In this document: positions 1 through 64,000 of the stretch, piece by piece
Layout: each line of letters opens with the position of its first letter
Numbering within the stretch: position 1 is the first letter of the stretch
DNA from: Vibrio litoralis DSM 17657
GTDB taxonomy: Bacteria > Pseudomonadota > Gammaproteobacteria > Enterobacterales > Vibrionaceae
Reading direction: 5' to 3'
Length of the DNA stretch: 64,000 nucleotides
NCBI RefSeq assembly: GCF_000426765.1
Contig: NZ_KE384566.1
Coordinates: 1-64,000 of the forward strand
The notes under the pieces: model-generated
What the model saw: the letters and a program-made list of their open reading frames with translations, nothing else
The model's database searches: none
Told to the model about the DNA's origin: nothing
Position numbers and translations under genes: made by a program

Positions 1-68
1 AGGTTGGGTGTGTAAGCGCTGCGAGGCGTTGAGCTAACCAATACTAATTGCCCGTGAGGCTTAACCAT
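1..68 (+). rRNA. rrl: 23S ribosomal RNA, 3' end only
   Basis: The window opens inside the last part of a 23S rRNA gene. The sequence up to about position 68 reads like the conserved 3' terminus of gammaproteobacterial 23S, ending in GTGAGGCTTAACC. The 5S and two tRNA genes follow in the usual order of a Vibrio rRNA operon. The exact 3' end is estimated by similarity to the E. coli end. Confidence 0.93.
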
Positions 69-196
69 ACAACACCTAAAGGGTTTTGGTTGGACTGAAT
101 AGAAAAGAATACAGATTGATACTTGAATGAGTGTGAGAACGAACAGCTTTCCGAATTAAGTTAAAGCATCATAAATGATGTTTTAACAAAAGAATT

Positions 197-316
197 TGCT
201 TGGCGACCATAGCGCTTTGGACCCACCTGATTCCATGCCGAACTCAGAAGTGAAACGAAGTAGCGCCGATGGTAGTGTGGGGTTTCCCCATGTGAGAGTA
301 GGACATCGCCAGGCTT
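197..316 (+). rRNA. rrf: 5S ribosomal RNA
   Basis: About 120 bases beginning TGCTTGGCGACCATAGCG and ending CATCGCCAGGC, with the conserved internal GCCGAACTCAGAAGTGAAAC block. The termini pair with each other (TGCTTGGCG with CGCCAGGC), as expected for helix I. It lies about 130 bp after the 23S end. This is the last rRNA of the operon. Confidence 0.96.
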
Positions 317-343
317 TAAATTGAAATACTGAATAGACACTGC

Positions 344-420
344 GGAGTGGTAGTTCAGTTGGTTAGAATACCGGCCTGTCACGCCGGGGGTCGCGGGTTC
401 GAGTCCCGTCCACTCCGCCA
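344..420 (+). tRNA. tRNA-Asp (GTC)
   Basis: A 77-nt cloverleaf with acceptor GGAGTGG pairing with CCACTCC, discriminator G, encoded CCA, T-loop GGTTCGAGTCC and anticodon GTC. It is nearly identical to E. coli tRNA-Asp. It sits 27 bp after the 5S gene and is probably processed from the rRNA operon transcript. Confidence 0.97.
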
Positions 421-490
421 CTTTTTCTTCTATTTTAGAAAAATATAATTTACTTTATTGGGCAATATAAAGTAATATAAACAAAGTTTT

Positions 491-567
<77 letters not shown>

Positions 568-572
568 TATTG

Positions 573-603
573 AAGGCCTTAGCAGAAATGCTAGGGCCTT
601 TTT
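573..603 (+). terminator. rho-independent terminator of the rRNA/tRNA operon
   Basis: Stem AAGGCC-TAGCA with loop GAAA and return arm TGCTA-GGGCCTT, followed by a T run. It starts six bases after the CCA end of tRNA-Trp. A near-identical hairpin is repeated at about 699-730. Confidence 0.85.
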
Positions 604-621
604 ACGTTGAGTGGATCTGAT

Positions 622-693
622 GCAACAAAGCAACGGATTCCCCTAATACCAAAATAGCGTGTGTTGGGAGTTCGAATATCTCTACCCCTGCCA
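622..693 (+). pseudogene. decayed tRNA-Trp copy
   Basis: The 3' half (661-693) copies tRNA-Trp almost base for base, including GTGTTGGGAGTTCGAAT and CCCCTGCCA. The anticodon arm is broken and the 5' acceptor and D arm are lost or scrambled. It is followed, like the intact gene, by the same terminator hairpin. This looks like a tandem duplication of the tRNA-terminator unit that has decayed. Confidence 0.75.
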
Positions 694-698
694 TATTG

Positions 699-730
699 AA
701 GGCCTTAGCAGAAATGCTGAGGCCTTTTTT
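699..730 (+). terminator. second copy of the tRNA-Trp terminator
   Basis: Stem AAGGCCTTAGCA, loop GAAA, return arm TGCTGAGGCCTT plus a T run. It is a duplicate of the hairpin at 573-603. A third partial repeat of the flanking sequence (GGATCTTATGTAACAAAGCAG and onward, about 740-785) follows. Confidence 0.7.
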
Positions 731-877
731 AAGCTTAGTGGATCTTATGTAACAAAGCAGCGGATTCCCTTAATAGCAAAATAATATGACTTTTATTCAT
801 ATTTTCTTTGCATATTCTCAATTAAAGCAAAGCGAGATAATGTGGTAGAGTTGCGGAAAATATTTGAGGAGAAAGAT

Positions 878-1600
878 ATGAATTCGACTATTGAAACTAT
901 GCTAAACCATCGCTCAATTCGTAAGTTTACCGAACAACCGATCGCTTCTGAGCAATTAGAGTCTATCTTGTCTGCGGGAATCTCAGCATCATCATCTAGC
1001 TTTCTTCAAACGACCTCGATCATTCGTGTTACCGATCCTGCTAAACGTGTTGCATTAGCTGAGTTTGCCGGCGGGCAAAAATATGTTGAAACGGCAGCTG
1101 AGTTTTTAGTGTTTTGTATCGATTATCAACGCCACTTTCAATTATCACCCGAAGTAAAACCAGAGTTCACTGAACTGACATTAATTGGTGCGATTGATGC
1201 CGGCATTATGGCGCAAAACACACTACTTGCTGCAGAGTCTCTAGGCTTAGGTGGTGTTTATATTGGTGGGTTACGTAATGCACCTAAAGAAGTTGATGAA
1301 TTGTTGGGGCTTCCGAAATATTGTGCAGTGATGTTTGGTATGTGTTTAGGTCACCCAGATCAAGAGCCACATATTAAGCCTCGTTTGCCAAAGAAGGTCA
1401 TGGTGCATCAAGATGAATACCAACCGCTCTCAGAGCAAGCAATCGCGGAATACGATGCTGAGACTAGCCATTATTATCAGACGCGCGGTAGTAATCAAAA
1501 ATCAGGATCGTGGTCGGATCATATTAGTAGTCGACTAAGCCAAGAATCACGTCCATTTATCCGTGATTACTTAAATTCCAAAGGGCTAGCGACAAAGTAA
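878..1600 (+). CDS. nfsA: NfsA, oxygen-insensitive NADPH nitroreductase
   Basis: A flavin reductase of the nitroreductase family that uses FMN and NADPH to reduce nitroaromatics and quinones in the cytoplasm. It shows the NfsA-type N-terminal HRSIRKFT, the SSSSFLQ segment, GLGGVYIGGLRN and the C-terminal WSDHI...ESRPFI block. I start it at 878, 12 codons inside the longest frame: GAGGAG lies 7 bp upstream, and this gives 240 residues, the same as E. coli NfsA. It is monocistronic, between the rRNA operon and a strong terminator. Function is assigned from family similarity. Confidence 0.92.
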   Translation: MNSTIETMLNHRSIRKFTEQPIASEQLESILSAGISASSSSFLQTTSIIRVTDPAKRVALAEFAGGQKYVETAAEFLVFCIDYQRHFQLSPEVKPEFTELTLIGAIDAGIMAQNTLLAAESLGLGGVYIGGLRNAPKEVDELLGLPKYCAVMFGMCLGHPDQEPHIKPRLPKKVMVHQDEYQPLSEQAIAEYDAETSHYYQTRGSNQKSGSWSDHISSRLSQESRPFIRDYLNSKGLATK

Positions 1601-1625
1601 TTCTTCTTTGAAATGAGCATAAAAA

Positions 1626-1663
1626 ATGGCCTGTTGCATGATAAGTGCAACAGGCCATATTGT
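1626..1663 (+). terminator. strong hairpin terminator after nfsA
   Basis: A perfect 13-bp stem (ATGGCCTGTTGCA / TGCAACAGGCCAT) with a 7-base loop. A-rich and T-rich flanks let it work for nfsA and for the convergent yfhL operon. Confidence 0.85.
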
Positions 1664-1706
1664 TTATTCAGCTTTTATAGAATTTCAATAAGCTATTAAT
1701 AGATGA

Positions 1707-3366
<1,660 letters not shown>

Positions 3367-3487
3367 AATGTATTTCTCTAGGTCTGATTTCAGGTCAGAT
3401 TCATACCACCAAGCAGTATAAATTAGGGGAGCGAATTTTACGCCAAGTTAAGAAGAAAAGCGAGAAAAGCACAAGGGAAGTAGGGAA

Positions 3488-3526
3488 TAAAAAAACAGCA
3501 GGGCTTTGCTGTGTAACAAAGCCCTG
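3488..3526 (-). terminator. rho-independent terminator of rdgC
   Basis: On the minus strand, a 10-bp stem CAGGGCTTTG / CAAAGCCCTG is followed by CTGTTTTTTT. It lies about 20 bp past the rdgC stop codon. Confidence 0.85.
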
Positions 3527-3548
3527 GATAATGGTTAGGATTTAACGA

Positions 3549-4460
3549 TTAATCGTTTTTCGGTAATCCGCCTAGTGCATCAAACAGTTGTGGGAAAAAT
3601 GACTCAAACTCACCACACATTAGAGCAAAATCTGCATCAAAACGTTGTGCTTGGTCTTCACGAGGAATATCTTCATTGGTGTCTTTTAATTCATCACTGA
3701 ATTTTAAACGTTTGATGCTGGCATCGGCAGCCAGTACGAATTCAATACGTTCTTGCCAATCAAGTGCCAGTTTTGTCACCACTTTATCGGCAGCAATATG
3801 GTTTTGAATTTCTTCTGCGCTCAGCTCTTGTTTCTTACAGCGAATGATCCCGCCTTCTTCTTGCAGAGAATGGAACTCCGCTTCATCTAATAGTTGCAGA
3901 CCTTGTGGTAGGTCGCCAGTTTTTACCCATTCGGTTAAGCTGGTTTCAATGGCAACTTCAGGAATCGCAGGCACAACAGGAAGACTGCCTAAAGTTTTGC
4001 GTAGTAGAGCGAGTGCATCTTCTGCTTTTTTACTGCTGCTTGAGTCCACCACAATAAAGCCAAGTGTTGGCATGATTAAAATAGATGTGAAGTTATGACG
4101 GCTAAACGCACGTGGTAACAAGTCGATTAAGATTTCATCTTTAAGATCATCTTTTTCTTTTTTCTTAAGAGGTCGACCTTCTTGTTGTTCAAGTAGATCA
4201 ATTTTATCTTGCAGAGAGTCTTTGATAACGGAGGCAGGAAGTAGCTTCTCTTCTTTTTTCGCCTTAACCAGAATATGTTCGCCAGCGATGTGAGTTAATA
4301 CATCTGAGTGTTTATTCAGTACACTCGTCCAGCCAAATTTTTGTTTATCTTGGCTGCCACAAGGTGTGAATTTAAATTCAGCCAGTTGAGATTCGAGTTT
4401 ATCAACATCAAAGTTAATTTCACGATTGAAACGATACACTAAACAATTCTTAAACCACAT
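3549..4460 (-). CDS. rdgC: RdgC, nucleoid-associated recombination protein
   Basis: A ring-forming DNA-binding protein that limits RecA activity. It starts [15 protein letters not shown] and contains FTPCGSQD, both typical of RdgC. The start at 4460 gives 303 residues, the E. coli length; the first in-frame ATG (4469) would place the GAGAG ribosome site inside the gene. It is monocistronic with its own terminator, and divergent from phoB over a 257-bp spacer. Confidence 0.95.
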
Positions 4461-4632
4461 AACTCTCATACTCAGTCTGGAAATTTGACGCCTATCATAG
4501 AAGATTTATTGGCTGAGTCAAAGTTGTGGAGTGTATTCAGGCAAACTCTTGACTCAAGGAGCGGTTGGCTATGACAAAATAACCATGGTTGGTTGACAGT
4601 TATATGAAAATTACTTTGCAGAAGTCACAAAA

Positions 4633-4650
4633 CTGTCATACTTAAGACAC
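4633..4650 (+). promoter_or_regulatory. candidate Pho box upstream of phoB
   Basis: The sequence CTGTCATACTTAAGACAC, 68 bp before the phoB start, has a perfect first half-site (CTGTCATA) and a weaker second half. The Pho box consensus is two CTGTCAT direct repeats 11 bp apart. phoB is autoregulated in related bacteria, so the position fits. The poor second half keeps this tentative. Confidence 0.45.
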
Positions 4651-4717
4651 ATAATATGTATCAGATTATTATTAGCTAATTTAAATTAAAGAAGCAGACG
4701 CGAAAGGATTTTTTGGC

Positions 4718-5407
4718 ATGTCGAGAAGAATTTTGGTTGTGGAAGATGAAGCTCCTATCAGGGAAATGCTGTGCTTTGTTTTAGAGCAAAAAGGTTACCA
4801 ACCGGTTGAAGCTGAAGATTACGATACCGCCATCAATAAATTGTGCGAACCCTATCCGGATTTGATTTTATTAGATTGGATGTTACCAGGTGGTTCTGGC
4901 ATTAATTTTATTAAACACCTTAAGCGTGAAGAGTTAACCCGAAATATTCCTGTCGTGATGCTTACTGCTCGTGGTGAAGAAGAAGATAAAGTTCGCGGTT
5001 TAGAAGTGGGTGCCGATGATTACATTACCAAACCTTTTTCACCTAAAGAATTAGTTGCTCGTTTAAAAGCGGTTATTCGTCGAGTTACACCTACAGCAGT
5101 CGAAGATGTTATTGATGTGCAAGGATTAAAGCTCGATCCTGTGTCTCACCGTGTAACAGCGAATGATGCTCCTCTAGACATGGGCCCGACAGAATTTAAG
5201 ATGCTGCACTTTTTTATGACTCATCAAGAGCGCGTATATAGCCGTGAGCAGTTATTGAATAACGTTTGGGGCACCAATGTTTATGTAGAAGATCGTACTG
5301 TTGACGTGCATATTCGTCGCTTAAGAAAAGCATTAGAGCAAGAAGGGCACGACAAACTTGTGCAAACCGTACGTGGTGCAGGCTACCGTTTCTCAACTCG
5401 AGCTTAA
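4718..5407 (+). CDS. phoB: PhoB, phosphate regulon response regulator
   Basis: An OmpR-type response regulator of 229 residues. The receiver domain has the acidic pair VEDEAP near residues 9-10, phosphoacceptor D53 in [11 protein letters not shown], and the conserved K in the TKPF segment. The C-terminal winged helix (about 130-228) ends in [12 protein letters not shown]. It is transcribed with phoR (35 bp downstream) and pstS. When phosphorylated by PhoR at low phosphate, it activates pst, phoB and other Pho genes. Confidence 0.97.
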
Positions 5408-5442
5408 TTGTATTTTATCCGAATAACGGAGTATTGAACTGA

Positions 5443-6750
5443 ATGGTTGAAAGGTTAACCTGGAAAAAGCTAGCTTGGTCGCTGGCTTTTTTTTACCTAC
5501 CTTGGCTAATTATTGGCTGGTTTTTTGGCTATATGGGCTGGCTCTTATTTGCCGCTACCGTATTGCAGCTATTGTGGCAATTGCATAATCAAGTTCGTTT
5601 ATCTGAATGGTTGTGGGATGAAAAACGTTTGAGCCCACCTTCTGGAACTGGTCACTGGGAACCGGTTTTTAATGGTATTTATCGCCTACAACAAAAACAA
5701 CGCCGTCGTAGAAAAGAACTGGCGAATTTAATTCGTCGTTTTAGAAATGGGGCAGAATCCTTGCCTGATGCCGTAGTAGTATTTCGTAGTGAAGGCAATA
5801 TTGTCTGGTGCAATAAGCTCGCTCAATCGCTGCTTGGTTTTCGCTGGCCAGATGATTCGGGACAACCGATCGCGAACTTAATCCGTACACCTGATTTTAT
5901 CAAATACCTTTCTAAGCAAGATTTTTCTGAGCCGCTTGAAATGCTGTCGCCTCTTACGCCAGAACGCATTCTAGAATTGCGTATTGTGCCTTATACCGAT
6001 GGTGAACATCTGATGGTAGTGCGTGATGTGACGCAATTAAAACAATTGGAAGGAATGCGTCGTAATTTCTTTGCTAATGTTTCCCATGAATTAAGAACGC
6101 CGATGACGGTATTGCAAGGTTATCTTGAGATGACCGAAGATCCTGAAATCTTGGCGGGACCAATGTGGTCGAAAGCACATGGGGTAATGACTGAACAATT
6201 GTCACGTATGAATGCCTTGGTTGAACAGCTGTTAACGTTATCTAAAATTGAAGCCTCGCCAATTCATGAGCTTGATGAGATTGTGAATGTTCCTGCCATG
6301 TTAGAGATTTTAGAAAAAGAAGCTATCGCATTAAGTGGTGATAATCAGCATAAAATCGTGTTTGATATCGATAAACGGATGGCAGTATATGGCGATGAAG
6401 AGCAGTTGCGTAGTGCGATTTCTAATCTAGTGTATAACGCGGTGAAATACACACCACCGGGCGCAGATGTCCATGTGAAATGGTATCAAACGGCTGATGG
6501 CGCACGTTTATCGGTTGAAGATTCAGGTGAGGGTATAGAGCCACAACACATTAACCGTTTAACTGAACGATTCTACCGAGTAGATAAAGCTCGATCCCGT
6601 GAAACTGGTGGTAGTGGACTTGGTTTGGCGATTGCTAAGCATGCATTAAGCCACCATGAGTCTTATTTAGAAATTTCTAGTGAAGTTGGGAAAGGGAGTT
6701 GCTTTTCCTTTGTATTGCCTAAGAAACTGGTTGCTCGCTCAACTTCATAA
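5443..6750 (+). CDS. phoR: PhoR, phosphate regulon sensor histidine kinase
   Basis: A membrane histidine kinase of 435 residues. A hydrophobic hairpin at about residues 12-47 anchors it without a sizeable periplasmic domain. A basic linker, a PAS domain (about 100-190), the HisKA motif [12 protein letters not shown] with phospho-His at 215, and the ATPase boxes [19 protein letters not shown] and [12 protein letters not shown] follow in order. The missing periplasmic sensor fits the known model in which PhoR senses phosphate through PhoU and the Pst transporter, both encoded nearby. Confidence 0.96.
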
Positions 6751-6766
6751 CGTGTAAAGGGAAACT

Positions 6767-7729
6767 ATGCGCAAAGCGGTACTTGCTTGTTTGATGATGA
6801 TTCTTTCGCTGCCTTGTTTAGCCAAAGAAAGTGTTACTGATGAGCTTCAGGCATATCACAAGGTATCGGGAATGTCGGGCACCATTTCTTCGGTTGGCTC
6901 AGATACACTGGCGACCTTGATGTCCTTGTGGGCGCAAGACTTTCAGCGTATTTACCCTAACATTAATATGCAGCTTCAAGCTTCGGGATCCTCGACAGCG
7001 CCTACTGCGTTGACCGAGGGGACCTCCCAACTAGGCCCAATGAGTCGTCCAATGAAAGCTAAAGAATTAGAAGCTTTTGAACGACAATATGGCTACCCAC
7101 CTGTGCAATTAAAGGTCGCAATTGATGCGATTGGTATTTTTGTCCATAAAGATAACCCGATTAAGGGGCTTAACTTTAAACAAGTAGACGCGATTTTTTC
7201 ATCAACTTTAAAATGTGGCGCAACTGTATCGTTATCTAAGTGGCAGCAACTAGGTATCGAAACGGATTGGGCGAAACTAGGCTTCCAACTCTTTGGTCGT
7301 AATTCTGTTTCCGGTACGTATGGCTACTTCAAGCAACATGCACTGTGCAAAGGCGATTTTAAACGCCAAGTTAATGAGCAACCGGGCTCAGCATCGGTGG
7401 TACAATCGGTCGCTTCTTCAATCAACAGTATTGGTTATTCCGGTGTCGGTTATCAGGTATCGAAAGCCAGATTGATTCCTATCGCGCAGCAAGGACAAGA
7501 TTATATCTCGCCCACTCGAGCGAATATTTTAGAGGGAAGCTACCCGCTAGCGCGCTATTTATATGTCTATGTAAATAAGAATCCATTAAAGCCATTACCT
7601 CGGCCACAAGCTGAATTCTTGAAATTTATTTACTCTAAGCAAGGACAGCTAGGGGTAGAAAAAGATGGTTATGTCCCACTGTCTCGTGAGCTAGCGAATA
7701 CCCAGTTACAGAAGGTAGGGTTGTTTTAA
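6767..7729 (+). CDS. pstS: PstS-family periplasmic phosphate-binding protein
   Basis: Substrate-binding protein of 320 residues. A signal peptide (MRKAVLACLMMILSLPCLA) is followed by a PstS-like domain with GSDTLATLM, the phosphate-contacting ASGSSTAPTAL segment, GRNSVSGTYGYF and SINSIGYSGVGY. It follows phoR by 16 bp, so phoB, phoR and pstS probably form one transcript. It likely feeds the PstCAB transporter encoded 4 kb away. Many vibrios carry further PstS homologues elsewhere, so it may not be the only binding protein. Confidence 0.88.
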   Translation: MRKAVLACLMMILSLPCLAKESVTDELQAYHKVSGMSGTISSVGSDTLATLMSLWAQDFQRIYPNINMQLQASGSSTAPTALTEGTSQLGPMSRPMKAKELEAFERQYGYPPVQLKVAIDAIGIFVHKDNPIKGLNFKQVDAIFSSTLKCGATVSLSKWQQLGIETDWAKLGFQLFGRNSVSGTYGYFKQHALCKGDFKRQVNEQPGSASVVQSVASSINSIGYSGVGYQVSKARLIPIAQQGQDYISPTRANILEGSYPLARYLYVYVNKNPLKPLPRPQAEFLKFIYSKQGQLGVEKDGYVPLSRELANTQLQKVGLF

Positions 7730-7743
7730 TAATCAGATAAACA

Positions 7744-7767
7744 AAAACAGCCTCGAAAGGCTGTTGG
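7744..7767 (-). terminator. terminator between pstS and ppx
   Basis: Stem AACAGCCT / AGGCTGTT with a 4-base loop. On the minus strand it is followed by TTTTTGTTT, so it mainly ends the ppk-ppx transcript. It may also act on pstS. Confidence 0.7.
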
Positions 7768-7792
7768 CTAAAAGAAAACGGCAACACAACTC

Positions 7793-9334
7793 TTAAAAGC
7801 TCAGGTTCCAGCCAGCGCTTTTCCAGTATTGCTGCTCGGTTTGTAAATCGGCATGCAGTAGCCGATTATTGTCTAACCAGTTTTCATCATCACAACCAAC
7901 TTTCCATTGCTGGTTACTGTCATCTTCACTTTGACAATCGCCTAGCGTTTCAACTGAAAGGGTTAATTTAGGCAGCTCACTTTCTTCTTTTCTTTGCCCG
8001 TTTAGTACGATAGCGAGACGTAATATCGCAATTAAAGGCAGTATTTGTTTTTTCTTATAAATGGTTAACTCAGGCATTTCTTGCAGTTTAAGGGCTTTAC
8101 GCTGAAAGCGAACTAATGCAGCAAGAACTTGTTGTTGTTCTTGGTTAAATCCCGGCATGTTGGTGTGTTGAAGGATATAAGCAGAGTGGCGGTGAAAGCC
8201 TTTATAGCTAATACTAAGCCCTACTTCATGTAGTAAGGCTCCCCAGGATAATAAGCTGCAAAGTCCGCTTTTAGGTTTTATATCGAGTTCTGAACCTACT
8301 TGTTTTAAAAAGCGCTCTGCTTGATTGCGTACATTTTTAGCATGACTCACATCAACTTGATGTTTATCGGCAAGGTTCTCTGCGGTTCGCATGCGAATAT
8401 CTGAACGCTGGAATCGTTCTTCCATTTCATACATTAAACCTTCGCGTAATGCTCCATCGGAGAAGTGCATTTGTTTGAGGCTAAACGATTCAAATATAGC
8501 TAATAAAATCGCAACTCCGGCGGCAAACACCGGTTTTCGTTCATCGGTTAACCCTTCGAGTTTAATATCATCAATTTGATCAAGTTTGCAAAGCTCTTCA
8601 GCCAATTGTTGTAAGCGAGCTAAGGTGATAATGCCATCTTCGTGTCCCATGCCAATCAAGACTTCTCGGATCGCTTTAATGGTGCCGGAGGATCCTAATG
8701 CAGCATCCCAACCGAGCTTTTTGTATGGTTTACATAAGGCTTCTAATTTTTGCTCAGCGGCCAAGATGGCTTTAGAAAAGTTCTTTTTTGATAACTTCCC
8801 ATTGTGAAAAAACTTGTTGGTATAACTGACGCAACCTAACTGCTTACTATTAAGTAGTTGAGGTTCAAATCCAGTACCGATGATCATTTCAGTACTGCCA
8901 CCACCGATATCAATAACAAACTTTTTCTCCCACTCAGGTTGAGTATGGGCAACCCCTAAATAAATTAAGCGTGCCTCTTCTTCACCTGCGATCACTTCAA
9001 TTGGAAAGGGTAGTACATGACGAGCACGAGAAAGAAATATATGAGCGTTATTGGCTTGACGAAGCGTGTGAGTGGCAGCGATTCTAACGTTATCAGCATC
9101 AAAATCTTGGATACGCTCAGCAAACATGGCAAGGCAATCTAGGCCGCGCTGCATTGCGGCATTGTCTAGGTTCATATGAGTATCCAAACCGTCTGCTAAT
9201 CGCACACGCTGCTTATGACGACTGACGATTTGTAAATCATGATCTGTGACTTTCGCCACCACCATGTGAAAACTGTTTGAGCCTAAATCGATAGCGGCAA
9301 TGTGTCGAATATTCGGTTCGGTTGCTAGATTCAT
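7793..9334 (-). CDS. ppx: Ppx, exopolyphosphatase
   Basis: A Ppx/GppA-family phosphatase that releases phosphate from the ends of polyphosphate chains. It shows the ASKHA-fold phosphate loops [14 protein letters not shown] near the N-terminus and [12 protein letters not shown] near residue 145, with the catalytic-Glu region [15 protein letters not shown]-terminal HD-like helical domain covers the last 200 residues. I use the ATG at 9334, with AGG 6 bp upstream; this gives 513 residues, as in E. coli, where a GTG two codons earlier would give 515. It follows ppk directly. Confidence 0.95.
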
Positions 9335-9344
9335 AAACACCTAT

Positions 9345-11420
9345 TTATTCTGTTTTTAAGCGAGCCTTCCTTTCAATTTGCTTCAAATAATCATAAATAG
9401 CAATTTGTGAGCGGACTTTTTTTCGATTACCGCGTGGTACATAGCTGTTGCTCATTTCTTTATCAATTCGTCTGGCTTTGACGGTATCAATAAAATGGAT
9501 GTTGAGAATATCAATGATCCGCTGTTTTAATCTTGGTGAATGGATAGGGGTTGCGACTTCAATTCGATAATCTAAATTACGTGTCATCCAGTCGGCGGAA
9601 GAAATGTAAACTTTAGGATCGCCATCATTCTCAGTGACGACCACTCGAGGGTGTTCTAAAAATCGGTCGACAATACTGATAATTGAAATATTGTCGCTAA
9701 CCCCAGGAATACCTGGTACTAATGAACACATGCCACGAATGATCATGCGGATTTTAACCCCAGCATTGCTCGCGCCGTAGAGTTTATTGACTAGTCCTTT
9801 ATCAACTAAATTATTGACCTTTAAGGTGATACCAGCAGGTCGGCCTTCTTTAGCTATGGCTATCTCACTGTCGATTAGCTTGTAAATTTGTTGACGAGCA
9901 TTACGCGGTGACACCATCAGTTGAGTGAATTTGACTGGGCGATATGGATTTTCGATATAGCCGAAGACACTTCTTACTTCGCTAGTTAATTGTGGATCAG
10001 CGGTTAATAGAGCAAAGTCGGTATAAATTCGAGCTGTTTTTTCGTGGAAGTTTCCGGTGCCTATATGCGCATAACGTTTTAACTCATCGCCTTCTCTGCG
10101 GGTAATAAGCAGCAGTTTTGAGTGTATTTTGAGTCCCGGTGCGCCAAAGATTACATGAACTCCGGCATCGGTGAGTAGCTTAGCCCATTCGATATTAGCT
10201 TCTTCATCAAAGCGCGCTTGCAACTCAACTACCACGGTAACTTTCTTTTTATTGTGTACCGCATCCATTAAGGAGTTCATCAGCTTTGAGTTTTTAGCCA
10301 CTCGATAGATGTTAATTTTTATACTGATCACTTTAGGATCAAAAGAGGCCTGTCGTACTAATTCAGTGATGTGATCAAAGGTATGGTATGGGTAGTACAA
10401 CAAAATATCTTGTGTACTGATCGCCTCAAAGCTATTCGGATAGCCATCAAAATCCGCGCATTTCAACGGAGTGATGGGTTTGTTTTCTAGATAGTTACGG
10501 CCAACATTAGGGAAAGCCGTGAAGTCTTTAAAGTTATGATAGCGACCACCGGGAATTAGGCTGTCATAACTGCTCATATTGAGTTTTTCACATAAATACT
10601 TGAGCAGGTGCTCAGGCATGTCTCTTTGATAAACTAAGCGAACTGGCATCGCTGTTAGTCGTTGATTCACCCCTTCTGACATTTGCTCAAGCAAACTATG
10701 CTCCACTTCATGACGTAAATCGTATTCGGCATCGCGAGTCATCGTCATGGTATAGCAGTTCAGTTCATCATATTCAAAAAATCCTTTGAAGATATCATCG
10801 AGACAGAAACGAATAATATTGTCGAGTAAAATAATAGTCTTACGACCTTTGCCTTTTTGTTCTGGTACCATGATAAAACGAGGGAGGTGATCGGTTGGAA
10901 TGTCGATTAAGGCAAAGTTGAGCTGATCATCTTTTTGCATTTCGACGGTAAGATAAGAATGCTCATCTTTTAGAAAGCCTAATACATCGGTGTCCTTGTT
11001 CATTAGAAATGGCGTGATATGAGGAAGCACTTCACGATGAAAATATTTTTTGATCCACTTTTGCTGATATTCTTGCAGCTGAGACTCGTTAACTAAGAAT
11101 ATACGTCGTCGAGCCATTTCTAAGATCAATTCATTATAAAGCTCATCAAATCTTTGATTGAGCTTTAATACTTTTGATTGCATCTTAGTCAGTAGGTGTT
11201 TAGGGCTATCGTTGCTGCCACTTTCTTGGCTGATTAGAATACGGCGTTTGACATCAGCAAAGCGAACTTTATAAAACTCATCTAAATTACTAGAAAAAAT
11301 CCCTAAAAATCGTACACGTTCGATTAGTGGAACCGTTTTATCGGCCGCTTCCTGTAAGACGCGTTCGTTAAAAGATAACCAACTAAGTTCTTTTTCTATG
11401 TAGAGTTTTTCAGAGCTCAT
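9345..11420 (-). CDS. ppk: Ppk1, polyphosphate kinase
   Basis: It makes polyphosphate reversibly from ATP at the inner membrane. The 691 residues match the family length (E. coli 688). It starts with the N domain [15 protein letters not shown], and carries the phospholipase-D-like HKD segments KIHSKLLLI and [14 protein letters not shown], the latter holding the probable autophosphorylated His. It ends 10 bp before the ppx ATG, so the synthesis and breakdown enzymes share one mRNA. The divergent pstC operon suggests shared phosphate control. Confidence 0.96.
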
Positions 11421-11584
11421 TTTACCATCCAGCTTGTATTTGTCGCGCAGGGGAGAGAGTGGTGTGCTTTACCTCATGGAGCTATATACGTTAGTAGTTT
11501 TGTATGACACTTTTATTTCAGTACTCCTTATATAAAGATGCAATAGTAGTAAAATCAAACACAAATCAAAGTATAGTAATGAAA

Positions 11585-11602
11585 CTGTCACACAATCGAC
11601 AT
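11585..11602 (+). promoter_or_regulatory. candidate Pho box upstream of pstC
   Basis: The sequence CTGTCACACAATCGACAT lies 52 bp before the pstC start. The first half-site CTGTCA is exact, and the second (CGACAT) resembles CTGTCAT in its last bases. It lies in the divergent ppk/pstC spacer, where PhoB control is expected. PhoB binding is inferred, not shown. Confidence 0.5.
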
Positions 11603-11636
11603 ATTATGGCATCAATCAAAAAAGGTAATGTGGAAC

Positions 11637-13928
11637 ATGGCTCAAGTCGATACTTTCTTTCAACAACGAGATAAAAGGCGCTGGCTGACGGATCGCTTTG
11701 CAAGCTCGGTGATTAAGCTGGGAGGTATTAGTGTTCTTATCGCTTTAGTGTTGCTGATTTTCTATTTGATTGTTGTGATCGCACCAATATTTTCGCCTGC
11801 GAGTATAAAGTTAAAAGGTGAGCACTTACTTACTGGTGATAATAGCAATAACAAAACAGTTGCTATTGGTGTTGATGATAGTGGCCACACCGCTTTTCGT
11901 TTCACTGATGATGGGAAACTGATTTTTTCTGCACTCTCCCCATCTTTAAATTCCTCGGTTAACACAAGTCAAGAAATCGAACCGTTATTGATGAAGCAAG
12001 TTGTTGAGAACCCGGTAGCTTTTAAGGCGGCTGAAACGAGTTCTCGTTGGTATGCTTATGCCGATAACCAGGGAGGAATCCATGCGGTTCGCCCTAAGTT
12101 TTCGACCGTGTTTACTGCTGGTGGTCGCCAGTCTTCCCCAAACTTTAGTTCTTTTTCCGGTAACCCGGTCTCCCTCGATAGTGATGGGGTGGCGATTCGT
12201 CAGTTTGATTTTTCTATACAAGAGGATCAGGCGACCTTTATTGGTATTAACCAGTCTGGTAAATGGCGCGCGCTCGGTTATCAAAATGCTTCACAATTTG
12301 GGGATGTAAAGTCACATTGGCAGAGCTCTCCACTTAGCCTACCTAACTTATCTTCCAAGGTGAGAGATTTTGTACTCACGCCAGATGGAAAAACCTTATA
12401 TGTGCTATATCCTGATTCGATCAGCGTTTTAAAGCGCGATGACTCAGGTTTTCAATTGCGAGAAAGTGTCGCTTTAACCAATACCCTAGATCACGATGAA
12501 ACCTCAAAAGAAAAGTCGCCAGTAGTACAAGGTGTGAAGCTAGATTTACTTTCAGGTGCTTATTCCGTTTTAGTTACTCAGTCCGATGGTAAGGTTTCAC
12601 AATGGTTTGATGTATTGAAAGATGGCAAGCGTCATTTAAATCAAATTCGTGATTTTGATTCAGGCAATAAGGCTAGAACTGCTTTTGTGTCGCCGGATTT
12701 TTATCGTAAAGGTTTCTTATTATTTGATGATGTTGGTCGAGTTGATAATTTCTATACCACTTCAGGTGATAAAATCCTGTCGAAAAAAATTGCTCAACAC
12801 GCTCCTTTAGCCGCGGCGACCTCGTCCAATGAGCAGTTTTTAATTACTGCTTTTCAAGATAAATTATCGCTATTTAAGGTCGATAACCCGCATCCTGAAA
12901 TTTCTTTTACCTCGTTATGGGAAAAGGTGTGGTATGAAGGGTATCCTGAGCCTGAGTATATCTGGCAATCGACTTCTGCTAGTAATGATTTCGAAGCGAA
13001 ATTTAGCCTAGTTCCTATCGCTTTTGGCACTTTAAAATCAGCGTTATTTGCCATGATTTTTGCCGTGCCGATTTCTATTTGTGGTGCGATTTATACCGCT
13101 TACTTTATGACGCCAAGAATGCGTCGCTACGTAAAGCCAACTATCGAGTTAATGGAAGCACTACCTACAGTGATTATTGGTTTTTTGGCGGGCTTGTGGC
13201 TAGCGCCGATCGTTGAATTAAATTTATTAAATACCGTATTGTTTATTGTTCTGTTGCCTGTGGTTATTTTGCTCGCGGCACTTTTGTGGCAATCGGTTCA
13301 GAAATTCACTGTGCTTGGGGAGTATCAAGGTTGGATCGCGTTATTTTTAGTGCCTGTGGTGATTGGTTTTGCATGGTTGATCTTTACTTATGGTCACTAC
13401 TTTGAACATTGGTTATTTGGTGGCGATGTTCGATTATTTATGGCTAATGTGGGCATCGACTTTGATCAGAGAAATGCGTTAATAGTCGGCTTTGCGATGG
13501 GTTTTGCGGTGATCCCCACCATTTTTACCATTGCGGAAGATGCCATCTTCTCGGTACCAAAACACTTATCCGATGGTGCCAGCGCACTTGGAGCAACCCC
13601 GTGGCAATGTTTAACTACTGTTGTTTTAGTGACCGCATCTCCCGGGATCTTTTCGGCGGTGATGATGGGGTTAGGGCGTGCCGTCGGTGAAACCATGATC
13701 GTTCTGATGGCAACCGGTAATACCCCAGTAATGGATTGGAATATTTTTGAAGGCATGCGAACCTTATCGGCCAATGTTGCGATTGAGATGCCAGAGTCAG
13801 AAGTCGGTAGCTCTCATTTTCGGTTATTGTTTTTATCAGCTTTCTTATTATTTGTATTTACTTTTGTCGTCAACTCGATAGCTGAGCTAATCCGTCAGCG
13901 TTTAAGGGATAAATACAGTGCGTTATAG
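11637..13928 (+). CDS. pstC: PstC-like phosphate ABC permease with large periplasmic domain
   Basis: The inner-membrane permease of the phosphate importer, here about 763 residues against roughly 320 in E. coli. One N-terminal helix (about 25-50) is followed by some 400 residues without membrane segments that read like beta-propeller repeats (DSGHTAFRFTDDGKL, LTPDGKTLYVLYPDS). The PstC permease core (about 460-763) includes the EAA-type loop SDGASALGATPWQC and GRAVGETMIVLMATGN. The ATG at 11637 fits the AAAGG site (10 bp) better than the ATG at 11628 (2 bp). It heads pstC-pstA-pstB-phoU. Confidence 0.9.
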   Translation: MAQVDTFFQQRDKRRWLTDRFASSVIKLGGISVLIALVLLIFYLIVVIAPIFSPASIKLKGEHLLTGDNSNNKTVAIGVDDSGHTAFRFTDDGKLIFSALSPSLNSSVNTSQEIEPLLMKQVVENPVAFKAAETSSRWYAYADNQGGIHAVRPKFSTVFTAGGRQSSPNFSSFSGNPVSLDSDGVAIRQFDFSIQEDQATFIGINQSGKWRALGYQNASQFGDVKSHWQSSPLSLPNLSSKVRDFVLTPDGKTLYVLYPDSISVLKRDDSGFQLRESVALTNTLDHDETSKEKSPVVQGVKLDLLSGAYSVLVTQSDGKVSQWFDVLKDGKRHLNQIRDFDSGNKARTAFVSPDFYRKGFLLFDDVGRVDNFYTTSGDKILSKKIAQHAPLAAATSSNEQFLITAFQDKLSLFKVDNPHPEISFTSLWEKVWYEGYPEPEYIWQSTSASNDFEAKFSLVPIAFGTLKSALFAMIFAVPISICGAIYTAYFMTPRMRRYVKPTIELMEALPTVIIGFLAGLWLAPIVELNLLNTVLFIVLLPVVILLAALLWQSVQKFTVLGEYQGWIALFLVPVVIGFAWLIFTYGHYFEHWLFGGDVRLFMANVGIDFDQRNALIVGFAMGFAVIPTIFTIAEDAIFSVPKHLSDGASALGATPWQCLTTVVLVTASPGIFSAVMMGLGRAVGETMIVLMATGNTPVMDWNIFEGMRTLSANVAIEMPESEVGSSHFRLLFLSAFLLFVFTFVVNSIAELIRQRLRDKYSAL

Positions 13929-13955
13929 ATCAATATCTATGTTTAAGGTTTCGTC

Positions 13956-15617
13956 ATGCTAAGCCGTTACAGATTCAGTTGGATTAAATCAGGTAACCCT
14001 TGGGTATGGCTGACGGCTGGTGCTGTCAGTATTAGCCTTATTTCAGTATTAGGCTTACTGCTATTAATTGGTTGGAAGGGGCTGGTGTACTTTTGGCCGG
14101 CCCCTTTATATCAATGGCAAGATGCACAAGGACAACGCTTGATCGGCCAAGTCTATCAACGAGATCATGTATCACTGGATCAACTGTCAGAACAAGACAG
14201 ACCGTGGCCAGAACAAGTAATGAAAGCGGAGCAGGCCGAGCGTTTATCGATAAAAGTGGCCAATCGTGATATTTACCCGCGCGATTTTATTTCGGTGTTA
14301 GCGATAGATTTACACCATCAAGTAACTCCGCAAGATCTTGCTGTTTTCGAACGTACACGTTCTGGGGACTTTTTTGGCCAACCCGTCGCATTTGAAAATA
14401 AAGGTCAGTCTTATCAAGACTCACTGCCTCAGCGCATTTCGACTGCCATAAAAAGTGCCGATGAGGTTCGGGAAAAGATCGATGATATTTTACAAAATGA
14501 ATTGCACTTCGTTACTCAAAAACTGAATGAATTACGAGCTGAAAAAAGAGCTAAACAGCAAAAAGGTCAAGCAACATCAGCCTACCTTAAAACTTTTGAA
14601 CAGCGACAAAGTGGATTAGAAGTTAGGTTTAATCAGGCAGAAAGCAAGATTTTAGCACTGCAAGATCAGTTATCATCGGCGCGAGTACGAGTCAAAGACA
14701 TGCAAGGGGAGATCATTTCCTTGCCTTTAGACTCAATATTGGATGCTTGGTACCCCAACGACATGAGATTGGGAGAAAAGGTACATCATTGGGTTAAACA
14801 AGTTGGAAAGTTTTTACTTGATAACCCAAGAGAGTCGAATTCAGAAGGTGGGGTATTTCCTGCCATTTTCGGTACAGTGTTATTAGTTATTATCATGTCA
14901 GTGGTCGTTATGCCGCTTGGTGTGATTGCTGCGATTTATCTGCATGAGTACTCCAGAAATACCATGCTGACACGACTAATTCGAATCTCAGTGGTTAATC
15001 TCGCCGGTGTACCATCGATAGTCTATGGCGTGTTTGGTTTAGGTTTCTTTGTCTACACCATAGGTAGCTCAATTGATGAGTTGTTTTACTCTGATACCTT
15101 ACCTACACCGACGTTTGGTACTCCCGGTTTGCTATGGTCTGCGATGACGTTAGCAATATTAACGTTACCTGTAGTGATTGTTGCTACAGAAGAAGGGTTG
15201 GCTCGGGTACCAAATTCAGTGCGACATGGCTCTTATGCTCTAGGGGCAACCAAATTTGAAACGCTATGGCGTACCGTGTTGCCAATGGTGAGTCCTGCGA
15301 TCATGACGGGTTTAATTCTTGCGGTTGCAAGGGCGGCAGGGGAAGTGGCCCCTTTGATGCTGGTGGGTGTAGTGAAATTGGCTTCTAATTTGCCGGTTGA
15401 TGGTAATTTCCCATACCTACATTTAGAAAGAAAATTTATGCATCTTGGTTTTCACGTTTATGATGTGGGTTTCCAAACGCCGAATATTGAAGCGGCAAGG
15501 CCATTGGTATTTGCGACGTCATTTTTATTGATCACTGTCGTCGTCGGTCTCAATATTACTGCGATCATGATCCGCAATAATTTACGAGAAAAGTTTAAGA
15601 TATTAGGAAACGATTAA
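13956..15617 (+). CDS. pstA: PstA-like phosphate ABC permease, extended
   Basis: Second permease subunit, 553 residues against about 296 in E. coli. A first helix (about 20-47) is followed by an extra region to about residue 285 containing a charged, probably coiled-coil stretch at about 160-245. The core then starts near [17 protein letters not shown] and includes the EAA loop [16 protein letters not shown] and [12 protein letters not shown]. The stop lies 1 bp before pstB. The enlarged PstC and PstA probably pair through their periplasmic parts, which is inference. Confidence 0.9.
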
Positions 15618-15618
15618 T

Positions 15619-16437
15619 ATGCTTTCGATTCATTCGGCGCTTGGGCATCCTGAACCTTTAGATGTTCATAACCTAACCGAACAACAAACGGCGATTTCTA
15701 TTGATGATTTGAACTTGTTTTACCATAAAGCTCAAGCCTTGAAAGATATTAGCATGCGTATTCCTAAAGGGCAGGTGACCGCTTTTATCGGACCTTCTGG
15801 TTGTGGTAAATCGACCTTATTGCGCTGTATCAACCGCATGAATGATTTGGTAGATGGTTGCCGAGTGGAAGGTGAGGTTCTTTTAAACGGCAATAATATT
15901 TACCACCCTAGTGTTGATGTCGCGAGTTTGCGTCGACGAGTGGGGATGGTATTCCAACGGCCTAATCCTTTCCCTAAATCGATTTATGAAAATGTGGTGT
16001 ATGGGTTACGTTTGCAAGGCATAAAAGATTCTCGTTCTTTAGATGATGCGGTTGAGCGTTCATTACGTGCGGCAGCCTTATGGACTGAGGTCAAAGATCG
16101 TTTACATGAAAATGCCTTTGGATTATCTGGTGGTCAGCAGCAACGCTTAGTGATTGCTCGCGCTATCGCCATTGAGCCTGAAGTATTATTACTTGATGAG
16201 CCGACATCCGCTTTGGATCCGATTTCGACGTTGACGATTGAAGAGCTGATCTCAGAATTAAAAACCAAATACACCGTGGTGATTGTTACGCATAATATGC
16301 AGCAAGCCGCGCGAGTCAGTGATCACACCGCTTTTGTGCATATGGGACAGCTGGTGGAGTATAGCGATACCGATTCAATTTTCACTTCGCCAAAAATGAA
16401 GAAAACCGAAGATTACATTACGGGACGATACGGTTAA
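15619..16437 (+). CDS. pstB: PstB, phosphate import ATPase
   Basis: ABC ATPase of 272 residues that powers PstCA. It has Walker [11 protein letters not shown]-loop [16 protein letters not shown], signature [16 protein letters not shown], Walker [14 protein letters not shown] and the switch-His [13 protein letters not shown]. The NPFPKSIY wording is typical of PstB. About 15 N-terminal residues exceed the E. coli protein. It is nearly contiguous with pstA. Confidence 0.97.
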
Positions 16438-16483
16438 TCTATTGTCAGTAAATAAGTAATGGTAAATAAGGATTTAAAATAGC

Positions 16484-17182
16484 ATGCAACTTGGTCGTCA
16501 TATTTCAGGGCAGTTTAATGTCGAACTAGAGTCTATTCGTACTCACGTATTGGCGATGGGCGGCTTAGTTGAAGAGCAGCTTTCTCTGGCATTACACGCG
16601 CTGTATAAACACGATTCTCAATTAGCCACTAAGGTTAAGCGTAATGATGACAAAGTGAATCAAATGGAAGTGGCGATTGATGAAGCTTGTACGCGCATTA
16701 TTGCTAAAAGGCAGCCAACCGCAAAAGATCTACGTCTGGTGATGGCGATCATTAAAACCATTTCAGATCTGGAACGAATTGGTGATGTTGCGACTAAGTT
16801 GAGTTATGTCGCACAAGAAGCGTTTGCCCCGAAACAAGAAACCTTGATTGTTTCAGTCGAAGCGTTTGGGCGCATGGCGGTCAATATGTTGCATCAAGTG
16901 TTAGATGCTTTTGCTCGCATGGATGTACAAGCAGCAGCGGCGGTGTATCGTATGGATGATGAGCTGGATGCGGAGCACAAAAAAGTTCAGCAGCAGATGA
17001 TTGACTTTATGATGCAAGATCCTAGCTCGGTACCAAAAGTCATGCAGATAGTTGCTTGTGCTCAATCGATAGAAAGAGTCGGCGATCGCTGCCAGAACAT
17101 CTGTGAATACATTATCTATTTCGTCAAAGGAAAAGACGTTCGTCATGATAAAGACTACTTAGAGTCTTTAGTTAAAGAGTAA
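16484..17182 (+). CDS. phoU: PhoU, phosphate signalling regulator
   Basis: A 232-residue helical protein with two PhoU repeats, each carrying the metal-binding ExxxD-type motif (DLERIGDVATKLS near 104 and SIERVGDRCQNICEY near 197). It links the Pst transporter to PhoR, keeping PhoR in its phosphatase state when phosphate is plentiful. Last gene of the pst operon, 46 bp after pstB. Confidence 0.96.
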   Translation: MQLGRHISGQFNVELESIRTHVLAMGGLVEEQLSLALHALYKHDSQLATKVKRNDDKVNQMEVAIDEACTRIIAKRQPTAKDLRLVMAIIKTISDLERIGDVATKLSYVAQEAFAPKQETLIVSVEAFGRMAVNMLHQVLDAFARMDVQAAAAVYRMDDELDAEHKKVQQQMIDFMMQDPSSVPKVMQIVACAQSIERVGDRCQNICEYIIYFVKGKDVRHDKDYLESLVKE

Positions 17183-17277
17183 TAGTTTCTTTTCCCAATC
17201 ATAAAGCGACCCACAGTGTATGAAGTGAGGTCGCCATTTTTATTCGATTGTAATGTCAGTCTTGAAATGCCAATTTT

Positions 17278-18021
17278 TTAAATACAACTGATAGCGTGCT
17301 TAACCGCTTCAATGGTTTGTTTACTGGTTACCGGAATCGCAAAGTCATCGACTGAATCTGATCCCATTTTAGCGCTATCAGCGTGCAATTTCATGTGACT
17401 AGGGCGAGTAGTTTTTCCTGAAAGGTGAATCTCGTGGATGCCGGTTTTCTGGATTATTTGTGCCGCATTATCAATGTTGACACCTGCGCCAGCCATAATC
17501 GAAAATCGGCCTTGAGCTTGTTCAACCATTTCTGCGATAACGTGAATGCCTTGTTCTGCGGTGCTTGCCAGCCCTGAGGTTAATATACGCTCACAACCTA
17601 GTGCTGCGATATCTTCTAATGCTTGTTTAGGATCTCGACATTGATCGATAGCTCGGTGAAAAGTCACGCCCATACCTGAAGCAGCTTCGATAAGACGCTG
17701 ACATGTTGCTTTATCCACATCACCTTCTGCGGTAAGTGCACCAATTACAATGCCTTGCAAGCCCGCTTGTTTGGCGCAAAGCACATCTTCTAGCATAGAT
17801 TCAACATCTTGTTCGCTATACAGAAAGTCACCTTGGCGAGGGCGAATCATGGCGTAAACCGGAACACTTGAGTATTGCGCGGCTTTCTTCATAAAACCAT
17901 AGCTAGGGGTTAAGCCACCTAACGCAAGCGATGAGCATAGTTCAATACGAGTCGCACCACCTTCAATCGCAAGGTGTAGGGATTCTAAGTTATCAATACA
18001 AACTTCTAATTCAATGGTCAT
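17278..18021 (-). CDS. cutC: CutC-family copper homeostasis protein
   Basis: A TIM-barrel protein of 247 residues with the family blocks [45 protein letters not shown] and FHRAIDQ. The start at 18021 ([11 protein letters not shown]) gives the family N-terminus; the longer frame to 18063 would run into the prx terminator. The link to copper comes from E. coli genetics, and the biochemical role is unsettled. It lies downstream of prx on the same strand, separated by a strong terminator. Confidence 0.88.
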
Positions 18022-18064
18022 GATAGGCTCTAAGCTAAAAAGTGATGGTGTATTGTAAAACAAA

Positions 18065-18092
18065 AAAAGCCCCGCACAATGGCGGGGCTCAA
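18065..18092 (-). terminator. rho-independent terminator of prx
   Basis: On the minus strand, the stem AGCCCCGC / GCGGGGCT with a 6-base loop is followed by TTTTTTTG. It separates prx from cutC. Confidence 0.88.
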
Positions 18093-18110
18093 TAAACCGT
18101 TTAGGCTAAA

Positions 18111-18722
18111 TTATTTTTTGCCTAGGTCATCTGAGTGCTCAGATAGGAATGAAGCAACACCTTTTGGAGATGCGTCCATACCTGCTTTACCTTCTTCCCA
18201 CTGTGCTGGGCAAACTTCACCGTGTTTTTGGTGGAAGTTTAGTGCGTCAACCATACGTAGCATTTCATCAATGTTACGACCTAGAGGAAGATCGTTAACC
18301 ACTTGGTGACGAACAAGACCGTCTTCGTCGATTAGGAAAGAACCACGGAAAGCAACGCCTGCTTCTGGGTGCTCAACATCGTATGCTTTAACGATTTCGT
18401 GTTTAACGTCAGCAACTAGAGGGTATTTAACTTGACCGATACCGCCGTCAGCGATAGCAGTGTTACGCCATGCGTTATGTGAGAATTGTGAATCGATAGA
18501 AACACCGATTACTTCAACGCCTTTAGCTTGGAAATCTTCGAAACGCTTGTCGAAAGCGATTAGCTCTGATGGGCAAACGAATGTGAAGTCTAGAGGGTAG
18601 AAGAAAACAACGGCTTTCTTGCCTTTAGTGAATTCTGCAAAGTTGAATGTATCAACAATTTCACCGTTACCTAGAACTGCTGCAGCTGTGAAATCTGGGG
18701 CTTGACGACCTACTAGTACCAT
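18111..18722 (-). CDS. typical 2-Cys peroxiredoxin (AhpC/Prx1 type)
   Basis: A thiol peroxidase of 203 residues that reduces hydrogen peroxide and organic peroxides. The peroxidatic Cys lies in DFTFVCPSELIAF (about residue 50) and the resolving Cys in HGEVCPAQW (about 171). The start at 18722 (MVLVGRQAPDF) has AGGAG 9 bp upstream; the longer frame adds 15 unlikely residues. It is divergent from oxyR, so it is probably an OxyR target. Its electron donor is not encoded nearby. Confidence 0.93.
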   Translation of the reverse strand: MVLVGRQAPDFTAAAVLGNGEIVDTFNFAEFTKGKKAVVFFYPLDFTFVCPSELIAFDKRFEDFQAKGVEVIGVSIDSQFSHNAWRNTAIADGGIGQVKYPLVADVKHEIVKAYDVEHPEAGVAFRGSFLIDEDGLVRHQVVNDLPLGRNIDEMLRMVDALNFHQKHGEVCPAQWEEGKAGMDASPKGVASFLSEHSDDLGKK

Positions 18723-18923
18723 TTTATTGCTCCTAAATTTTTCTTTGGTATAAAAATCAACACTCAAACTTCTGTGTCTGAGTTTTGTTTCAACGAGACA
18801 AACTATAGTACAAGTTGTAGTATGAAAAAAAGCGAAATAAACCGATTAACTTCATCGAAAAAAACGATTATCTCTAATTTGTGATCACAGCATGATTTCA
18901 CCACAACTTCATCGAAATTTAAT

Positions 18924-19829
18924 ATGACTAAATGGCCAAGTTTAAAACAGCTACATTATCTCGTGACACTTTATGAAACGCGTCACTTTAGTGAGGCAGC
19001 AGAGCGCTGTTTTGTTAGCCAATCGACCTTAAGTAAAGGTATCCAAAATTTAGAATCTTTAATTGGTTGCCCACTTTACGAAAAAAAAGACAAAAAGAGC
19101 CCGCTGGTTTTTACTCTAGCGGGTAAGCAAGTGGTGAAACAAGGGCGGGAGCTCTTAGCCAAAAGCCAAGATTTACTTGAATTAGGATCGCTGTGCCAGG
19201 GCAATAATATGCAAGGGCAACTACGAGTTGGCTGCATTCCGACTATTGCGCCTTTTTTACTCGGTGATTTGGTACAAGAAGTCAATCAACGCTTTCCGCA
19301 ACTGACTTTATTATTACGTGAAGATACTACGACCAATTTATTAAAAGCTTTGCGTAATGGCGATTTGGATGTGTTGATCTTGGCGATGCCGGTGGAGATT
19401 GACGGAATGGAATGTCGAATTGTTGGCCAAGATCCGTTTCGTATGATCATCAGCCGAGAGCAGGCCGATTCGATCCGCATTCCTCTGCGCTATGATGACT
19501 TGCCGGATGAATCGGTGTTCTTGCTTGAAAATGAACACTGCTTAACCGAGCACGCGGTGTCGGCATGTAAATTAACCAGAAAAGAAAAAATCAATCCATT
19601 CTCTGCCACAAGTTTGCATACCTTAGTGCAAATGGTTGCCAATGGATTAGGCACGACTTTTATTCCTCAAATGGCGATTGACCACGGTTTAGTGGATAAC
19701 CAAAACATTGTTGTGATTGAGCCGCCGGGGAAAAGTGCTCATCGTCAAATTGGTTTGGTTTGGCGACCAAGCTCGAATCGTACGACGACCTTTGAAACAT
19801 TAGCTAATGTGGTAGAAGGTTTACTTTGA
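18924..19829 (+). CDS. oxyR: OxyR, peroxide-sensing LysR-type activator
   Basis: LysR-family regulator of 301 residues with an N-terminal winged HTH (LKQLHYLVTLYETRHFSEAAERCFVSQSTLS). Two cysteines, C206 in NEHCL and C215 in VSACK, are nine residues apart, as are the redox-active C199 and C208 of E. coli OxyR, which form a disulfide on peroxide exposure. Divergent transcription from the peroxiredoxin supports the call. Confidence 0.92.
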   Translation: MTKWPSLKQLHYLVTLYETRHFSEAAERCFVSQSTLSKGIQNLESLIGCPLYEKKDKKSPLVFTLAGKQVVKQGRELLAKSQDLLELGSLCQGNNMQGQLRVGCIPTIAPFLLGDLVQEVNQRFPQLTLLLREDTTTNLLKALRNGDLDVLILAMPVEIDGMECRIVGQDPFRMIISREQADSIRIPLRYDDLPDESVFLLENEHCLTEHAVSACKLTRKEKINPFSATSLHTLVQMVANGLGTTFIPQMAIDHGLVDNQNIVVIEPPGKSAHRQIGLVWRPSSNRTTTFETLANVVEGLL

Positions 19830-19849
19830 TTCAAAGCCCATCAGTCCTT

Positions 19850-20115
19850 ATACCCAAATAATTTCAAGATGCAGAATTCAGAGCTACCATCCAAGTCTTT
19901 AGATAAGGAAGATTGGTGAAGGAATGTAAACACCTTTTGAATCAATCTGACACCGTATAAAGGCTTGGATGGAGCTCCCGGAGGGCAAGTTAAAAACAAG
20001 CTTTATGCGGGGTTAAATTAAATAGAGATAGAATGACTATGATCATATTTAATTTGCCTTGCCTAAAACTTGTTTTATTCTTGCTGAAACTCGCATCTTG
20101 AAGTTACTTGGGTAT
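19850..20115 (+). mobile_element. MITE-like repeat element with 23-bp inverted ends
   Basis: This fills the oxyR-queA spacer. The left end ATACCCAAATAATTTCAAG (running on to position 19872) and the right end, read on the minus strand (20093-20115), match at 21 of 23 bases. The 266-bp interior has no open frame of note. A related single end lies at 33813-33835. Similar ends are common in Vibrio genomes, from memory. I see no clear target-site duplication. Confidence 0.6.
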
Positions 20116-20188
20116 ATACTAGCGCCAGATTTTTACACCGCTAATATCCAAATTGAATAATTGTTTAGCCTTAAGAAAGTGACCCTTC

Positions 20189-21238
20189 ATGCAAGTATCT
20201 GATTTTGACTTCGAACTACCCGATGAGCTCATTGCTCGTTACCCTCAGCCACAGCGTACCGCAAGCCGACTATTACAGTTAGATGGCAATAGTGGCGATC
20301 TAACGGATGGGAAGTTTACCGATGTGTTGGATCTCGTTCAGCCGGGTGACTTAGTGGTATTCAATAATACGCGCGTTATTCCAGCCCGTGTGTTTGGACG
20401 TAAAGCGTCAGGCGGTAAAATTGAAGTTTTAGTCGAGCGAGTATTGGATGAACATTCGATTCTTGCCCATGTGCGTGCGTCAAAATCGCCTAAGCCAGGC
20501 AATGCGCTATTTTTAGGTGAAAATGACGAATATCAAGCCACTATGGTTGCACGTCATGATGCATTATTTGAGATTCATTTTGATCATGAAAAAGGCGTAT
20601 TCGATATTTTGAATGAAATTGGCCACATGCCTCTTCCTCCTTATATTGACCGCCCAGATGAAGATACCGATAAAGAACGTTATCAGACCGTCTATAATCA
20701 AAAGCCAGGTGCGGTTGCCGCGCCAACTGCTGGTTTGCATTTTGATAATGAACTTTTAGAGAAAATTAAAGCCAAAGGTGTCGACTTTGCGTATGTGACT
20801 CTGCATGTTGGTGCTGGCACTTTTCAGCCAGTTCGTGTCGATGACATTAACGATCACCACATGCATTCTGAATATGTGGAAGTGCCACAAGAAGTGGTTG
20901 ATGCTATTAACGTAACCAAAGCCCGTGGTGGACGAATTGTTGCCGTGGGTACAACGTCGGTGCGTTCATTAGAAAGTGCCGCGCAAGATGCCAAGCAAAA
21001 AGGCACCGAGCTTGTACCATTTTTTGATGATACAGAAATTTTCATCTACCCAGGTTATGAATATCAATTAGTCGATGTACTGATCACTAATTTTCATTTG
21101 CCTGAGTCGACCCTAATTATGTTAGTGAGCGCTTTTGCCGGCTATGAGCATGTGATGAACGCTTATCAACATGCTGTAAATAAAGAATATCGCTTCTTCA
21201 GTTATGGCGATGCGATGTTTGTAACAAAAAAGCGGTAA
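20189..21238 (+). CDS. queA: QueA, S-adenosylmethionine:tRNA ribosyltransferase-isomerase
   Basis: It transfers and isomerises the ribosyl group of SAM onto preQ1 in tRNA to form epoxyqueuosine. The 349 residues show the family N-terminus [30 protein letters not shown], the PTAGLHFD block and [18 protein letters not shown]. It lies upstream of tgt, the preceding step of the pathway, with 183 bp between them. Confidence 0.97.
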
Positions 21239-21245
21239 TGAGTAT

Positions 21246-21376
21246 CTAGTTCCTAGTTTCTAGGATAAAGATGAGAAGCTCATTGCTTGTTGTTACCGCA
21301 TCGATAAATTTAGTTAAGTAGTAAATGTTTAGCGCATGACTTTCTAGGGACCGGGAACTAGGGTCTAGAAACCTAG
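21246..21376. repeat. cluster of CTAG-rich short repeats between queA and tgt
   Basis: Seven CTAG tetramers occur within about 130 bp, in two groups (21246-21263 and 21344-21376), set in variants of CTAGTTCCTAGTTTCTAGG and GGGAACTAGGGTCTAGAAAC. CTAG is usually scarce in these genomes. No terminator or gene is evident here. Confidence 0.5.
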
Positions 21377-22573
<1,197 letters not shown>

Positions 22574-22675
22574 CATCGTATTTTAAATGGGTTAAGCTGC
22601 TCTTTGCCTTGAAAAAAGTAGAGAGCACCCCAATCTAAAAACAAATTATCAAAATCAGAAAAAGGAAATGTTTTA

Positions 22676-23008
22676 ATGAGCTTATTTATTTCAGAAGCAC
22701 ACGCTGCAAGTGCTGGCCCAGCTGGCGGTGGTATGGAAATGTTCATCATGCTTGGTATGTTTGCGTTGATCTTCTATTTCATGATCTACCGCCCTCAAGC
22801 AAAACGAGTAAAAGAGCATAAAAACCTAATGGCTGCGATGTCAAAAGGTGATGAAGTGATTACTGGTGGTGGCCTTGTGGGTAAAATCGTTAAGATTTCT
22901 GACGATAACGACTACATCCTACTAGCTTTAAATGAAAACAATGAAGTAACAATCAAAAAAGATTTCGTTACGGCTGTGCTACCTAAGGGTACACTTAAAT
23001 CTCTTTAA
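22676..23008 (+). CDS. yajC: YajC, SecDF-associated translocon subunit
   Basis: A small inner-membrane protein of 110 residues with one helix (about 20-42, MEMFIMLGMFALIFYFMIY) followed by RPQAKRVKEHKNLMAAMSKGDEVITGGGLVGKI, the family hallmark. It joins SecD and SecF in the accessory complex of the Sec translocon. Operon with secD (39 bp). Confidence 0.96.
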   Translation: MSLFISEAHAASAGPAGGGMEMFIMLGMFALIFYFMIYRPQAKRVKEHKNLMAAMSKGDEVITGGGLVGKIVKISDDNDYILLALNENNEVTIKKDFVTAVLPKGTLKSL

Positions 23009-23047
23009 TTATAGTTAGTTAGCTATAAAAGCTAAAGGATACCCGCT

Positions 23048-24898
23048 GTGCTAAACCGTTACCCGTTATGGAAGTATCTGATGGTGGCTGCTGTCATCTT
23101 AATCAGCGCGCTATACGCTCTTCCAAATATTTACGGTGAAGATCCTGCGGTACAAGTCACTGGGGCGCGCGGCGCCTCAGTTGACATGTCTACACTGGAT
23201 TCTATTAATACCGTATTAAAAGAAAACGATCTTGAACCCCAGTCTGTTGCACTAGAAAACGGTTCTGTTCTCATTCGTTTCAAAGATACTGATTCTCAAA
23301 TCAGTGCTCGCGATGTAATCAACCAATCGATGGGTAAAGATTATATCGTTGCTTTAAACCTTGCCCCAGCGACGCCGAGCTGGCTTGATTCAATCGGTGC
23401 AACCCCAATGAAGCTTGGCCTTGATTTACGTGGTGGCGTTCACTTCTTAATGGAAGTGGATATGGATGCTGCGATGGAAAAACTTGTTGGCCAACAAGAA
23501 GAATCTTTCCGTAGCGATCTTCGTGATGAACGTATTCGTTACCGTGCTATCCGACCTTTAGGTAAAGATGCCGTAGAAGTTGTTTTACGTAATGAAGAAC
23601 AACTTGATCAAGCGAAAAGCATTCTTTCTGATAAGCACCGCGACATGGTGTTTACCGAAGGTAAAAACAACTCATTGATCGCTAAGTTTAATGAAGCTCG
23701 CTTACTTGAAATTCGTAACTACGCGGTTGAGCAAAATATTACGATTCTACGCAACCGTGTTAATGAGCTAGGTGTCGCTGAGCCACTTGTTCAACGTCAA
23801 GGTGCAAGCCGCATCGTAGTTGAATTACCAGGTGTTCAAGATACTGCTCGCGCTAAAGAAATTCTTGGTGCCACAGCCACGCTTGAATTCCGTGAAGTGG
23901 ATGGTAAAGCAGACTTAGCGGCAGCAGCAGCCGGTCGTGTACCGCCGGGTAGTGAAGTTAAGTTTGATAAAGATGGCCGCCCGGCCGTACTGAAAAAGCG
24001 TGAAATCCTTGGTGGTTCAAGCATTACTGATGCAAGTTCTAGTACCGATGAATATGGTCGCCCTCAAGTAAATATTTCTCTTGATAGTGAAGGCGGCAAT
24101 AAAATGGCTGACTTCTCAAAGAAAAATATTGGCAAGTTAATGGCGACAGTCTTTACCGAATATAAAGACAGCGGCAAACGTACGCCAGAAGGTAAAGTGG
24201 TATTGGCTAAACACGAAGAAGTGATTAATCAAGCAACCATTCAATCCGCTCTAGGTCGTAGTTTCCGTATTACCGGTATTGATTCAGCGGCAGAAGCGCA
24301 TAACTTGGCACTATTATTACGTGCTGGTGCTTTGATTGCGCCTATTTCTATTGTGGAGGAACGCACCATTGGTCCATCAATGGGGCAACAAAACATTGAT
24401 AAAGGTATTCAAGCCTGTGTTTGGGGTATGGTGGCAGTAATGCTATTTACCCTGATCTATTACCGTCGATTTGGTTTTATTGCCAATATGGCACTAATGG
24501 CTAACCTAGTGTTAATTATTGGTGTGATGTCGTTGATCCCTGGGGCAACAATGACCTTGCCGGGTATTGCCGGTATTGTATTAACGGTTGGTATGGCAGT
24601 CGATGCGAACGTTCTTATCTTTGAGCGGATACGTGAAGAGCTAAAAGAAGGGCGTAGTCCTCAACAAGCGATTCACCAAGGTTATGCCAATGCCTTTAGT
24701 ACCATTGCAGATGCAAACATTACCACGCTTATCACCGCAATTATTCTATTTGCAGTGGGTACAGGTGCGATTAAAGGCTTTGCGGTTACTCTGTCTATCG
24801 GTATTTTAACGTCTATGTTTACGGCTATCATCGGCACACGTTGTGTGGTTAATCTGATGTATGGCGGCAAGCGTAATATCAAGAAATTGTCGATCTAA
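23048..24898 (+). CDS. secD: SecD, protein translocase subunit
   Basis: RND-type membrane protein of 616 residues. It has an N-terminal helix, a large periplasmic P1 domain holding [18 protein letters not shown], and a C-terminal bundle starting near residue 450 with TM4 motif [18 protein letters not shown]. With SecF it uses the proton or sodium gradient to pull translocating proteins into the periplasm. Start codon GTG with AAAGGA upstream. Confidence 0.97.
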
Positions 24899-24907
24899 GG
24901 AAGAGTC

Positions 24908-25858
24908 ATGTTTCAAATATTGAAAGCTAACAAAGCGATCGACTTTATGCGTTGGTCTAAGTTTGCCTTTGTGTTCTCTGGCCTAATGATCGCTGCATCT
25001 TTGTTTACCATTTCAACTAAATGGTTTAACTGGGGGCTAGATTTTACTGGTGGTACTTTGATTGAGGTGTCATTTGAACATCCAGCCAACCTACCTGTAT
25101 TACGTGAATCTCTAGCCAAAGATGGCTTTGCCGATGCCACAGTACAAAACTTTGGTTCTGCGCATGATGTGATGGTGCGTATGCGCCCACGTGAAGATGC
25201 AAAAGGTGAAGTAATTGGTAATCAAGTCCTTGAGTCATTAAAGCAAGGTACTGGTGATCAAGTGACACTGAAGCGTATTGAATTTGTTGGACCTAACGTT
25301 GGCGATGAATTAGCCGAAGCGGGCGGTTTAGCGATTCTGATTTCGCTTCTTTGTATCTTAATGTATGTATCGATGCGTTTTGAGTGGCGTTTGTCTGCTG
25401 GTGCGGTATTAGCACTAGCGCACGATGTAACCATTACTCTCGGTATATTCTCATTGCTACAAATTGAGATTGATTTGACCATCGTAGCAGCGCTATTGAC
25501 GGTAGTCGGTTACTCACTCAATGATACCATCGTAGTATTTGACCGCATCCGTGAGAACTTCCGCAAGATGCGTAATGGTCTACCGGGTGATATCATGAAT
25601 CATTCAATCACGCAAACATTGAGCCGTACCTTGATTACCTCTGGTACAACTTTGTTTGTGGTTATTGCTCTGTTTACTCAAGGTGGGGCGAATATTCACG
25701 GTTTTGCACTAGCATTATTGCTTGGTATTACCGTAGGTACTTACTCGTCAATTTATGTGGCTTCTGCACTAGCATTGAAACTAGGCTTAACACGTGAGCA
25801 CTTGATGCCAACACAAGTTGAGAAAGAAGGCGCTGACCAAGAGTCAATGATCCCTTAA
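24908..25858 (+). CDS. secF: SecF, protein translocase subunit
   Basis: Partner of SecD, 316 residues, with GLDFTGGTLIEV after the first helix and the TM motif YSLNDTIVVFDRIRENFR. Six predicted helices in total. It starts 9 bp after secD and a hairpin terminator follows. Confidence 0.97.
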   Translation: MFQILKANKAIDFMRWSKFAFVFSGLMIAASLFTISTKWFNWGLDFTGGTLIEVSFEHPANLPVLRESLAKDGFADATVQNFGSAHDVMVRMRPREDAKGEVIGNQVLESLKQGTGDQVTLKRIEFVGPNVGDELAEAGGLAILISLLCILMYVSMRFEWRLSAGAVLALAHDVTITLGIFSLLQIEIDLTIVAALLTVVGYSLNDTIVVFDRIRENFRKMRNGLPGDIMNHSITQTLSRTLITSGTTLFVVIALFTQGGANIHGFALALLLGITVGTYSSIYVASALALKLGLTREHLMPTQVEKEGADQESMIP

Positions 25859-25878
25859 TCGGACATCAGTTCAAAAAC

Positions 25879-25912
25879 AAAGGCTTTGAGTTTTTCGCTC
25901 AAAGCCTTTTTT
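25879..25912 (+). terminator. terminator of the tgt-yajC-secDF operon
   Basis: A 12-bp stem AAAGGCTTTGAG / CTCAAAGCCTTT with loop TTTTTCG and a T run. Confidence 0.9.
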
Positions 25913-25934
25913 ATATCGAGCAACGCACACACAA

Positions 25935-25965
25935 AAACGCCCGCTGAGAATATCAGCGGGCGTTT
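25935..25965 (-). terminator. terminator of suhB
   Basis: A 13-bp stem AAACGCCCGCTGA / TCAGCGGGCGTTT with a 5-base loop. On the minus strand TTTTTGTGTG follows. It is probably bidirectional. Confidence 0.85.
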
Positions 25966-25991
25966 ATTTTACTCTACTATGAAGGGATGAA

Positions 25992-26795
25992 TTACTTCAT
26001 CATACCTTCGTTAGAATGTTCACGAACGTGTTTTAGGATGTGTTTCACACCACGTGCGCTTGAAGCGACTATGTTACCAGAAGCTAGGTAGTTAGTACCG
26101 CCAGCGAAATCAGTCAAGATAGCACCCGCTTCACGAGCGATAAGTTCACCTGCTGCGATATCCCAAGGTTTCAAACCTAGTTCAAAATAACCATCAACAC
26201 GGCCAGACGCTAAGTAACATAAATCTAGGGCTGCAGAACCAGTACGACGGAAGTCTGAACATTCTGAGAATAGGCCACCAACGATTTTTACAAAGCTTTC
26301 TGCATGTTGTTTTTGTTTAAATGGGAAGCCAGTAGCAAGAATAGCGCCATTCAAATCTTTAATTGGGTTAATACGTAGACGAGCGTTGTTTAATTGTGCG
26401 CCAGAACCACGTTGAGCGGTAAACAGCTCATTACGAATTGGATCGTAAACACACGCAACTTCAGTTTTACCGCGCATACGCACAGCAATTGAAACAGAGA
26501 AGTGAGGGAAACCTTTTACAAAGTTATTCGTGCCATCCAGTGGGTCAATGATCCATTGAACATCAGTATCTTTACCTTCGATAGAACCGCCTTCTTCACC
26601 AACGATGCAGTGATCAGGGTAAGACTTCTTGATGGTATCGATAATCAGTTGTTCTGCTTCTTTGTCGACGTTTGTGACAAAGTCGTTCTGACCTTTTTGA
26701 GTCGATTCAATCTTGTCAGTATTTTCTAATGATTTTGCAATATGGTTGCCAGCCATTCGTGCAGCACGAATAGCGATATTTAGCATAGGATGCAT
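25992..26795 (-). CDS. suhB: SuhB, inositol-1-monophosphatase family protein
   Basis: A 267-residue Mg-dependent phosphatase fold, identical in length to E. coli SuhB. Metal and substrate motifs: GEEGGS, DPLDGTNNFVKGFPHF and KPWDIAAGELI. In E. coli SuhB also joins the rRNA antitermination complex and acts in ribosome assembly, which is probably its main job. It starts MHPMLNIAIRAAR as in E. coli and is monocistronic, divergent from trmJ. Confidence 0.95.
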   Translation of the reverse strand: MHPMLNIAIRAARMAGNHIAKSLENTDKIESTQKGQNDFVTNVDKEAEQLIIDTIKKSYPDHCIVGEEGGSIEGKDTDVQWIIDPLDGTNNFVKGFPHFSVSIAVRMRGKTEVACVYDPIRNELFTAQRGSGAQLNNARLRINPIKDLNGAILATGFPFKQKQHAESFVKIVGGLFSECSDFRRTGSAALDLCYLASGRVDGYFELGLKPWDIAAGELIAREAGAILTDFAGGTNYLASGNIVASSARGVKHILKHVREHSNEGMMK

Positions 26796-26970
26796 ATAAT
26801 TTTCCCAACGGATGTTAAAGAACGAAAAAGCGGCGTGCAGTATACCAGAGTTTATCTAAATAGAAAGCGTCTATTTTTTGCTCATTCGTAAGTTGTCTCG
26901 ATTAAGGTAGCATTTATTTAGTTTGGAGTATGGTATTATGCGGCTAATTTTCACTATGACGAAGACTGCA

Positions 26971-27702
26971 ATGTTAGACAACGTAAAAGTAATTTTAGTC
27001 GGCACCTCACATTCTGGGAATATAGGTTCTGCGGCAAGAGCAATGAAGGTGATGGGGCTAACCGAATTAGTCTTAGTGGCACCACAGTGTCAAGTTGATG
27101 AACAGACACTTTCTTTGGCATCTGGTGCTGGTGATGTTGCGGAAAATGCACGCATTGTAGAAACGCTAGATGAAGCCGTGTCAGACTGTGCATTAGTGGT
27201 TGGATCAAGTGCTCGTTCTCGTACGCTTGAATGGCCAATGCTTGAGCCTCGCGAATGTGGTGAGAAATTTATTCAAGAAGCAGAAAAAGGCAAAGTTGCT
27301 TTAGTGTTTGGCCGTGAAAGAACCGGACTAACCAATGAAGAACTGCAAAAGTGCCATTATCATGTCTGTATTCCGGCAAACCCTGAATATAGCTCGCTTA
27401 ATCTAGCGATGGCGGTACAGACTTTAAGTTATGAGATCCGCATGGCTTGGCTTAACAAACAAGCAGGGCAGTATCCGGAACCAATCGCTGAAGAGTACCC
27501 AAGGCATAAAGAATTAGAGTTATTTTATCAGCACCTTGAAAACACCATCTTGAAGACCCAGTTTATCTCTAAAGATAAGCCAAATCTGGTGATGAATAAA
27601 TTACGTCGCTTGTTTAGTCGTTCTCGTCCTGAGGTTCAAGAATTAAACATGTTGCGAGGTATTCTAACCTCGATTGAAAAGTCTATTCCTGAGAAAAAAT
27701 AG
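26971..27702 (+). CDS. trmJ: TrmJ, tRNA Cm32/Um32 2'-O-methyltransferase
   Basis: SPOUT methyltransferase with [23 protein letters not shown], the knot segments [18 protein letters not shown] and [19 protein letters not shown], and a C-terminal helical tail. I place the start at MLDNVKV (26971), aligned with the E. coli N-terminus, giving 243 residues. The frame stays open to 26923 with other ATGs at 26938 and 26956, and none has a clear ribosome site. It lies directly before iscR, as in many gammaproteobacteria. Confidence 0.93.
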
Positions 27703-27712
27703 TTACTTATGA

Positions 27713-27762
27713 ATACCTGACTAAAATGGTCAAATTAATACTTGACCATTTTAGTCGGGTAT
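27713..27762 (+). promoter_or_regulatory. two abutting type-1 IscR binding sites before iscR
   Basis: Two 25-bp sites lie end to end (27713-27737 and 27738-27762). Each fits the published type-1 consensus (ATAsyyGACtrwwwyaGTCrrsTAT) at nearly every position. Their cores GACTAAAATGGTCAA and TTGACCATTTTAGTC are perfect inverted repeats. The second overlaps a TTGACC that can act as the -35 hexamer. Holo-IscR represses iscR through such sites in E. coli, so the same feedback is expected. Confidence 0.82.
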
Positions 27763-27803
27763 GGAATTATAGTCTCCACATACTTACTGTGGGTACGGTT
27801 CAT

Positions 27804-28328
27804 ATGAGACTTACATCAAAAGGAAGATACGCGGTAACAGCAATGTTGGATGTAGCTTTACATTCAAATCAAGGACCTGTGCCGTTAGCGGATATTTCAG
27901 AGCGCCAAGGGATTTCACTATCTTACTTGGAGCAACTTTTTTCACGATTACGTAAAGCCGGCTTAGTAGCGAGCGTACGTGGTCCTGGTGGTGGCTACCG
28001 CCTTGGTATCGAAGCGGATCAGATCGCAGTAGGTACTGTGATTTCAGCCGTTGATGAATCGGTAGATGCAACAAAATGTCAAGGTAAAGGCGATTGCCAA
28101 AGTGGCGTACGCTGCTTAACTCATACCTTGTGGCATGATTTAAGTGCTCGCATTAGTGAGTTCTTAGATGGTATTACGCTTGGTGAGCTTATGATGAACA
28201 ATGAAGTTCTTGATATCTCTGAGCGTCAGAATATTGAACTAATAGTGAATAACAGCTTTGGTAATAACAATTACGCCTCAGAAAAGAATGATAAAGCGGA
28301 CACTGTTGGTATGAATGCTCACCTTTAA
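27804..28328 (+). CDS. iscR: IscR, [2Fe-2S] transcription factor
   Basis: Rrf2-family regulator of 174 residues that senses iron-sulfur status. Winged HTH at about 1-66 ([39 protein letters not shown]). Cluster ligands C92, C98, C104 and H107 are at the E. coli positions. The frame is open 26 codons further upstream, but that extension would cover the IscR sites, so the ATG at 27804 is used. First gene of isc. Confidence 0.97.
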
Positions 28329-28361
28329 CGTGAGCGAAAAGTTTTCACATTGGAGTAAAGA

Positions 28362-29576
28362 ATGAAACTGCCTATTTATTTTGACTATTCAGCAACATGT
28401 CCCGTTGACCAGCGTGTAGCTGAAAAGATGGTTCAATTTATGACGATGGATGGCACCTTTGGTAACCCAGCATCGCGTTCTCACCGATTTGGTTGGCAGG
28501 CAGAAGAAGCGGTTGATCATGCTCGTGAGCAAGTTGCAGACATCTTAAATGCAGACCCACGTGAAATAGTATTTACTTCTGGTGCGACAGAATCAGATAA
28601 CCTTGCGATTAAAGGTGCTGCACACTTTTATGGTAAGCAAGGTAAGCATATCATCACTTGCAAAACTGAGCATAAAGCTGTGCTAGACCCATGTCGCCAG
28701 CTAGAGCGCGAAGGTTATGAAGTGACGTATCTTGAACCTGAAAGTAATGGCTTGATTAATATCGAAACATTTAAAGCCGCATTACGTGAAGATACGGTGT
28801 TAGTTTCTATCATGCACGTCAACAATGAAATCGGTGTTATTCAAGATATCAAAGCGATTGGTGAATTATGTCGTGCAAACAAAACGATTTTTCATGTCGA
28901 TGCTGCGCAATCAGCAGGTAAATTACCTATTGATACCAAAGAATTAAAAGTTGATTTAATCTCCTTGTCGGCGCATAAGATTTATGGCCCTAAAGGTATC
29001 GGTGCACTTTATGTTCGCCGTAAACCGCGTATTCGTTTAGAAGCACAAATGCATGGTGGTGGTCATGAGCGAGGTTTTCGTTCAGGTACTTTAGCAACCC
29101 ATCAAATCGTGGGTATGGGCGAAGCCCTTGCAGTTGCTAAGCAGGATATGAAAAAGGATTACGATCATGCATTAGCATTACGTAATCGCTTGTTAGACGG
29201 CATCAAAGATATGGAAGCGGTGACAATTAATGGCGATCTTGAGCAACGCCTACCAAACAACTTAAACGTAAGCTTTGCGTTTGTTGAAGGTGAATCATTG
29301 TTGATGGCATTAAAAGACCTTGCGGTATCTTCGGGTTCGGCATGTACATCTGCTAGCCTTGAGCCTTCATACGTACTACGTGCGTTAGGACTAGATGATG
29401 AATTGGCACACAGCTCAGTTCGTTTCTCTTTTGGTCGTTTCACTACTGAAGAAGAAATTGACTATGCCGTTAAACAAATTCGTGTAGCAGTAGACAAACT
29501 CCGTGACATGTCACCACTATGGGACATGTACAAAGAAGGGATTGATTTGAACACCGTTGAGTGGGCTCATCATTAA
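28362..29576 (+). CDS. iscS: IscS, cysteine desulfurase
   Basis: A PLP enzyme of 404 residues that takes sulfur from cysteine for iron-sulfur clusters, thiolated tRNA and cofactors. The PLP lysine is K206 in [12 protein letters not shown]; the active Cys is C328 in [14 protein letters not shown] on the mobile loop, both at E. coli positions. The C-terminal [21 protein letters not shown] resembles the IscU-docking tail. 33 bp after iscR. Confidence 0.98.
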
Positions 29577-29609
29577 TCTCAAGGAAGTAGAAGATTCGAG
29601 GTAAATATT

Positions 29610-29993
29610 ATGGCGTATAGCGAAAAAGTAATCGAACATTATGAGAACCCACGTAACGTCGGTTCTTTTGATAAAGAAGATCCTTCTATCGGTAGTGGTA
29701 TGGTTGGTGCTCCTGCTTGTGGTGACGTGATGAAACTACAAATTAAAGTATCAGCAGAAGGCATTATCGAAGATGCGAAATTTAAAACCTATGGTTGTGG
29801 TTCTGCCATTGCATCAAGCTCATTGGTAACAGAGTGGGTTAAGGGCAAAAGCTTAGATGAAGCGGCTTCAATTAAAAACGCTGAAATCGCAGAAGAATTG
29901 GCATTACCACCAGTAAAAGTTCACTGTTCAATTCTTGCAGAAGATGCAATTAAAGCGGCAGTGTCGGATTATAAAAAGAAACATCAGCAGTAA
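29610..29993 (+). CDS. iscU: IscU, iron-sulfur scaffold
   Basis: Scaffold of 127 residues on which clusters are built. Ligands C37 (GAPACGD), D39, C63 (YGCGSA), H105 and C106 are all present. The LPPVKVHC segment is the HscA recognition site known from E. coli. It follows iscS by 33 bp. Confidence 0.98.
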   Translation: MAYSEKVIEHYENPRNVGSFDKEDPSIGSGMVGAPACGDVMKLQIKVSAEGIIEDAKFKTYGCGSAIASSSLVTEWVKGKSLDEAASIKNAEIAEELALPPVKVHCSILAEDAIKAAVSDYKKKHQQ

Positions 29994-30085
29994 TGTTAAA
30001 TCAAGGGAAGGGCTCTCCTTTCCCTATTTAACTTAGGCATATTTTTTATTTTCACCCTATTTATTGATATACACAAGGTTGCAGT

Positions 30086-30409
30086 ATGGCCATCACCATG
30101 ACAGACGCGGCAGCAAATCGCGTAAGAACATTCTTGGAAAACCGAGGCAAGGGCATTGGTCTTCGTTTAGGTGTAAGAACCACTGGGTGTTCAGGCATGG
30201 CTTATGTTTTAGAGTTTGTCGATCAACTTAATGAAGAAGATCAAGCTTTTGAACATGATGGGGTAAAGATTATTATAGATCCTAAAAGTTTAGTTTACCT
30301 CGATGGCACCGAACTTGATTTCGTCAAAGAGGGGCTAAATGAAGGCTTTCAGTTTAATAACCCTAATGTGAAAGGTGAATGTGGTTGTGGTGAAAGCTTC
30401 AACGTATAA
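30086..30409 (+). CDS. iscA: IscA, A-type iron-sulfur carrier
   Basis: 107 residues with the A-type cysteines C35 (TTGCSGM), C99 and C101 (GECGCGE). It carries clusters or iron to target proteins. It sits between iscU and hscB; small hairpins in the flanking spacers (about 30004-30022 and 30428-30451) may adjust expression within the operon. Confidence 0.97.
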
Positions 30410-30427
30410 TCCTTCATAATAGGTACG

Positions 30428-30451
30428 ATGGCACTCTAATTAGGGTGCCAT
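30428..30451 (+). terminator. hairpin between iscA and hscB, possible attenuator
   Basis: A 10-bp stem ATGGCACTCT / AGGGTGCCAT with a 4-base loop but no long T run. It splits the isc operon between scaffold and chaperone genes, so partial termination or RNA stabilisation is possible. Confidence 0.4.
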
Positions 30452-30520
30452 TGCCATTTTAAGACGTCAGCGATGTGTGAATACCATGTGACTGGCTAGC
30501 ATTAGGCACGAGTTATTACC

Positions 30521-31036
30521 ATGAACCATTTTGAATTATTTGGCTTACCTAACCAATTTGAGTTAGATAATAATACCTTGTCTGAAACGTTTCGTGATCT
30601 CCAGCGTCGTTTTCATCCTGATAAGTTTGCCTCCGCTTCTGAGCGAGACCGATTAATGTCTGTGCAGAAAGCGGCAGAAATTAACGATGCCTATCAAACC
30701 TTAAAATCTCCTATTTCTCGAGCTGAATATATCCTTGCTCTACAAGGAGTTGATATTCGCGCTGAACAGCAGACAATGAGTGATCCAATGTTCTTAATGG
30801 AACAGATGGAATTGCGAGAAGAAATTGAAACTATCGCTCAATCTGATGAGCCAGAAAGTGCTTTATTTGATTTCGATAGTAAAATTCAAACAATGTATCA
30901 GCAGCAACTCGTACAATTAAAAACACAGCTTGAAAGTGAGCAGTGGGATAGTGCTGCGGATGGCGTTCGAAAGCTTAAGTTTGTTAATAAATTAAGATAT
31001 GAAATCGAGCAACTTGAAGATAAGTTGCTTGGCTAA
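30521..31036 (+). CDS. hscB: HscB, J-domain co-chaperone
   Basis: 171 residues with an N-terminal J domain (MNHFELFGLPNQFELD, HPDK motif in RRFHPDKFAS) and a C-terminal three-helix region that binds IscU. It delivers IscU to HscA and stimulates its ATPase. Confidence 0.97.
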   Translation: MNHFELFGLPNQFELDNNTLSETFRDLQRRFHPDKFASASERDRLMSVQKAAEINDAYQTLKSPISRAEYILALQGVDIRAEQQTMSDPMFLMEQMELREEIETIAQSDEPESALFDFDSKIQTMYQQQLVQLKTQLESEQWDSAADGVRKLKFVNKLRYEIEQLEDKLLG

Positions 31037-31104
31037 AGCTTTAGAGTTAAAGCTCTTTTAATCTTTAATCTCTATTAGCCAATATAGAAAGGATAGTTCC
31101 GAAT

Positions 31105-32955
31105 ATGCTACTTCAAATTGCAGAACCTGGTCAAAGTGCCGCACCACATGAGCATAAGTTTGCCGTAGGGATTGATTTAGGTACTACCAACTCTCTTGTT
31201 GCCGCAGTAAGAAGTGGCTCATGCACTCCTTTGGTTGATGAAAACCAAAAAGCAATTTTGCCTTCAGTGGTTCATTATTCTCAAGATGGCGTGTCAGTCG
31301 GCGCGCAGGCAAAACAAAAAGCGCAACAAGACCCCAAAAATACCATTAGTTCAGTGAAACGTCTTATTGGTCGTTCACTTGATGACGTTCAATCTCGTTA
31401 TGCTGATCTACCTTATCAATTTCAAGCCAGTGATAATGGTTTACCACTTATTCAAGTGCCTACGGGGTTAGTCAATCCTATTCAGGTTTCGAGTGAAATT
31501 TTAAAAAGCTTAGTTGAGCGAGCGGAAAGTACTCTAGCCCATGAGATTGAAGGCGTAGTGATCACCGTTCCTGCTTATTTTGATGATGCTCAGCGCGCAG
31601 GTACTAAAGATGCTGCCGAGTTAGCTGGTTTGAAAGTTCTTCGTTTATTAAACGAACCAACCGCTGCGGCGATCGCTTATGGCTTAGATTCAGGCCAAGA
31701 AGGTGTGATCGCGGTTTATGACCTAGGTGGTGGTACTTTTGATATCTCACTACTACGTCTATCAAAAGGTGTATTTGAAGTGCTGGCTACAGGCGGCGAC
31801 TCTGCACTAGGTGGTGATGACTTTGATGATCTTTTATTGGATTACTTTAAACAGCAAGTTGGTCAGCTTGATAAATTAAGTGCCGAGCAGCACCGAGTGT
31901 TATTGGATGCGGCCACTCAAGCAAAGATTGGTTTGTCAGATAATGAACAAGTTAACGTTGAAGTGCTTGGCCAAACTATCACATTAACTCGTGAGCAATT
32001 TAATGACATTATTCAGCCTCTGGTTAAAAAGACCTTATTATCGTGTCGTCGTGCATTAAAAGATGCCGATGTTACCGCTGAAGATGTCAGTGAAATCGTG
32101 ATGGTAGGCGGTTCAACTCGTACTCCTCTTGTTCGGACTATGGTTGGTGAGTTTTTCGGCCGTACACCTTTGACTAGTATTAACCCTGATGAAGTCGTGG
32201 CAATTGGTGCTGGTATTCAAGCGGATATTCTCGTCGGTAATAAACCCGATTCAGATATGCTGTTATTGGATGTGATCCCGCTTTCCCTTGGTATTGAAAC
32301 CATGGGGGGCTTGGTTGAGAAAATCATTCCACGCAATACCACTATCCCTGTCGCTAAAGCGCAAGAGTTCACCACATTCAAAGATGGTCAAACCGCCATG
32401 TTAGTTCACGTCGTGCAAGGTGAACGTGAAATGGTTGATGATTGTCGTTCATTAGCTCGTTTTACTCTAAACGGTATTCCGCCAATGAAAGCGGGGGCTG
32501 CACATATCCGAGTGACTTATCAGGTCGACGCTGATGGTTTGTTGTCAGTGACTGCAATGGAGAAGAGCACTGGCGTACAAGCGGATATTCAGGTGAAACC
32601 TTCTTACGGTTTAAGTGATACTGAAATCGCCGATATGCTGAGATCTTCAATGACTCATGCTAAAGAAGACATGCATGCTCGTGCGTTAGCGGAACAGAAA
32701 GTTGAAGCAGATCGAGTGATTGAAGGTCTACTGGTTGCCTTGCAAGAAAATGGTGAAGAGCTACTAAGTAAAGAAGAATACTTAGCACTAGAAGATTCGG
32801 TAAGAACCTTGATCCAACTACGTAATGGCCAAGATGCTGATGCCATTGAGCAAGGAATTAAAGACACTGATAAAGTAAGCCAAGAGTTTGCATCGCGTCG
32901 AATGGATGTATCAATTCGCGCGGCATTAGCCGGACAGTCAGTCGATAATATTTAA
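31105..32955 (+). CDS. hscA: HscA, Hsp70-type chaperone for iron-sulfur transfer
   Basis: 616 residues. The nucleotide-binding domain has [28 protein letters not shown] and [12 protein letters not shown]; the linker region [14 protein letters not shown] leads to the substrate domain and helical lid. It binds the LPPVK peptide of IscU and promotes cluster release. Confidence 0.97.
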
Positions 32956-33050
32956 TTAATGGATATTGGTTAAGAGTACTTAACCAATGCATAGACAATA
33001 TATTATGAGTAAAGCGTACTTATAATAACTCTATTGAAGTAGGATGAATT

Positions 33051-33389
33051 ATGCCTAAGATTGTTGTATTACCTCACGAAGATTTATGCCCTGAAGGTGC
33101 TGTATTAGAAGCACAAACAGGGGAATCCGTATTAGATGTCGCATTGAAAAATGGTATTGGCATTGAGCATGCTTGTGAAAAATCATGTGCCTGTACAACT
33201 TGTCATATTGTGATTCGTGAAGGCTTTGATTCATTAGAAGAAAGTGAAGAATTAGAAGATGATATGCTAGATAAAGCATGGGGACTGGAGCCTGAATCTC
33301 GTTTAGGCTGTCAGGCGAAAGTCGCAGAGCAAGATTTGGTGGTTGAAATCCCTCGCTATACCATCAACTTAGCATCGGAAAATCATTAA
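33051..33389 (+). CDS. fdx: Fdx, adrenodoxin-type [2Fe-2S] ferredoxin
   Basis: 112 residues with cluster ligands C42, C48, C51 (CEKSCACTTCH) and the distal C in RLGCQAK. It supplies electrons for cluster assembly on IscU. Located after hscA in the standard order. Confidence 0.97.
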   Translation: MPKIVVLPHEDLCPEGAVLEAQTGESVLDVALKNGIGIEHACEKSCACTTCHIVIREGFDSLEESEELEDDMLDKAWGLEPESRLGCQAKVAEQDLVVEIPRYTINLASENH

Positions 33390-33417
33390 TAATATCTGGT
33401 AGAGCAAGGAGTAGTAC

Positions 33418-33615
33418 ATGGGATTAAAATGGACGGATTCACAAGATATAGCCATTGAACTCGCGGAAAAATTTCCAGATCTCGATCCTCAAACCGTACG
33501 TTTTACGGATATGCACCAATGGATCACAGAGCTTGAGGATTTTGATGACGAGCCAAATCGTTCCAATGAAAAAATCTTAGAAGCTATTTTACTGTGTTGG
33601 TTAGATGAAATTTAA
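33418..33615 (+). CDS. iscX: IscX (YfhJ), IscS-binding regulator
   Basis: A 65-residue acidic protein beginning [24 protein letters not shown], typical of IscX. It binds IscS and tunes desulfurase activity according to iron. Last gene of isc, 28 bp after fdx; a terminator follows. Confidence 0.96.
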
Positions 33616-33653
33616 CCCTAGATAACGATAACATACTAGATTTTCATTTATAG

Positions 33654-33676
33654 AAAGCCTCTTCGGAGGCTTTTAT
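33654..33676 (+). terminator. terminator of the isc operon
   Basis: Stem AAAGCCTC / GAGGCTTT with a TTCG tetraloop, followed by TATTTTG. It lies 38 bp after iscX. Confidence 0.85.
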
Positions 33677-33931
33677 TTTGTTTGAAACTTATTAAGTAGA
33701 AATAGTGATTATATCTAGTACAAAGAAAGGTCAAAGTCACAAGTTATCACGGCTATTATGATACTTGTGATGATTCGCATTATGATATAGCTTAGCTTTA
33801 AATCTAATTTATATACCCAAGTAATTTCAAGATGCGAGCTTATAGAGCAAACTTTGTGCTCGTTCTTTTCTCAAATAATGACAGCCTATTTGGTTTTAAG
33901 GGCTCCCTAGACATTTAGGTAAGGAGTAAAA
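33677..33931. other. spacer before pepB with a lone repeat end
   Basis: No gene seen. At 33813-33835 lies ATACCCAAGTAATTTCAAG and onward, matching the inverted ends of the element at 19850-20115. I find no partner end here, so it is a solo or decayed copy. GGAG immediately before the pepB ATG serves as its ribosome site. Confidence 0.55.
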
Positions 33932-35227
33932 ATGTCAACACAACTATCAGTGAGTATTACTCGTGAAGCGGCTCCATCTCAATGGGGTGAAAAGGCACTA
34001 CTTTCTTTTTCTGCCGACGGTGCGATTGTTCACTTGCTATCAGCATCTGATTTTGATTCGGCGCAACGTGCAGCACGCAAACTAGCCTCACAAGGCATTA
34101 AACATGTTGAGCTAACCGGTGAAGATTGGGATTTGGAAACGATCTGGGTTTTCGTTCAAGGTTTCCGTTCTTCTAAAAAAGGTAATACCGTTACTTGGCC
34201 TCAGTTAGATAACGAAGCGCAACTAGAGTTAGAAGCGCGTATTAAGGTGACGGATTGGGTTCGTGACATTATTAATAAAAGTGCCGAAGAAGTGGCGCCT
34301 CGTCAATTAACGACTATGGCGGGCGAGTTTATAAAATCTTTAGCTCCAGAAGGCAGTGTTAGCTACAAGATCGTAAAAGATAAAGATCTACTAACTGAAG
34401 GCTGGGAAGGGATCTATGCTGTAGGGCGTGGCTCTGAGCGTACCTCTGCGATGTTACAGCTAGACTTTAACCCAACCGGCGATGTTGACGCGCCTGTTTA
34501 TGCTTGTCTGGTCGGTAAAGGCATTACGTTTGATTCGGGTGGCTACAGTATTAAACCATCGGGTTTTATGGATTCAATGAAAGCGGATATGGGCGGCTCT
34601 GGTACGATTACCGGAGGATTGGCATTAGCCATCGCTCGTGGTTTGAATAAGCGTGTAAAACTGATCTTATGCTGCGCGGAGAATATGATTTCTGGCCGAG
34701 CACTAAAACTCGGTGACATCATTACTTATAAAAATGGCAAGACCGTTGAAGTAATGAATACCGATGCGGAAGGCCGACTAGTACTAGCCGATGGCTTAAT
34801 GTACGCCAGTGAGCAAAAACCAAAGCTGATTATTGATTGTGCCACCTTAACCGGCGCAGCTAAAAATGCCCTAGGTAACGATTATCATGCTCTACTTACG
34901 TTCGACAACAAGCTGGCACAGAAAGCGCTAAAAAGTGCGGAACAGGAATCAGAAGGCTTGTGGCAATTACCGTTAGCTGATTTCCATCGTAACATGCTGC
35001 CATCAAACTTTGCTGATATGTCGAATATCTCGTCAGCGGCATATAGCCCAGGCGCAAGTACAGCGGCCGCCTTTTTGTCTTACTTTGTCGAAGATTATAA
35101 AAAAGGCTGGTTACACTTTGATTGTGCAGGCACTTACCGTAAATCATCAAGTGACAAGTGGTCAGCTGGAGCGACAGGGATGGGCGTAAGAACGTTAGCT
35201 AGAATTTTGATTGAACAAGCAAAATAA
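33932..35227 (+). CDS. pepB: PepB, M17 leucyl aminopeptidase family
   Basis: Cytoplasmic di-metal aminopeptidase of 431 residues. Metal-binding and catalytic blocks: [27 protein letters not shown] and the M17 signature [13 protein letters not shown]. It lies directly after isc, as in E. coli. Confidence 0.94.
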
Positions 35228-35325
35228 CGACACAACATAAGTAAAATAACCACAACATAAAGCTTAGGGGGAATCATTTTCTCCCTCTTGCTAACAATGA
35301 TAAAAATAAGACCAAAGGATTTTAT

Positions 35326-35751
35326 ATGGCTTTAGAAAGAACATTTTCAATCATCAAGCCCGATGCGGTTGAACGTAACCTGATTGGTGCCATTTATCAA
35401 CGAATGGAAAAAGCTGGGTTGTCTATCGTTGCTGCTAAAATGGTACATTTAACTGCAGAGCAAGCGAGTGGTTTTTATGCTGAGCATGAAGGCAAACCGT
35501 TTTTTGAGCCGTTAAAAGAATTTATGACATCTGGACCTATTATGGTGCAAGTACTGGAAGGTGAAAATGCCATTGCTCGTTACCGTGAGCTAATGGGAAA
35601 AACCAATCCAGACGAAGCGGCTTGTGGCACTTTACGTGCGGATTATGCACTTAGTATGCGTCATAACTCGGTTCATGGCTCGGACAGCCCTGAATCAGCA
35701 GCTCGTGAAATTGAGTTCTTTTTCCCGCAATCAGAAATTTGTCCACGCTGA
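35326..35751 (+). CDS. ndk: Ndk, nucleoside diphosphate kinase
   Basis: 141 residues, the bacterial short form. It begins [15 protein letters not shown]; the phospho-His is H117 in [14 protein letters not shown]. It balances NTP and dNTP pools. AAAGGA precedes the ATG and a terminator follows. Confidence 0.98.
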
Positions 35752-35793
35752 CAACTACAGCTTTATTCAGTCAGATAGAATTCCACTATACTT

Positions 35794-35821
35794 AAGAGAC
35801 CAATAAGGTCTCTTTTTTTAT
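35794..35821 (+). terminator. terminator of ndk
   Basis: Stem AAGAGACC / GGTCTCTT with loop AATAA and a long T run. Confidence 0.88.
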
Positions 35822-36001
35822 AGATGCTTTGTATTTTAAATCGTAGTTTTGTTGACGACGTTAATTCACTTGTTGCCTTACTACAACGCCAATTACTTAC
35901 GTATAGCTATTTGAATTCTACATACTGAACAAACCTTGTTGTGAGTGTATAAACCCTGTACAATTCGCGCCCTTATTTATCGTTCCATTAGTGAGAGAAC
36001 C

Positions 36002-37120
36002 ATGACCATGACAAAAGTAAATCTGCTGGATTTTGACCGTAAAGGTTTACGCCAGTTTTTTACCGAAGAGCTCAATGAGAAGGCGTTTCGTGCCGATCAG
36101 ATCATGAAATGGATTTACCATTTTGGCTATGACGATTTCTCACAGATGAATAACATCAATAAAGCACTGCGCAAAAAATTAGAAGAGCGTTGTGAAATTC
36201 GTGCGCCTTATGTATCTGAAGCGCAGCATTCAAGTGATGGCACCATTAAATGGGCAATGCGTGTTGGCGATCAAGATGTTGAGACGGTTTACATTCCTGA
36301 TGGCGATCGCGCTACCTTATGTGTGTCATCTCAAGTTGGTTGTGCACTGGCTTGTACTTTCTGCTCAACGGCGCAACAAGGCTTTAACCGCAATTTAAAA
36401 GTGTCAGAAATTGTTGGCCAAATCTGGCGTGCATCGCGTGAAATTGGTTTAGAGAAAGAAACTGGCCGCCGCCCGATTACCAACGTGGTAATGATGGGGA
36501 TGGGTGAGCCGTTACTGAATATGAAAAACTTGATGCCATCACTAGAGATCATGCTAGATGACCTTGGCTTTGGGTTATCGAAACGTCGTGTAACAGTTTC
36601 AACTTCAGGTGTGGTTTCTGGCCTTGATCAAATGACTGGCAACATCGATGTGGCACTTGCTATCTCATTGCATGCGCCTAATGATGAGCTGCGTAGTCAG
36701 ATTATGCCAATTAACGACCGCTGGAATATTCAAGATTTCTTAGAATCCGTTCGTCGTTATATTGCCACTTCAAATGCCAACCGCGGCAAAGTGACAATTG
36801 AGTATGTTTTACTCGATCACGTTAATGATGATATGGAACATGCTAGGCAGCTCGCAGAGTTACTAAAAGATACCCCTGCAAAAATTAATTTAATTCCATT
36901 TAACCCTTACCCTGGGTCACCATACAAGAAACCAAGTAATTCTCGTATTGATCGTTTTATGAAAACCTTAATGCAATACGACTACACGGTGACGGTACGT
37001 AAAACTCGTGGTGATGATATTGATGCGGCATGTGGTCAACTTGTCGGAGATGTGATCGATCGAACAAAACGTACAAAGCAGAAGCAGCAAGGGGAACCTA
37101 TTCCAGTAAAAGCCGTCTGA
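36002..37120 (+). CDS. rlmN: RlmN, 23S rRNA A2503 / tRNA A37 methyltransferase
   Basis: A radical-SAM enzyme that forms 2-methyladenosine. It has the cluster motif C-x3-C-x2-C ([12 protein letters not shown]) and the late cysteine region [11 protein letters not shown], needed for the methyl relay. I start it at 36002 (GAGAGAACC upstream), giving 372 residues; the frame is open 19 codons further but that extension is unlike RlmN. It heads the rlmN-pilW-rodZ-ispG-hisS-yfgM-bamB series. Confidence 0.96.
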
Positions 37121-37166
37121 TAAATATAGATGGCATTGGTTCCCACTCCTCAATAGGTGGAATCGA

Positions 37167-37928
37167 ATGTTTTCTATAAAAAAGTTAGTTTTTACTTTGG
37201 TAGTTAGTTTCTTAGTTGGTTGTGTTACAGTGACTGACAAGCCAAACACTGCTAAGTTTGATAATATAAAGGCGTCGGAAGCAAGAATCTCATTGGGTTT
37301 GGGGTACTTGGAAGAAGGCAGTATGGTCAAAGCTCGAGAAAACCTTGAGATGGCCGTCAAATATGCGCCATCTTACTATCGAGCTTTGAATTCGGTAGCG
37401 TATTATTATCAAAGAGTTGGCGAATACGAATTAGCTAAAGAGGCTTATGAAGATGCATTGGATAGTTCTCCTAAAAATGGGGATGTCTTAAATAACTACG
37501 GTGCATTTTTATGTCGACAAGGCGAGTATGAAAAAGCGGATGAATTTTTTAACCGCGCGATAGAGCAACCTTATTACTACTTAGTGGCAGCTAGTTATGA
37601 AAATGCTGGTTTATGCGCCCTAAAAAGTGGTGATAAGGGGAAGGCAAGGAATTATTTTTCTCGAGCTCTTGATCATGATCCCAGCAGGTCTCAGTCGTTA
37701 TTACAATTGGCTGAGTTGGAAATCGAAAAGGACGAGTTTTCCAATGCTAGGGTTCGACTATTAAAGTTTAATAAGAGATATGGGTACCGTCCAGTTAGCT
37801 TAGGCTTGTTAATAAAACTAGAAAACAAAGCCAATAACCCTGAGCTAGTGTCTAAATATGGCAACATACTTAAGACTAAATACCCAGACTCTGTCCAATA
37901 TCAGAAGTACAGGCAGAATGAGTACTGA
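37167..37928 (+). CDS. pilW: PilW/PilF, type IV pilus TPR pilotin lipoprotein
   Basis: 253 residues with a lipoprotein signal (LVVSFLVGC, Cys about residue 19) followed by several TPR repeats (SYYRALNSVAYYYQRVGEYELAKEAYEDAL and onward). PilF/PilW helps the PilQ secretin assemble in the outer membrane. It lies between rlmN and rodZ, the usual place in pseudomonads and vibrios. It overlaps rodZ by 11 bp. Confidence 0.88.
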   Translation: MFSIKKLVFTLVVSFLVGCVTVTDKPNTAKFDNIKASEARISLGLGYLEEGSMVKARENLEMAVKYAPSYYRALNSVAYYYQRVGEYELAKEAYEDALDSSPKNGDVLNNYGAFLCRQGEYEKADEFFNRAIEQPYYYLVAASYENAGLCALKSGDKGKARNYFSRALDHDPSRSQSLLQLAELEIEKDEFSNARVRLLKFNKRYGYRPVSLGLLIKLENKANNPELVSKYGNILKTKYPDSVQYQKYRQNEY

Positions 37929-38874
37929 AAACAACGAAGTAGAGAAAAAAGCTGACAGCCACAAAATCCTTCCTGGTGAAATGTTACGCCAGAAAAGAGA
38001 AGAGTTAGGGTTAACTCAGAAGGACATTGCTGAGCGTTTACGCCTAAAAGTATCTGTGATTGAAAATATCGAAAGTAATCATTTCGATAGCCATCATGTA
38101 GCCACATTTATTCGTGGCTATTTTCGATCTTACGCCAAGGCCGTTGGTATCAAAGAGAAAGATATCCTTGCCGCTTTAGAAGAGTCGGGAAGAGGGCAGC
38201 ATAAAGAGCAGCCAATGCATAGCTTTTCTCAAAAAACCAAGAAACAACAACATGATAGCCGTATCATGCGTTTAACTTGGGGGATCTTAATCGTCATCTT
38301 AGGGATCTCATCAGTATGGTGGTGGCAAAATCATCAGCTTGATACCTTATCTCCTTCATCTTTATCCTCACTGCAACAAGAAAGCACAGTGAGCGAGCCT
38401 GATGAGTCAACCAGTCACGTACCATCACTGGATACAACAGAAGCCTCAGAGCAAGACTCTAATGATGTTGTGAAAAATCAACCGCAAGAGCTAGAAGCAA
38501 ATGCGGCGGTGGAGGGACAAGTATCATCTGATGAGGCGAGCACTGATTCAACATCAAGTGCAGTAGAGCCCGCGACAATTGAACCTGCTGAAACAGAAAG
38601 CCAAGAAATTGCTCAAATTACGACAGAGCAAAAGAATGACAATATTTTAGCTATGCAATTTAAAGATGATAGCTGGATACAAGTAAAAGATAGCTCAGGC
38701 TCGGTCCTTGCGACTGGACTGAAAAAAGCCGGTGAGTCTTTAACCTTAACAGGTAAAGTACCTTACTCAATTATTTTAGGCGCTCCTGAAGGAGTGTCTA
38801 TTTCGTTAGCCGAAGAACCTGTTGATCTTTCTAAGTATGCACCAGGTAAAGTGGCCCGATTGACATTACCGTAG
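37918..38874 (+). CDS. rodZ: RodZ, cell-shape protein
   Basis: 318 residues: a cytoplasmic HTH domain (about 22-90, [22 protein letters not shown]) that binds MreB, one membrane helix near residue 120 ([18 protein letters not shown]), a Ser/Thr/Glu-rich periplasmic linker and a C-terminal beta domain ([15 protein letters not shown]). The ATG at 37918 has AGG upstream and overlaps pilW; the frame open to 37858 is unlikely. Confidence 0.93.
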
Positions 38875-38881
38875 AATTATT

Positions 38882-40003
38882 ATGCAACACGAATCTCCTA
38901 TTAAACGACGCAAGTCGACCCGTATTTACGTTGGTAACGTGCCCGTTGGCGACGGTGCACCGATTGCTGTTCAGTCAATGACTAACACTCGTACTACTGA
39001 TGTTGAAGCAACCGTCGCGCAAATTAAAGCACTTGAAAAAGTGGGCGCTGATATTGTTCGCGTATCGGTACCAACCATGGATGCAGCCGAAGCCTTTAAG
39101 CTGATTAAGCAGCAAGTGAATGTTCCTCTTGTTGCGGATATTCACTTTGATTATCGCATCGCGTTAAAAGTAGCTGAATATGGCGTGGATTGTTTACGAA
39201 TCAACCCTGGTAATATTGGCAACGAAGAACGTATTCGTGCGGTTGTTGACTGTGCTCGCGATAAAAATATTCCAATTCGAATTGGTGTTAATGGCGGCTC
39301 TTTAGAAAAAGAAATCCAACAAAAATATGGCGAACCTACGGCGGAAGCATTAGTAGAATCAGCAATGCGCCACGTGGATATTCTTGATCGCCTGAGCTTT
39401 GATCAGTTTAAAGTCAGTGTGAAAGCTTCTGATGTCTTCCTAGCCGTTGATTCTTATCGCTTATTGGCTAAACAAATTGATCAACCATTGCACCTAGGGA
39501 TCACCGAAGCCGGTGGCGCTCGTGCTGGATCTGTTAAATCAGCGGTTGGCCTAGGTATGCTACTAGCGGAAGGTATCGGAGATACACTCCGTATTTCTCT
39601 AGCCGCTAATCCTGTTGAAGAAATTAAAGTTGGCTTCGATATCTTGAAGTCACTGCGTATCCGTTCTCGCGGCATCAACTTTATTGCATGCCCTACCTGT
39701 TCTCGTCAAGAGTTTGACGTAATAGGAACAGTTAATGCGCTAGAAGAACGTTTAGAAGACATCATTACTCCAATGGATGTCTCTATTATCGGTTGTGTGG
39801 TTAATGGCCCGGGTGAAGCTGAAGTTTCACATATGGGCATCGCTGGCGGTAATAAGAAAAGTGCGTTTTATGAAGATGGTAAACGTCAGAAAGAGCGCTT
39901 TGATAATGATAATGTTATCGATCAACTAGAAGCGAAGATTCGCGCCAAAGCATCCATGTTAGATAGCAATAACCGTATTGATATCAGCCACATCGATAAA
40001 TAA
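38882..40003 (+). CDS. ispG: IspG, 4-hydroxy-3-methylbut-2-enyl diphosphate synthase
   Basis: Penultimate step of the MEP isoprenoid pathway, 373 residues. It has the TIM-barrel start [19 protein letters not shown] and the [4Fe-4S] cysteines in [10 protein letters not shown] and [13 protein letters not shown]. It relies on iron-sulfur assembly from the nearby isc operon. 7 bp after rodZ. Confidence 0.97.
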
Positions 40004-40033
40004 TCACCTATACGAATATAAACGGTAAAGACT

Positions 40034-41302
40034 GTGAGTAAAACAATTCAAGCTATTCGAGGCATGAACGATTGCCTTCCGACACAATCTCCACTTTGGC
40101 ATAAAGTTGAAGACGCCGTGAAACGTGTCGTTAGTTCTTATGGATACAATGAAATCCGTATGCCAATCGTTGAGATGACGAACCTATTCAAGCGTGCGAT
40201 TGGTGAAGTTACCGACGTCGTTGAAAAGGAAATGTACACCTTTGAAGACCGTAATGGCGATAGCTTAACTCTGCGCCCTGAAGGGACAGCGGGTTGTGTG
40301 CGTGCTGGAATTGAAAATGGTTTGATTTATAACCAAGAGCAACGTCTGTGGTATATGGGACCAATGTTCCGCCATGAACGTCCACAAAAAGGTCGTTATC
40401 GCCAATTCCACCAAGTTGGTGTTGAAGTGTTTGGCTTGCAAGGACCGGATGTTGATGCGGAATTGATCATGATGACGGCACGTCTATGGCGTGAGTTGGG
40501 GATCGATAAACACGTTCGCCTTGAATTGAACTCGATTGGCTCTTTAGAAGCTCGTCAACACTACCGTAGTGTCTTGATTGAATTTTTAGAGCAGCATATT
40601 GATGTGCTGGACGAAGACTGCAAACGTCGTATGTACACCAACCCTCTACGCGTATTGGATACCAAAAACCCTGAGATCCAAGCGATTCTAGTCGATGCAC
40701 CTCAACTAGCTGATTATCTTGATGATGATTCAAAAGCCCACTTTGCAGGTCTATGTGAATTGCTCGATGCCGCGGGCATTGAATACCAAGTCAATCAACG
40801 TTTAGTTCGTGGTTTAGATTATTACAATAAAACCGTTTTTGAGTGGATCACTGAAAGCCTTGGCTCACAAGGTACCGTTTGTGGTGGTGGTCGTTATGAT
40901 GGTCTAGTTGAGCAGCTTGGTGGTAAACCAGCTCCTGCAGTAGGCTTCGCGATGGGGCTTGAGCGCTTAGTATTAATGCTAGAAACCTTAGAGCTTAATG
41001 ATACTCGTAAAGCGGTTGACGTTTACTTAGTGACAGCAGGTGAAGGTACTTTAGTTAATGGTATGAAGCTTGCTGAACAATTACGTGAATCAGTACCGGG
41101 ACTTCGTCTTATGACTCACTTTGGTGGCGGTAACTTTAAGAAGCAATTCAAACGTGCGGATAAAGTAGGCGCAACCATGGCACTGGTATTGGGTGAAAAT
41201 GAAGTAGCAGATCAAACTATTGTGGTTAAAGATCTTGCTGGTGGTGAACAACAAACCATGCCGCAAGCCGATGTTGCTGCTCATTTAGCTAACATTATTT
41301 AA
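40034..41302 (+). CDS. hisS: HisS, histidyl-tRNA synthetase
   Basis: Class IIa synthetase of 422 residues. It has [15 protein letters not shown], class II motif 2 ([16 protein letters not shown]), the His-specific [13 protein letters not shown] and motif 3 GFAMGLERL, then the anticodon-binding domain. Start codon GTG. Confidence 0.98.
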
Positions 41303-41337
41303 TTTATATTGAGTCGATTTATTTAAGAGGACAGGAC

Positions 41338-41955
41338 GTGAGTATCTACGACGCTGATGAAGAACAACAAGTAGAAGCAATTAAAGATTGGTGGCATGCG
41401 AACGGTAAAGCCGTGATTATCGGTGTTGTTGTTGGTATCGGCGGCATTGTGGGATGGCGTTACTATCAAGACACCCAAACGACGGCACAAGAAACCGCAT
41501 CACATGGTTATACCGCTATCGTTTCGAATATTGAAGCGAAAGGCATTGATGCCGCAGCATCAGCGCAAGAGTTCATTGATAATAACGATAAAACGGCTTA
41601 TGCGGTTTTAACAGCATTACAACTAGCAAAAGTACAAATCGATGCCGATAAGCTTGATGATGCACTTACTCAGTTGAAATGGGCTCAAGCCAATACCAAA
41701 GATGAAACTTTAACGCCAATTATCGCTTACCGCACTGCACGCGTACTTGCAGCACAAGGTGAGTATGACAATGCGATTAAAACTGTTTCAGATGTAAAAT
41801 CAGAAGCTTGGAAGGCGAGAAACCAAGAGCTTATGGGTGATATTTACCTGCTAAAAGGTGATAAAGACGCCGCAGTGAAAGCCTATACTCAAGCTCAACA
41901 AGATGGTTCAACCAATCAAGCGCTGCAAATTAAACTTGATGATCTTGCAAAGTAA
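41338..41955 (+). CDS. yfgM: YfgM, ancillary SecYEG translocon protein
   Basis: 205 residues: a short cytoplasmic N-terminus (DEEQQVEAIKDWWHANGK), one membrane helix at about 24-42 and a periplasmic TPR-like domain. In E. coli YfgM works with PpiD at the translocon. Start GTG with AGGACAGG upstream. 12 bp before bamB. Confidence 0.92.
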   Translation: MSIYDADEEQQVEAIKDWWHANGKAVIIGVVVGIGGIVGWRYYQDTQTTAQETASHGYTAIVSNIEAKGIDAAASAQEFIDNNDKTAYAVLTALQLAKVQIDADKLDDALTQLKWAQANTKDETLTPIIAYRTARVLAAQGEYDNAIKTVSDVKSEAWKARNQELMGDIYLLKGDKDAAVKAYTQAQQDGSTNQALQIKLDDLAK

Positions 41956-41967
41956 GGGATGTCTTGC

Positions 41968-43134
41968 ATGAAAAAAATGTTCAACCGTAGCTTAGCGATT
42001 TCAGCTATTGCACTTGGTCTCTTAGGCTGTTCTAGCGAAGAAGATACGATTGTGATGGCTCCGCTACCAGTAGTGAATAGTCAATTTACTCCGACAACAG
42101 AGTGGAGTACTTCTATCGGTGATGGAGTTGGACATTATTTTTCAAAACTTTCTCCTGTGTATTCTTATGACAAAGTGTTTGTTGCAAGCCGCGATGGTGA
42201 AGTTAAAGCGCTGGATCCTGAGACAGGGAATACTCTCTGGGAACAAGATTTATCTGACGATGGCCCCGCTCGTTTATCCGGTGGCTTAACCGCTTCTTAT
42301 GACAAGTTATATATCGGTACTGAAAATGGCGAAGCGTTTGCTCTGTCGGTAGAAGATGGTTCCATTGTTTGGCAGCAGAAAGTCGATGGCGAAATCTTAG
42401 CAAAACCATTAGCCGATGAAAGCTTAGTGATGTTGCATACCAGTAAAGGCTCTTTGATTGCTTTAAAGCAAGATTCGGGTGAACAAGCTTGGGACATCAC
42501 TAATGAAGTACCTAACTTAACCTTACGTGGTGATAGTTCTCCGGTTTCTATTTCTGGCGGTGTATTTTGGGGAATGGCCAATGGTCGTCTTGCTGCAGCA
42601 TTGATTCAACGTGGTCAGTTATTATGGCAACAACCGATTGGTACGCCAAAAGGCTCAACAGAAATTGATCGTCTCGTCGATGTTGATGCTAGTCCGTTAA
42701 TTATAGGCTCTAACCTATACGCGGTTGGGATTAATGGTCAATTGGTCGCAATTGATTTACGTTCAGGTGCGCCAATGTGGAAACGTACCTATTCTTCTGC
42801 AACCGATCTTGCGACTGACGGCAGCCGTATTTTTGTGGTGACCGATAAAGATCATATTTCGGCAGTAGATATCCGTAGTGGTACTGAGCTTTGGAGTAAT
42901 GAATCGCTAGAGTACCGTCAGTTAACCGCACCTGTGATGCTTGGTGATTACCTAGTGGTAGCAGATGGCGAAGGTTACCTGCATTGGCTAGATAGAACGT
43001 CTGGCAAATTTGTCGCACAGCAGTTAATTGATGATGACGGTATCGCAACTGCACCGATTGAAACGGATGACGGTTTTATCATCATTGATCGTGATGGCGG
43101 TATAAAGAAAATGCAGATCCCTGAAGGATCGTGA
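41968..43134 (+). CDS. bamB: BamB, outer-membrane protein assembly lipoprotein
   Basis: 388 residues. Lipoprotein signal with lipobox LGLLGC, then an eight-bladed PQQ-like beta-propeller (repeats such as VKALDPETGNTLWEQDL and ISAVDIRSGTELWSNESL). Part of the BAM complex that inserts outer-membrane proteins. The start at 41968 fits the AAGGG site; the ATG at 41959 directly abuts it. Confidence 0.96.
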   Translation: MKKMFNRSLAISAIALGLLGCSSEEDTIVMAPLPVVNSQFTPTTEWSTSIGDGVGHYFSKLSPVYSYDKVFVASRDGEVKALDPETGNTLWEQDLSDDGPARLSGGLTASYDKLYIGTENGEAFALSVEDGSIVWQQKVDGEILAKPLADESLVMLHTSKGSLIALKQDSGEQAWDITNEVPNLTLRGDSSPVSISGGVFWGMANGRLAAALIQRGQLLWQQPIGTPKGSTEIDRLVDVDASPLIIGSNLYAVGINGQLVAIDLRSGAPMWKRTYSSATDLATDGSRIFVVTDKDHISAVDIRSGTELWSNESLEYRQLTAPVMLGDYLVVADGEGYLHWLDRTSGKFVAQQLIDDDGIATAPIETDDGFIIIDRDGGIKKMQIPEGS

Positions 43135-43171
43135 TATAATCTGCGGCCCTGATTTTATCAGTATGAGTAAT

Positions 43172-43203
43172 CGGCTCCTATCCAAATCGGATTATAGGAG
43201 CCG
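43172..43203 (+). terminator. hairpin after bamB
   Basis: A 10-bp stem CGGCTCCTAT / ATAGGAGCCG with a 12-base loop and a modest TTGTTATT tail. It probably ends or attenuates the rlmN-bamB transcript before der. Confidence 0.65.
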
Positions 43204-43350
43204 TTGTTATTCTTAGCTATGCTATTTAAGCGGTTAGCTAAGAATTTTGAATAGATTAATTTGAATAGATTAAGTAGTTATAGGTAACCATCATGTTGAT
43301 GATCATTACCTATAACTACTGATGTGATTTTAAAGATTGTAGAGGTAAAT

Positions 43351-44856
43351 ATGATTCCTGTAGTGGCTCTAGTTGGGCGTCCAAACGTTGGTAAATCCAC
43401 GTTATTTAATCGTCTTACACGTACACGTGACGCGCTGGTGGCTGACTTTCCAGGCTTAACTCGCGATCGTAAATATGGTCAAGCCAAATCAGGTGAGCAT
43501 GAGTTCATCGTGATTGATACCGGCGGTATTGATGGCACCGAAGACGGCGTAGAAACCAAAATGGCTGAACAGTCATTAGCGGCGATTGAAGAAGCGGATG
43601 TCGTTTTATTTATGGTGGATGGCCGTGCTGGTCTAACCGTAGCCGATGAGGCGATCGCTCGTCACCTACGCATGCGTGAAAAACCAAGCATGCTAGTGGT
43701 TAACAAAGTTGACGGTATTGATGCTGACGCGGCAAGTGCTGAATTCTGGCAACTAGGCATGGATAAGATTTATCACATTGCAGCGGCGCATGGTCGTGGT
43801 GTAATGAGCCTAATTGATAAAGCATTAAAACCATTTTCAGATGAATTTGCAGCAGAACAAGCACTGCTCAATGGTGGGATTGAAGATCTTACTGGCGATG
43901 TGGATGTGGAAGAAGAGCAGCTTGAATACACCGAAGAGCAAGCTGAAGCTGAATTCAAACGTCTACAAGATCAACCAATTAAACTTGCTATCATTGGTCG
44001 ACCAAACGTCGGTAAATCAACGCTGACTAACCGTATTCTGGGTGAAGAGCGTGTCGTGGTTTACGATATGCCAGGAACTACTCGCGATTCTATCTATATC
44101 CCAATGAAGCGTGATGAACGTGAATATGTGTTGATTGATACCGCCGGTGTTCGTCGTCGTAAGCGTATTAATGAAGCGGTTGAAAAATTCTCGGTCATTA
44201 AAACTTTAAAAGCGATTGAAGATGCTAACGTGGTATTAGTGATCATTGATGCTCGTGAAAATATTTCTGATCAAGATCTTAGTTTATTAGGTTTTGCGCT
44301 TAATGCGGGTCGTTCACTGGTGATTGCCGTGAATAAGTGGGATGGTCTTGATACTGATGTCAAAGAGCGCGTGAAGAAAGAGCTAGACCGCCGTTTAGGT
44401 TTCGTTGATTTTGCTCGTATTCACTTTATCTCTGCGTTACATGGTACCGGTGTTGGACATTTATTCGAATCAGTACAAGAAGCGTATAAATCTGCTACGA
44501 CACGTGTTGGTACTTCTGTGTTAACTCGAATCATGAAGATGGCGCAAGATGATCACCAGCCGCCGCTTATTCGTGGTCGCCGTGTGAAGATGAAATATGC
44601 CCACGCCGGTGGTTATAACCCGCCAATCGTGGTGGTGCATGGTAACCAAGTAAAAGATTTGCCGGATTCTTACAAGCGCTATTTGATGAACTACTTCCGT
44701 CGTTCTTTGGAAATCATGGGTACACCAATTCGTATTCAATTCCAAAATAGTGAGAACCCATTTGAGAATCAAGCGCCAACCAAAAAAGCGGGCTATTCTG
44801 AAGAGCAGAAGCGTAAACGTATGGTGAGTTTGATTAAGCGTGGCCGTAAGAAGTAG
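43351..44856 (+). CDS. der: Der (EngA), double-GTPase ribosome assembly factor
   Basis: 501 residues with two tandem GTPase domains, each with GRPNVGKST (near residues 8 and 213 from this start), DxxG (DTGGID, DTAGVR) and NKxD (VNKVDG, VNKWDG), then a KH-like C-terminal domain. It matures the 50S subunit. AGAGG before the ATG at 43351 fixes the start. Confidence 0.97.
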
Positions 44857-44887
44857 TTTGCTACACGCACAATAACTGTAACGTTAA

Positions 44888-44914
44888 ATACCACTCCAAT
44901 TGAGTGGTATTTTT
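44888..44914 (+). terminator. terminator of der
   Basis: Stem ATACCACTC / GAGTGGTAT with loop CAATT followed by TTTTG. Confidence 0.85.
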
Positions 44915-45295
44915 GTATGTAAGATTAGCTTTTGAGAGAAGTGCACTGGAAGCATGAATTGCAATTAGAAGTCACTTCTCCTGTAAGTCGATGATCTTTT
45001 GGTTTAATAGCCTAAATAGAGTTTTTTAGAATATCTAAAATATCGGATCGTGGTGATTTTAAATTGTAATTTAGATTATTATTCTTTTTAAAATCGAAAT
45101 GCAGAACATGTAACTTATGCTTTCGGCATATGGTGATATAAATATTCTTAATGAGGTAGATCGCTGATCACGGGGTAGAAAGCGGAAGATCGGTGAAAGA
45201 TCTATTTATCTTATCTGAAGTTAGTAAATTTTTTTGTCCTGCTAGGATAATAGTACTATTGAGTTAAATCTGCAGATATTTTTACAGAGGTGATT
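44915..45295. other. 381-bp spacer with no recognisable gene
   Basis: AT-rich sequence between der and yfgJ. I see no open frame of note, tRNA or repeat. A small RNA cannot be excluded by eye. AGAGG before 45296 belongs to yfgJ. Confidence 0.5.
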
Positions 45296-45541
45296 ATGAA
45301 GCAGGATTTATGTCCTTCTTGCCAAGGGGAATTAACCTTCGATACTAGTGACAATAAAGGAAGTGAGCAATATCAATGTCATGCATGCCAGCGTATCTAT
45401 ACGTGCGTAGCCAAGTGTCCAGACTGCCAGCAAACGGCAGGCAAAATACAGGCCTGTGGCTCGGTGAGTTACTTTTGTTCTCATTGTAATGAGCTTAAGT
45501 CAAAATCGCGTATTCTGTTCGAGTACCATGACGCCCTTTAA
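45296..45541 (+). CDS. yfgJ: YfgJ-like double zinc-ribbon protein
   Basis: 81 residues with two zinc ribbons, CPSCQGEL...CHACQRIYTC and CPDCQQTAG...CGSVSYFCSHC. The layout matches E. coli YfgJ, also encoded near der. AGAGG 5 bp before the ATG fixes the start. Its function is unknown, and zinc binding is inferred. Confidence 0.85.
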   Translation: MKQDLCPSCQGELTFDTSDNKGSEQYQCHACQRIYTCVAKCPDCQQTAGKIQACGSVSYFCSHCNELKSKSRILFEYHDAL

Positions 45542-45573
45542 ACAGGAAGCGGTACGGGAGCGGTAGGTACAAA

Positions 45574-45610
45574 AAAGCCAGCGAGCATAATGCAATACTT
45601 CGCTGGCTTT
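45574..45610 (-). terminator. bidirectional terminator between yfgJ and the EAL gene
   Basis: An 11-bp stem AAAGCCAGCGA / TCGCTGGCTTT with a 15-base loop. A-rich left and T-ending right flanks suit both converging genes. Confidence 0.75.
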
Positions 45611-45628
45611 GAATTTCAAATGTTGTCG

Positions 45629-47386
45629 TTATTTTGAGGAATCAAGATAGGTCGATTCAAAATCTTCCAGAGAGAGTGGACGATCCCAGTAGTAGCCTTG
45701 CATAAAGTCACAACGCAGCGATTGTAGATTTTGGTAGATATCTAAACTTTCTACCCCTTCTGCAACCACTTTCAAGTCTAACATCTTACCTAGAGATAAA
45801 ATCCCTTTAACTAGTTGCTCTGATTTTTTAGAACTGTTTAAGCTAAAGATAAAGCTCTTATCGATTTTTACGATATCGATGGGAAAATCATGTAAGTGAC
45901 TTAAGGAAGAAAAGCCGGTTCCAAAATCATCCAGAGCGATTTTTATTCCTAGCTGAGACAGTTTCTGGCAGTGCTTCATCACTTGTTGTTGATTATCAAG
46001 TAGCGCCGTCTCTGTCAGTTCTAGCAGAATATTATCTGGGTTAATTTGGTATTGCTTCAATTTTGCTTTGATCTTATCGCTAAAATCATCTTGGCTAAAT
46101 TGAGTACTAGAAATATTAATGCTGATATAAAAACCAGGGTTAGTTTTCTTTTGCCAACGTTTCAAACTTTTAAGCGCTTGCTCGATGACCCAATCTCCGA
46201 GTGTCACCATCGCGCCACACTTTTCCGCTAAGGGAATAAATTCATCAGGATAGATCATCCCCAATTTTGCATTGTTCCAACGAACTAAGGCTTCGCAGCC
46301 AACAATCTTATTAGTTTCGGCTGAGATGATAGGTTGATAGTTGAGATAAAACTCATTATTTTCAAAGGCGCTTGGAAATTGTTGCGTTACTTCATAATGA
46401 TGCTGATGTAGTTTTTGTTGGTCAGGATTAAAGGTATGAAAAGCTTTACTGGAATGTTCTCCTTGAGTACAAGCGACAGTCGCCATATCAAGCACTTCTT
46501 CAAATCGGTATTCATTGTTGTAAGAAAAGGCACAACCAATGCTGAGCGGAACGGTGATTTTTTTATCGTTTAAATTGAGTGGAGAAGAAAATAACTCACG
46601 TAGTAAACAAGCTAGCTTTTCAGTTTCACCGGCTAATGTATCGGAGGAGTGGAAGCTAAGAACTAAGATTATCTCTGAGTTACTGATGTAGTATATTTCT
46701 ACACTTTCTGGAATACAGTTTTTTATCTGCTTATAAAACTCTTGAGTTAACCTCTGCGCATCAATTAAGCCTAGATTATCCCTAATATCAAATGCCTGAA
46801 TATTGCGAATAAAGAGAATGGATAAATTGAGGTCATCTTTATGTGAATATTTGAGCTGGCCCAGCGATTGAGTGGGTAAGTTGGTTAATGAATTATAATG
46901 ATCACGCTCTTGAAGCTCATCACTTAATTTTAGATTTTCAGTATGCATGGCCAGTGAACTTTCAATTGAGTTGGCCAGTAGTTGCATTAAGCGTTGAAAT
47001 TTCTTATCAAAGTCTCGCTCTTTATTATCTAAAATACAAAAAGTGCCGAAGATGCTTCCATCTGGAAAATGGATTGGCAAGCCATAATAGGCCACCATGC
47101 CAAGTTTGATGTCAGGGTTGTCTTTCCACTTATCCTGTTTTAGAGCATTGGTAATATGTAGAGGAGAATCTGTTTGTACTACATGATGACAATATAAGTT
47201 ATGGCACAAGGTTTCCTTAGCACCAATATGATAGGGGTTATCAGCCTTATTGTTGTTGGCCGCTATGACTTCCATATTATCGGTATTTTTACGCATAATA
47301 AGCGCGACCTGTACTTCGGCAAGGTCTGTAACCAAGTTTACGATTTCTTGCCATAGTGATGGCCAAGTTTCTTTATGCTGATTCAA
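45629..47386 (-). CDS. GAF – degenerate GGDEF – EAL protein, probable c-di-GMP phosphodiesterase
   Basis: 585 residues. The N-terminal GAF domain (about 10-155, YYGLPIHFPDGSIFGTFCILD) is followed by a GGDEF-like domain (about 170-320) that lacks GGDEF, reading ISNSEIILVLSF at that place. A full EAL domain (about 335-580) has EALVRW, ELTETALL, LDDFGTGFSSLSHL, DIVKIDKSF and VAEGVE, so it should break c-di-GMP. No membrane segment or signal peptide. It starts at a TTG with GAGG 6 bp upstream. It lies 41 bp after xseA on the same strand. Confidence 0.88.
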   Translation of the reverse strand: MNQHKETWPSLWQEIVNLVTDLAEVQVALIMRKNTDNMEVIAANNNKADNPYHIGAKETLCHNLYCHHVVQTDSPLHITNALKQDKWKDNPDIKLGMVAYYGLPIHFPDGSIFGTFCILDNKERDFDKKFQRLMQLLANSIESSLAMHTENLKLSDELQERDHYNSLTNLPTQSLGQLKYSHKDDLNLSILFIRNIQAFDIRDNLGLIDAQRLTQEFYKQIKNCIPESVEIYYISNSEIILVLSFHSSDTLAGETEKLACLLRELFSSPLNLNDKKITVPLSIGCAFSYNNEYRFEEVLDMATVACTQGEHSSKAFHTFNPDQQKLHQHHYEVTQQFPSAFENNEFYLNYQPIISAETNKIVGCEALVRWNNAKLGMIYPDEFIPLAEKCGAMVTLGDWVIEQALKSLKRWQKKTNPGFYISINISSTQFSQDDFSDKIKAKLKQYQINPDNILLELTETALLDNQQQVMKHCQKLSQLGIKIALDDFGTGFSSLSHLHDFPIDIVKIDKSFIFSLNSSKKSEQLVKGILSLGKMLDLKVVAEGVESLDIYQNLQSLRCDFMQGYYWDRPLSLEDFESTYLDSSK

Positions 47387-47427
47387 ATCAAGCCTCGATA
47401 TTGGAGTACATAGCGATTAAAAAATAC

Positions 47428-48759
47428 TTATACAATGATTGAGTATATGTCACCATCAATAAATTTCGTGTTAATTGTCTGTCCTGAACTGAGCTGCTTC
47501 GCATCAGTGATTAGTTTGCCACTTTCATTTCGGGTTATTGAATAACCACGCTTTAATGTTGAAAGAGGGCTAACGGTATCGAGTTTTTCTGCTTGAAGAG
47601 AAAGTCGATAGTGTTGGTTTAATAATAGTTGATTGATTGCTTGAACCAATCGTTCTTTATTATTTTTTAAGCGATATTGATTACGCTCAATAGTTTTATT
47701 TGGCGAATAAAAATTAAGTCTTTGCTGCGCTCGATCCAATTGATTTCTTGATTGCGATAATTGCCTAATTAATGCGTGTTGCATACGTGAAGTAAGGTCA
47801 TCTAACTTTTGGCTTTGCTTTTCTAATTGGTAACGAGGATGCTGCTTTTCTAATGCAAATTGTAATCGATTGAGCTGTGTTTTTTGCTGGTGGCTATAAT
47901 GACGCCAAGCACTCATTAACGCTTGTTGCTTACTTAAAATAGTTTGTGCTTTATGGCTATTATCACGGCTGACTAATTCGGCTGCGGCTGATGGGGTCGG
48001 TGCACGGACATCGGCAACAAAGTCGGCAATTGTGACATCAATTTCATGGCCAACCGCACTGACAATCGGAATTTGGCTTGCCGCTATGGTTCTTGCCACA
48101 ATTTCATGGTTAAAACACCATAGATCTTCTAGCGAACCACCGCCTCGTCCAACAATCAAAATATCGCATTCATTACGGCTGTTCGCTCGTCCAATCGCTT
48201 GGGCAATTTTAAATGCGGCGTCTTCCCCTTGTACCGTCGTTGGGTAGACGATGACGGGTAGACTAGGATCGCGACGTTTTAAAACATCGAGAATGTCATA
48301 TAAAGCCGCGCCAGTTTTGGAAGTAATCACCCCAATACGTTTTGGATTATCGGGTAAGGGCTTTTTAAGGTGCTGAGCAAATAAGCCTTCACCGGCTAAT
48401 TTCATTTTTAGTTCATCGAACATTTGCTGTAAGCGACCATCACCTTCAGGCTGCATACTTTCGACGATCAATTGATAGTCGCCACGCGGTTCATATAAAG
48501 ATAAACGCGCTTTGACGAGAACTTGGTTGCCATTAAGTGGTTTAAAGCTTACCCGCCGATTGTTGCCTTTAAACATGGCACACTTAACTTGCGCCCGTGC
48601 ATCTTTTAAAGAGAAATACCAATGGCCGGAAACAGGGGCTGAAAAATTTGACAGCTCACCGACCAACCACACAATGCCCATTTCATTCTCAAGTAGCATT
48701 CTGACTTCGGCATTTAAGCGAGAAACTGTAAAAATGTTAGGGTTAGTATTTAGGATCAT
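47428..48759 (-). CDS. xseA: XseA, exodeoxyribonuclease VII large subunit
   Basis: 443 residues: OB-fold domain (about 6-100, [27 protein letters not shown]), the catalytic core with [30 protein letters not shown] and [17 protein letters not shown], then a long coiled coil. The ATG at 48759 is used rather than a TTG two codons upstream. xseB is not in this window. Confidence 0.95.
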
Positions 48760-48958
48760 GAGCAACCATTTTTAAAGTTATTTGAATATTAGCAATCGAT
48801 TTCATTATAGCGTTAGTTAGCTTTAGAGACTAATAGTGTTGGTGATTTCACAGTAAAAAAACGCTTTTGATAATCTTGATAAATAAACGAATTTTAAGCA
48901 TATTTACCGCCAATAACTTTACTGATGAAAATATCATAAAGAAACTATCAAAAACGTC

Positions 48959-48987
48959 TAGTCAAACGATTGCGCGAGGCGTATAAT
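48959..48987 (+). promoter_or_regulatory. guaB promoter with PurR-like operator
   Basis: A perfect -10 TATAAT (48982-48987) has a 17-bp spacer to a fair -35 TAGTCA (48959-48964). Over the -35, AGTCAAACGATTGCGC (48960-48975) matches 12 of 16 positions of the PurR operator ACGCAAACGTTTGCGT. guaBA is PurR-repressed in E. coli, so repression by purines is likely. The leader to the guaB ATG is about 115 bases, with no riboswitch that I recognise. Confidence 0.7.
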
Positions 48988-49109
48988 CCCGCTGCAATAT
49001 CAAATCCCAAATTCATTTTGTTATGCGAAACGATGAAATGAGTTTATCGCGGAGAGCTCAGGTTCAATGCGGGATTTATTCCTCCAAAACTCTTATGTGA
49101 GATATTGCA

Positions 49110-50573
49110 ATGTTACGAATCGCTAAAGAAGCTTTAACGTTTGATGACGTACTGCTCGTCCCAGCACACTCCACTGTTCTTCCAAATACAGCTGATCTTC
49201 GCACTCAGTTGACTAAAAAGATCACCCTTAATGTACCAATGATCTCTGCCGCTATGGATACGGTAACAGAAGCTCGTTTGGCTATTGCTCTAGCTCAAGA
49301 AGGCGGTATCGGTTTTATTCACAAGAATATGTCGATCGAGCAACAAGCTGAAGAAGTTCGCTTAGTAAAAATTTACGAAGCGGGTGTGGTTAGCAATCCT
49401 GTGACAATCCGTCCTGATGAAACCATTGCTGATGTAAAAGCATTAACCGAGAAACACGGTTTTGCTGGTTTTCCTGTAGTGACAGAAAGCAACGATCTTG
49501 TCGGTATTATTACCGGTCGTGACGTGCGTTTTGTAACCGATTTAACGAAAACTGTTGAACAAGTGATGACACCAAAAGATCGTCTTGCTTCTGTCAAAGA
49601 AGGCGCATCAATGAGTGAAGTTCAGCAATGCATGCAAGCCCATCGTGTTGAGAAAGTATTGGTCGTCAATGACGCTTTCCAACTTTCGGGCATGATCACG
49701 GCAAAAGATTTCCAAAAAGCTGAAAGTAAACCGAATGCTTGTAAAGATGAGCGTGGCCGTTTACGTGTTGGTGCTGCAGTTGGCGCTGGTGCTGGTAACG
49801 AAGAACGTGTTCAAGCGCTAGTTGAAGCCGGTGTTGATGTATTATTGATTGACTCATCACATGGTCACTCGCAAGGCGTACTTGATCGCATTAAAGAAAC
49901 TCGCGCTCTATACCCTGACTTGCAAATCATCGGTGGTAACGTAGCAACGGCTGCCGGCGCTCGTGCACTTATTGATGCTGGCGTTGATGCGGTTAAAGTC
50001 GGTATCGGCCCGGGTTCTATTTGTACTACTCGTATCGTAACAGGTGTAGGCGTTCCACAAATTACCGCTATTTCAGAAGCGGCAAGTGCAGCAGCTGAAT
50101 TTGGCATTCCTGTGATTGCTGATGGTGGTATCCGTTTCTCTGGTGACATCTGTAAAGCGATTGCCGCTGGCGCATCTTGCGTGATGGTTGGCTCTATGTT
50201 CGCAGGTACGGAAGAAGCACCGGGTGAAGTAGTTCTTTTCCAAGGTCGTTCTTACAAGTCTTACCGCGGTATGGGCTCATTAGGTGCGATGTCTCAAGGT
50301 TCATCGGATCGTTACTTCCAATCGGATAATGCTGCAGACAAGCTAGTCCCAGAAGGTATTGAAGGTCGCATCGCATACAAAGGTCGCCTAAAAGAAATCA
50401 TCCATCAACAAATGGGTGGTTTACGTTCAAGCATGGGCTTAACCGGTAGTGCAACCATCGAAGATATGCGTACTAAAGCGGAATTTGTTCGTATCTCTGG
50501 TGCGGGCATGCAAGAGTCACATGTGCATGATGTGCAGATCACTAAAGAAGCACCCAACTACAACAGAATGTAA
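49110..50573 (+). CDS. guaB: GuaB, IMP dehydrogenase
   Basis: Oxidises IMP to XMP, the committed step to GMP. 487 residues: TIM barrel interrupted by two CBS domains (about 95-205), active-site Cys in GPGSICTTR and the flap residues [10 protein letters not shown]. Followed by guaA after 201 bp. Confidence 0.98.
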
Positions 50574-50697
50574 GTCTTTAATCTATGGATAAAGTGAGTC
50601 ATTACGGTGACGCTTTATCCAGATTTGACTTGGCATTTTGAGATGAAAATTTTTAAAGGTATGAGTGTTTGAGTTTAGATAAAGGGAAGCTAGTCTT

Positions 50698-50735
50698 CTC
50701 GAAACTCGAAACTCGAAACTCGAAACTCGAAACTC
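50698..50735 (+). repeat. heptanucleotide tandem repeat in the guaB-guaA spacer
   Basis: Five perfect copies of GAAACTC (50701-50735) preceded by a partial CTC. The unit is not a multiple of three but lies in non-coding sequence. Copy-number changes could alter the guaB-guaA mRNA spacing. Confidence 0.8.
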
Positions 50736-50774
50736 ATACCACACCCACTTTGATTAGATTATTAGAGAACACTA

Positions 50775-52352
50775 ATGACAACCAATATCCATGCTGAACG
50801 CATTTTAATTTTAGATTTTGGCTCTCAATACACCCAATTGATTGCTCGTCGTATCCGTGAAATCGGTGTGTACTGTGAACTGTGGAGCTGGGATGTAGAC
50901 GAAGCGGATATCCGTGAATTTAATCCAAACGGAATTATCTTATCGGGCGGTCCAGAAAGTGTGACTGAAGCAGGTTCTCCTCGCGCTCCTGAGTATGTCT
51001 TTAATGCTGGCGTACCAGTATTTGGTATTTGCTACGGCATGCAGACTATGTCTGAGCAACTAGGCGGTAAAGTTGCTGGTTCTAACGAGCGTGAATTTGG
51101 TTATGCTCAAGTTAAGTCTGTTTCTGACTGTGCTTTATTCAAAAATATCGAAGATGCAATCTCTGAAGATGGCAAACCACTTTTAGATGTATGGATGAGC
51201 CACGGCGATAAAGTGGTTGAGATCCCTGCGGATTTCACCAAAGTTGCTCAAACCGATACTTGCCCATACGCAGCAATGGCCAACGAAGAAAAACATTTTT
51301 ATGGTGTTCAATTCCACCCAGAAGTAACGCACACTCGTCAAGGCTTACGCATGCTTGAAAACTTTGTGCTGAATATCTGTGGCTGTAGCAAACTATGGAC
51401 CCCATCTTCAATCATCGAAGACGCAGTTGCTCGCATTAAAGAGCAAGTGGGTGACGATGAAGTGATCTTAGGTCTATCTGGTGGTGTGGATTCATCAGTC
51501 GTTGCAATGCTAATTCACCGTGCGATTGGTCCTAAATTAACTTGTGTGTTTGTTGATAACGGCTTACTGCGTTTGAACGAAGCTGAGCAAGTCATGGAAA
51601 TGTTTGGCGATCACTTCGGTCTTAACATCATCCATGTCGATGCAGAAAACCGCTTCCTTGACGCACTAGGTGGTGAAGATGAGCCAGAAGCCAAACGTAA
51701 GATCATTGGCCGCGTATTCGTAGAAATCTTTGATGAAGAATCGAAGAAACTGAAGAACGCTAAATGGTTGGCGCAAGGCACTATCTACCCAGATGTGATC
51801 GAATCTGCGGCATCGAAAACGGGTAAAGCGCATGTAATCAAATCTCACCATAACGTTGGCGGCTTGCCAGATGATATGGCGATGGGCTTAGTTGAGCCAT
51901 TACGTGAATTGTTTAAAGATGAAGTGCGTAAAATTGGTCTAGAGCTTGGTCTACCATACAACATGCTTTACCGCCACCCATTCCCTGGCCCAGGTCTAGG
52001 TGTGCGTGTTCTAGGTGAAGTGAAGAAAGAATATTGTGACTTACTACGTCGCGCCGATGCTATCTTCATTGAAGAGCTTCATGCCGCGGATCTTTACAAT
52101 AAAGTTTCTCAAGCCTTTACGGTATTCCTACCTGTACGCTCGGTTGGCGTAATGGGCGATGGCCGTAAATACGATTGGGTTGTGTCACTACGCGCGGTAG
52201 AAACGATTGATTTCATGACCGCACATTGGGCGCACCTACCATACGATTTCCTAGGTAAGGTTTCTAACCGTATCATCAATGAAATTGATGGCATCTCTCG
52301 TGTGGTTTACGATATTTCAGGCAAACCACCCGCGACGATTGAGTGGGAATAA
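50775..52352 (+). CDS. guaA: GuaA, GMP synthase (glutamine-hydrolysing)
   Basis: Amidates XMP to GMP. 525 residues: N-terminal class I glutamine amidotransferase (nucleophile Cys in [16 protein letters not shown]-type His), ATP pyrophosphatase P-loop [10 protein letters not shown], and the C-terminal dimerisation domain ending [12 protein letters not shown]. The 3' end is intact and is the known insertion point for genomic islands, one of which follows. Confidence 0.98.
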
Positions 52353-52399
52353 TCCTCCTTTAAGAAAGGTCTGGCATTAACAGGCACTAAATCATACTT

Positions 52400-52427
52400 A
52401 AGTCCGCGTAATTGCGGACTTTTTTTG
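52400..52427 (+). terminator. terminator of guaBA
   Basis: Stem AGTCCGC / GCGGACT with a 6-base loop, then TTTTTTT. It is 48 bp after guaA. Confidence 0.88.
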
Positions 52428-52659
52428 TTTTTGGCTTAGTCATTTTTGGCAATGTCTGGCAACGCCAAGCACGGTTTGACCGTGGTATTTTGATGGGTAT
52501 GATTCATCGGTAATGCCATGGATTACGCCCGATACCATGCTGAGTGTTTTTGATGGGACATGGTATTAGATTTTCATATCTATCTGTTTTGTAAGTATTA
52601 ATCTCTAATTTTTTAGAGGTGTTTCAGCATGGTATTAAATAAGAATAATAGGTCGAAAC
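52428..52659. other. island left end / integrase leader with short repeats
   Basis: No gene. CATGGTATTA occurs twice in direct orientation (52559-52568, 52628-52637), and CATGGTATC occurs inverted at 52531-52539. TTTTGATGGG occurs at 52488 and 52548, 60 bp apart, and a palindrome ACGGT-TTG-ACCGT lies at 52471-52483. Such repeats could be integrase or excisionase arm sites. The attL core cannot be fixed without the right end. Confidence 0.45.
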
Positions 52660-53859
52660 ATGCTGACTGATACCAAGCTACGCAATCTCAAACCCAAAGA
52701 TAAACTATACAAAGTCAATGACCGTGATGGCCTCTACGTTGCTGTGACGACTGCGGGTTCTATCTCATTTCGTTACAACTACTCGATCAATGGCAGACAA
52801 GAAACCATTACCTTTGGCCGCTACGGAGTAGGGGGCATCACGTTAGCAGAAGCGCGTGAGCGTCTCAATGAAGCGAAGAGAATGGTTATTGATGGAAAGT
52901 CACCGGCCAAAGAGAAAGCCCGTGCTAAGGCGAGAACCAAAGATGCTGAAACCTTTGGTGCCTGGGCTATAAAATGGCTGCGTGGCTATCAGATGGCCGA
53001 TTCTACCCGAGATATGCGTCGCTCAGTCTATACCCGAGAACTTAAAGATAAATTTGGTAACTGGAAGCTTACAGAAATTACCCATGAAGATCTGCGAGCA
53101 CTGACTGACGCAATAGTAGAGCGTGGAGCGCCCGCAACGGCTGTACACACACGTGATATTGTACTCCAGGTGTATCGATGGGCGATTGAGAGAGGGCAGA
53201 AAGTTGAGAACCCGGCAGACCTGGTGAGGCCCGCAAGTATCGCGCGGTTTGAGCCAAGAGACCGAACGTTAACACCGGCTGAGATTGGTTTGATGTACCG
53301 CTATATGGAAAAGGTAGGAACCACCCCTTCGATTCGTGCTGCGGTAAAGTTGCTATTGCTGACTATGGTACGCAAAAGCGAATTAACCAATGCAACCTGG
53401 AGCGAAATTAACTTTAGCGAAGCGTTGTGGACTATTCCTAAAGAGAGGATGAAACGGCGTAACCCTCACCTGGTATTTTTGTCACGCCAGGCTATGGACA
53501 TTCTGATCGCCTTGAAGACATTTGCCGGTGGGTCTGATTACATTCTTCCTTCCCGTTATGACTCAGATGCTCCCATGAGTAGTGCGACGATGAACCGAGT
53601 CATGGATTTGACATACAAAGCCGCGCAAAAGGAAGGTCAGTCACTAAGTAAGTTTGGGCCGCATGACCTGCGTCGAACTGCGAGCACTTTGCTGCATGAG
53701 GCTGGATACAACACGGATTGGATAGAAAAATGCCTGGCGCACGAACAGAAAGGGGTTAGGGCAGTTTACAACAAAGCTGAGTACCGAGAACAGCGCGCGG
53801 CCATGTTGCAGGATTGGGCTGACATGATTGATGAGTGGATACTGAGTAAGGACAGTTAA
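52660..53859 (+). CDS. int: tyrosine integrase of the guaA island
   Basis: 399 residues of the P4-like family: N-terminal DUF4102-type arm-binding domain (MLTDTKLRNLKPKDKLYKV, about 1-90), core-binding domain (about 95-190) and catalytic domain with R in MVRKSELTNATW, HDLRR, LAHEQ and the nucleophile Tyr in VYNKAEY. It drives insertion at and excision from guaA. Weak AGG precedes the ATG. Confidence 0.95.
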   Translation: MLTDTKLRNLKPKDKLYKVNDRDGLYVAVTTAGSISFRYNYSINGRQETITFGRYGVGGITLAEARERLNEAKRMVIDGKSPAKEKARAKARTKDAETFGAWAIKWLRGYQMADSTRDMRRSVYTRELKDKFGNWKLTEITHEDLRALTDAIVERGAPATAVHTRDIVLQVYRWAIERGQKVENPADLVRPASIARFEPRDRTLTPAEIGLMYRYMEKVGTTPSIRAAVKLLLLTMVRKSELTNATWSEINFSEALWTIPKERMKRRNPHLVFLSRQAMDILIALKTFAGGSDYILPSRYDSDAPMSSATMNRVMDLTYKAAQKEGQSLSKFGPHDLRRTASTLLHEAGYNTDWIEKCLAHEQKGVRAVYNKAEYREQRAAMLQDWADMIDEWILSKDS

Positions 53860-54005
53860 GTTAATTCTATAAACGTTCGATGTCTCATTGGACCAGTAAG
53901 TTAATAGTAGGAAAGTTACCTTTATTTTAGACCTAATGCGCATCTAGTTTTCTATACTTGTGGTAGGTTATATGAATTTAGAAGACTAACTTATTAGGTA
54001 ATCAA

Positions 54006-55025
54006 TTGAAAAGCGAAGTAGAACCCAAGATTCAAGCTTTGGTGCTAAGTGGAGGCGGAGTTCGTGGACTCTATACAATCAAATTATTAGCTGAGCTAGA
54101 ACAGCGTATCTCTAACGGAAATCCCAATTACAGCATAGCTAAGCATTTCGATATGATATCTGGAACATCTATAGGAGGCATATTGGCTTTAGGGCTTGCA
54201 TCAGGTAAGACAGCTCGGAGTCTATATGAGCTAATTGACTCAAAACGCTGTGACATATTTCCTGCCCCCAAAAGGGGGTTTTTTGGGAAGTTATCCCGAT
54301 TAAAAAAACAAGCCCTTGAAACTGCATTTGATCCCAAAGTATTAAATCAGGTGGTAACGAACTCCATTGGTGATATTAGAATAAGGGATCTAAAGACAAG
54401 AGTTATAATTCCCGCTGTAAATGGAACAACGGGACGCCCGAAAACCTTCAAAACGCCGCATCATCCTAGTTTTACATTTGATGGTGATAGGTTAGCCAGC
54501 GATGTTGCAATGTCAACGAGTGCTGCTCCAACATACCTTCCTGCGCATCCTTCAATTGATGGTTATATGCTTGATGGAGGTTTATTTGCAAACCTCCCAA
54601 GTTTTATTACTTACCATGAACTGACTTCTAGTCGCTTTCTTAATTTTGACCCCAAATTGGTACACATGCTTTGCATTGGTACTATGGGGAGTAAAACGAG
54701 AATGGATCCTAACTCTGATGGAAGCAAGGGATATATAAATGGTTGGAATAAGGGACAAGACTTGTTGAGTCTAATGATGGATGTTTCAGAGTATTGGCAA
54801 GTAACTATGGCTTCCCACTATTTGGAAGACCGTTTGGTACACATCGATGATCAAAATGTACATGCCATTGATTTAGCTGACTCAAGTGAGACATCCGCAA
54901 ACTTGTTGAAGCGATATGCCGTCGATCGAGCTCAGAGTATTTTGGGAGACTCGAAACAACGAGCATTTTTTGTTCAGCAAGCACGGGAACCACAATTCTA
55001 TAATCTATCTGGAGAAAAGGTATGA
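54006..55025 (+). CDS. capV: CapV, patatin-like phospholipase, CBASS effector
   Basis: 339 residues. Patatin motifs in order: oxyanion loop SGGGVRG (15-21), nucleophile S55 in GTSIGG and catalytic D190 in MLDGGLFAN. In known type II-A CBASS, CapV is switched on by 3'3'-cGAMP from DncV and degrades the inner membrane of the infected cell. It starts at TTG (54006), with AGG upstream; an upstream ATG at 53972 is closed by a stop. The ATGA overlap with the cyclase gene points to coupled translation. Confidence 0.95.
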   Translation: MKSEVEPKIQALVLSGGGVRGLYTIKLLAELEQRISNGNPNYSIAKHFDMISGTSIGGILALGLASGKTARSLYELIDSKRCDIFPAPKRGFFGKLSRLKKQALETAFDPKVLNQVVTNSIGDIRIRDLKTRVIIPAVNGTTGRPKTFKTPHHPSFTFDGDRLASDVAMSTSAAPTYLPAHPSIDGYMLDGGLFANLPSFITYHELTSSRFLNFDPKLVHMLCIGTMGSKTRMDPNSDGSKGYINGWNKGQDLLSLMMDVSEYWQVTMASHYLEDRLVHIDDQNVHAIDLADSSETSANLLKRYAVDRAQSILGDSKQRAFFVQQAREPQFYNLSGEKV

Positions 55026-56278
55026 ACTTTGATTTTACTAAAGCCTTAAATCACCCTCAAAATGGTTTTATTGTTGAGATTACCCCTGATTCCTCGAAAA
55101 TAGATAAGTTAAGAAAGATTCGTGAAGTGATTAGAAATGAGCTACGGGATCAATTCGCAGAATTATCAAATAGCTTTGAGGATATTGGTGGAGTGATGCG
55201 TTATGTACCTAATGTATCGACTAGTTTTTTAGCTGAGGACCTTAAGAATTTATCCCATGAACAGAAGAAATCGCTAAATAAATTAAAACCTAAATTTGCT
55301 TCGCAGGGCTCATTTGTCTACAAAACAATGAATAGTCCATGTCAGCCCCCTCAGCAAATGGATTTAGACGATGGTATATATTTGCCGCTAGATATGTTTG
55401 AAGATAAGCCTGTAATTGGGAAAGAGTTATTTTTTAATTTTGTAGATAAGACTCTATCAAACCTAGCTAAACGTAAAGGTTGGTCGTTTTCTGATGCGAA
55501 GAATACATGTTCGCGCTTGATTATAGATGATGAGCTTCATGTAGACGTTCCGTTATATGCAGTACCAAAGGAAAGACATGCCGTTATGCTTGAAAAAGCG
55601 GCCTTGAATGCAATGGATAGTTCTTTATCTAGTGTGAAAACAAAAGTTAGGCTCGAACCGAATGAAGTGAACCTAGCTCTTCGTAACGCTGAGTCTTGGA
55701 CTGTTAGTGATCCAGCAGTACTAAATGATTACTTTAAGGAGAATTTTAAATTTTACAAGGATCTAGTTGGTGGAGAGGATGTTTGTAGACGAGTAAGTAG
55801 ATATTTAAAGGCTTGGCGAGATTATGCTTTTAAAACTGAAGGTCCTTCTTCTGTCTCGCTCATGATGTGTGTAGTTCTGTCTTTTCAAGAAATGTCACGT
55901 ACACGCTCTATGGATAAATTAACCGATGGAGAAGCTCTCACTGAATGCGCGAAACGTTTACCTGAGCAGTTGATAAGCGGTGTCGTTAATGATGCAGAAA
56001 AAGGTAAAGAGGAAATACTATTTCCGAAAAAAGATATGACGGAACCTGAAATTGAGGAAGTTTACCAAGCTGCTAATGAGTTTTTTTCATCACTCCAAAA
56101 AGCAATGAATGCAAAATCAAAATATGATGCGATTTACTATCTACAGAATTCATTCGGTAGCCGATTCCCTAATCTACCTGAGCTGTTAATTTCATTTAGT
56201 TCTGTTGCTGCGGCTATACGTTCACAACCCGCTAAGGCTCAACCTCAGCCCAATGTTGTAAATCAGGATGCTGGTTAA
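55022..56278 (+). CDS. dncV: DncV-like CD-NTase, cyclic dinucleotide synthase of CBASS
   Basis: 418 residues, clade A CD-NTase. The nucleotidyltransferase signature GSFVYKTMN is followed by MDLDDGIYLP with metal ligands D114 and D116 and the third Asp D175 in HVDVPLYAVP, as in V. cholerae DncV. GPSSVSLM and the C-terminal alpha region also align. The expected product is 3'3'-cGAMP. The chain ends in NQDAG; a C-terminal Gly would suit conjugation by Cap2, which ligates the synthase C-terminus. Partner CapV is encoded just upstream. Confidence 0.95.
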   Translation: MNFDFTKALNHPQNGFIVEITPDSSKIDKLRKIREVIRNELRDQFAELSNSFEDIGGVMRYVPNVSTSFLAEDLKNLSHEQKKSLNKLKPKFASQGSFVYKTMNSPCQPPQQMDLDDGIYLPLDMFEDKPVIGKELFFNFVDKTLSNLAKRKGWSFSDAKNTCSRLIIDDELHVDVPLYAVPKERHAVMLEKAALNAMDSSLSSVKTKVRLEPNEVNLALRNAESWTVSDPAVLNDYFKENFKFYKDLVGGEDVCRRVSRYLKAWRDYAFKTEGPSSVSLMMCVVLSFQEMSRTRSMDKLTDGEALTECAKRLPEQLISGVVNDAEKGKEEILFPKKDMTEPEIEEVYQAANEFFSSLQKAMNAKSKYDAIYYLQNSFGSRFPNLPELLISFSSVAAAIRSQPAKAQPQPNVVNQDAG

Positions 56279-58014
56279 TGGGAAAGTTACAGTCTGCTGC
56301 AAAAGAGTTCTTAGCTCATGGATATACTTTCAGACCTAAATTTCGTACGGGAGAGTACTGTTTCGAAAAGAGCTTTCATAAAGATTCTGGTTCATATGAC
56401 GTTAGATTTGAAATTGATGAAGACTCATTTAGCAAACCACCTTTTCCTATAATTGAATCATTGCCTGAGACATTGCGTAGTCGAAGACTTCCTCACTTAT
56501 TATGTGGGAAGTATTGTTGTTTATTTAGTGATACGTCAGTTATAGATCCCATGAATATTAATCAGTTAGTTTCAAGCTGGTTACATAAACTGGAAGAAAT
56601 TATAGAACTATGGGAGTCTGGAGATTATAGCGAAGATTATCTAACTGAATTTAGTGTTTACTGGGGAGGGATTCCTACATATTTGCTATCTTCTAGAGCT
56701 AAGGATAATGATTTGTCTGTATATAGCTTTGAACGGAAATCTATAAATGGTGAAGAATCTACGGAGTATGTGGTTTCTGATAACAGAGAACGTGCAGAGC
56801 TATGGGCTAGTCGTAGAAATACAATAGGAGTTATTGAGTATCGTAACTCTGCTGTCTTTGTTGAGTTACCTAAGCCTCCATTTATTCATTATAATCACCC
56901 TTGGCCACCGAAAAATTTAAAAGAATTTAGTCAATGGCTTCTTACATATGATAATCAGCATTTAGTGTTGGATAAACTATTGCTAGCTTTAGCTAACCTT
57001 GGTAAATGGAGCAAAAGTTGGTGTACTTTTGTTGATGTTATTTTTCATTATGGTAATGAATTTTTTGGTGTTTCTTTTAATCTTTCAAATGATAATCGTA
57101 AAGCTATTGTGAACAATTATGGTCCTAAATCACGCCGAGGAAGAGGAAGGAAAACAAGAGAAAAATTACGAAATCGTATATTTGAAAAATCTACAGAAAA
57201 AATATTTCCTCTTGATGTGATACCTAGTTCAACTGAATTTGTTTTGGATAGAAATCGTAGTGTTAATTCACCTATATTAAGTGATAAAAGAATTGCTTTG
57301 ATTGGTAGTGGAACTATTGGTGGATATCTAGCTCACAGTTTATGTCAGATTGGAGCAGGATATGGTGATGGATGCATTTGTATTTATGATAATGACATAC
57401 TAAAAATAGGAAATGTTGGGCGACATCTTTTGGGGATTAAATATATAGGAGAAAAAAAGAGTGATGCTATAAAGCATTATATAGATGAACAAGGGCTAAA
57501 TCTAAATATCATATCTGAAGGTAAATTTAGCTTAACTTCTGATTTATCTCATTTTGATTTGATATTAGATTCGACGGGAGATCAAGCCTTTTCTCTCAAC
57601 CTATCTTCAAAAGTTGCAGAATATCGTTCCAATGGAGGAAATATTCTTTTAATCCATAGCTGGGTATCAGGTTTTGGGCATACAGCTAAGTCTTTGCTAG
57701 ATAATGGCTTAAGTGGTTGTTATGCATGCCAATTTGATTATTCAAATAACCTTATCAAAAGTGAACTATATCCTTCTTTCTCTGATGGAAAAGCGCCAGG
57801 CGTTATGAACACTTTTAAGAGGTCTTGTGGAGAAAATCATTTGCCGTTTGGTTCAGAGGCAAGCATGTTAGCGGCTTCGTTAGCGATTCAATTGTTAGGT
57901 AATCGTGGAAAGAAAGCCCCTACATTACTGATGAGAAGGGTATCTGACAAAGCTATTGAGTTAAAAGATAAAAAGTTAAAGAAAAGAATGGACTGTCCAT
58001 CATGCATGAGTTAG
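56278..58014 (+). CDS. cap2: Cap2, E2-E1 fusion ligase of type II CBASS
   Basis: 578 residues. The N-terminal part has E2-like features, with candidate catalytic cysteines at 76, 80 and 81 (LLCGKYCCLF) and a later HPWPP. A Rossmann-type E1 domain starts near residue 339 (IALIGSGTIGGYLAHSL) with DSTGDQ, and C517 in RSCGENHLPFG is the likely E1 cysteine. The chain ends with a CPSC pair. In studied systems Cap2 primes the cyclase by conjugating its C-terminus to other molecules. It overlaps dncV by one base and cap3 by 13 bp. Confidence 0.92.
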   Translation: MGKLQSAAKEFLAHGYTFRPKFRTGEYCFEKSFHKDSGSYDVRFEIDEDSFSKPPFPIIESLPETLRSRRLPHLLCGKYCCLFSDTSVIDPMNINQLVSSWLHKLEEIIELWESGDYSEDYLTEFSVYWGGIPTYLLSSRAKDNDLSVYSFERKSINGEESTEYVVSDNRERAELWASRRNTIGVIEYRNSAVFVELPKPPFIHYNHPWPPKNLKEFSQWLLTYDNQHLVLDKLLLALANLGKWSKSWCTFVDVIFHYGNEFFGVSFNLSNDNRKAIVNNYGPKSRRGRGRKTREKLRNRIFEKSTEKIFPLDVIPSSTEFVLDRNRSVNSPILSDKRIALIGSGTIGGYLAHSLCQIGAGYGDGCICIYDNDILKIGNVGRHLLGIKYIGEKKSDAIKHYIDEQGLNLNIISEGKFSLTSDLSHFDLILDSTGDQAFSLNLSSKVAEYRSNGGNILLIHSWVSGFGHTAKSLLDNGLSGCYACQFDYSNNLIKSELYPSFSDGKAPGVMNTFKRSCGENHLPFGSEASMLAASLAIQLLGNRGKKAPTLLMRRVSDKAIELKDKKLKKRMDCPSCMS

Positions 58015-58454
58015 TTCTTTTGGCTAACAATGGCTCTCGAATATTAATAGAAGAATGCGCGCTTTCTTCTGTCCAAAAATTTAGGCAGCTTAAACCATCT
58101 GATCCTGAAGCTGGAGGTATACTCATTGGGGAGTATCGAGGAGATGACTTAAGAATTGTGGCAGTGACTCTGCCTGGAAAAAGAGATCTTCGAAGTAGGT
58201 GTCACTTTGGCAGACGTAGTCACCACCACCAAAAGCAGGCTTACAATTCGTGGTTGTGTTCGAATCATACTCAGTCACATGTAGGGGATTGGCATACTCA
58301 TCCTCAAGATTATCCAACTCCATCAGCATTAGATTATCAAGAATGGAAAAAAAAGTTACCTCATAGACCAGCATTGCTGATCATATTTGGTCGTCGATCT
58401 GACTGGTATGGTTTTTGGGATGGCTCAGAATTTATTAGCATTAAACCTGTATAG
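58002..58454 (+). CDS. cap3: Cap3, JAMM isopeptidase of type II CBASS
   Basis: 150 residues with a complete JAMM zinc motif: E36 in DPEAGGILIG, H98 and H100 in GDWHTHP, S108 and D111 in TPSALD (H-x-H-x7-S-x2-D). It removes Cap2-made conjugates and so restrains CBASS. Last gene of the operon; its stop is 8 bp from the stop of the opposing gene, with no visible terminator between. Confidence 0.94.
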   Translation: MHELVLLANNGSRILIEECALSSVQKFRQLKPSDPEAGGILIGEYRGDDLRIVAVTLPGKRDLRSRCHFGRRSHHHQKQAYNSWLCSNHTQSHVGDWHTHPQDYPTPSALDYQEWKKKLPHRPALLIIFGRRSDWYGFWDGSEFISIKPV

Positions 58455-58462
58455 TATTAATA

Positions 58463-59050
58463 TTATCTTCTTTGTAATTCATAGTGTCCCTGAGTTAATC
58501 TATCAGTGTAGTAATTTCCCGTAAGCTTATTTATATCGTTGTATCCAAGCTTTAATACTGCTGTTCCATCATAAGGCGAATTTTGGTTACCGTTTTTTCT
58601 TTTTGGTATATTTCTATAGATATAGAATAGAGTAGCTCGCCCAGATTCAGGATCTTTTTTAGGCTTAGCTAATAAAGTGTGAGATTCAGAGTCTTTTGAA
58701 ATAACTTCCATACTGATTTTTAAAATATCCTGTTTTATATATGCTTTAGCTAAAGCAGTTCCTTTAGATTTACTAGAGAACCAGTGGATAGTCATATCCC
58801 ATTCTCCATTTAGGTCAGGGAATAGAATAGTATTTAGACTAGGAAAGAGCCTCCAAATCCATCTCCAACCGATGTAAAAAGAAAATGACAATATCATGTT
58901 TAAAATCATCGAGCCTTTTAAAGAAAATAATATGTTTTCTAGAATCGTATTCTCTGTATTATAAGATATTGACAAAAATGCAACCATTACAGTGGCGTAA
59001 AGTATGGCAGTAAAAGTAATTATTTTCCCAATAGGTAAAATACTAATCAT
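58463..59050 (-). CDS. Cap15-like effector: two membrane helices plus beta-barrel cyclic-nucleotide domain
   Basis: 195 residues from the ATG at 59050. Two hydrophobic helices (about 8-28 and 45-66) precede a strand-rich domain with the marks of the Cap15 family: PDLNGEWDM near 79, FYIYRNIP, DGTAVLKL and the C-terminal LTGNYYTDRLTQGHYELQRR. In CBASS, Cap15 binds a cyclic dinucleotide and disrupts the inner membrane; 2TM-beta effectors of this type also act in Panoptes. The frame is open 12 codons further (59086), but 59050 gives an 8-bp ATGATTAG overlap with the upstream gene, so the two are probably translationally coupled. No CD-NTase is present on this strand. Confidence 0.8.
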   Translation of the reverse strand: MISILPIGKIITFTAILYATVMVAFLSISYNTENTILENILFSLKGSMILNMILSFSFYIGWRWIWRLFPSLNTILFPDLNGEWDMTIHWFSSKSKGTALAKAYIKQDILKISMEVISKDSESHTLLAKPKKDPESGRATLFYIYRNIPKRKNGNQNSPYDGTAVLKLGYNDINKLTGNYYTDRLTQGHYELQRR

Positions 59051-59501
59051 TTTTATTCCAATGCTCAGAGTATATAATTTTTCCATTATTGAAAATCGTT
59101 ATTCCATTGTCTTTTGTCAATATCCCGATCATTAATATATCTTGTAAATAAGAGCCAAACATTGCAGCCATGAACCGACCACCAAACTGATGAGAATAAT
59201 CCACTTCAGCATCAGAAACTATAGGTGGTGAGAAATATTGTGAAGTATGAGTAAGTACAAAGTTTTCGGAAATGAAATGGAAACCATCGTGGTACTCACT
59301 ATAATAGCTTGATATTTTGAGTAAATCGTCAACTAGGTTATTTGGATTGGTCTTGAACTTGCTGGCTCTCAAAGGAAATATCGGAATATTTTTAGAGTTG
59401 TTATAAACAACAATACCGACTCCTGAAAAATCACTGGTTGCACGTTGCTTGACTCTTTGAAGAGTTTTAACAAGTTGTTCGAATAGGTTTGAGCTACACA
59501 T
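59043..59501 (-). CDS. stand-alone divergent diadenylate-cyclase-like (DisA_N/DAC) domain protein
   Basis: 152 residues, no membrane segment. Read against CdaA/DisA it follows the DAC fold in order: an N-terminal helix (LFEQLVKTLQRVKQRATSDF), strand GVGIVVYN, then YHDGFHFISENFVLTHTSQYFSPP in the place of HDGAVII...CYLP, then FGGRFMAAMFG in the place of LGTRHRAAVG, then ILMIGILTKDNGITIFNNGKI in the place of the SEETG strand pair. The HDG triad (71-73) and G-x-R (107-109) survive, while the RHR signature reads RFM. It probably makes or binds a cyclic nucleotide for the Cap15-like partner it overlaps. No GGDD of mCpol and no CD-NTase signature. The call is by eye and needs a profile search. Confidence 0.62.
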   Translation of the reverse strand: MCSSNLFEQLVKTLQRVKQRATSDFSGVGIVVYNNSKNIPIFPLRASKFKTNPNNLVDDLLKISSYYSEYHDGFHFISENFVLTHTSQYFSPPIVSDAEVDYSHQFGGRFMAAMFGSYLQDILMIGILTKDNGITIFNNGKIIYSEHWNKND

Positions 59502-59718
59502 AGGAATGTCCGATAAAATCTACAATTGTGGATGTTAAGTAGATAAATAGTCTGTCTAAAAAGTTACCATTTTAAGGGGTTACTTCTGTATAAATAAAGA
59601 GCGTTAACTACAAATATACAGTGCCTTTGTGGTTTTTGTAACAATATGTATTTATTGAAAATTATATGATATTTCATGTTTTTTGCTCGATAAGTTGGAG
59701 TCTGAGGAATTTTAGCGG

Positions 59719-60786
59719 CTAAAGTTTCTCATTAGTTTTGGACGTTGGTAGCTGAAATTCTTCTCGAATCGTTCCCAAGGCCTTAGACACTGCCTGATTT
59801 GACAACTGTTTACCTGTGATTTTACCCAGCGCTATACCTATCTGTTTATTAGACATGTTTTGCTTACGAAGAACCAGCATGCGCTTTTTGTTGTCGGTCA
59901 GTCGAGAATCTACCATCTTTCGGGCTAAGTTGCGTAGTTCGGGCACATTAGTTGGATCCAGTGAAGAGTCCAGCATGAAATGATAAAAGTACTCATCAAT
60001 TAATCTATCTCCGGACTTAGCGTTATGACGGTCTGGATGCGCGATTTGGCGTCGTAATCTCAAGACTTCTTGCTCAAATTGTTCTGCAGAGCGTTTGGCT
60101 TGCTTATATAGAGAATTCCAAGAACCATCATGAAGCTTGGGACGATGGTTTAGACAGTAATTCGTACTAAGATCCGGTCTCTTTTTCTTTCCTTCTTTTT
60201 CATCATTGTCACGATCATTGTTTTCTCTCTCAATATATCCGTGTTTCGTCCATGTATGCATGAACTGTGAAAACTCTGTTGGGTTTCCACACAGGGCACA
60301 TAGTCGTGTTTTTTTATCCGCTTTTAAACTGATATCAGGCGCTAGTTTTGATCTATTAGGTTTCTTTCCTTCACAAATCATAAACAATGACTTGAGCATA
60401 TCTTGAGTCGATATGAATAGTATGTCTTGCTCTGTGTGGGAACTCTTATCAACAAAGTTGCGTAAATAAAAGTGAATTTGGTCGGCCGTATACCGAAAAC
60501 CTCTCAATTTGATGAGATCACTATAGTTACACTTTTCTCTTGAGATAGGGCAAAAGGACAAATACTGGTTTGGAAGGCTACTCAAGTATTCCGATACCAC
60601 GGGATCAATCATCTGTTTAATCAAGTTTATGATGTTGTGGCTTTTAGACTCTTCCGAGTATGAATGCCATTTCTCCCTAAAAATGCGAATGGCATTTGCC
60701 ACAGACTTGTCAGAATTCTCCCATACAGGGATATAAAACTGACCTAGTCGTTCTGACGCATCTACCTCAGTTTCAAATATTTTCAT
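59719..60786 (-). CDS. unknown Cys-rich protein with C-terminal HTH
   Basis: 355 residues; I do not recognise the family. Possible metal ligands include FCPISREKC (about 77-85), CALCGN (about 165) and YCLNHRP (about 215), with a charged low-complexity stretch between. The C-terminal 60 residues (KKRMLVLRKQNMSNKQIGIALGKITGKQLSNQAVSKAL) form a probable helix-turn-helix. It is divergent from alpA, so it may be an island regulator. The ATG at 60786 is chosen over a TTG two codons upstream. A 217-bp AT-rich gap separates it from the DAC-like gene. Confidence 0.75.
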   Translation of the reverse strand: MKIFETEVDASERLGQFYIPVWENSDKSVANAIRIFREKWHSYSEESKSHNIINLIKQMIDPVVSEYLSSLPNQYLSFCPISREKCNYSDLIKLRGFRYTADQIHFYLRNFVDKSSHTEQDILFISTQDMLKSLFMICEGKKPNRSKLAPDISLKADKKTRLCALCGNPTEFSQFMHTWTKHGYIERENNDRDNDEKEGKKKRPDLSTNYCLNHRPKLHDGSWNSLYKQAKRSAEQFEQEVLRLRRQIAHPDRHNAKSGDRLIDEYFYHFMLDSSLDPTNVPELRNLARKMVDSRLTDNKKRMLVLRKQNMSNKQIGIALGKITGKQLSNQAVSKALGTIREEFQLPTSKTNEKL

Positions 60787-60871
60787 ATCCAACTTTTTTG
60801 TCCAATGATTAATCTAATCTACAGGCAACTCCTGGCATTATCAACCCAAGAATGTTGAAAAGGAGAGGGTT

Positions 60872-61099
60872 ATGAATCCATCAATGACAAACAAAACGCT
60901 GATTAATCGCAAGACCTTACTCAGCATGATCCCTTTGTCTGATCGAACAATCTATAACCTGGAACAGCGTGGTGAGTTTCCTCGTCGTATTGTTCTGACC
61001 AGCCGAAGTGTTGCTTGGGACCTAGCTGAAGTGGAGAACTGGATAGAAGAAAAGCGCAGGTCTGCGTTAAAAGCCGCAAGACCCGGTTTTATTTGGTAA
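60872..61099 (+). CDS. alpA: AlpA-family excisionase/regulator
   Basis: 75 residues with the MerR-like HTH of AlpA: LINRKTLLSMIPLSDRTIYNLEQRGEFPRRI, then SVAWDLAEVENWIEEKR. AlpA proteins control integrase expression or excision of P4-type islands. Strong AAGGAGAGG before the ATG. Probable operon with repA, 12 bp downstream. Confidence 0.9.
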   Translation: MNPSMTNKTLINRKTLLSMIPLSDRTIYNLEQRGEFPRRIVLTSRSVAWDLAEVENWIEEKRRSALKAARPGFIW

Positions 61100-61111
61100 G
61101 TCTGAGTCCAC

Positions 61112-62107
61112 ATGACGCTTAAAGATGGAACGGATGTTCAGGCTAGGGGAACCACTCGGCAAAAAAGTGCCTCGGGTGCCAGCGGTAAGCTAGAGCTAAG
61201 CACGAAATATATCGACAACATCATAGCAATCCAGGAGTGCAGTGCTCAGGAGGCTAATGAACTCGGTTTTATCGCTCGGCTTTTGATTCAGGCGACTATA
61301 CCGCATAGCAAACCCAAATCGAATGAGTGGAGCCGCAAGAATGGTAATTTCACAATGCACATGATGGCCCCCTCATCGGTAGGTTTGCCTTACGGTTGCT
61401 ATGCACGTTTGCTTCTGGTTTGGATGACCACTCAAGCAGTAAGAAATAAGTCCAGATTGGATAAAGGTTATATCGATGAGACAGAGGCGCGCAGGCTTGA
61501 ATTAGGGAATTCTCAGAGAAGTTTTATGGCCGAACTAGGGTTATCGGGAACTGGGGGGAAAGATGGTTCTATTCCGCGTTTGCGTGAGCAGATGGGCAAA
61601 CTTTTTAAAACCACCATTAGCGTTATGTTTACGGAGCATAATGAAGGTGATGAATATATTTCTGAGGATGAGATTGGTGCAAGAGTAGCGGATGTTTCAC
61701 ATATATGGTGGAGCACAAAGCATCCAGATCAAAATTCATTATGGGGCTCTTGGGTAGATCTGTCGCCAAAGTTTTTTCAACTGATAACAGATAAACCAGT
61801 TCCTCTAGATATGAGGGTTTTGCGGTTGATTAAGCGCTCTCCTATGGCTCTCGATATATATTGCTGGGCAACATACCGAGTCAGCTATTTAAAACGTTCA
61901 ACAGTCATTCCTTGGGAAGGGCTAATGGACCAAATAGGAGCCAATTATCCTAATACTTCTCAGGGGCATCGAGATTTCAGAAAACGGTTTCTCGATGGGC
62001 TTAAAAAGGTTCAATATGCATGGCCAGAGCTAGATGCTACTTCAACCGAAAAAGGATTGCTTTTGAAACCAAGTTCTCCACAAGTACCTCGACGGACAAA
62101 GCGATAG
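61112..62107 (+). CDS. repA: RepA-family replication initiator
   Basis: 331 residues resembling plasmid-encoded RepA proteins: FIARLLIQATIPHSKP, SVGLPYGCYARLLLVWMTTQAV, RLELGNSQRSFMAELGLSGTGGKDG and SPMALDIYCWATYRVSYL, suggesting winged-helix DNA binding. Iteron-like repeats and DnaA boxes follow at once, so it probably starts replication of the excised element. The ribosome site is weak. Confidence 0.82.
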   Translation: MTLKDGTDVQARGTTRQKSASGASGKLELSTKYIDNIIAIQECSAQEANELGFIARLLIQATIPHSKPKSNEWSRKNGNFTMHMMAPSSVGLPYGCYARLLLVWMTTQAVRNKSRLDKGYIDETEARRLELGNSQRSFMAELGLSGTGGKDGSIPRLREQMGKLFKTTISVMFTEHNEGDEYISEDEIGARVADVSHIWWSTKHPDQNSLWGSWVDLSPKFFQLITDKPVPLDMRVLRLIKRSPMALDIYCWATYRVSYLKRSTVIPWEGLMDQIGANYPNTSQGHRDFRKRFLDGLKKVQYAWPELDATSTEKGLLLKPSSPQVPRRTKR

Positions 62108-62173
62108 AGTGAGCGGCATGAAACAGTATGTACGCACCATTCTTGATGTTATTAAGCTTGGGTATTTAGAAAG

Positions 62174-62390
62174 TTATCCACGCATGTTCTGTCCCGCTTT
62201 AAAGGGGGTATTTTGCGCATGTTTTGTCCCGGCTTACGCATGTTCTGTCCCGGAGTGCGCATGTTCTGTCCCGCGAAGTGCCAAAAATCTTTTTAATAAC
62301 AGGTGGTTGTAGAACCCCCTATAGTACTTTCCTGTAGGTATACCTATATAAAAATTAACCTGTAGTTAAGCAAACAGATATTGTGGATAA
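62174..62390 (+). other. probable oriV: iteron-like repeats, DnaA boxes, AT-rich stretch
   Basis: Four copies of CGCATGTTCTGTCCCG (62181-62196, 62216-62231 with one change, 62237-62252, 62258-62273); the last three are spaced exactly 21 bp apart, two helical turns. TTATCCACG at 62174 is one base off a DnaA box, and a perfect one (TTATCCACA, minus strand) lies at 62382-62390 next to an AT-rich stretch. This directly follows repA. Confidence 0.72.
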
Positions 62391-62794
62391 GATTGATAAA
62401 AATAAATGGCTTAAAACTGTCAATGAAATCATTTTTTTGGAAGTTATGTATTTTTAAATTAATGAAAATAAAGCGTTTTGTATTTTTTCTCCTTGGCGTC
62501 TAAACATTCATTGACACTTGAGGGGCAGTTAAACACGAAGGCTTTGAATTTAGCCTAGAGCGGAAAGTGTAGGAAAGCTGTGTTTTTCTGTGTCGTGATA
62601 TTGAGTAAAGCCAATACAGATAAATCACTATAAGACCGCTATTTTAGCGCTATTAAATCACTATAAGTGCGGTGTCATACCGTGATAAGTGGCGGACTTA
62701 TCGGTTAAACAGGTTTACACAGGAATAAACAGTTAAATACAGAGAAATGCACAAGGGCATGCATAACTTTCCGTGATAAAACCAAAGTTGAAAT
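62391..62794. other. non-coding region between oriV and oriT with short repeats
   Basis: No gene found; in particular no traK. TAAATCACTATAAG occurs twice (62621-62634 and 62654-62667, 33 bp apart), and GATAAGT / ACTTATC form an inverted repeat at 62684-62702. These may bind replication or transfer proteins. Confidence 0.5.
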
Positions 62795-62867
62795 GCGGGC
62801 AGGATGTGTGAAGTAGGCCCTCCATGCAAGCATGGCGAAGCCTCTTCACTTATGACTTATTCGCACC
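62795..62867 (-). other. oriT: oriT of IncP/RK2 type
   Basis: Read on the minus strand this region closely follows the RK2 oriT as I recall it: GGTGCGAATAAG, then GTGAAG, a large inverted repeat (62808-62827 with 62830-62849), GGGCCTACTTCAC and ATCCTG-CCCG. The predicted nick is after the G of ATCCTG, between 62800 and 62799 on the minus strand. The inverted repeat next to nic is the place where TraJ binds in RK2, and TraJ and TraI are encoded just downstream. Confidence 0.87.
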
Positions 62868-62919
62868 TTCGGCACTCAACGTTGATCCTGCCCTGCGGGG
62901 CCTGAGAGAGGATACACAG

Positions 62920-63294
62920 ATGGAGAACAACACAAATAAGACGACGAGAAAGAATAGTCCTCCGATTAAGGTCTATTGCCTACCGGAAGAGCGTGCGCTG
63001 ATCGAATCCATGTCAGCACAGGCGGGGCTCAGTGCTTCGACCTATTTGCGCGAAGTCGGCCAAGGCTATCGTATCCAGGGAATTACCGAAGCAGAGCATG
63101 TACGCGAGTTAGTGCGGGTTAATGGTGACTTAGGACGTCTGGGTGGATTGCTGAAGTTATGGCTTAGTAATGATGCCAAGGTGGCACATGTTGGGGCCAA
63201 TACGATCTTGGCAGTGCTTAATCGTATCGAGGCGACGCAAGATCAAATGAGTTCACTTATGGAGTCTATTCTTCGCCCGAGGGCGGACCAATGA
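62920..63294 (+). CDS. traJ: TraJ, oriT-binding relaxosome protein (MobC-like)
   Basis: 124 residues, the length of RK2 TraJ (123). It shares PPIKVYCLPEERALIE, VGQGYRIQGI, EHVRELVRVNGDLGRLGGLLKLWL and the C-terminal RPRA. A ribbon-helix-helix protein that binds oriT and recruits TraI. The start at 62920 has GAGAGAGG upstream; a longer frame to 62824 would code across oriT. It overlaps traI by ATGA. Confidence 0.95.
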   Translation: MENNTNKTTRKNSPPIKVYCLPEERALIESMSAQAGLSASTYLREVGQGYRIQGITEAEHVRELVRVNGDLGRLGGLLKLWLSNDAKVAHVGANTILAVLNRIEATQDQMSSLMESILRPRADQ

Positions 63295-64000
63295 TCGCCA
63301 AGCATGTACCGATGCGTTCTCAGGGGAAATCTGACTTTGCAGGCTTGGTGAATTACATCACTGATCACCAGAGCAAAGAACATCGACTTGGTAGCGTTCG
63401 TTTAAATAACTGTGAAGCGGAAACCGTGCGCGATGCGATCAGTGAGGTGTTGGCGACTCAGTTTGCGAACACCCGAGCAAAGAGTGATAAAACCTACCAC
63501 CTCATAGTGAGCTTTCCTAATGGTGAACAGTTAGAAGCGCATACTTTAGCCGCGATAGAAGAGCGCCTTTGCCAAGGCTTGGGCTATGGCGAGCATCAGC
63601 GTGTCAGTGCTGTGCACAACGATACGGACAATCAACATATCCATATCGCGATCAATAAAATTCATCCTACGCGTAACACAATCCATGAGCCTTATTACCC
63701 ACATAAAAAGCTAGCGGAAATGTGCGAGGCCATCGAGCAGGATTTTGGTTTGCAGCAGGATAATCACATACCGCGCAAGCGCGGGGCCGAATCGCGTGCC
63801 ATGGATATGGAGCGGCATTCGGGTATTGAAAGCTTAGTGGGTTGGGTGAAGCGCGAATGCATGGACGAGATTAAATCAGCCAATAGCTGGCAGGCGTTGC
63901 ACCAGGTCATGCAGGACAATGGTTTGCAGTTAAGAACCAGAGGAAATGGTCTAGTGATCGTTGCCGACGGTGAAGCGATCATCAAAGCAAGCACCTTAGG
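63291..64000 (+). CDS. traI: TraI relaxase, IncP-type (MOBP), 3' end outside window
   Basis: The first 236 codons, open to the window edge. It begins MIAKHVPMRSQGKSDFAGLVNYITD with the nicking Tyr at residue 22, as in RK2 TraI. Motif III reads HNDTDNQHIHIAINKIHP, followed by RNTIHEPYYPHK and ESLVGWVKREC. It cuts oriT and leads the strand into the recipient. Whether the gene is complete beyond the window is unknown. Confidence 0.95.
   Translation, partial: MIAKHVPMRSQGKSDFAGLVNYITDHQSKEHRLGSVRLNNCEAETVRDAISEVLATQFANTRAKSDKTYHLIVSFPNGEQLEAHTLAAIEERLCQGLGYGEHQRVSAVHNDTDNQHIHIAINKIHPTRNTIHEPYYPHKKLAEMCEAIEQDFGLQQDNHIPRKRGAESRAMDMERHSGIESLVGWVKRECMDEIKSANSWQALHQVMQDNGLQLRTRGNGLVIVADGEAIIKASTL

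What the first reader, a model, noticed from the sequence alone, without database searches (positions are those of the whole stretch)
62795..64000. RK2-type oriT, TraJ and TraI inside a chromosomal island
The minus strand of 62795-62867 carries the RK2 oriT elements (GTGCGAATAAG, the large inverted repeat, CCTACTTCAC, ATCCTG-CCCG) beside a TraJ of near-RK2 length and a TraI with Tyr22 and motif III intact. This suggests the defence cargo can be mobilised in trans by IncP-type plasmids.
Basis: partly seen in the sequence, partly recalled or inferred. Interest (0 to 1): 0.6.

Follow-up and report, generated by a model that had tools for sequence, protein, structure and literature searches.

The report
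Mobilizable defence island with exclusion genes
A Vibrio chromosome carries an anti-phage island that can probably be moved by IncP-type plasmids; it brings spare parts for the plasmid's transfer pore, and comparing those parts suggested that the pore's tip protein and the plasmid's door-closing protein end in matching tails, a testable clue to how plasmids recognise and exclude each other.

Summary
An RK2-type oriT (predicted nick 62800/62799, minus strand) precedes traJ and an intact 586-aa traI ending at contig position 65051. They belong to a ~19-kb island in the 3' end of guaA of a Vibrio (att core GAGTGGGA at 52341 and 71485): integrase, type II CBASS, 2TM/DAC-like pair, AlpA, RepA with iterons, oriT, traJ, traI, trbJ, trbK, trbL, DarTG. 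No VirB4 or TraG/VirD4-type coupling protein was found in the genome, so transfer should need a helper. This is the published "IncP island" plan of integrative mobilizable element, without traK. Its left part is 98.6-100% identical to an island in V. cincinnatiensis; guaA next to it is 79%.

New: asking why trbJ-trbK-trbL travels along, I found that TrbJ (VirB5-like) and TrbK (entry-exclusion lipoprotein) end in tails that match within an element and differ between elements (15-29 non-redundant pairs, p=1e-5, the permutation floor; neighbouring control region not significant). Some VirB5-EexN pairs fit; Ti/Tn4371-like TrbJ do not. I propose that TrbK mimics the TrbJ tail and that this sets exclusion specificity. 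Five literature searches show no report of it; the founding papers were not held.

The parts
50775..52352 (+). guaA, integration target; the island sits in its 3' end
   Evidence: ORF; DNA matches in 41 of 41 genomes searched
52341..52348 (.). left att core GAGTGGGA; right copies at contig 71485 and 74193
   Evidence: three plus-strand copies in 118 kb; two minus-strand copies at 8928 and 37141 not linked to the island; 8-bp core reported for guaA islands (passage of PMC7775301)
52660..53859 (+). tyrosine integrase with Arm-DNA-bind_3 domain
   Evidence: PF00589 1.5e-23, PF13356 6e-20; 87.9-100% identical integrase next to guaA in 7 related islands
54006..58454 (+). type II CBASS: CapV phospholipase, DncV-like cyclase, Cap2 (E1-E2), Cap3 (JAB); cargo 1
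   Evidence: Pfam, PADLOC 3e-87 / 2e-121 / 1.5e-251 / 1e-45
58463..59501 (-). 2TM Cap15-type effector (58463-59086) and small DAC-like protein (59043-59501)
   Evidence: PF18153 1e-20; PF02457 2.8e-4, below its cut-off; PADLOC 2TM 6e-34, none for the small protein
59719..60792 (-). 357-aa conserved island protein of unknown function
   Evidence: no Pfam or PADLOC hit; found in the nine islands with RepA of about 70% identity or more (33.7-99.7% identity)
60872..61099 (+). AlpA-type regulator
   Evidence: PF05930 7e-13
61112..62107 (+). RepA (RepA_C), plasmid-type initiator
   Evidence: PF04796 6e-35
62181..62278 (+). four 21-bp repeats CGCATGTTYTGTCCCG-, putative iterons of a replication origin
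62792..62901 (-). RK2-type oriT, predicted nick 62800/62799
   Evidence: alignment with pBS228, R751, pMATVIM-7, pMRCP1333, pMAD49b
62920..63294 (+). TraJ, 124 aa
   Evidence: NF010451 2.2e-53, PF21983 7e-20
63291..64000 (+). TraI relaxase; continues to contig 65051 (586 aa). Downstream of the window on the same contig: trbJ 65289-66062, trbK 66065-66262, trbL 66265-67542 plus +1-frame piece 67517-67795, 84-aa ORF 67816-68070, darG 68175-69317 (-), darT 69317-70741 (-), right att 71485

Best explanation
The locus is the transfer module of an integrative mobilizable element of the IncP-island plan. Integrase recombines the GAGTGGGA site at the 3' end of guaA; AlpA probably controls excision; RepA and iterons probably copy the circle (inferred). 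TraJ and TraI form a relaxosome at the oriT and nick it (inferred from homology). The strand leaves through the mating pore and coupling protein of a resident IncP/MPF-T helper, because neither was found in this genome. TrbJ, TrbK and TrbL from the island replace or join the helper's tip protein, exclusion protein and VirB6-like subunit (inferred; proposed by others for IncP islands and GIsul2). I add a mechanism: TrbK carries a copy of the C-terminal tail of its own TrbJ. In a recipient, TrbK presents that tail in the periplasm and occupies or jams the donor component that normally holds the TrbJ tail (perhaps TrbL or TrbJ itself), blocking entry. The tail would then be the exclusion label. 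By bringing a tail unlike that of IncP plasmids, the island would make the helper pore less sensitive to IncP TrbK while excluding its own kind. Shown: tails match within and differ between elements. Inferred: their role in exclusion and retargeting.
For: Island borders, gene content and intact relaxase. No VirB4 or TraG/VirD4-type match in G000. Same backbone in four further Vibrio genomes, V. cincinnatiensis and Salinivibrio and near-identity of the left part between species. Published plan: IncP island with MobP, TraJ, TraK, TrbJ, 69-aa TrbK, TrbL, RepA, guaA (passages of PMC5704250). Mobilizable plasmids pMATVIM-7 and pMRCP1333 list traJ-traI-trbJ-trbK-trbL in the stretches read, and pMAD49b traJ-traI-trbJ-trbK, with no trbL in the incomplete gene table. 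Tail pairing: 29/23/15 pairs kept at 90/80/70% TrbJ identity, own score 51.0/50.9/53.1 against 21.7/21.7/18.8 for other partners, p=1e-5 each (floor of 100,000 permutations), 29 of 29, 22 of 23 and 15 of 15 above their own 99% shuffle. Neighbouring region of TrbJ against TrbK body: p 0.75, 0.91, 0.67 (sets of 26, 20, 16). TrbJ tails do not match TrbL ends (7 elements) or TrbI ends (4) above the 99% shuffle. In 10 pairs, 50 of 95 identical tail residues use different codons, which argues for protein-level conservation. The C-terminal region of TrbK is needed for exclusion in pKPC_UVA01 and no donor partner is known for IncP TrbK (PMC8923210, passages and Discussion); trbJ or trbK in a recipient each gave resistance to the RP4 T4SS (passages of PMC11045733), as a shared tail would predict.
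Against: No experiment. A traK-like ORF, part of the published plan, was not found beside oriT. In Ti/Tn4371-like TrbJ (15 non-redundant of 19 with a candidate lipoprotein; group name recalled; some candidates are doubtful ORFs) the C-terminal tails do not match: own 16.7 against 15.9, p=0.23, 1 of 15 above the 99% shuffle; by eye several of these lipoproteins hold an internal RRRF-like motif. IncN R46 and IncW R388 pairs score only 21 and 22, below the general 95% shuffle of 24-25. One true VirB5-EexN pair (L215) does not match. Close IncP plasmids share tails, so the own TrbK is the top match in only 14 of 29, 13 of 23 and 12 of 15. Seven of the pairs suggested the idea and are in the tested set. 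Published exclusion in F-type systems acts on the VirB6-like TraG (passage of PMC12624023), not on VirB5. Part of the similarity could come from gene conversion (pCFD-1-3: 10 of 13 identical residues share codons). The TrbJ model has low confidence (mean pLDDT 64.9).
Confidence: 0.72

Rival explanations
1. Immobile remnant: a formerly mobile island kept for its defence genes; the tra/trb genes are relics.
For: No helper T4SS found in this genome; a second piece (71485-74193) sits outside the right att; no traK-like ORF.
Against: TraJ, TraI, TrbJ and TrbK have intact reading frames here, and TraI 94-97%, TrbJ 89-99% identity in six related islands; the left 8.4 kb is 98.6-100% identical to an island in V. 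cincinnatiensis, which implies recent movement.
Confidence: 0.12
2. The trbJ/trbK tail similarity is a by-product of gene conversion or of ancient duplication of 3' ends, without a role in exclusion.
For: The genes are adjacent; in pCFD-1-3 10 of 13 identical tail residues share codons; tails vary together.
Against: Across 10 pairs 50 of 95 identical residues use different codons, in the window island 9 of 12; the TrbK C-terminal region is required for exclusion in pKPC_UVA01 (PMC8923210).
Confidence: 0.2
3. The tail is a shared sorting or assembly signal (for example for an inner-membrane or periplasmic partner such as TrbL), and exclusion specificity lies elsewhere in TrbK.
For: TrbJ and TrbK are encoded side by side before trbL; VirB5 and VirB6 work together in the pore (review passage).
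Against: A sorting signal should not need to vary between elements while matching within each; the TrbI and TrbL ends compared lack it.
Confidence: 0.2
4. The natural helper is not an IncP plasmid but another MPF-T element; trbJKL serves only for self-exclusion between island copies.
For: TrbK and TrbL of the island are far from those of the IncP-type plasmids compared (20-30% and 46-51%).
Against: TrbJ is 80% and 74% identical to that of the marine IncP-type plasmids pHP-42 and pVb1636, which list trbB-trbL and a TraG-type coupling protein, the second in a Vibrio.
Confidence: 0.2

Closest known systems
IncP island (Brucella suis, Burkholderia glumae; read in passages of the review PMC5704250; primary papers not held)
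   Same: Tyr integrase, 3' end of guaA, RepA, MobP relaxase TraI, TraJ, TrbJ, small TrbK, TrbL, no other T4SS genes
   Different: No traK-like ORF here; cargo is defence (CBASS, 2TM, DarTG) instead of kasugamycin resistance or unknown genes; no sequence comparison with those islands was made
GIsul2 and ICERspD18B-type islands
   Same: guaA site (GIsul2: table in the review; ICERspD18B with GAGTGGGA: passage) and the trbJ-trbK-trbL trio; ICERspD18B was reported to transfer to E. coli (passage). A stretch I take for GIsul2 (label recalled) has the trio too
   Different: According to the review GIsul2 has no relaxase gene; here TraJ and TraI are present
Mobilizable plasmids pMATVIM-7, pMRCP1333, pMAD49b, pPE52IMP
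   Same: oriT (first three) and traJ-traI-trbJ-trbK(-trbL) (pPE52IMP from passages of PMC9501424, which says trbBCDEFGHI are absent although it also lists a virB4)
   Different: Autonomous plasmids, some with resistance genes and traK; here integrated with integrase and att sites
SGI1 and IncC plasmids
   Same: Island that remodels the helper's mating apparatus with its own subunits (review passages)
   Different: TraN/TraH/TraG and an MPF-F helper instead of TrbJ/TrbK/TrbL; no relaxase (same passages)
TrbK/EexN entry exclusion of IncP, IncN and pKPC_UVA01 plasmids
   Same: Small lipoprotein between VirB5-like and VirB6-like genes; C-terminal region essential
   Different: Matching TrbJ/TrbK tails are not mentioned in the Discussion and passages read

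Membership tests
Integrative mobilizable element (IME) | Site-specific integrase and att borders | tested here: met
   PF00589 integrase at 52660-53859; GAGTGGGA at 52341 and 71485; about 90 bp right of both 71485 and 74193 match the sequence after guaA in L006 and L007 (75-82%), where no such integrase lies within the 1.5-kb flank held
Integrative mobilizable element (IME) | Own oriT and relaxase | tested here: met
Integrative mobilizable element (IME) | No complete conjugation machine of its own | tested here: met
   no PF03135 or PF02534 match in the draft genome
Integrative mobilizable element (IME) | Excision and transfer with a helper | not testable with these tools
   needs experiment
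IncP island | guaA 3' end, RepA, TraJ, MobP TraI, TrbJ, TrbK, TrbL | tested here: met
IncP island | TraK relaxosome protein (second RAF in the B. glumae island) | tested here: not met
   longest minus-strand ORF between repA and traJ is 43 aa; traK elsewhere in the genome was not searched. So it is described as a TraK-less variant, not filed as a strict member
IncP island | Sequence relationship to the B. glumae / B. suis islands | not tested
   those records were not fetched
RK2/IncP oriT | nic region, inverted repeat and TraJ-site side in order | tested here: met
   alignment with pBS228 and R751
TrbK entry-exclusion lipoprotein | Small lipoprotein gene between trbJ and trbL | tested here: met
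   65 aa, lipobox LVGC by eye, contig 66065-66262; no family model hit
TrbK entry-exclusion lipoprotein | Excludes a related donor | not testable with these tools
   needs mating assay
Type II CBASS | CD-NTase, effector, Cap2 and Cap3 | tested here: met

The most novel reading that the evidence does not exclude
Entry exclusion in IncP-like (and several VirB5/EexN) conjugation systems works by molecular mimicry: the exclusion lipoprotein of the recipient carries a copy of the variable C-terminal tail of the donor's VirB5-type tip protein, and this tail is the recognition label. Mobile islands and small plasmids carry trbJ-trbK-trbL as one unit because tip, excluder and pore subunit must share one label; importing the unit relabels the helper's pore.
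Probability: 0.45. Interest if true: 0.88.

Novelty: new variant of a known kind. Interest (0 to 1): 0.68.

Why it matters
The island shows anti-phage systems riding on a helper-dependent conjugative vehicle that moves between Vibrio species. Of nine islands whose cargo I looked at, at least in part, six have strong defence matches (window; V. cincinnatiensis with the same CBASS by tblastn; G084 RT_VI and PDC-S06; V. salilacus type II methyltransferase and DarTG homologues; Buttiauxella type IIG; Erwinia Gabija) and three weaker ones (G050 1e-17, V. furnissii 2e-7, Salinivibrio 3e-10). The tail pairing matters more widely: the donor partner of IncP TrbK is described as unidentified (PMC8923210), and matching tails give a direct, simple test. 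If right, exclusion groups could be read from sequence, and one could predict which plasmids and islands shut each other out.

Tried and rejected
Att search with 14-mers found no pair near the island end and a 20-mer mismatch scan neither; the 8-bp core, seen by inspection, solved it. The AraC/MFS stretch (contig 71619-73959) has no DNA match in 30 of 30 relatives, so it could not serve as an empty-site check; L006 and L007 did. Seven distant RepA relatives (L043, L044, L045, L047, L049, L051, L055) show none of the other backbone genes except one weak TraI match in L044; the other distant loci were not compared. A first impression that G084 trbJ and trbK share a changed residue was an artefact: trbJ is read there out of frame (frameshift near its 3' end). 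I considered the tail as a general end motif of the operon and rejected it because the TrbL and TrbI ends compared do not match.

Rows and choices in the tail test: dropped before one search were Comamonas (no TrbK annotated), the first of two tandem TrbK genes of pMNBL056, and G084 (still one of the 26). Kept although not annotated: the Neisseria lipoprotein ORF picked by script. Seven pairs suggested the idea and are part of the tested set; 18 plasmid records were then picked from a spread listing of 60 of 447 records before their tails were seen. In one search, 79 TrbJ loci gave 36 with a lipoprotein candidate and 43 without; 17 of the 36 were placed in the IncP-like group. They are exactly those with E of 2e-91 or better to the seed profile, but I drew the line after seeing the output; 12 of the 17 have a TrbK identical to another in the set, which the identity filter removes. 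One search gave 30 EexN loci; I examined 24 (L201-L224), 18 of which had an upstream ORF; several are near-copies of each other. PADLOC scans covered nine proteins of the window island and 11 selected cargo proteins of seven relatives, not all cargo.

Literature: five searches touched the tail question and none of the listings or passages read mentions it. Haase 1996 and Lyras 1994, cited in those papers, are not held and may bear on it. Searches on the island. Seen: passages of PMC5704250, PMC7775301, PMC9501424, PMC11045733, PMC7690428, PMC12624023, PMC13381706; Abstract, passages and Discussion of PMC8923210.

Full report
Observation. The minus strand of 62792-62901 is an RK2-type oriT. It aligns with the oriT region of pBS228 (IncP-alpha; 75.7% over 107 bp), R751 (72% over 111 bp), pMAD49b (85% over 115 bp) and pMATVIM-7 (79% over 160 bp), and its nic-side sequence GGGCAGGATGTGTGAAGT equals R751. 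TraJ (124 aa) and TraI follow on the plus strand. TraI runs to contig position 65051, 586 aa, with Tyr22, Ser74 and motif III kept. Three mobilizable plasmids with this gene order have TraI of 590, 609 and 610 aa.

The element. The window is bases 1-64000 of a 706-kb contig of a draft genome (3.82 Mb, 20 contigs, completeness 100). The core GAGTGGGA occurs three times on the plus strand of 118 kb: 52341 at the end of guaA, 71485 and 74193; two minus-strand copies lie far off. About 90 bp right of both 71485 and 74193 match the sequence that follows guaA in L006 and L007, two relatives without this integrase in the flank held. So the island spans about 52.35-71.49 kb, and a second piece of 2.7 kb (AraC-type regulator and MFS transporter) lies beyond it. 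Order: integrase; CBASS (CapV, cyclase, Cap2, Cap3); 2TM effector with a small DAC-like protein; a conserved 357-aa protein; AlpA; RepA; four iterons; oriT; traJ; traI; trbJ; trbK; trbL; two small ORFs; darG and darT; a 61-aa ORF; att. No traK-like ORF lies between repA and traJ. The genome gave no match for VirB4 (PF03135) or for a TraG/VirD4-type coupling protein (PF02534).

Relatives. RepA finds 6 of 99 genomes of the genus, the window's own included; four of the other five at 80% or more, one at 32%. Those four islands (G084, G002, G050, G073) and those of V. cincinnatiensis (L038) and Salinivibrio (L042) share the backbone from the 357-aa protein to the 84-aa ORF. Three Enterobacterales islands (L039-L041) have TraJ, TrbJ and TrbL matches but no TraI match, with roughly 100 bp between traJ and trbJ. 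Against L038, 500-bp bins are 79.2% identical in guaA (51500-51999), 98.6-100% from 52.5 to 61.0 kb, 73.4% in the lowest repA bin and 89.6-98% from 63 to 68 kb: recent exchange between species, and mosaic structure. Cargo differs between islands and is rich in defence: RT_VI and PDC-S06 in G084, a type II methyltransferase and DarTG homologues in V. salilacus, a type IIG enzyme in Buttiauxella, Gabija in Erwinia; weaker matches in G050, V. furnissii and Salinivibrio.

What is known. A 2017 review describes IncP islands (guaA, RepA, MobP relaxase, TraJ, TraK, TrbJ, a 69-aa TrbK, TrbL) and GIsul2 (TrbJ, TrbK, TrbL without relaxase), and proposes that they subvert the pore of IncP helpers (passages). 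ICERspD18B, with trbJKL at guaA, was reported to transfer to E. coli at about 2.8e-7 per donor (passage). The window element is a TraK-less variant of that plan with defence cargo. Plasmids that list trbB-trbL and a coupling protein exist in marine hosts, one of them in V. alginolyticus (pVb1636; pHP-42); their TrbJ is 74% and 80% identical to that of the island, while TrbK is only 20-30% identical to those of the six plasmids compared.

Why bring trbJ-trbK-trbL? In the window island TrbJ ends FDMGEPTDRSENRGF and TrbK ends WDMGEPTDRSKNKGF. In R751 they end GSYRASPARTW and GDFKPSPKREW; in pKS208 QKSPVVEW and QTSPEVKW; in Xanthomonas hortorum NPKNWLQVKP and HPKNWLEVKP; in Sphingobium pCFD-1-3 both TKPTPIGTYQN. 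I scored the last 22 residues of TrbJ against the last 30 of TrbK for every pairing. With 29, 23 or 15 elements kept (90, 80, 70% TrbJ identity), own pairs score 51.0, 50.9, 53.1 and foreign pairs 21.7, 21.7, 18.8; none of 100,000 permutations reached the observed mean (p=1e-5); 29 of 29, 22 of 23 and 15 of 15 own pairs exceed their own 99% shuffle; the own TrbK is the top match in 14 of 29, 13 of 23 and 12 of 15, since close IncP plasmids share tails. The neighbouring part of TrbJ against the TrbK body shows nothing (p 0.75, 0.91, 0.67 in the sets). In 46 of 53 pairs, redundant ones included, the best local match of the last 60 residues of TrbJ ends within 6 residues of both C-termini. TrbL ends (7) and TrbI ends (4) do not match. 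Half of the identical residues use different codons (50 of 95 in 10 pairs), against simple recent copying, though pCFD-1-3 may be such a case.

Limits of the pattern. Among 15 non-redundant Ti/Tn4371-like TrbJ (name recalled) with a candidate lipoprotein the C-termini do not match (p=0.23; 1 of 15 above the 99% shuffle). By eye several of these lipoproteins hold RRRF[LF]-like stretches resembling the TrbJ end; this was not tested. For VirB5 with EexN-type lipoproteins I examined 24 of 30 loci; 18 had an upstream ORF of 150 aa or more; 9 of 18 exceed their own 99% shuffle and two more the 95%, but several are near-copies of each other. Of ten upstream ORFs checked with Pfam, seven are VirB5 (PF07996) and three are not (two LysR regulators, one no hit); one true VirB5 (L215) does not match. 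R46 and R388 show short end-matched stretches (SPSI/SPKI, GMPTI/GMPKI) with scores of 21 and 22 that are not significant alone.

Mechanism. The C-terminal region of TrbK is essential for exclusion in pKPC_UVA01 and no donor partner is known for IncP TrbK (PMC8923210). Expression of trbJ or of trbK in a recipient protects against the RP4 machine (passages of PMC11045733). A shared tail would explain both. The tail lies beyond the last helix in a low-confidence model of the V. salilacus TrbJ (residues 246-257 with pLDDT under 50), as a free peptide would. I therefore propose tail mimicry as the recognition step and that the trio travels together because its members share a label. The partner that reads the label is not known; TrbL is the first candidate because it is the third member of the trio.

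Verdict. The element is a new variant of a known kind. The paired tails are, as far as the held literature shows (founding papers not held), unreported; they rest on sequence statistics alone.

Noticed in passing
L002:8266-9796 (contig 66265-67795) and six related islands: trbL stops at a conserved GGAGGG-N-GAC-TGA in 7 of 7 Vibrionaceae islands compared, and the +1 frame carries a stretch like the C-terminal end of IncP-type TrbL. The layout recalls the prfB +1 frameshift (recalled); it may be programmed frameshifting or a two-piece TrbL.
   Followed up: partly
window 58463-59501 (-): A 2TM Cap15-type effector overlaps a 152-aa protein with only a weak DAC (DisA-type) match and no PADLOC hit: possibly a small separate cyclase-effector pair next to the CBASS operon.
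   Followed up: no
contig 71485-74193 (L002:13486-16194): A second GAGTGGGA-bounded piece of 2.7 kb with an AraC-type regulator and an MFS transporter sits in tandem with the island; its gene stretch has no DNA match in 30 of 30 relatives.
   Followed up: partly
L039, L040, L041: Enterobacterales islands with related RepA, AlpA and 357-aa protein keep TraJ, TrbJ and TrbL matches but show no TraI, so they look intermediate between IncP islands and relaxase-free GIsul2; in L039 the TraJ match is in two frames.
   Followed up: partly
window 59719-60792 (-): A 357-aa protein without Pfam or PADLOC match lies next to alpA in the nine related islands compared (33.7-99.7% identity).
   Followed up: no
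L126 (pMNBL056): Two TrbK genes in tandem; only the second carries a tail matching TrbJ.
   Followed up: no
L028/L029 (G084): trbJ of this island is frameshifted near its 3' end.
   Followed up: no
L098 (NZ_CP017910.1, V. alginolyticus pL29): A record called a 29.7-kb circular plasmid, typed non-mobilizable, holds yfgM, beta-propeller genes, AlpA and trbJKL; it may be a chromosomal guaA-region island assembled as a circle.
   Followed up: no
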